Below, piece by piece: positions 1 through 21,738 of a stretch of DNA of 21,738 nucleotides. The position numbers and the translations under genes were made by a program. Under the pieces are notes generated by a model that was not told where the DNA came from, searched no databases, and saw only the letters and a list, made by a program, of their open reading frames with translations. The stretch lies in IMG/VR virus record IMGVR_UViG_3300042888_000922, positions 1 through 21,738 of that record. One strand, written 5' to 3'. This DNA comes from a virus. How positions within the stretch are numbered: position 1 is the stretch's first letter; the number at the start of each line of letters is the position of its first letter.

Positions 1-739
1 GTTGCGCTGCTCCAAGGTTAAGTCCAACAGACGTATCAAACAACTGTGGTGTTCCTGCGCCAATTGCGCCAAGACCCGTGTTGATAAATTGTTGACCTTG
101 TTGATACGACAATGGTGCATTGCTAAGTAAACTGAGACCTGGTTGAGTGTAGAATCCTTGTGCGACATTATAGGCATTCTGCCCTGCTTGTGCTGCCTCG
201 GCACGTTTGCGAGCAAATACATCTTCGCGCCCCATAACTTCAGAAGCGATAGCTGCATTGCCACCTAGTCTCCCAGCTGCTGCAGCCGCTTCACGGGCTG
301 TTTGCTGGTATCCACGCTGTTCTTGTGGGCTAATCATCTGAGACGCTGCTAATGCCCGTTGTGCTTCAGTATTGAAGTTCTGCACCACGCCAGCTTGTTC
401 TGGAGACAACGCTTGCATTAACCCACGGGTCAATCCTGCTTGTCCAGTCATCTGACCTAGTTCTGCTTGGCGAGCTTCACCTAGCCCCATACCAGCTTGT
501 TGTGCTGCTTGATTGCTAAGACCAAAGATTCCTTGTTGTCCACCTGCGCCAGTCAAAAATGATTGGATGTCGCCAAGGTTTAATCCTTGGAATTGTGGAC
601 GGAATTGTTGCTCTTGCAAGAAAATTTGCGGCAAAGATTCTGACATTCCTGAAACGTAACTGCTAATGTCTTTAGCAATATCCATTTTTGGAGCTTTGAC
701 TTTTGGCGTTGATCCCGCAATTCCTGGTATTAATCCCAT
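1..739 (-). CDS. Virion structural protein, 3'-truncated by window edge
   Basis: The frame opens with ATG at 739 and stays open for 246 codons to the left edge, so the C-terminus is missing. The start MGLIPGIAGSTPKVKAP is followed by a Gln/Ala/Gly-rich helical protein with blocks such as TAREAAAAAGRLGGNAA and RKRAEAAQAGQNAYNVAQ. There is no signal peptide and no enzyme motif. Composition and its place as the last of a leftward row of virion genes fit an internal-virion or tail-associated protein of short-tailed phages; this is inferred from context, as no named family was recognised. It begins 3 bp after the stop of the 110-aa gene upstream, so it is probably on the same late transcript. Confidence 0.75.
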   Translation of the reverse strand, partial: MGLIPGIAGSTPKVKAPKMDIAKDISSYVSGMSESLPQIFLQEQQFRPQFQGLNLGDIQSFLTGAGGQQGIFGLSNQAAQQAGMGLGEARQAELGQMTGQAGLTRGLMQALSPEQAGVVQNFNTEAQRALAASQMISPQEQRGYQQTAREAAAAAGRLGGNAAIASEVMGREDVFARKRAEAAQAGQNAYNVAQGFYTQPGLSLLSNAPLSYQQGQQFINTGLGAIGAGTPQLFDTSVGLNLGAAQ

Positions 740-742
740 AAT

Positions 743-1075
743 TTATCGTAGTTTAGAGTAAAAGGCTTTCATGCTCAACAAGCGATTGCGACTTGATTGT
801 TTGAAGTCGCGCCGAAAAGCGATGTATTTGTATTTGTTTTTAAAAGGTTTAAGCGCATCCAACATGTTTCCACAACACATAGTAACGTAAAGTGTATCCG
901 ATTCTTCAAACGTAACAGCTTCTTCAAGATTCTTGCTGCTGGCGTGGAATCCCATAGCGAAAGCATATGGAGTAGAAACAACAATGCCATGACACAAATG
1001 CCAACCAATAAGGCTTTGAATGTCGATGTTGTTTGATTCATAAAGGTTAAGAACTATGGTGAGGTGTGGATTCAT
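743..1075 (-). CDS. Small conserved-type phage protein in virion gene cluster
   Basis: This encodes 110 aa starting MNPHLTIVLNLYES. The ATG overlaps the TGA of the 327-aa fibre-like gene in an ATGA junction (1072-1075), which fixes the start and suggests translational coupling. The protein is mixed alpha/beta with a basic C-terminus (KYKYIAFRRDFKQSSRNR) and two adjacent Cys in MCCGN. No signal peptide or transmembrane segment was seen. Small alpha/beta proteins, some acetyltransferase-like, often sit between tail genes in podoviruses, but no acetyl-CoA motif is visible here, so the function is left open. Confidence 0.7.
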   Translation of the reverse strand: MNPHLTIVLNLYESNNIDIQSLIGWHLCHGIVVSTPYAFAMGFHASSKNLEEAVTFEESDTLYVTMCCGNMLDALKPFKNKYKYIAFRRDFKQSSRNRLLSMKAFYSKLR

Positions 1076-2055
1076 CCAATGATTGCTACGCTATTGCACT
1101 CAGCATCAATCGCAGTGCTAGACGTATTGACGGTCAAGATTCGTGCGCATTGTGCGTTGTATGGAGAGCCAGATAGAATGTCATTACCAGAAGTTGTTGC
1201 AAAAGCTTTAGCCTCACTACAAGTTCCTAGCACGGAAAAGTTTGCATTTGGCAGAGCCACAGAGAAATTGGCAACATAGTAACCGTCTGCTGGTGAATCG
1301 CTTGTTGATGGAGGAATAACTGGACTAGGGGCAGCAGCGGAAACGCATGAGATATTGCCACTAGATTTAATTTCCTTCCTCAATAATGTTACTGTTCCAG
1401 TTCCAGTTGCAGACGCTGCACTTGTTACTGTGAAGATGTTTGCATCGGTAACTGTAGCTACTTGATAAAGTCCATCTGGAGCAACTGTTCCAGTTCCGAC
1501 AGTGAAATCAATAAAAACAAGGTTTCCAGCAATCAATCCATGTCCAGTTACTGTAACCGTAACAGTTGTTCCAGATCTAGAGAATGTTCCAGCAAGGTCT
1601 GCATTTGCAGTTGCATCAAAATTAGCCCATGCTCTCACGCCGTAAACTGGAGCAGTGCCAGTCTGCGCTCCACTGAGCTTAGGTGCTGTCACATTGGCAT
1701 CCAGAATCTTGGCAGTAGTCACGTTAGCATCAAGGATGTTGGCAGTTGCCACAGTAATCCCTACTGGTAATGCCTCCGATGCTAGCTTGGACAGCGAGAT
1801 TGCAGCAGTTGCGCCAATCTTCACATTGGTAATAACTCCAGCCGCAATAGCGTTAGCAGTAACCGCATCAACACCCATCTCATTTGATGTGATCCCAGAT
1901 GTTGCCACTTTAATTTGACCCGAACCGTTTAATGCAAGGGTTCCATTGGCTAATGCAGAAGAAATAAATTCAGTCTGGTCGATGATATTGTTCATCAACG
2001 TGCTGGTAATAACCTCGTTGTTTGCAAAAGTGTGCGTTGTATTTACTACTCCCAT
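1072..2055 (-). CDS. Tail fibre or spike-like virion protein with GHGL domain
   Basis: This is a 327-aa Ala/Thr/Val-rich protein. Residues about 10-130 carry short fibre-type repeats (VDAVTANAIAAGVITNVKI, ANILDANVTTAKILDANVT). Residues about 153-224 form a beta-rich domain with a TGHGL motif and a NIFTV strand, the same kind of domain repeated in the adjacent 815-aa protein. The C-terminal third has several Cys and looks like a virion tip or receptor-facing part. The gene starts 1 bp after the stop of the 815-aa gene and ends in an ATGA overlap with the next gene. A fibre or spike role is inferred from composition, repeats and neighbours. Confidence 0.7.
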   Translation of the reverse strand: MGVVNTTHTFANNEVITSTLMNNIIDQTEFISSALANGTLALNGSGQIKVATSGITSNEMGVDAVTANAIAAGVITNVKIGATAAISLSKLASEALPVGITVATANILDANVTTAKILDANVTAPKLSGAQTGTAPVYGVRAWANFDATANADLAGTFSRSGTTVTVTVTGHGLIAGNLVFIDFTVGTGTVAPDGLYQVATVTDANIFTVTSAASATGTGTVTLLRKEIKSSGNISCVSAAAPSPVIPPSTSDSPADGYYVANFSVALPNANFSVLGTCSEAKAFATTSGNDILSGSPYNAQCARILTVNTSSTAIDAECNSVAIIG

Positions 2056-2056
2056 A

Positions 2057-4504
2057 TTATTTTTGTGAGATGATTTGTCGGTTTGTCACAGAGCCTGTAA
2101 CTTTTATAGACGTGATTTTAGGGGAACCGATTGTCCGTGTCAAGGTTAGCGTTCCCAGATAGCCTCTGATACCTCCAAGACGGAAGCGAATGTTGCCAGT
2201 CTCGTCCTCGTTGGTAGATCCTGTGCCAAGCACTACGCCATCAAGAAACATAGTTGTCGTTCCGATGCTCTGATTGTTGTCTGGATCTTCTGCTGCGAAG
2301 GAAATATCATACTCGCCTAGACCACCATCGACACATTGCATGGTGATTTGCCCATCTGTGAAGCGTTTACGGTCAAGATTGCCCAGCGCATAGCCTCTAG
2401 TTGTCAAAGATGACTGAATTGGGAAGTCGGTTACTTCGCCAGCAGACACTAAGCTATCGTTAGATATCTCTCTCACCTCTAATTCATGCACTCCACCCAG
2501 GGATGTCACGGCATAAATGCTGTTTCGCTCGGATGCGCTGCCAATAATTAGGTTTTTGATGATAAAATCACCAGCACCGAACGTATCTATAGACTCCCAT
2601 CCTTTGTTTAGGAAGTTAAAGATCAAGATCGTGTTGTTTCCAATAGCATCGTTAGCTCCTGCAATGGAATCTAAGGCTACAGCAAGGTAATATCGGTTAT
2701 TGAACAGAGTTCCAACCGCCTCAGCAGCTAGATTCTTGTTGATTCTGTCAATATACGGCTGGATGTTTTTAGAAATAGGCTCATCTGCACCGCGAAGGTT
2801 GTAGTCATTTAAGAACTCAACAGCATACACACCTTCATCCGAAAGGAAAAACATAGCATTGCCTTTCATAACAACGCTTTTCTTAGCTAAGCACCCAACT
2901 TCGTTAGTCAGCGCAGTCACACGGGTGTCATTTAAGCTCCCAGTAGTGCCGCTGATAAGGTGCAAGCTATTGCGATTAAGGACAACTAACTTGTCGTCGT
3001 AAAATCCCTGCATTGCCACAAGGTAATCTGCCGTGCCGCCAGTAATTCGGAACTGATTGGCAATCTGGTCAAACGTGTGGCTATCTAAAATGTCCGATAC
3101 AGCAATCTCGTCGGTGATATTTCTATCTGTGTAAACAGGTGCATTATACGTTCCGCTTGGAGCATAGTAAAATGGCACCCATAATCTACGTTGGAAGTAA
3201 ACACCCCATGGTGGAGCAGGTTGATGGATGAATCCTAGACCTTCGCTGAAGCGTCCACCGAACTCAACTTGCAATCCACCACCAAGGGTAGTTAAATTAC
3301 CCACAGGGGCGATAAAGGAGATATTGGTAGTGGTAGCACTAAGCACCTCGAAAGACTTGCCAGAAATAGCACTGAACTCAGGGACGGTAGTCTCGTAGAT
3401 AACAATGGTGTCTCCAGCTACAATCGTTGTATTCCCTGTAACTGTGAGGCTTACTACGCCACCAGATACTGACCCATTATTTCCAACAGTAGTAAATACC
3501 TGTGGTTGCGTGTATGTTCCTCCAGGAACAAGCGTGAACCCAGATTTCAACACAGCATCCGTAACCCCAAATGTTTCAGTTTGAGATGATGTGAATATGT
3601 AGGTAAACGTATCCTTGCTGGTAACAGAATCAACTGTAAATGTTCCATTCGCTGGAATATCAGGAGATACAGCTGTAAGCCCACTGACGACAATAGTGTC
3701 TCCAGCAGTTAACCCATGATCTCTTACACGCATGGTAACGTCGGTAGTTCCTGCCTGACTTGCACTCTCAATCTGACGACCATTAGGGAACCACTCAAAT
3801 CCTTGGAATCCACCACGGAACAGATACACACGATCAAACGCTTGTATCATCTCTGTGTCTCCCGTTAAGGACTGACCTTCTGGATATTCAATATCCTGTG
3901 TAGTATAGCCATCCAGATCCACCAAGATTGCCTTCGTGTCCAACGCCAGCACAATGCTCTCTGCATTCCCTGTGTTTGGATCACTGAACAAGCAAGACGC
4001 TCTGACGTTAACGTTGGCAGCATCGTTGATAGGTGTTCCTGATAAGGTTCCAGTTGTTGTGGTAATAGTAGTCAACCCAGGCACTGAATACGTCAACGTG
4101 TTTACGCTAGCAACGGTGAGTGCAAAGTCACCAACCATAGAGACATTACCAACAAGTCCAGCTACGCGAGCTAGTGCTGTTTCACCTAAAGCAAACCCGT
4201 GACCTGTAATCGTAATCGTAACCACGCCAGCAGTAACACTCGCAGCAGTAATGCTTTTAGCTGAATCAATCAGAAAAAACGGAATCGTAAGTGGACTACC
4301 ACCGCTTGTCAGAGAGCTTGTCCTAGCGACAACTCCCTTGCGAGGCTTCCAATATCCTTCCATCCTGCCGTTCAACGACTCACGCACCTCACCAACTTCT
4401 AGCTGGTTCAACTGCAATCGCTGATTCACACTCAGAAACCCACCATCCCCATCTGAGGATTGGGCTTCGTCCATCGCACTGCCACTCTGTGCAAACTGAC
4501 TCAT
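2057..4504 (-). CDS. Large tail protein, tail-nozzle (tubular B/stabilisation) type
   Basis: This is an 815-aa protein. The N-terminus (residues 23-60, FLSVNQRLQLNQLEVGEVRE then GYWKPRKG) resembles the opening of large phage tail proteins that list virion genes with a start-up 'NGR...RKG' segment. Three beta-rich domains of about 70 residues follow at roughly 86-156, 245-315 and 343-411, with TGHGF, RDHGL and TGNTT at equivalent places. The second half (VVLNRNSLHLISGT, GNAMFFLSDEGVYAV, NNRYYLAVAL, ILIFNFLNKGWES) reads as repeated beta blades, as in tail-nozzle proteins like T7 gp12. The start at 4504 overlaps the previous stop by one base (TAATG). Role assigned from fold-like patterns, not a proven homologue. 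Confidence 0.75.
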   Translation of the reverse strand: MSQFAQSGSAMDEAQSSDGDGGFLSVNQRLQLNQLEVGEVRESLNGRMEGYWKPRKGVVARTSSLTSGGSPLTIPFFLIDSAKSITAASVTAGVVTITITGHGFALGETALARVAGLVGNVSMVGDFALTVASVNTLTYSVPGLTTITTTTGTLSGTPINDAANVNVRASCLFSDPNTGNAESIVLALDTKAILVDLDGYTTQDIEYPEGQSLTGDTEMIQAFDRVYLFRGGFQGFEWFPNGRQIESASQAGTTDVTMRVRDHGLTAGDTIVVSGLTAVSPDIPANGTFTVDSVTSKDTFTYIFTSSQTETFGVTDAVLKSGFTLVPGGTYTQPQVFTTVGNNGSVSGGVVSLTVTGNTTIVAGDTIVIYETTVPEFSAISGKSFEVLSATTTNISFIAPVGNLTTLGGGLQVEFGGRFSEGLGFIHQPAPPWGVYFQRRLWVPFYYAPSGTYNAPVYTDRNITDEIAVSDILDSHTFDQIANQFRITGGTADYLVAMQGFYDDKLVVLNRNSLHLISGTTGSLNDTRVTALTNEVGCLAKKSVVMKGNAMFFLSDEGVYAVEFLNDYNLRGADEPISKNIQPYIDRINKNLAAEAVGTLFNNRYYLAVALDSIAGANDAIGNNTILIFNFLNKGWESIDTFGAGDFIIKNLIIGSASERNSIYAVTSLGGVHELEVREISNDSLVSAGEVTDFPIQSSLTTRGYALGNLDRKRFTDGQITMQCVDGGLGEYDISFAAEDPDNNQSIGTTTMFLDGVVLGTGSTNEDETGNIRFRLGGIRGYLGTLTLTRTIGSPKITSIKVTGSVTNRQIISQK

Positions 4505-4758
4505 TATGCGTAGTAAGCAATAACGGCTCCGCTAGTTAAGTTAATCGAACTAAATCTTCCACCAATGCCAATTCCAGCAGGAACTGTCACTCCAGAAATA
4601 TTGGAAAGATCATCAATGTTGCTACTGGTGATATCGTTAAACACTGCGTCTGTAATGACTTGAATCCAACGCCAATTACCATCAATCTGGCCTGTTGTTT
4701 CGTCAATGTATAAACCTCCACCTTGGCCTTGCATGTTATAATCTGCTGGATTCCCCAT
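4504..4758 (-). CDS. Small virion-cluster protein, 84 aa
   Basis: Starting from ATG at 4758 (MGNPADYNMQGQGG) this gives 84 aa. An upstream in-frame ATG at 4839 would add 27 residues, but those would span the 4798-4826 palindrome, so the shorter start is preferred. The C-terminus (GGRFSSINLTSGAVIAYYA) matches the ending style of small phage proteins found beside head and tail genes, in which a short beta-rich tail carries a 'FSSIxLxSG' segment. It is the first gene of this leftward cluster, facing away from the HNH gene. Function unknown; a minor virion or assembly part is likely. Confidence 0.65.
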   Translation of the reverse strand: MGNPADYNMQGQGGGLYIDETTGQIDGNWRWIQVITDAVFNDITSSNIDDLSNISGVTVPAGIGIGGRFSSINLTSGAVIAYYA

Positions 4759-4797
4759 AATTTTGTTGACTAAATGTTGATTTGAACTATAATAAAC

Positions 4798-4826
4798 CCG
4801 ATCCAACGAATGAGTCGAAGGATCGG
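4798..4826. promoter_or_regulatory. 29-bp imperfect palindrome between divergent genes
   Basis: CCGATCC (4798-4804) pairs with GGATCGG (4820-4826). Inside, CGA and TCG also pair, separated by AA on both sides and an ATGAG centre. It lies between the leftward virion cluster and the rightward HNH gene, next to a TATTAT-like -10 for the leftward genes (about 4786-4791). It could be an operator or a hairpin in the 5' leader of the virion mRNA. Confidence 0.45.
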
Positions 4827-4904
4827 AAACCTCAAACATGTATCAGCATGCAGGAAGCAAGTCAATTAGTATTTGAATTTAAGAAAAATGTCAACCTTTT
4901 TTTG

Positions 4905-5501
4905 GTGAGGCATAAAAGATGGGACACACGAGCCGATGGTAAAGTTTTTTGGCAGTATTCTCACGGCAAAGAACGGTGGATTACTTTAGACTCAGCAATT
5001 AGACAAAATGAGTCAATAAAAAAAGCTGCCAGCAAGCAAAGATTAAAAAACCCAGAAAAATGTTTATTGGCAAATAAACAATGGCGAGATAAGAATAAAG
5101 ATAAGCACTGCGAAAACGCTAGGAATTATTATCAAAAAAATAAAACACATGCCAATGAGGTTAAGCGCAAAAGACGAATGTATAGACGCTACTCAGATCC
5201 ATTGTATGCGTTTAACCAAGCAGTAAGATCTTTAATCTCACGAGCATTCAAAAATAAGAATTACAAAAAAACCTCACAAGCACGTGTTATTATCGGCTGT
5301 GACTGGGATGAACTAGCTAAGCATATTGAATCCAAATTCTCCGATGGCATGAACTGGGCTAATCGTGGGCAATGGCACATAGATCATATTATCCCATTAT
5401 CTTCAGCGCAAACCGCCGATGATGTTTTTCGGCTAAATCATTACACTAATCTCCAGCCCTTGTGGGCATTAGATAATTTGCAAAAGGGAGCAAAATACTA
5501 G
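4905..5501 (+). CDS. HNH endonuclease, probable free-standing homing type (copy 1)
   Basis: This encodes 198 aa from GTG at 4905 (VRHKRWDTRADGKVFWQY), chosen because it lines up with MRHKRGDKRIDGKLFWQY, the start of the paralogue at 16410. In-frame ATGs at 4848 and 4782 are alternatives. The middle is Lys-rich and helical (DNA-contacting). The C-terminal HNH core is WHIDHIIP followed by RLNHYTNLQPLW, with the expected His-Asp-His, Asn and Asn residues. Such genes cut DNA at specific sites and spread between phages. It stands alone, opposite in strand to the virion genes, and is A-rich compared with the early genes, in keeping with acquisition. Confidence 0.88.
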   Translation: MRHKRWDTRADGKVFWQYSHGKERWITLDSAIRQNESIKKAASKQRLKNPEKCLLANKQWRDKNKDKHCENARNYYQKNKTHANEVKRKRRMYRRYSDPLYAFNQAVRSLISRAFKNKNYKKTSQARVIIGCDWDELAKHIESKFSDGMNWANRGQWHIDHIIPLSSAQTADDVFRLNHYTNLQPLWALDNLQKGAKY

Positions 5502-5575
5502 CAGTGCCTCAACTGATTTATACGCCTTGTAAATCGTAGCTAATAGGGCTGCTCATGCGCGTGTTTTATCATTTT
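5500..5575 (+). terminator. Possible structured 3' end of the HNH gene
   Basis: The outer arms AGCAG (5500-5504) and CTGCT (5549-5553) pair, and an inner perfect 6-bp stem GATTTA (5515-5520)/TAAATC (5530-5535) lies within. A U-rich stretch (GTTTTATCATTTTG, 5561-5574) follows. It starts at the HNH stop codon. The stem is weaker than a classical terminator. Confidence 0.35.
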
Positions 5576-5597
5576 GTGGGGATTTGTCAAGTAGCCA

Positions 5598-5650
5598 TTT
5601 AGGCATTTTTTCGGAGGGTGAAGTTTCCCCTTTAGGCATTTTTTCGGAGG
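5598..5650. repeat. Perfect 20-bp direct repeat, 33-bp period
   Basis: TTTAGGCATTTTTTCGGAGG occurs at 5598-5617 and again at 5631-5650 with no mismatch. The 13 bp between them are GTGAAGTTTCCCC. The repeat is in the gene-free region before the tandem repeats. No function is known; a protein-binding site pair or recombination scar is possible. Confidence 0.8.
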
Positions 5651-5683
5651 CTAGGGAACCAATAGCTATATCCGTAGCCACCG

Positions 5684-5706
5684 CCCCCGCGACCCCCTCC
5701 CCCCCC
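5684..5706 (-). other. G-quadruplex-capable tract on the minus strand
   Basis: The plus strand has C runs of 5, 5 and 8 (5684-5688, 5693-5697, 5699-5706). The minus strand therefore has G8, G5 and G5 separated by 1-4 bases, enough for four G-triplets. It sits at the edge of the tandem-repeat block, which suits a replication or transcription pause site. Confidence 0.5.
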
Positions 5707-5715
5707 TGTTCATCC

Positions 5716-5810
5716 GCACACTACTCACCCGCACACCACACTGTTCATCCGAACACTACTCACCTGAACAGCACTCATGTGCACACCACTCATGCGAACA
5801 CCAAACAAAT
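5716..5810. repeat. Tandem 15-bp repeats (about six units)
   Basis: Units begin with GCACAC or GAACA(C/G) and continue to ACTCA: 5716, 5731 (a 20-bp variant), 5751, 5766, 5781 and 5796 (last one diverged). An example is GAACACTACTCACCT. The strand is strongly C/A rich, unlike the genes around it. They lie between the divergent leftward and rightward gene blocks, next to the 26-bp repeats. Iterons of a replication origin are the likeliest reading; a protein-coding role is doubtful. Confidence 0.75.
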
Positions 5811-5812
5811 CA

Positions 5813-6092
5813 AACGTTCGCTTGAATCACCCGCTTGCATCGCCTGGCACGACAGCACCGGCACGACAGCACGACAGCGCCGGCACGCTCTCATCGCCTG
5901 ACATATCGCCTCGAGATAGCACCGGCACAATAGCGCCGTCCACACGTCCGAACCTGCACCGCTCACGCATCCAACGATCGCTTGAATCACTCGCTTACTT
6001 GCCAGCACGCCCGCATGAAACGTACGTATGAAACACCCGCTCGAACGGCTCGAGATCACCACGTGAAACGCTCGTTTTAATCACTCGCTTGC
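5813..6092. repeat. Four dispersed imperfect 26-bp repeats
   Basis: Copies lie at 5813-5838, 5973-5998, 6019-6044 (most diverged) and 6067-6092. Shared features are an AACG start, a TTGAATCAC-like centre and a CGCTT-like end. The starts are 160, 46 and 48 bp apart. Between the first two is a second short repeat, GGCACGACAGC (5846 and 5860, with a partial third copy at 5870). No convincing gene spans this block. It probably binds a phage protein, such as a replication initiator or regulator. Confidence 0.7.
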
Positions 6093-6134
6093 TTGTCCTG
6101 GTATCGCATCAAATCTAACAAGAAAATTATTTAC

Positions 6135-6164
6135 TTGACATGTTTTAGAAATGCTGTGTAAACT
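6135..6164 (+). promoter_or_regulatory. Probable rightward early promoter
   Basis: A perfect -35 TTGACA (6135-6140) is followed after 18 bp by TAAACT (6159-6164), with TGTG just before the -10. The start would be near 6171, just upstream of two GTTGATAA boxes at 6181 and 6196. It would drive the rightward early genes with a leader of about 360 nt. Confidence 0.6.
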
Positions 6165-6180
6165 TGAACAGGAAACAACG

Positions 6181-6205
6181 GTTGATAATGCTTGGGTTGA
6201 TAACG
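6181..6205. promoter_or_regulatory. Paired GTTGATAA boxes (operator candidates)
   Basis: GTTGATAATG (6181-6190) and GTTGATAACG (6196-6205) are direct repeats 15 bp apart, about 10 bp downstream of the predicted start of the early promoter. A third copy forms a palindrome at 6396-6408. Shared boxes at two opposed promoters suggest one regulator controls both. Confidence 0.5.
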
Positions 6206-6230
6206 TCTCATGCCTGGTGATTAAATCCGA

Positions 6231-6359
6231 TTATTGGTGATATTCTTTTAGGAGAGCGAATAGATTTTCTGAGATGCTTTCCCCGATGCTTTCCCCTCGC
6301 TGATTCTCTGCCAGATCATCCCTGAAATTGATGCTTTGTTCCTCGCTTTCCTTGCTCAT
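6231..6359 (-). CDS. Possible small acidic protein, 42 aa
   Basis: ATG at 6359 gives MSKESEEQSINFRDDLAENQ, then a Glu-rich helical tail ending LLKEYHQ. It has its own leftward promoter candidate, with -10 TAAGAT (6379-6384) and -35 TTGATT overlapping a palindrome. No Shine-Dalgarno sequence is seen. It lies opposite to the early transcript, in the position where phages often place a small regulator, but no DNA-binding motif is visible. A longer reading from 6503 would run through the promoter and is less likely. Confidence 0.35.
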   Translation of the reverse strand: MSKESEEQSINFRDDLAENQRGESIGESISENLFALLKEYHQ

Positions 6360-6378
6360 TCTGTGCAATGCTGAAAAA

Positions 6379-6408
6379 ATCTTATGCAATAAAGCGTTGA
6401 TAATCAAC
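6379..6408 (-). promoter_or_regulatory. Leftward promoter overlapping a palindromic operator
   Basis: On the minus strand TTGATT (6407-6402) and TAAGAT (6384-6379) are 17 bp apart. The -35 lies inside GTTGATAATCAAC (6396-6408), an inverted repeat with the same GTTGATAA box found at 6181 and 6196. Binding there would block this promoter. Confidence 0.45.
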
Positions 6409-6532
6409 AAAAAACAAGAAAAGCGAAAATATTTGTTAAAATGTTGTGGACATTGTGAGCAAATCCGATATCTTTCGCCTGTCGCCGCGATTGGCGATCG
6501 CAACTAGTCAAACCTTGAATATATACTCGAAA

Positions 6533-7243
6533 ATGAAAAATAACACTTACATCCTGCATGAAGGAACAAAAAACGGTCAGCGCTATTTCGTTGCAGCATC
6601 TGGTTTCACCCGTGAATCGCAAAACCGTAAGACGGGGGATATGATCCAAATTTGGATCATGCTCACTGACGTCAACCCTGTCGCTGCAGTGCAATCCGGT
6701 TTAGATGCCGTGACGATTTGCGAGGGTTGCCCCTTTGCCTCTGGTAACGGCTGCTACGTTAATGTTGGACAATCTCCTTTGGCCATCTGGAAATCATACC
6801 ACAGCGGAAATATGCCCAAGCTCATGCCTAAAGACTACGTAAAAGCATTTAAGGGTGAGAAGGTACGCTTCGGAGCATATGGCAACCCGACTTTAATTCC
6901 CCTTTCCATGGTGAAAGCAATTGCTAAGGTTAGCGCAGGATGGACAGGATATTTCCACAACTGGAAAACCATGCCTGCTGCCAAACGTAACGCTTACAAT
7001 CAATTCTTCATGGTCAGCACAGAAACAGCCTCGAGCCTCGAGCTTGCTAATTCTTTGCAATTGCGAGTATTCCACGTCTCACCCGTACAACCTGCTAACA
7101 CTGTGGAGTGTCTCGCTGATTCTCGAGGGCTGACATGCGCGCAATGCCAACTATGCCAAGGTTGGAGCAAACCAGCTAAAAGCGTATGGATTAATCCGCA
7201 TGGCAGTAAAACAGCCAAGGCATCTGCAGCAGCTATGGCATAA
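6533..7243 (+). CDS. Cys-motif phage protein of unknown function, 236 aa
   Basis: The start MKNNTYILHEGTKNGQRYF (ATG 6533) is preferred over ATG 6446 because relatives I recall from phages and plasmids begin with a similar 'ILHxG...YVAASG' segment. Visible blocks are CEGCPFASGNGCYVNVGQ, then VRFGAYGNP (about residue 110), WTGYFHNWK, FMVSTETA and a second Cys set CLADSRGLTCAQCQLC. Two Cys clusters suggest metal or Fe-S binding. The function of this family is unknown to me. It is the first gene of the rightward early block, with no Shine-Dalgarno sequence. Its stop is directly followed by the first hammerhead ribozyme; the last coding bases (TGGCA, 7236-7240) may pair into the ribozyme's outer stem. 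Confidence 0.85.
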   Translation: MKNNTYILHEGTKNGQRYFVAASGFTRESQNRKTGDMIQIWIMLTDVNPVAAVQSGLDAVTICEGCPFASGNGCYVNVGQSPLAIWKSYHSGNMPKLMPKDYVKAFKGEKVRFGAYGNPTLIPLSMVKAIAKVSAGWTGYFHNWKTMPAAKRNAYNQFFMVSTETASSLELANSLQLRVFHVSPVQPANTVECLADSRGLTCAQCQLCQGWSKPAKSVWINPHGSKTAKASAAAMA

Positions 7244-7252
7244 CTCACGCAA

Positions 7253-7303
7253 GCCACTGATGATTCTCTGGCAAGAGATGAAACGCCCTACGGGGCGTAT
7301 GGC
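7253..7303 (+). ncRNA. Type I hammerhead self-cleaving ribozyme, copy 1
   Basis: All parts of a hammerhead are present in order. Stem I 5' arm GCCA (7253-7256); core CTGATGA (7257-7263); stem II of 5 bp closed by a GGCA loop (7265-7278), with a T/T mismatch at its base (7264/7279); core GAAA (7280-7283); stem III CGCCC/GGGCG with a TACG loop (7284-7297); T7298 and cleavage base A7299; stem I 3' arm TGGC (7300-7303). A7283 pairs with T7298 as the family requires. Stem I is open to the flanks, so type I. An outer helix TGGCA (7236-7240)/TGCCA (7306-7310) could extend stem I. Predicted cut is 3' of A7299, leaving 19 nt before the next ATG. The lower mismatch may reduce activity. Confidence 0.88.
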
Positions 7304-7318
7304 AATGCCACACACAAC

Positions 7319-7525
7319 ATGAAAACCACCACACAGAAAGAAATACGCGCTCTTTTTTGGGCATCTCATCCCACGCTTGAAAATCACGCTCGCAAGTGGG
7401 GAATCAAGTCAGCTCCACACAATCGGCATAACACCGACACGCGCATAGCGTTCTGTGACTATGTCGACAGCCTAGCCAAGTCTGGCGTGATCTCAGAAAA
7501 ACTAGCATCAAGAGCCACCTTGTAA
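7319..7525 (+). CDS. Small conserved phage protein, 68 aa
   Basis: The sequence MKTTTQKEIRALFWASHPTL, then NTDTRIAFCDYVDSLAKSGVISEKLASRATL, resembles a small family I recall from many phages, where 'NDYxTDTRxAFVDFVDxLxRxGxIS' is conserved. Its function is not known. It is mostly helical with no membrane segment or metal motif. The ATG lies 19 nt after the predicted cleavage site of the first ribozyme, so after self-cleavage the mRNA would begin with a 19-nt leader and a 5'-OH. No Shine-Dalgarno sequence is visible. Confidence 0.8.
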   Translation: MKTTTQKEIRALFWASHPTLENHARKWGIKSAPHNRHNTDTRIAFCDYVDSLAKSGVISEKLASRATL

Positions 7526-7556
7526 CCCACAGAACCCGTACACAGCACAAACTACT

Positions 7557-7703
7557 ATGCACCCCACTTGCTCACTTATCCGCCGTCCCATCATCCGCCG
7601 TAAACCATGGCGGAAATGGCTCACTATCACCGCTGAAATCATCGGGGGCATTCTCACGATTGCCTTGCTTGTGACACTCACTATCCTATGCTTAGCACTA
7701 TGA
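7557..7703 (+). CDS. Small single-pass membrane protein, 48 aa
   Basis: MHPTCSLIRRPIIRRKPWRK gives a strongly basic N-terminus, followed by a hydrophobic stretch of about 22 residues (ITAEIIGGILTIALLVTLTI) and a short CLAL end. By the positive-inside rule the N-terminus stays in the cytoplasm. It overlaps the next gene in an ATGA junction (7700-7703), which supports real translation. It sits between the two ribozymes. It could be a small inhibitor or membrane-anchoring peptide; no known family. Confidence 0.55.
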   Translation: MHPTCSLIRRPIIRRKPWRKWLTITAEIIGGILTIALLVTLTILCLAL

Positions 7704-7792
7704 AAGAGTATTTTTGCTATAAATGCTATGCGAAAATCGGCAACGGCACAATTTGCTATTGGTGTAAGAAAAAATATACATTTAAGCTGTAA
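7700..7792 (+). CDS. Zinc-ribbon-like microprotein, 30 aa
   Basis: The frame reads MKEYFCYKCYAKIGNGTICY then WCKKKYTFKL. The two pairs CYKC and CYWC, ten residues apart, form a minimal zinc-ribbon (treble-clef-like) pattern in a Lys/Tyr-rich peptide. The start overlaps the stop of the membrane protein in an ATGA junction. The stop lies 16 bp before stem I of the second ribozyme, just as the 236-aa gene ends 9 bp before the first. A nucleic-acid or protein-binding role is inferred only from the Cys pattern. Confidence 0.55.
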   Translation: MKEYFCYKCYAKIGNGTICYWCKKKYTFKL

Positions 7793-7808
7793 GAAATCAC
7801 GCAAACAA

Positions 7809-7859
7809 GCCACTGACGAATCTCTGGCAAGAGATGAAACACCCTGCGGGGTGTATGGC
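7809..7859 (+). ncRNA. Type I hammerhead self-cleaving ribozyme, copy 2
   Basis: The layout is as in copy 1: GCCA (7809-7812); core CTGACGA (7813-7819), where the variable seventh core base is C instead of T; stem II of 6 bp with GGCA loop and an A-T base (7820-7835); core GAAA (7836-7839); stem III CACCC/GGGTG with a TGCG loop (7840-7853); A7839 pairs T7854; cleavage base A7855; stem I 3' arm TGGC (7856-7859). Compared with copy 1, one stem III pair changed from G-C to A-T on both sides, and the loop stayed UNCG. Predicted cut 3' of A7855 leaves 20 nt before the ATG at 7876. This copy has a fully paired stem II and should be the stronger ribozyme. Confidence 0.9.
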
Positions 7860-7875
7860 ACATGCCAATTAAACT

Positions 7876-8118
7876 ATGATACTATACCAAAAAACAGAAG
7901 ATCCCCTCGTAATCGTAACCGACAGCAAGACAAAAGACGTTCAAACGAAAAAGCTTACTGGCACTTATTTTCGAATCATTCCCCCTGCAAATGATCGCGT
8001 AAATTGGGTGTTAACCTGCTCAGAAATGCACGTTGACCGATGGGCATCGGCTACAGATTCAACAATGATCATTTCTGAGAACCTAAGAAAACAACTAGTC
8101 TCTTTATTCTCATGCTGA
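7876..8118 (+). CDS. Hypothetical protein, 80 aa
   Basis: MILYQKTEDPLVIVTDSKTK opens a mixed protein of alternating strands and one helix with three aromatic-rich segments (TYFRIIPPAND, VNWVLTCSEMHVDRW) and a C-terminal NLRKQLVSLF. No family is recognised. It starts 16 bp after the second ribozyme and overlaps the start of the DnaA-like gene by 7 bp, so it would be the first gene on the RNA downstream of the cut. Confidence 0.65.
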   Translation: MILYQKTEDPLVIVTDSKTKDVQTKKLTGTYFRIIPPANDRVNWVLTCSEMHVDRWASATDSTMIISENLRKQLVSLFSC

Positions 8119-8429
8119 TCGACAACAAAAGCGCGTTGATCCAATCCGTTGCGGATGTTCTCGGGGTGACTCCTGAGGCCATCGCTGGCAAGCGTAAACG
8201 GTTCTCCGAGGCTCTCGCTAGGCAGATCGTGATGACTCTTTGGAGTGAGGCGCACTCGCTCCAGGACTCCGCCGAGATTGTAAACCGAACCCATCACACA
8301 GCAGCATTTTACGCACGGAAAAAGACTTATGAACGCTTGCACTATTGCGAGAAGTCAAAAGAGCGAATGCATAAGATACTGCAAAGATATTCACAGATTA
8401 TACTTGAACAAACCACAATTAACGAATAA
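8112..8429 (+). CDS. DnaA domain IV-like DNA-binding protein, 105 aa
   Basis: Residues 5-75 follow the pattern of DnaA C-terminal domain IV, the part of the initiator that reads DnaA boxes: VADVLGVTPEAIAGKRKRF, SEALARQIVMTLWSEA, then HHTAAFYARKKTYERL in place of the usual DHSTV...R signature. The AAA+ domain is absent. Free-standing domains of this kind are known in phages and probably bind DNA near origins or promoters. The ATG overlaps the previous gene. No Shine-Dalgarno sequence is seen. The ERF recombinase follows after a 46-bp gap. Confidence 0.75.
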   Translation: MLIDNKSALIQSVADVLGVTPEAIAGKRKRFSEALARQIVMTLWSEAHSLQDSAEIVNRTHHTAAFYARKKTYERLHYCEKSKERMHKILQRYSQIILEQTTINE

Positions 8430-8438
8430 AAAACTCTT

Positions 8439-8456
8439 GTGCGGGAAATTCCGCAC
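8439..8456 (+). promoter_or_regulatory. Intergenic hairpin before the ERF gene
   Basis: GTGCGG (8439-8444) and CCGCAC (8451-8456) form a perfect 6-bp stem around a GAAATT loop. No T-tract follows, so it is not a classical terminator; it may stabilise or process the mRNA. Confidence 0.4.
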
Positions 8457-8475
8457 TATCACAACACCAAAATAA

Positions 8476-9054
8476 ATGAACCTAGAACACAGCACACCAG
8501 AATTGTTCACCGCACTCGCTAAAATGCAAGGTGAAGTAGAAAACGCTACAAAAGGGAGTCTTAACCCTCACTTTAAGAGCAAATATGCGGATCTCGCCGA
8601 GGTCTTGAACACCGTTCGCCCCGTCTTGGCGGCAAATGGCTTGTCAGTCATCCAATCGCCCTCGTTTGACGGTGGAATCTGTCACGTTACCACCACTATC
8701 GCTCACAGCGGTGGAGGGTATATTTACGGCACTATGTCATGCGTCCCAGCAAAACAGGACGGGCAAGGCATCGGGGCAGCAACAACATACCTGCGCCGTT
8801 ACTCACTGGCAGCGGTCTGCGGGGTAGCACAGGAGGATGACGATGGACAATCTGCCGCGCATAACAAGTCGGCAGTATATCCGCTAATCTCCAGCGGTGA
8901 AGCCGCCCGAATCCGCTTGAGCATTCACGGTCTTAATATTGACGAACCCGCATTTCTGAAACACTACGGAGTCACCGCAGTGGAACAGCTTACAACTGAC
9001 AAAATCACCAGCATCGACAAAGCATTTGCAATCAAAGCCAAAACAAAACCATGA
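8476..9054 (+). CDS. erf: ERF-family single-strand annealing recombinase
   Basis: This is a 192-aa protein. Residues about 5-130 match the ERF (P22 essential recombination function) family: LFTALAKMQGEVENATKG, NPHFKSKYADLAEV and then the signature IGAATTYLRRYSLAAVCG followed by AQEDDDG. ERF proteins form rings that anneal complementary single strands during phage recombination and genome circularisation. The C-terminal 50 residues are a small variable domain. The stop overlaps the ATG of the nuclease gene in an ATGA junction (9051-9054), giving a recombinase-exonuclease pair like RecT-RecE. Confidence 0.92.
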   Translation: MNLEHSTPELFTALAKMQGEVENATKGSLNPHFKSKYADLAEVLNTVRPVLAANGLSVIQSPSFDGGICHVTTTIAHSGGGYIYGTMSCVPAKQDGQGIGAATTYLRRYSLAAVCGVAQEDDDGQSAAHNKSAVYPLISSGEAARIRLSIHGLNIDEPAFLKHYGVTAVEQLTTDKITSIDKAFAIKAKTKP

Positions 9055-9857
9055 AAAACGCAACTATTGAATACAACTTGGGCAGAGCGTATTATTCACG
9101 CTCCGCATCGCCTACAAACCTGTCAGGACCTGTCAGCAAGTCACTACTGTGGGATTTTAACCAATCACCCTACAAGTGGCGGCACAGCACAGGCAAGGAA
9201 TCAACCCGCGCCATGGATCTAGGAACGCTGATTCACGCAGCGATCTTAGAACCAAACATCCCGCTAGATGTAATCGCCGCAGTATCGCCATTCTCCGACT
9301 TCAGGACTAAAGCAGCCCAGGAGTGGAGAGATGATGCGCGAGCCATGGGCAAAATGATTGCTACAGATGACGATATTCGCGCTGCTAGTGGGTGTGAAGC
9401 AGTCTTTTCCGAAGACTACGCTCAACGCTTTGCTGGTGGATACAAATCCGAGGTGGCAGTTTTTGCCACTATCGGGGCAACGGACATAAAAGGCATGATT
9501 GATCTCGTGCCTGACAATCTAGACCTGCTGGTGGATCTGAAAACGACTGCGAAAATTGGTAGTTTGCGGAACATCACCAACACTATCATTGACCGAGGCT
9601 ATCACTGGCAAGCTGCCCTCTATCTCGACCTGTGGAATGCAGCAAGCGGAGAGAATCGCACTCGCTTTGTCATTTGCTTCATTGAGGTGACAGCACCGTA
9701 TGAATCGGCATGGGTGGAAGTCTCGCCTGAGCTGATCGAGGCGGGGCGTGTAGGCTACATGAACGCGCTTGCAAAATGGCAATCCTGCGTAGCTGTAGGC
9801 GTATGGCCTCGCCAGCATGAGGGTATCACCACTATCGAGAAACCCGCTTACCTATAA
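9051..9857 (+). CDS. RecE/exonuclease VIII-type PD-(D/E)XK nuclease
   Basis: This is a 268-aa protein of the RecE-like exonuclease family. The N-terminal LSGPVSKSLLWDFNQSPYKW and AMDLGTLIHAAILEP (His62) are typical, and the catalytic core reads SEVAVFA (Glu134), KGMIDLV (Asp151), VDLKTT (Asp162-x-Lys164) and YHWQAALYLD (Gln187, Tyr191). It should degrade one strand of duplex DNA so that the ERF protein can anneal the other. It is translationally coupled to ERF. All catalytic residues appear intact. Confidence 0.9.
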   Translation: MKNATIEYNLGRAYYSRSASPTNLSGPVSKSLLWDFNQSPYKWRHSTGKESTRAMDLGTLIHAAILEPNIPLDVIAAVSPFSDFRTKAAQEWRDDARAMGKMIATDDDIRAASGCEAVFSEDYAQRFAGGYKSEVAVFATIGATDIKGMIDLVPDNLDLLVDLKTTAKIGSLRNITNTIIDRGYHWQAALYLDLWNAASGENRTRFVICFIEVTAPYESAWVEVSPELIEAGRVGYMNALAKWQSCVAVGVWPRQHEGITTIEKPAYL

Positions 9858-9871
9858 ACCAAAAAGAGGGG

Positions 9872-9900
9872 GCGCGCATCTCACTCACGCGCTTTATATT
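9872..9900 (+). terminator. Weak hairpin after the nuclease gene
   Basis: GCGCG (9872-9876) pairs with CGCGC (9888-9892) around an 11-nt loop, followed by TTTATATT. It may be a partial terminator or attenuator between the nuclease and the 75-aa gene. Confidence 0.35.
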
Positions 9901-10128
9901 ATGAAGAAAAAATATGATGCAGTTGCCACCGTGGGTAAATACACGAAAGATGGAATAGAGAAAAAGCGTTATTTGACCGTAGGAGCGGTTTTTGAGAGCG
10001 ATGAGGGTAAACTTACCCTAAAGCTGGAAGGAGTGCCTGTATCGCCCGACTGGAGCGGTTGGATCGCATTCTACGAGCCGAAGTTAGGATATACTGGAAC
10101 AACTGAGAACGACACACCTCCATTCTGA
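9901..10128 (+). CDS. Small protein with SSB-like C-terminal tail, 75 aa
   Basis: The start is ATG 9901 (MKKKYDAVATVGKYTKDGIE). The body is beta-rich (KRYLTVGAVFES, LTLKLEGVPVSPDWSGWIAFYEP), a pattern recalled from small phage proteins next to recombination genes. It ends ENDTPPF, which resembles the acidic tip (DDDIPF) with which single-strand binding proteins contact partner enzymes. The beta-rich fold, the tail and the position after ERF and the nuclease suggest a minimal accessory DNA-binding or partner-docking protein; this is inference. The stop overlaps the next ATG by one base (TGATG). Confidence 0.75.
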   Translation: MKKKYDAVATVGKYTKDGIEKKRYLTVGAVFESDEGKLTLKLEGVPVSPDWSGWIAFYEPKLGYTGTTENDTPPF

Positions 10129-10385
10129 TGAGTATCTTTGACGACACGCCGCTGGAAATCGGCACGCAATACTACGATAAGGAAATCATCGGGTGGAATG
10201 CCGATGAGAGAAAGTATTTAGTCGCTTGCCCACGCTTTCGCACGAAGGAGCTTTGGCTCTCCAAGGAGAAGGTGGATGCTGAATATGGAAACAGTCTCAT
10301 GGCAGGAGTAGAGTGCCGCGAGTCGAAGCCAGGGAGCAGCTACAACACCCGATACTTCAGAAGTCGGGTAGATAGCCCAGAATGA
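10128..10385 (+). CDS. Hypothetical protein, 85 aa
   Basis: MSIFDDTPLEIGTQYYDKEI opens a mixed charge protein with a WNADERKYLVACPRF segment and a basic, Ser-rich C-terminus. No family or motif is recognised. It is coupled to the previous gene through TGATG and to a 16-codon micro-ORF through ATGA at its stop (10382-10385), so it is part of one translational chain. Confidence 0.65.
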   Translation: MSIFDDTPLEIGTQYYDKEIIGWNADERKYLVACPRFRTKELWLSKEKVDAEYGNSLMAGVECRESKPGSSYNTRYFRSRVDSPE

Positions 10386-10432
10386 AAAATATCCTTGCCA
10401 CCTCCATCCAATCATGCAAACTGACCATATGA
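10382..10432 (+). CDS. Possible 16-aa bridging micro-ORF
   Basis: ATG 10382 lies in the stop of the 85-aa gene (ATGA), and the reading MKNILATSIQSCKLTI ends with TGA 10430-10432, which again overlaps the ATG at 10429 of the next gene. ATGA junctions at both ends suggest it carries ribosomes from one gene to the next rather than making a useful peptide. Confidence 0.4.
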   Translation: MKNILATSIQSCKLTI

Positions 10433-10626
10433 AAACGCCAACGTATTCACCAGAAGAAGCAGAGAAAAACGGCTACAAGTCGATTACTACGCTTTACTTC
10501 TTCAACGATGAAGCAGACATGAAATATCTCTCTGCTGTGTTGGCTGACATGGCAAATGTTAAACATTGCCTGATAAAAACGCTCCGAGGAGTGGAGGTGG
10601 CAAGGCTTAAAACCGAGATCCTATGA
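10429..10626 (+). CDS. Hypothetical protein, 65 aa
   Basis: The start MKTPTYSPEEAEKNGYKSIT (ATG 10429) is chosen because it overlaps the micro-ORF stop; an in-frame ATG at 10414 would add five residues. The protein has a short N-terminal loop and a compact alpha/beta remainder (ITTLYFFNDEADMKYLSAVL, CLIKTLRGVEVARL). The function is unknown. The stop overlaps the next ATG in an ATGA junction (10623-10626). Confidence 0.65.
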   Translation: MKTPTYSPEEAEKNGYKSITTLYFFNDEADMKYLSAVLADMANVKHCLIKTLRGVEVARLKTEIL

Positions 10627-10826
10627 ATCTATTCCCAGAATTGCCAGAGGAAGAATCGCCCCGCCTGAAATGGATGAAAGCGAAGAACATCCACACGCTG
10701 AAAACCAAGGATAACAGATGGGTAGCATACAAAAGCGAAACACAGCACAATTTTACCCACGAGGATGAGATTGACGCTGTTGTCGGTCTTGCTAAGAAGC
10801 TAAAAATCAAACTCTGGAAAGAGTGA
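10623..10826 (+). CDS. Small conserved phage protein, 67 aa
   Basis: MNLFPELPEEESPRLKWMKA is followed by VAYKSETQHNFTHEDEIDAV and the ending LAKKLKIKLWKE. I recall phage families with the layout 'SPRLxWL...G.TEDEALxxLAxKLGIxLWNE', which this fits; their role is unknown. It is the last gene of this rightward chain. Its stop at 10824-10826 is followed directly by TTGACT of a possible sRNA promoter. Confidence 0.75.
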   Translation: MNLFPELPEEESPRLKWMKAKNIHTLKTKDNRWVAYKSETQHNFTHEDEIDAVVGLAKKLKIKLWKE

Positions 10827-10854
10827 TTGACTCCGCGCCCGATTATGCTACTTT
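10827..10854 (+). promoter_or_regulatory. Possible promoter of a small RNA
   Basis: TTGACT (10827-10832) and TACTTT (10849-10854) are 16 bp apart. The -35 is good and the -10 is weak. The start would fall near 10860, about 60 nt before a strong terminator. Confidence 0.4.
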
Positions 10855-10857
10855 TGC

Positions 10858-10922
10858 GCGTCTTAAACGACGCTAACTAACTTGCTTGCAGACCCCGTCA
10901 GCACCCACTGGCGGGGTTTTTG
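10858..10922 (+). ncRNA. Candidate short sRNA (about 63 nt)
   Basis: Between the promoter-like element and the terminator lies GCGTC/GACGC (10858-10873, loop TTAAAC), a single-stranded linker, and the terminator hairpin. No gene fits in it. The RNA would be antisense to the 3' end of the leftward gene at 10898-11137. It could equally be just the read-through tail of the early mRNA. Confidence 0.35.
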
Positions 10923-10925
10923 TTT
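10892..10925 (+). terminator. Strong rho-independent terminator
   Basis: ACCCCGTCAG (10892-10901) pairs with CTGGCGGGGT (10908-10917) over 10 bp with one G-T pair and a 6-nt loop, then TTTTGTTT. It ends the rightward chain. It lies partly inside the 3' end of the convergent gene at 10898. Confidence 0.88.
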
Positions 10926-11137
10926 GTAGATTCTGGATGCTTTCCATCTTGCCATTCAGCACTTTCACGACATCCAAACTTCAACACTCGATGGCGATAC
11001 ACGCCGCACTTGATGCACTTTTGCTCTGTTTCGACACCGTAGCCATTGCAAGCCGTTACCGACCAGAAACTTAGTCCTAGCGATACCGAGCCATGACGGC
11101 AGCGAAACCAATGCTTTATGAGTTGCTTAATTTTCAT
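10898..11137 (-). CDS. Small Cys-rich protein, 79 aa
   Basis: MKIKQLIKHWFRCRHGSVSL then KCIKCGVYRHRVLKFGC gives a CxxC plus RCRH pattern typical of small phage zinc-ribbon proteins, in which a WxRCxH start is common. The ATG overlaps the stop of the upstream leftward gene (ATGA, 11134-11137). Its last codons lie within the terminator hairpin of the opposite strand. Zinc binding is inferred from the Cys pattern; its partner is unknown. Confidence 0.65.
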   Translation of the reverse strand: MKIKQLIKHWFRCRHGSVSLGLSFWSVTACNGYGVETEQKCIKCGVYRHRVLKFGCRESAEWQDGKHPESTNKNPASGC

Positions 11138-11601
11138 CTCGTTTCCTTTCTCAATTTATCCAGCTCGCAACGGACAAAACTTAGATCATCCTCCAGCTGG
11201 GTGATCCGCTTAACCTGCGATGCGATCACCTTTTGCGCTTGCTTGTCAGAAAACGGTCGTTTGCTTTTTGGTAGTGATTCGACAAGGTGGTCGTATGACT
11301 CGGCAATTTTATACAAGCGGTTAAGCTCTTCCGCTATATCATGCAGATCACCAACTTCTCCGCCGTTATTCGGGAAGCTAATCCATGGATCTTCTGACAA
11401 ATCACCGCTGTGATATTGATATTTGATTTCCTCACTCATTTTTTCGTTGGTTGGATATGACTCAAACACCACTGTATATGACTTAAACACCACCCTAGCT
11501 ATTTCGTCACAATCATCCTCGGTGGTGAGACATCCGCAAATGTCTCGCAGTCTTTGGAAAAGTGGTTTTCTATGTTCTCCTTGTATTGTTTCCTCACTCA
11601 T
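11134..11601 (-). CDS. Hypothetical coiled-coil-like protein, 155 aa
   Basis: MSEETIQGEHRKPLFQRLRD begins an acidic protein. Its second half is helical (LHDIAEELNRLYKIAESYDH, IASQVKRITQLEDDLSFVRC, ELDKLRKE) and probably a coiled coil. The bases before ATG 11601 are purine-rich (GAAAGAAAGAACG). An internal in-frame ATG at 11439 starts with nearly the same codons (ATGAGTGAGGAAA), so a short form is possible. It heads a two-gene leftward operon with the zinc-ribbon-like gene. Function unknown. Confidence 0.65.
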   Translation of the reverse strand: MSEETIQGEHRKPLFQRLRDICGCLTTEDDCDEIARVVFKSYTVVFESYPTNEKMSEEIKYQYHSGDLSEDPWISFPNNGGEVGDLHDIAEELNRLYKIAESYDHLVESLPKSKRPFSDKQAQKVIASQVKRITQLEDDLSFVRCELDKLRKETR

Positions 11602-11884
11602 ATCGTTCTTTCTTTCTTCTGTATTCTGTCCTTTTTATTTCTGTACACAATTAGTCTCATAACCTCCCTAGAGCACACACGATGAGAAACAATATCTACC
11701 ATGTGCTTTTATGATTCGGAAACCAGCCCCTTAGGAGTCAACCTCCTGCCACCTCTGCTTAGTCTCATGGTGACAACACGCTGGCAGCTTTCCCGCTTCC
11801 CGTGCCTAGTGATGAGTGTGGAAGATTCACGTCTTCTCGCGGTGTCCTTTGTTTTGGTCTGTCTTCAGAATCGAACAGGGGCAA

Positions 11885-11980
11885 ATGAAAAGCCCGTTCA
11901 GGCTACTACCTCTGAACGGGCTTCGATGCTATTGAACACACAGCAAGAAAGTCTTTTACGGCGGTAGTAGCGCACGAACG
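11885..11980 (-). ncRNA. Candidate leftward sRNA with pseudoknot
   Basis: On the minus strand TTGCGT (12013-12008) and TATTCT (11991-11986) are 16 bp apart and would start RNA near 11979. It ends at the hairpin AGCCCGTTCAG/CTGAACGGGCT (11922-11891) followed by TTTTC. The hairpin loop carries GGTAGTAGC, exactly complementary over 9 bases to GCTACTACC (11971-11963) near the RNA's 5' end, so the RNA could fold into a pseudoknot. No gene is encoded. The structure is seen; transcription is inferred. Confidence 0.45.
11891..11922 (-). terminator. Rho-independent terminator, leftward
   Basis: A perfect 11-bp stem with a 10-nt loop is followed on the minus strand by TTTTC. On the plus strand no T-tract follows, so it works leftward. 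Confidence 0.75.
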
Positions 11981-12037
11981 AGAGAAGAATAGAACAAGTA
12001 TGGAAAAACGCAAGAAATAATTTTGATGAGTTTTAAT

Positions 12038-12065
12038 TTGACGGATTTACAATGATGGCTAGTAT
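12038..12065 (+). promoter_or_regulatory. Promoter of the PP-loop gene
   Basis: TTGACG (12038-12043), 16 bp, TAGTAT (12060-12065). The start falls about 6 nt before ATG 12078, so the mRNA would be nearly leaderless; no Shine-Dalgarno sequence is present. Confidence 0.55.
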
Positions 12066-12077
12066 CGCCGCGAACAC

Positions 12078-13037
12078 ATGACAGAACAACTCACGCTAGA
12101 TGATACGCTTTTCCCTCCAAGGAAAGAGCTTGCAAAATTCGTTTATCCTCCAGAACGCTACCCATTGCGCGAAAAAATCAGCATTAGCTTTTCAGGTGGG
12201 GCAACCAGCGGCTACATGCTTAAAATGCTACTGGATCATTTTAGAGAAAATGAACCTGATCGTGAAATTATAGTGACCTTTTGCAATACTGGGCTAGAGC
12301 ATGAGAAAACTCTGGAGTTTGTTGATAAGTGCGACAAAGCATGGAATGTCGGTGTCGTGTGGTTAGAGGCAGTGGTAACGCATGGCGACAAGATAGGAAT
12401 TCGCCATAAGATTGTTGATTTTGAAACAGCGTCACGCAATGGCGAGCCTTATGAGGAAGCGGTCAAGAAATACGGGGTATTTAACAAATCATACCCAAAC
12501 TGCAACGGTCGATTAAAGACCGAGGTAATGCAAGATTACCACAGAAGTATTGGATGGCGATCATTGTATTCTTCAGCCGTGGGAATTAGAGCGGATGAGA
12601 TTGACAGAATATCTCTTAACGCCATGCATCAAGGCATCTTCTACCCATGCGCTGACGCTGGAGTCACAAAGCGAGATGTGCGCGCATGGTGGCTCACTCA
12701 GTCATTCAGACTAGAGATACCAGAGCATTATGGGAATTGTGTAACATGTTGGAAAAAGAGCGACCGCAAGCTTTTGACCATTGCTAGGCACGATCCTGAC
12801 AGCTTTAATTTCTTTCATCGGTTAGAGTCGATATACGGATTTGCAGGAGGAGAAAGACGAGATAGAAAAGAAAAAGAGAGACGAGTTTTCTTTCGTAAAA
12901 ATAGAACAGCACAAGATATTTTGGATTTATCTCGCCAACCATTTGATGAGTTTGTTGACGGCAAATTTATTCCGTTCGATGATGATCTGGACATGGGGTC
13001 TGGCTGCGGCGAATCGTGCGAGATAGGCGCAGACTGA
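12078..13037 (+). CDS. PAPS-reductase-like PP-loop protein
   Basis: This is a 319-aa protein of the adenine-nucleotide alpha-hydrolase (PAPS reductase/DndC-like) superfamily. The PP-loop SFSGGATSGYM is at residues 37-47, followed by TFCNTGLEHEKTLEFV (about 67-83) and GIRADE (169-174). Cys142, Cys191, Cys221 and Cys224 (in NCVTCWKK) could hold an Fe-S cluster, as in DndC and related enzymes. Phages carry many such genes; proposed jobs are sulfur chemistry on nucleic acid or ATP pyrophosphatase reactions, and which one applies cannot be told here. No Dnd or other partner genes are near. The C-terminus GSGCGESCEIGAD is an extra Cys-rich tip. Confidence 0.85.
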   Translation: MTEQLTLDDTLFPPRKELAKFVYPPERYPLREKISISFSGGATSGYMLKMLLDHFRENEPDREIIVTFCNTGLEHEKTLEFVDKCDKAWNVGVVWLEAVVTHGDKIGIRHKIVDFETASRNGEPYEEAVKKYGVFNKSYPNCNGRLKTEVMQDYHRSIGWRSLYSSAVGIRADEIDRISLNAMHQGIFYPCADAGVTKRDVRAWWLTQSFRLEIPEHYGNCVTCWKKSDRKLLTIARHDPDSFNFFHRLESIYGFAGGERRDRKEKERRVFFRKNRTAQDILDLSRQPFDEFVDGKFIPFDDDLDMGSGCGESCEIGAD

Positions 13038-13040
13038 CCT

Positions 13041-13060
13041 TTTTCGTGACACCACGAAAA
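13041..13060. promoter_or_regulatory. Inverted repeat after the PP-loop gene
   Basis: TTTTCGTG (13041-13048) and CACGAAAA (13053-13060) form an 8-bp palindrome around ACAC; outer ACC and GGT also match. No T-tract follows, so it may be an operator rather than a terminator. Confidence 0.45.
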
Positions 13061-13190
13061 TGGTAAAGCGATTTATGAAAAAATATCCCCCAAGTGTGCA
13101 TCGTTGAGAGGCATGAGGGATCTGCTGCGAGAATAGTATCAGAGAATCGGGTAAATTCAAGCTCAGATATCGAGCATGATCGGTATCATC

Positions 13191-13223
13191 GGACGTAAAT
13201 CGGACGTATGGCAGACGTAAATC
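13191..13223. repeat. Three 11-bp tandem repeats, one helical turn apart
   Basis: GGACGTAAATC, GGACGTATGGC and AGACGTAAATC follow one another at 13191, 13202 and 13213. A separate inverted repeat ATGAT/ATCAT (13176-13189) lies just before. They are about 75-105 bp upstream of the promoter at 13299 and look like an operator or activator array. Confidence 0.55.
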
Positions 13224-13298
13224 CCTAACAAAATACACGCTGGAGGTATTGATTTTGCAGGGAAAGTGAAAAAGATTGAAAATAAATGAGAAAAAGTA

Positions 13299-13327
13299 TT
13301 GACCTGGATCATGAGCCGATGTAGAAA
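13299..13327 (+). promoter_or_regulatory. Promoter of the small-gene operon
   Basis: TTGACC (13299-13304), 17 bp, TAGAAA (13322-13327). The ATG at 13337 is only 9 bp after the -10, so a nearly leaderless mRNA is predicted. Confidence 0.5.
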
Positions 13328-13336
13328 TCTCCCGCC

Positions 13337-13525
13337 ATGAACGAACACATTCAGAACCTCGACGAAGCACAAGCCAAGATCATACTGGGATTTGCCATAC
13401 GGGAATGGCGCAACGCCATATACACCCCAGATATATATGGAGATGCCGCACGGCTTGGATTCCTTACGCAGAAGATTGAAACGCTTGCCAAAAAGAATAC
13501 AAACCAGCATGAAAACAACCACTAA
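13337..13525 (+). CDS. Hypothetical protein, 62 aa
   Basis: MNEHIQNLDEAQAKIILGFA begins a helical protein, with IREWRNAIYTPDIYGDAARL and a Lys/Asn-rich end. No family is recognised. It is first behind a promoter-like element and overlaps the start of the next gene by 17 bp. Two longer frames on the opposite strand across this region look non-coding by composition. Confidence 0.55.
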   Translation: MNEHIQNLDEAQAKIILGFAIREWRNAIYTPDIYGDAARLGFLTQKIETLAKKNTNQHENNH

Positions 13526-13724
13526 ATCGCTAGTCCTCTCCGCGCTGTCAGACGGTCAACTGTGGACAATGGCGGCACTAGTCCACGTGACTAAATCAAA
13601 CAAACAAAGCGTAAGTAAGCGCATATACGACCTTCGCGAAGAATGTTACGACATCAACAGCGTAAAAGAATGGCGCAATGGCAAACTTTTCAGAAGCACT
13701 TATCAACTCACCAACAACAACTAA
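13509..13724 (+). CDS. Winged-helix-like DNA-binding protein, 71 aa
   Basis: From ATG 13509 (MKTTTKSLVLSALSDGQLWT) the protein reads as a helix-turn-helix with wing: MAALVHVTKSNKQSVSKRIY (helices 2 and 3), DLREECYDINSVKEW (wing), then RSTYQL. Proteins of this size and layout are common phage regulators. The stop TAA shares its last base with the next ATG (TAATG). Confidence 0.65.
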   Translation: MKTTTKSLVLSALSDGQLWTMAALVHVTKSNKQSVSKRIYDLREECYDINSVKEWRNGKLFRSTYQLTNNN

Positions 13725-13921
13725 TGAGCAACACTAAAGAACAACGAGCGCAAAAGCTCGCCATCATCGAAGCCACAGTGAAAGAGCAAACGCACAAGCT
13801 TATGCACGTTAAAATGCCAGTAGAGCTACACGCGCAGATCAAAGCAGAAGCAGAGCAGCTAGGCATGAAGCTAGGTCGCTATGTCTGCGGATTGATCGAA
13901 AAAGGAAAGGAGGGAGCATGA
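13724..13921 (+). CDS. Ribbon-helix-helix-like protein, 65 aa
   Basis: MSNTKEQRAQKLAIIEATVK leads to a typical ribbon-helix-helix core, LMHVKMPVELHAQIKAEAEQ then LGMKLGRYVCGLIEKG (about residues 26-62), with a short beta strand followed by two helices. Such proteins repress transcription, often of their own operon. The stop overlaps the ATG of a membrane peptide (ATGA, 13918-13921). Confidence 0.65.
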   Translation: MSNTKEQRAQKLAIIEATVKEQTHKLMHVKMPVELHAQIKAEAEQLGMKLGRYVCGLIEKGKEGA

Positions 13922-14037
13922 TTGACTTTGTAAAAGCGCATCCATTTTTCACCGTGTTTTTCCTCATCGTAGGCTTTTACATGGTGGCTTTTACTCTCAG
14001 CTTAATTAACCCGCCGAAAGATGACTATGACAACTAA
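13918..14037 (+). CDS. Single-pass membrane peptide, 39 aa
   Basis: The frame MIDFVKAHPFFTVFFLIVGF then YMVAFTLSLINPPKDDYDN has one hydrophobic helix of about 22 residues and a charged C-terminus. A strong Shine-Dalgarno sequence (AAAGGAGGGAGC) lies just before the ATG, which supports expression. It overlaps the next small gene. Function unknown. Confidence 0.6.
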   Translation: MIDFVKAHPFFTVFFLIVGFYMVAFTLSLINPPKDDYDN

Positions 14038-14110
14038 AATCTTAGAAGCGTTTTACACGCTCGCCATCGCACTCACAGCTGGGCTAGTCGCCTGGATAAT
14101 TCTACCATAA
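14021..14110 (+). CDS. Small membrane peptide, 29 aa
   Basis: ATG 14021 (or 14027) gives MTMTTKILEAFYTLAIALTA then GLVAWIILP, one transmembrane helix with almost no soluble part. It overlaps the 39-aa peptide by 17 bp in another frame. The two adjacent membrane peptides may act together. Confidence 0.45.
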   Translation: MTMTTKILEAFYTLAIALTAGLVAWIILP

Positions 14111-14115
14111 CAAAC

Positions 14116-14367
14116 ATGAACACACAGAACACACCATCACACGCATACAGAATGCAAGAAGTTATAGACATCGGTTTCAACGCTGAAAATACACTGGATG
14201 AAAATGACACCGTGTCACTAAAGGTTGGACAGCTTGCTGATTTTGTCAGACACTACTGCGAGTTGTGCCAAGCACTAGTCGACCATGATATTGAGGCGTT
14301 ATCTCACGCTGAGATATTACGCCAGCAAAGCAAGAAGATCGTAAGAATACTGAAAGGAGAGCCATGA
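14116..14367 (+). CDS. Tandem paralogue A, 83 aa
   Basis: This acidic helical protein shares its plan with the next gene: RMQ near residue 13, a NDTVSLKVGQLADFVRHYCE core (DNETVQLKVGEFIEFARHYC in the neighbour), and the ending KIVRILKGEP (KILKGDP). The pair arose by tandem duplication. No known family. The stop overlaps the next ATG (ATGA, 14364-14367). Confidence 0.7.
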   Translation: MNTQNTPSHAYRMQEVIDIGFNAENTLDENDTVSLKVGQLADFVRHYCELCQALVDHDIEALSHAEILRQQSKKIVRILKGEP

Positions 14368-14624
14368 ACAAAGATACACACGAACGCAGGATGCAAGCTA
14401 TGTTAAACATTGCTTGGGAAGTTGAGAACCTCATGGACGTTGAGAACCGACTAAAGGATAACGAAACCGTGCAGCTCAAAGTCGGCGAGTTTATTGAGTT
14501 TGCTCGGCATTATTGCGCTATCAGCGACCAACTGGATGAATGCATCCAATACTTCAAACTAAACGCAAAGACGCATCTGACTTTTGCCAAGGAAACAGAA
14601 AAGATACTGAAAGGAGATCCATGA
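14364..14624 (+). CDS. Tandem paralogue B, 86 aa
   Basis: MNKDTHERRMQAMLNIAWEV begins the second copy of the duplicated family, with the same conserved core and end as the previous gene. A Shine-Dalgarno sequence (AAAGGAGAGCC) precedes the ATG; an almost identical one (AAAGGAGATCC) precedes the next gene because the duplicated 3' ends are alike. Function unknown. Confidence 0.72.
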   Translation: MNKDTHERRMQAMLNIAWEVENLMDVENRLKDNETVQLKVGEFIEFARHYCAISDQLDECIQYFKLNAKTHLTFAKETEKILKGDP

Positions 14625-14953
14625 GCGCAAAAATGAAAACATCGCCAACGCAGCTATCTCTAGCGCATTTACGCAAGACCTGCGATCTGGTGGAAGTCGT
14701 TGAGAAGTGGAATAGCTTCGTCAAGATCCGCCAAGACCTTTTCGGGATCATCGACATTCTCGCCTTGCGAGGGACGGAGACAATAGCAGTGCAATCGACC
14801 TCATGGGGCAACGTAAAGAGCCGCATCGACAAAATGAGCGAGTCTCCGAACATCGCCGCCATTCGCGCCGCAGGGTGGAAAATCCTTGTGCATGGATGGA
14901 AGAAGAACACAAAAACAAACCGCTACGAACTGAAAGAAATTGACATATCATGA
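14621..14953 (+). CDS. PD-(D/E)XK-like small nuclease, 110 aa
   Basis: Starts at ATG 14621 (MSAKMKTSPTQLSLAHLRKT), overlapping the previous stop. SPTQLSLAHLRK, KWNSFVKIRQDLFGIIDILA and TIAVQSTSWGNVKSRIDKM match a phage family of small VRR-NUC/resolvase-like nucleases as I recall it. The DLFGIIDILAL strand holds Asp in the catalytic place, but the usual E/Q-x-K reads Q-S-T, so the Lys is missing as in several relatives. It may bind or process DNA ends; activity is uncertain. The C-terminus has GWKILVHGWKK. Confidence 0.7.
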   Translation: MSAKMKTSPTQLSLAHLRKTCDLVEVVEKWNSFVKIRQDLFGIIDILALRGTETIAVQSTSWGNVKSRIDKMSESPNIAAIRAAGWKILVHGWKKNTKTNRYELKEIDIS

Positions 14954-15144
14954 TCCATTACAGAGATAAAACCTTTTGCCCGTTTTACGAAACGTGCGAC
15001 AAGCAAAACGATTGCAGCCGACCGCTAACGCCACAGGTGAAAGCTGCCGCCGTTAAGTGGTGGGGTGGCGATGCCGCGCCTGTTGCTGTATTTACCGACA
15101 AACCTCAATGCCACACTGACAACCAAGAAAAGAAAGAACCATGA
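14950..15144 (+). CDS. Small Cys-containing phage protein, 64 aa
   Basis: MIHYRDKTFCPFYETCDKQN then DCSRPLTPQVKAAAVKWWGG fits a small phage family I recall, with the layout 'MxxYRDxTFCxxxxxCxxxxxCxRxLTxEVxAxAxxWW'. Three Cys in the N-terminal 22 residues may bind a metal. The function is unknown. The start overlaps the nuclease-like gene (ATGA) and the stop overlaps the following start. Confidence 0.75.
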   Translation: MIHYRDKTFCPFYETCDKQNDCSRPLTPQVKAAAVKWWGGDAAPVAVFTDKPQCHTDNQEKKEP

Positions 15145-15317
15145 ACGAATTAGAAAAAGCACTAGCGCAAAAAGACAATGAACTGCTTGATGGCTACTTG
15201 GAAGCAGAGTCAACTGCGAATATACGCAAGCATATTGAGGAGCTAATTCTAAAAGCGGCAACAGATAAAACCCCGTATGAGCAAATCGCCGCAATCAAGA
15301 AAATACTAGAACCATGA
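15141..15317 (+). CDS. Hypothetical helical protein, 58 aa
   Basis: MNELEKALAQKDNELLDGYL then TANIRKHIEELILKAATD and PYEQIAAIKKILEP make an all-helical acidic protein. ATGA junctions at both ends (15141 and 15314) make it very likely real in spite of its size. No family recognised. Confidence 0.65.
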   Translation: MNELEKALAQKDNELLDGYLEAESTANIRKHIEELILKAATDKTPYEQIAAIKKILEP

Positions 15318-15892
15318 ACACACCAAAAGAACTATCGGAATCACTGCTTGCTGCATGTAAAGCGGCGGGGATTCACAACCCCAGGTATATTGCGCAGAAT
15401 GCAAACGGTAAGGTGATCCACCACGATAATCAGCCATCGAGGAAAGGGTGGGATAGCATTTGGGGAGGTGGAGGGATACCTAAGCGGTTAAACCACCCTC
15501 CCTACGCCAGCGACTGGAAAGAGAGCTTGCTGGAGTGGGTTGATCATGTTGCTGACACCAGCAAAATGATCGATGACGCTTGCGAGATCGCGTATCATGC
15601 ACACCTCGAAAACGGCGATGGCTTTCGCTGGAGCCGTCTCGATTGCTACCGCGCTGCATGGCAGGATGCGCTTGCGTGGAAAGGAGGCGGCGACCAAGCA
15701 AGCGGCATCGAAGCCATGGTTTGCGATGACATCGCCAAACGGCAGCAAGTGGGCATTGCTAAGTATGGCACTACCGTAGCTGGGAACCCGCTGACTCATG
15801 CGCAATGGCTACAACATGCTTACGAGGAATGCTTGGACATGGCGGTATATTTGAAGCGCGCCATGGCAGAGGAAGGAGGCGCAAGTGAGTGA
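15314..15892 (+). CDS. Phage protein with all-alpha NTP-pyrophosphohydrolase-like end, 192 aa
   Basis: MNTPKELSESLLAACKAAGI begins. The middle is rich in Trp and Gly. The last third, QVGIAKYGTTVAGNPLTHAQ then WLQHAYEECLDMAVYLKRAM, matches the helical signature 'GxxKYGxxLxxNxxxxxxWxxHAxEExLDxAxYL' found in phage MazG-like or dNTP-related proteins. A nucleotide-pool role is possible. A Shine-Dalgarno-rich tail (GAAGGAGGC) leads into the next gene, which starts at GTG 15885. Confidence 0.7.
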   Translation: MNTPKELSESLLAACKAAGIHNPRYIAQNANGKVIHHDNQPSRKGWDSIWGGGGIPKRLNHPPYASDWKESLLEWVDHVADTSKMIDDACEIAYHAHLENGDGFRWSRLDCYRAAWQDALAWKGGGDQASGIEAMVCDDIAKRQQVGIAKYGTTVAGNPLTHAQWLQHAYEECLDMAVYLKRAMAEEGGASE

Positions 15893-16109
15893 TCCTTACG
15901 AGCGAGAAGCAGCCAAAGCAGCAATACAAACGCTTGAACGCGAGCTTGCCAGAGTAACCGAGCAACGCGATAGCGCATTCAGCCTTATCCAATACGCTGG
16001 AGAACTGCTTGGCGTTACACCGCAGGAGCATAAGTCGGCGCACGGATTTAAGGTGCTACAAGCTATCAAGGATTTGATCGAGCAATCTAAAGGAGGCGGC
16101 GATGACTAA
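15885..16109 (+). CDS. Coiled-coil small protein, 74 aa, GTG start
   Basis: GTG 15885 gives VSDPYEREAAKAAIQTLERE; a Shine-Dalgarno sequence (GGAAGGAGG) lies before it. Residues 8-35 form a heptad-like helix (LERELARVTEQRDSAFSL), followed by LGVTPQEHKSAHGFKVLQAI. Small phage proteins of this kind are of unknown function. Confidence 0.65.
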   Translation: MSDPYEREAAKAAIQTLERELARVTEQRDSAFSLIQYAGELLGVTPQEHKSAHGFKVLQAIKDLIEQSKGGGDD

Positions 16110-16269
16110 CAAACGAAAGCAAGCGCGTGTCTCGCACCTTTTCCGCAAGCGCAGGAGCTTCTGGTGGGTATTGCTAGCCAATCGGAACACCGCATGGGAG
16201 AGAGCCTACAAAGTATCGTGGGACGGCATGGCGAAACGGCATAAACAAAAACAAATCAACAATCAATAA
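16102..16269 (+). CDS. Small basic protein, 55 aa
   Basis: MTNKRKQARVSHLFRKRRSF then WWVLLANRNTAWERAYKVSW is strongly basic and Trp-rich. AAAGGAGGCGGCG precedes the ATG, a strong Shine-Dalgarno sequence, and the ATG lies inside the end of the preceding gene. Nucleic-acid binding is plausible. Confidence 0.6.
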   Translation: MTNKRKQARVSHLFRKRRSFWWVLLANRNTAWERAYKVSWDGMAKRHKQKQINNQ

Positions 16270-16274
16270 AAAAT

Positions 16275-16373
16275 ATGAACGAACTAATCGACAAAACAAG
16301 ACAATGGTTTCACGACAAGGGGATTATCGCCAACAGTAATCCGCTCAAGCAATTAGAGAAAATAAATAATTAA
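16275..16373 (+). pseudogene. Apparent MazG-type pyrophosphohydrolase remnant, 32 aa
   Basis: MNELIDKTRQWFHDKGIIAN then SNPLKQLEKINN matches the first helix and loop of phage MazG-type proteins as I recall them (about 90-130 aa). It stops with TAA where the metal-binding 'E..E' helix should begin. No continuation is found downstream in any frame before the HNH gene starts 37 bp later. I read this as a gene broken when the HNH gene moved in; a true micro-gene cannot be excluded. Confidence 0.55.
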
Positions 16374-16375
16374 CA

Positions 16376-16403
16376 TTGCAAATCTTGGTCAGCTAGCTAA
16401 GAT
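16376..16403 (+). promoter_or_regulatory. Promoter of HNH copy 2
   Basis: TTGCAA (16376-16381), 16 bp, TAAGAT (16398-16403); the ATG at 16410 is 6 bp further, so transcription would begin at the start codon itself. Confidence 0.4.
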
Positions 16404-16409
16404 TCTTGC

Positions 16410-17039
16410 ATGCGACACAAGAGAGGCGATAAAAGAATAGATGGCAAACTTTTTTGGCAATATAAAACTGGAGGAATACGTGAAGTATGGCATACTCCAG
16501 AAAGATTTGAAGAGGTAAAAAATAAAACAGCAAAAAGAATGTCAGAATATCTCTCTAAAAATGCGGAACATTATTCAGCAAAAAAGAAAGATCAATACCA
16601 AAAAAATAAAGATAAAATTCTCTCTTATATGAAGGAGAGATACGCCGTGAAAATAGATCAAATTAAAGCATACAGATCGTCTGACAAAGTAAAGAAGCGG
16701 AAAAGAATGTGCCAAATGCAAAAATACAGAAACGATCCAATAGAGAATATCTCAGCAAGAATACGTGCGAGATTGCGCGAAGCACTTAGAGGCAAGGGAT
16801 ATACAAAAAAATCACAAACAAATGAGATAATCGGATGCACTTGGGATTTTCTAAAGGCTCACATTGAAAATCAGTTCAAGGAAGGCATGGGATGGCACAA
16901 TAGAAATCTTTGGCATCTTGACCACATAATACCTATTGCATCAGCAAAAACAGAAGATGACATTATGCGCTTGAATCACTATACGAATTTACGACCATTA
17001 TGGGCTAAGGAAAATTTACAGAAAAGCTCAAAATATTAA
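16410..17039 (+). CDS. HNH endonuclease, probable free-standing homing type (copy 2)
   Basis: This is a 209-aa paralogue of the gene at 4905. It begins MRHKRGDKRIDGKLFWQYKT, has a Lys/Tyr-rich helical middle, and ends with the HNH core WHLDHIIP and RLNHYTNLRPLWAKENLQ, keeping the His-Asp-His, Asn and Asn residues. A-rich codons set it apart from neighbours. It has its own weak leaderless promoter, lies just after a truncated MazG-type gene and just before the SSB-like gene. Spread by copying within the genome or from relatives is likely. Confidence 0.88.
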   Translation: MRHKRGDKRIDGKLFWQYKTGGIREVWHTPERFEEVKNKTAKRMSEYLSKNAEHYSAKKKDQYQKNKDKILSYMKERYAVKIDQIKAYRSSDKVKKRKRMCQMQKYRNDPIENISARIRARLREALRGKGYTKKSQTNEIIGCTWDFLKAHIENQFKEGMGWHNRNLWHLDHIIPIASAKTEDDIMRLNHYTNLRPLWAKENLQKSSKY

Positions 17040-17068
17040 ATCAAAATAATCTCCAACCAACAAACAAC

Positions 17069-17413
17069 ATGCAAATACTAAAAGCAAACATTGGACTAAA
17101 CAAAATCGAAGGCGTGAAAGTTTTCGACACAAAAACAGGCGAGAAATTCGTCGCAATCCCAGTAAAAGCAGCGAACATTTTTGTCTCTGGCAAAGGTAAC
17201 ATCTACTTAAATGTGGATATTATCGAGGGTAAAAACGGTGAGGATCAATATGGGAACTCCCATATGATTACGCTCGACATCGGCAAGGATCGCCGCGCTG
17301 CTGGCGAGAAAGGTCCTATCCTTGGCAACTGCAAAACGCTCACGTTTGGGCAATCTGCTAAGTCATTGAAAGATGACCAGGCGGACAATAACGATCAAGA
17401 TATTCCCTTTTAG
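17069..17413 (+). CDS. SSB-like single-strand DNA-binding protein, 114 aa
   Basis: MQILKANIGLNKIEGVKVFD, then IFVSGKGNIYLNVDIIEGKN and YGNSHMITLDIGKD, form a compact beta-rich core like that of small phage OB-fold DNA-binding proteins, followed by GEKGPILGNCKTL. The end NDQDIPF is the acidic tip used by SSB proteins to recruit partners. The role in replication and recombination is inferred. It is preceded by a 29-bp gap after the HNH gene and no Shine-Dalgarno sequence. Confidence 0.75.
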   Translation: MQILKANIGLNKIEGVKVFDTKTGEKFVAIPVKAANIFVSGKGNIYLNVDIIEGKNGEDQYGNSHMITLDIGKDRRAAGEKGPILGNCKTLTFGQSAKSLKDDQADNNDQDIPF

Positions 17414-17429
17414 AATGGTAAAGTAATTC

Positions 17430-17458
17430 TTGACACTTTTGATTATTTTAACTATTTT
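17430..17458 (+). promoter_or_regulatory. Promoter of HNH copy 3, consensus -35
   Basis: TTGACA (17430-17435, all six bases), 17 bp, TATTTT (17453-17458). The ATG at 17467 is 8 bp downstream of the -10, so the mRNA would be leaderless or nearly so. Confidence 0.6.
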
Positions 17459-17466
17459 AACCGCGC

Positions 17467-17994
17467 ATGAAAACTTGCTTCAAATGTAATACGGTTAAAC
17501 CATTAAATGAATTTTACAAACATTCACGCATGGCTGATGGTCATCTTAACAAGTGTCAAGAATGCACAAAAAAAGATAACGACGAATACTTAAAACGCAA
17601 AATGCTAGACCCTCACTGGCAGATTAAAGAGAGAGAGAGGCAGAGAAATAAACAAGCTAATCGAGTGAAAAAAGGATTAGTGAAGACATACAAAAGAGAA
17701 AAAGTATCATGGGCGTTGAGAAAAGAGAAATACGGCGAATACCATAATGCAATCAGAAATGGTAAAATAAAACAAGAGCATTGTGCAGTTTGCGGAAAAG
17801 AAAAGACGCAAGGTCATCATGAAGATTACACAAAGCTACTTGATGTTGTTTGGCTGTGCGTCCGCCATCACCAAGATCGACACATTCACTTGCGCAACGC
17901 TAAAACGCTAGGTCAAGATCCGATGCCGATTCAATTTTTTATCAAAGCACTACAAGCAACGCTTTACACACCTTCCTCGCCCAGCATCGGCTGA
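17467..17994 (+). CDS. Zn-ribbon HNH endonuclease (third HNH gene)
   Basis: This is a 175-aa protein of a different HNH type. Residues 3-35 are a zinc ribbon (CFKC and CQEC) of the 'KxCxxCxxxKPLxxFY' phage kind. The catalytic end has CAVCGKEKTQGHHEDYTKLL and WLCVRHHQDRH, with the usual CxxC, HH and C...HH. It is Lys- and Arg-rich in between. A clear promoter lies before it. It is a third independent nuclease insertion near the replication genes. Confidence 0.85.
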   Translation: MKTCFKCNTVKPLNEFYKHSRMADGHLNKCQECTKKDNDEYLKRKMLDPHWQIKERERQRNKQANRVKKGLVKTYKREKVSWALRKEKYGEYHNAIRNGKIKQEHCAVCGKEKTQGHHEDYTKLLDVVWLCVRHHQDRHIHLRNAKTLGQDPMPIQFFIKALQATLYTPSSPSIG

Positions 17995-18005
17995 CGCGAA
18001 GAAAA

Positions 18006-18036
18006 CCCCCTGCCGCATCGTTCAGGCGCGGCGGGG
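18006..18036 (+). promoter_or_regulatory. GC-rich hairpin after the third HNH gene
   Basis: CCCC plus GCCGC (18006-18016, with a 2-base bulge) pairs with GCGGC plus GGGG (18028-18036). No T-tract follows. It may separate the HNH mRNA from the next genes. Confidence 0.4.
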
Positions 18037-18062
18037 CAACAACTCTCAGAACACACTGCAAT

Positions 18063-18266
18063 ATGAATAAACAACCAAGCACAACGAAGAAGATAGAAGC
18101 ATGGCTTCTCAAAGGACATAAGATCACGCCACTGCAAGCACTCCAGAAGTGGGGATGCATGAGACTGGCAGCACGGATTGCGGAACTCCGCAACAAAGGT
18201 ATCGCTATCAGCACTACTAAGGTCAAATCCAACGGTAAAACCTACGCACAATACAAGGCACTATGA
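18063..18266 (+). CDS. Helix-turn-helix phage protein, 67 aa
   Basis: MNKQPSTTKKIEAWLLKGHK, then LTP-like ITPLQALQKWGCMRLAARIA and ELRNKGIAISTTKV, fits the small phage helix-turn-helix family with 'LTPxxALxxFGCxRLxARIxxLRxxGxxI'. A DNA-binding role in gene control is likely. The stop overlaps the next ATG (ATGA, 18263-18266). Confidence 0.8.
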   Translation: MNKQPSTTKKIEAWLLKGHKITPLQALQKWGCMRLAARIAELRNKGIAISTTKVKSNGKTYAQYKAL

Positions 18267-18556
18267 AAAAGAGAGCCAAGAGAGCGAGCGATAAAGGTTT
18301 CAGCATGATTTGCGGCAGACCGAGATATAAGCCGTGGGAGCAGAAGGCTACGATTGTCCTGCGTTTATCACAGGAAACGTATCAGCGCATCAGGCGACTG
18401 TCGTTGCACAGAAGATGCTGCGTAAGCCAAGCGGCAGAGTTACTCATGCGCACGGAGGAATCTGAGAAGATCGAGCCGACAATGCCGATTGACTACTCAT
18501 TCCTAGAAAAGAAAGGCAACAGCTACACAGTATTAGACATTCTTAATTTACCATGA
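18263..18556 (+). CDS. Ribbon-helix-helix-like protein, 97 aa
   Basis: A basic N-terminus (MKKRAKRASDKGFSMICGRP) leads to ATIVLRLSQETYQRIRRLSL and HRRCCVSQAAELLM, a beta strand plus two helices in the Arc/CopG style. The C-terminal 35 residues are acidic. Overlap with the helicase loader gene (ATGA, 18553-18556) suggests co-translation with replication functions. Confidence 0.6.
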   Translation: MKKRAKRASDKGFSMICGRPRYKPWEQKATIVLRLSQETYQRIRRLSLHRRCCVSQAAELLMRTEESEKIEPTMPIDYSFLEKKGNSYTVLDILNLP

Positions 18557-19134
18557 ACACACTACGAGGATTTCCAAAACGCTACGAGGATGCCCCACCA
18601 GCAGGGGGAGATGAATGGTTGGCAAACTATGCCAAGTGTCTCTCTAAAACCGATTCTGGGGGCATTACAATCCTCTACGGAGGATATGGCACAGGCAAGA
18701 CGCGCATGGCATGGGAGGTAGCTAGAGCGCATAAGTCGAAGAATCCAACAATGAGCAATGGTGGGATTGGGTGGACGATAAATACGAAGAAACGTCCGAT
18801 GCTTTACACCACGGCAATGAACCTGTTTACGTCGATCAAATCGTGCTACTCACCTAATTCACAGAAGTCAGAAAAGGAAGTGATACAAGAGTATTGTGAA
18901 GCTGCCTTGCTGGTGATTGATGAAGTGCAGGTGCGAGCAGAGACAAAGTTTGAGGATGACAAGCTGACCGCTATCATCGACGCACGATACGCTGCTGACA
19001 TGCCGACAATCTTGATTTCCAATTACACATGGGAGAAGCTGGCATCCACGCTGTCTCCTGCGGTGATTGATCGAATCGAGGAGAACGGGGCGAAACTACT
19101 ATTCAACTGGGAATCATTCAGGAGGAAGCAATGA
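18553..19134 (+). CDS. DnaC/IstB-like AAA+ helicase loader
   Basis: This is a 193-aa AAA+ ATPase. Walker A is GGYGTGKT (43-50), Walker B is LLVIDE (119-124), the sensor Asn lies in LISNYTW (154-160), and VIDRIEENG (171-179) holds the arginine-finger-type DRI. Small ATPases of this kind load the replicative helicase on phage DNA. The N-terminus is short, so the partner-binding part is reduced. The replicative helicase itself is not in the window. Overlaps the methyltransferase-like gene by ATGA. Confidence 0.85.
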   Translation: MNTLRGFPKRYEDAPPAGGDEWLANYAKCLSKTDSGGITILYGGYGTGKTRMAWEVARAHKSKNPTMSNGGIGWTINTKKRPMLYTTAMNLFTSIKSCYSPNSQKSEKEVIQEYCEAALLVIDEVQVRAETKFEDDKLTAIIDARYAADMPTILISNYTWEKLASTLSPAVIDRIEENGAKLLFNWESFRRKQ

Positions 19135-19817
19135 AAGTATTGGTGGCTTGCGAATACTCAGGGACGGTGCGCGAGGCTTTTGCTTCCGCTGGGCATGATG
19201 CTATGTCATGCGATTTGCTACCAACAGATATTCCAGGGAATCACTACCAAGGAGACGTTCGGGATGTGCTTGGAGATGGATGGGATTTAATGATCTGTCA
19301 TCCTCCATGCACATACCTGAGCGTATCAGGTATCCACTGGAATGACCGTGGTCGTGGATGGGATGAAACAGACAAGGCATTAGCCTTTGTTAAACTACTT
19401 ATGGATGCAAACATTGCACATATTGCACTAGAGAATCCAGTATCAATCATCTCTAGCCGCATCAGAAAACCAGACCAAATCATACAACCGTATCATTTTG
19501 GACACGATGCCAGTAAAGCAACTTGCTTATGGTTGAAGAATCTGCCAAAGCTATTGCCAACTGAAACGATTTCACCAAGAATCGTGAATGGCAAGTCTCG
19601 ATGGGGAAACCAAACAGACAGTGGTCAAAATAAACTAGCACCTTCAGACGATAGATGGAAAATAAGATCAACAACATACAAAGGTATTGCGAAAGCGATG
19701 GCAGAACAATGGAGCGAGTCCGTATTGTCTTCGCTGATGAACTCCCAGAATGCGAGTGCTGTGGAGAACCTTGGTGCGCTATTCACATGGAACACTACGC
19801 AGATTGCGGATGCGTAG
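19131..19817 (+). CDS. DNA cytosine methyltransferase-like phage protein, 228 aa
   Basis: MKVLVACEYSGTVREAFASA, then WDLMICHPPCTYLS (Cys60 in the PPC place) and ALENPVS (99-105), HFGHDASKATCLWLKNLP and IRSTTYKGIAKAMAEQW fit the widespread phage family annotated as cytosine methyltransferase. It lacks a target-recognition domain, so the substrate is uncertain. GGAGGAAGCA gives a strong Shine-Dalgarno. Relatives end near MADQW; this one reads 34 residues further in the wrong-looking frame, over the start of the next gene, so an ancestral stop was probably lost. Confidence 0.82.
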   Translation: MKVLVACEYSGTVREAFASAGHDAMSCDLLPTDIPGNHYQGDVRDVLGDGWDLMICHPPCTYLSVSGIHWNDRGRGWDETDKALAFVKLLMDANIAHIALENPVSIISSRIRKPDQIIQPYHFGHDASKATCLWLKNLPKLLPTETISPRIVNGKSRWGNQTDSGQNKLAPSDDRWKIRSTTYKGIAKAMAEQWSESVLSSLMNSQNASAVENLGALFTWNTTQIADA

Positions 19818-19897
19818 GAGTTGGCAACGCTGAAGACGATGGCTGGGATCTGCAAGAGCTAGATGGAACACTTTATGGTGTGCGTCAAGCTACCTAG
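19709..19897 (+). CDS. Cys-rich zinc-binding-like protein, 62 aa
   Basis: The start MERVRIVFADELPECECCGE (ATG 19709) is chosen since the methyltransferase relatives end here. CECCGEPWCAIHMEHYADCGC gives a dense metal-binding set (Cys and His) followed by an acidic WDLQELDG stretch. Phage relatives with the layout 'CxCCxxPWCxxHxxHYADCxCxG' are known beside methyltransferase genes; their role is unclear. It overlaps 109 bp of the methyltransferase frame. The stop overlaps the opposing gene's stop by 4 bp. Confidence 0.78.
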   Translation: MERVRIVFADELPECECCGEPWCAIHMEHYADCGCVGVGNAEDDGWDLQELDGTLYGVRQAT

Positions 19898-20127
19898 CCC
19901 TCAACCTTCTTATAGACATTGACGTATCGACCTTTGATTAGGATCTTCCGACATGTCAACTCCCCCTTTTCGTGCATCCTTTTCATCCTGTTTCTGACGG
20001 GTTGATAAGGACTGCCTAGTTTTGCAACAACCATCTCGACTGTAAATTCATCTTGAGACATTTCTACTTGGTTGAATTGCTCCAGAATCCAGTCCATTCC
20101 TGTTACTTTTGGGATGCTCTTTGCCAT
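19894..20127 (-). CDS. Winged-helix-like protein, 77 aa
   Basis: The start MAKSIPKVTGMDWILEQFNQ (ATG 20127) overlaps the phosphoesterase stop by one base. EMSQDEFTVEMVVAKLGSPY then VRNRMKRMHEKGELTCRKIL reads as helix-turn-helix plus wing (the TCRK and YVNVYKK strands). A longer frame from 20262 would lie within the phosphoesterase gene and is not preferred. It is the last gene of the leftward lysis block. A regulatory role is likely. Confidence 0.68.
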   Translation of the reverse strand: MAKSIPKVTGMDWILEQFNQVEMSQDEFTVEMVVAKLGSPYQPVRNRMKRMHEKGELTCRKILIKGRYVNVYKKVEG

Positions 20128-20927
20128 TACGGGATGTATTTGCGTTGGTGAAATAGTGGCAAGTCGCCTTTGTCGGTCTTTCTTGCGTCTAGGATGATGC
20201 AGGAAGGCTCCGAGATAGCATCGGGGACTACTTTGTAGCCATGACGAGTAAGACCCTGCCACGCGCCTGTTATGAGCGATGCTTGGTTGCCGTCTGTCCA
20301 GATGCCGTGCCGGTGACGGTGCGCCCGACAGATGACGGATGGAACACGCCTTCCTACTCTGGCACGGGTGTGGGTGATGACACCAAGCGCAATGCTGTGC
20401 GCTCCTGCTTCTAGATACGGGCGGGATGTCGCGGAGATGTGGTGCGCAAAGTTGATTAGCGTTCCGTTAATCTCGATGTCTAGGTTATCCCATGCGTTCT
20501 GACCATTCTCGGGATTCTTGGATGCTCCTAGTGCTTTACCAAGACGAATCTCATCATTGCGAGTATGGCACTCAGTTCCCTTGATAATGTGAACCCCTGA
20601 TGCTTTGCTTGCCACTGGCTCTAGGATCTCCATGACGGCAGCGGATTGATCTCCGATGTCTGCACTCATAACTTGAGTGGTGCGATGGTGTAGACCCTCT
20701 ACCAAGTCGCCATTGATGACTAGCTCGTATGGCTCATCACCTACGATTTTAGATACCCACTGATGGCAGTCTTGCCAGCAAGCCCATAGCCATTTCTGGA
20801 ACGGGTTTTGACCGATGGGGAATCCTTCGTTAGATACGAAGTTAGCTGGCCATAGTCCCACGACAGAACCAATATGCAGGTCTGACAGTAGAACGATGAT
20901 TTTAGACTTGCTTTTTATTGGTTTCAT
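20127..20927 (-). CDS. Calcineurin-like metallophosphoesterase
   Basis: This is a 266-aa protein. The motifs SDLHIGS (15-21, Asp16 and His18), INGDLVEG (71-78, Asp74) and NFAHHIS plus AHRHRHGIW at the C-terminal half match the two-metal phosphoesterase family. The third motif is GTECH (117-121) where GNH(D/E) is common. Substrate could be a phosphodiester in nucleic acid or a small nucleotide. Upstream are lysis genes. No signal peptide, so it acts in the cytoplasm. Confidence 0.85.
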   Translation of the reverse strand: MKPIKSKSKIIVLLSDLHIGSVVGLWPANFVSNEGFPIGQNPFQKWLWACWQDCHQWVSKIVGDEPYELVINGDLVEGLHHRTTQVMSADIGDQSAAVMEILEPVASKASGVHIIKGTECHTRNDEIRLGKALGASKNPENGQNAWDNLDIEINGTLINFAHHISATSRPYLEAGAHSIALGVITHTRARVGRRVPSVICRAHRHRHGIWTDGNQASLITGAWQGLTRHGYKVVPDAISEPSCIILDARKTDKGDLPLFHQRKYIP

Positions 20928-20984
20928 TTGCGTATAATGTTGCTCAAACTAGGCATTATTGCCCATTTTTGCGTAGAATATTAC

Positions 20985-21479
20985 TCAGATTGTAAAGCGG
21001 ATGCGTGAACGAATCTTGGAAAGGTGCCGAGATTTGAGATAAACCCCACCTCCTTCTCTCGATCCTGCTGCGTCAGTGTTTCCTTCCACAGTTGTAATGC
21101 TTCCGTTGTCATCGGGTGACGACACAGCAATGCCGATATGGGAGAATGTAAAAACTACAATGTCCCCAGGGAGAATGTCGCCACCGTGAGGTTTCTTCGT
21201 ATTAGTCGTTTTATCCTGTTCAAGTGACCAGTTCTCAAAATCCCATGCGCCAGCAGTGCGAGGACGTTTGAACGTCTTGGTCTGCTTTACTCCCGTAGAT
21301 GCCATAGCTTCGCGAACTACCCAGCAGACGAACGCAGCGCACCACGCCCATCCTTTCTTGGGATTGAGCCATGTAGCTGCCTTGTATTCATCAACACGAA
21401 CTCCGCAGTTAGTGTCTCTAATCTCTCGCACACCGACTTCCGCCTTGGCAATGCGAACGATTTCTTTTGCGAGACTCAT
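20985..21479 (-). CDS. CHAP-domain endolysin, 164 aa
   Basis: The ATG 21479 start (MSLAKEIVRIAKAEVGVREI) overlaps the holin-like stop in an ATGA junction; MADHQKT from 21500 is the alternative. Motifs are GWAWCAAFVCWVVREA (catalytic Cys), PGDIVVFTFSHIGIAV (catalytic His) and TTVEGNT (acid), as in CHAP cysteine amidases or peptidases that cut cell-wall peptide bonds. No signal peptide, so release depends on a holin. No separate wall-binding domain is visible, as in many Gram-negative phage lysins. Confidence 0.9.
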   Translation of the reverse strand: MSLAKEIVRIAKAEVGVREIRDTNCGVRVDEYKAATWLNPKKGWAWCAAFVCWVVREAMASTGVKQTKTFKRPRTAGAWDFENWSLEQDKTTNTKKPHGGDILPGDIVVFTFSHIGIAVSSPDDNGSITTVEGNTDAAGSREGGGVYLKSRHLSKIRSRIRFTI

Positions 21480-21661
21480 AGTTTTTTGATGATCTGCCAT
21501 AGGCTTAGTAACCCTACAATCAAGCCGACCAATAGACCGCTGATGCGCAGTCCATACTCAACTTGCTCTTGCAGAGATGTGATGACACCAAGAAGTGGTG
21601 CAATCGTGCCGATAGTGCTATGACCAATGTCCTTCACTTTTATTAAGCTTAGGATTTGCAA
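21476..21661 (-). CDS. Holin-like small membrane protein, 61 aa
   Basis: MQILSLIKVKDIGHSTIGTI then APLLGVITSLQEQVEYGLRI and SGLLVGLIVGLLSLWQIIKK have one or two hydrophobic helices and a basic end. Size and place just before the endolysin fit a holin, which times lysis by making membrane holes. Topology can only be estimated. ATGA overlap with the endolysin start. Confidence 0.7.
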   Translation of the reverse strand: MQILSLIKVKDIGHSTIGTIAPLLGVITSLQEQVEYGLRISGLLVGLIVGLLSLWQIIKKL

Positions 21662-21662
21662 T

Positions 21663-21738
21663 TTATTTTGCGTCAGCAGCTTTGATTAGCCCTACACCAG
21701 CAACTACAGCAGCAAACGCTGCGGCGAAGTCTGGAGCT
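21663..21738 (-). CDS. Partial small membrane-type protein (window edge)
   Basis: Only the last 24 residues are seen: APDFAAAFAAVVAGVGLIKA then ADAK, ending at TAA (21663-21665). A hydrophobic Ala/Gly/Val-rich end with a short basic tip suggests a small membrane or virion protein. It continues beyond the right edge. It lies just upstream of the holin-like gene. Confidence 0.5.
   Translation of the reverse strand, partial: APDFAAAFAAVVAGVGLIKAADAK

Follow-up and report, generated by a model that had tools for sequence, protein, structure and literature searches.

The window analysed here, a virus record of 21.7 kb taken over its whole length, harbors two type I hammerhead elements on the plus strand, each positioned between two genes. 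Copy 1 (7253–7303, +) follows a phrog_2554, DUF7227-like gene (6446–7243, +), the true start of which may be internal to the open reading frame (ORF), and precedes a gene for a 68-aa protein (7319–7525, +) with the leader CACACAAC and no Shine-Dalgarno sequence. Between the two ribozymes lie ORFs of 48 aa (7557–7703, +) and 30 aa (7700–7792, +), the second of which overlaps the preceding stop codon (ATGA) and encodes, directly upstream of copy 2, a product with two CxxC pairs (MKEYFCYKCYAKIGNGTICYWCKKKYTFKL). Copy 2 (7809–7859, +) is followed by a gene for an 80-aa protein of no known family (7876–8118, +), which in relatives is always preceded by a hammerhead. The neighbourhood encodes an Erf-like annealing protein, exonuclease VIII, a DnaC-like loader, endonuclease VII-like proteins and a methyltransferase, in agreement with the original prediction of type I hammerheads in an early (recombination/replication) operon of a phage. 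Shine-Dalgarno-like motifs were detected at 3 of the 36 ORF starts inspected, start codons within the tail behind the ribozyme (GGCAATGCC) were judged less likely than the in-frame ATGs shortly downstream, and no promoter-like or terminator-like excess was found around the window copies.

Two further observations concern other parts of the window. A PAPS-reductase-like gene at 12078–13037 (+) also matches PADLOC SspD (1e-7) and is possibly tied to DNA phosphorothioation or its evasion. In addition, an abiF RNA (RF03085) at 13085–13120 (−) scored 36.1, just under the gathering threshold of 37, and five relatives carry abiF RNAs above gathering: L024 (10510–10546, −), L009 (7273–7308, +), L047 (7158–7194, −), L029 (11819–11855, −) and L026 (9750–9785, −). 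The RNA is conserved in this clade; as no Abi_2 (PF07751) gene was found in seven records, it may represent an orphan RNA with which the phages mimic or neutralise the AbiF system of a host.

Reading of the sequence located every predicted hammerhead part in both copies, including the core CUGANGA ... GAAA with its conserved positions. Copy 1 consists of GCCA (7253–7256), CTGATGA (7257–7263), stem II (7264–7279), GAA (7280–7282), stem III (A7283–T7298), A7299 and TGGC (7300–7303), and copy 2 of GCCA (7809–7812), CTGACGA (7813–7819), stem II (7820–7835), GAA (7836–7838), stem III (7839–7854), A7855 and TGGC (7856–7859), so that the two share an identical stem I, GCCA/TGGC. By hammerhead homology, cleavage is predicted after A17, i.e. 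between 7299 and 7300 in copy 1 (A7299) and between 7855 and 7856 in copy 2 (A7855). Both copies are located between a stop codon and the next ATG, as had been proposed: the stop at 7241–7243 and the ATG at 7319 enclose copy 1, the TAA at 7790–7792 and the ATG at 7876 enclose copy 2, with spacers of 9 and 16 nt from stop to element.

Stem II, which had been assigned to both copies, is complete in copy 2 with an A-U pair at 10.1-11.1, but is interrupted in copy 1, where U7264 and U7279 form an unpaired U-U at this position. The same U-U mismatch occurs in one relative and U-C in others, while 10.1-11.1 is paired in 41 of 45 distinct elements. Perreault et al. (2011) discarded candidates with a 10.1-11.1 mismatch unless activity was shown (PMC3088659), a filter that would apply to copy 1 but not to copy 2; pairing at 10.1-11.1 is a published filter and not a strict defining feature. 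From its sequence, copy 1 is a hammerhead member by homology with doubtful activity, which may cleave more slowly owing to the U-U mismatch, while copy 2 should be fully active.

A covariance model (R2) based on 15 elements taken from other phages, and thus free of window sequences, recovered copy 2 (7809–7867) with 63.9 bits (E 2.9e-13) and copy 1 (7253–7310) with 56.1 bits (E 1.8e-11), the next-best score within the window being 10.4 bits (E 0.67), and these values exclude chance, in line with the earlier view that a chance origin of two full sets is very unlikely. Another model, R1, recognised the published hammerheads of phage PaP3. A match to the Rfam type I model, by which the assignment was to be checked, did not materialise: the Rfam 15 scan of the window listed no Hammerhead_1 match for either copy, giving for copy 1 only a sub-threshold type III hammerhead (24.2 bits, gathering 48.5, E 0.34) and for copy 2 no hammerhead match at all. 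As clear relatives likewise fall below the Rfam gathering thresholds, this failure reflects a limit of the Rfam models and not of the structure, and since standard Rfam searches miss it, the compact type I class is probably under-counted.

The structure is backed by covariation in stems I, II and III. Counting pairs outward from the conserved core anchors, without an alignment, in 45 distinct elements, we found 10.2-11.2 paired in 44 (shuffle mean 19.4) and 15.3-16.3 paired in all 45 (shuffle mean 19.0), although the shuffle probabilities overstate independence, as the sequences of the clade are related. The A15.1-U16.1 pair is A-U in 45/45, cleavage position 17 is A or C (H, not G), and stem I shows compensation from GCCA/UGGC to GCCG/CGGC (A-U to G-C) in two elements. 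Covariation also supports the type I topology, in which stem I is open-ended and stems II and III are closed by loops. Two wider scans, which constrained the core, the tail and the 3′ side of stem I and left the 5′ side of stem I, stem II and stem III free, separated into 54 distinct elements with 6–8 of the 8 inner pairs of stems II and III, all of them (54/54) with a 4/4 stem I, and 70 background matches with 1–5 pairs, stem I being fully paired in five. Short intergenic inverted repeats frequently serve as binding sites or terminators, and the elements might accordingly be DNA sites or protein-binding hairpins instead of RNA devices. We give this explanation hardly any credence, as the invariant residues are the single-stranded ones of the core, G-U pairs are tolerated, the elements are strand-specific and have no T-run, and the fit to the hammerhead model reaches E 1e-13.

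An exact pattern with stems II and III left free retrieved 24 stretches from IMG/VR, and further loci were fetched by protein, six with the upstream and 22 with the downstream protein. All 22 loci fetched by the 80-aa protein alone carry a hammerhead whose GCC ends 9–12 nt before the ATG; across these loci, stem II, stem III and the base at the cleavage site (N17) occur in 13 distinct combinations. This 22/22 count and the unconstrained scans are stronger evidence than the shuffle probabilities. The gene family downstream of copy 1 occurs in L005, L007, L029, L004 and L056, with an element ahead of each. A BLASTN comparison of the window region with the phage collection gave no match, and four hammerhead-pattern matches in GTDB were rejected as candidates, since they score at most 18.7 bits with the model, look like chance and offer no clue to a host.

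Among 53 distinct elements whose neighbours were examined, 50 have an upstream ORF of at least 55 codons. In half of these (25 of 50, with 12 upstream families), the upstream gene terminates on the very UGA contained in the core CUGA, and in eleven elements, from 8 families, its stop directly abuts stem I. Because the junction proteins span 26 upstream and 23 downstream families, the ribozyme is a portable junction and not part of one gene, and identical elements were found at different gene pairs. Records of the clade hold one to five copies, with a ribozyme at only some gene boundaries; as the IMG/VR records are fragments, the copies per genome are minimum values. In L006, L015, L016, L029 and L047, the leaders behind the tail consist of CAACA/ACACA repeats before the ATG without a Shine-Dalgarno sequence, which look as if they were kept unstructured for initiation. 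A degenerate hammerhead on the opposite strand of L057 (2033–2086, −) has lost most of the CUGANGA core and has kept stems II and III and the tail.

Beyond stem I, each window copy has a 3′ tail, UGCCA, at 7306–7310 (+) in copy 1 and 7863–7867 (+) in copy 2, which can pair with loop II: GGCA 7270–7273 (+) with UGCC 7306–7309, and GGCA 7826–7829 (+) with UGCC 7863–7866. This potential contact, the U-U of copy 1, the overlap of stop codons in relatives and the 2011 publication of clustered hammerheads are absent from the original prediction. All 44 parsed elements combine a loop II GGC with a GCC 3–6 nt past stem I, and of the 54 elements in which the search left loop II unconstrained, 53 have GGC there. 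Covariation of the flanking bases is weak (25/44 paired vs 23.0 shuffled, P 0.048) and includes GGCU/AGCC and GGCG/CGCC. The presence and absence of GGC and GCC are in better agreement: L012 and L031 have loops without GGC and tails without GCC, and among the ten elements of L165, a distant phage described below, a GCC tail accompanies 3/3 GGC loops vs 1/7 others (4/120 by hand, P 0.03). A pseudoknot of this type has been reported for ~40% of hammerheads (Perreault et al. 2011, PMC3088659).

Alternatively, the tail can pair with the UGGC of stem I (7300–7303 in copy 1), so that the downstream product would start with a hairpin. In nearest-neighbour folding, which contains no tertiary terms, this hairpin is about as stable as stem I and is preferred over it in 28/45 elements; for both window copies, stem I is absent from the minimum-energy fold (ViennaRNA; pseudoknots are outside its model). 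Since stem I is lost in the predicted folds, cleavage may depend on folding during transcription. A tail that serves the hairpin only is disfavoured, because it leaves the loss of the tail GCC where loop II has no GGC (L012/L031, most of L165) unexplained. Thus, the sequences favour a pseudoknot before cleavage, with the hairpin as a possible state after it.

The position of the stops and the competing hairpin raise the question of regulation. The ribozyme could be blocked by a ribosome that terminates on the UGA of the core or by a tail hairpin that sequesters UGGC, and the amount cut would then be set by translation of the upstream gene or by transcription speed. The stop within the core in 25/50 elements from 12 upstream families, the abutting stops in 8 families and a tail hairpin that rivals stem I in energy would fit such regulated cutting, which we nevertheless regard as unlikely: in the window, 9 and 16 nt separate the stops from the elements, and the overlap may merely reflect compact genomes. 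Hammerheads, moreover, refold fast once the ribosome has left.

A second consideration arises from the pairing of the two copies. Sharing the same stem I, they could free a defined 556-nt RNA (7300–7855) as the actual product, e.g. a circular one after ligation of the 5′-OH and the cyclic phosphate, as its ends could re-pair and would be ligatable. However, the segment holds ordinary small ORFs, its spacing and content vary among relatives, and the window proteins that were scanned include no recognisable ligase. Perreault et al. sought spliced or circular products and found none (PMC3088659), and we consider release of such an RNA improbable.

Tandem hammerheads are not restricted to this clade. 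The record L165 (positions 22500–32500 of L164), part of a 62-kb record from a distant GC-rich, uncultured and unclassified phage, contains ten type I copies at 2307–7040 (−), i.e. within 4.7 kb, most of them between a stop codon and a Shine-Dalgarno sequence with ATG. Stem I differs among the ten copies through compensatory changes, and two loop classes are discernible, one with a GGC loop and GCC tail and one comprising several loops that start with UG and have a CUA-type tail. Cultured phages came up when two consensus elements were used as BLASTN queries. A single type I copy is present in Pseudomonas phage BroderSalsa, and the early regions of Streptomyces phages R4 (L168; recorded host S. 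coelicolor A3(2)) and Salutena (L169) carry nine and twelve type II hammerheads, respectively, on the minus strand, nearly all at or above Rfam gathering. These type II copies fall into gaps of the annotation or overlap annotated ORFs that are small or probably extended too far, and three annotated R4 genes coincide with ribozymes (gp60.1, gp67.1 and gp75.1) and are probably not genes. The Streptomyces-phage elements were rejected as relatives by descent, as the BLASTN link runs via stem similarity and they are type II by topology. That different topologies occupy the same place in unrelated phages argues for a common role.

It could be objected that the elements are inactive or selfish remnants, spread by recombination between phages and with no role in expression. 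Identical elements at different gene pairs, the 10.1-11.1 mismatch in copy 1 and a few relatives, and the opposite-strand L057 copy without most of its core are what one would expect of such remnants. Yet nearly all copies have an invariant core and covarying stems, the real copies occupy the coding strand and lie between a stop and a start codon, the element is retained before one gene in 22/22 loci despite divergence, and type I and type II are used convergently in unrelated phages, which makes this origin highly improbable.

Core, stems, covariation, conservation, stop-start position, strand and recurrence are read directly from the sequences. Together with the context in many phages, from which we infer the mRNA processing that had been put forward as a use of the elements, they make it likely, in our assessment, that the hammerheads constitutively cut a polycistronic early mRNA between genes, independently of host RNases, and release the genes as separate messages. 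Each element would act co-transcriptionally as a type I hammerhead that cuts between two genes. The upstream mRNA would end in a 2′,3′-cyclic phosphate right behind the stem III hairpin, and the downstream mRNA would begin with a 5′-OH end, a tail able to form the UGGC/GCCA hairpin and a short stretch (about 8–40 nt) of unstructured leader ahead of the AUG. Before cleavage, the UGCC of the tail is probably paired with the GGCA of loop II, a tertiary contact that would speed the reaction; after cleavage, it may re-pair with UGGC and thereby aid product release. The likeliest benefit would be that an early operon gives rise to several messages, each with its own stability, its own translation and fixed, probably protected ends, by cuts that depend neither on host RNases nor on whichever upstream gene was shuffled in.

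Tentatively, one could go further and suppose that ribozyme punctuation of early operons is a strategy of phages in general, at which they arrived independently by way of type I and of type II hammerheads. Almost any boundary between early genes could then consist of a stop codon joined to a ribozyme, which would yield monocistronic mRNAs independently of host RNases, with cutting coupled to translation termination; we regard so wide a reading as possible and rather doubtful. The family provides a strong functional hypothesis with a fixed geometry and many natural variants to compare, and Streptomyces phage R4 offers a cultured system with nine predicted ribozymes of one operon.

Cutting of an early transcript between genes has a counterpart in phage T7, where a polycistronic early mRNA is cut between genes by RNase III to give stable messages. 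The likeness lies in the cutting of an early transcript between genes; T7 relies on a host enzyme, whereas RNA catalysis in cis is predicted for the window. The closest precedents are the hammerheads that Perreault et al. (2011) found clustered round prophage genes of A. tumefaciens, A. caulinodans and C. scindens and in phage PaP3, with cleavage of tandem prophage hammerheads shown in vitro and in E. coli and processing of long phage transcripts already proposed (PMC3088659). The window elements are new members, in an uncultured clade, of this kind of hammerhead. They share the core, the intergenic position in phage or prophage operons, the occurrence of several copies per operon and, putatively, a pseudoknot linking loop II to the strand that adjoins stem I, a contact reported there for all three types (PMC3088659). 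Unlike the published clusters, the window clade is separate (no BLASTN match), has a 4-bp GCC/GGC stem I and often places the upstream stop inside the core, and the tandem sets tested there were small, compared with up to ten to twelve copies here (PMC3088659). A 2017 review still counted the role of bacterial and phage hammerheads among the open questions (PMC6155905). In a partial search of the literature, covering articles without supplements, we found no report of the strict junction design, of arrays of nine to twelve or of type II punctuation in R4 and Salutena. The type II elements of these two phages (Rfam RF02276) resemble those of the window in being intergenic, on the coding strand and in punctuating an early operon, and differ in being circularly permuted and recognised by Rfam. 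A further parallel is the RiboJ insulator, which combines the sTRSV hammerhead with a 3′ hairpin and in which the cut likewise puts a hairpin at the newly formed 5′ end, upstream of the ribosome binding region, although it is engineered, of type III and equipped with a 23-nt hairpin (PMC6206723). In contrast, the window elements are natural, and their tail also fits the role of a pseudoknot partner.
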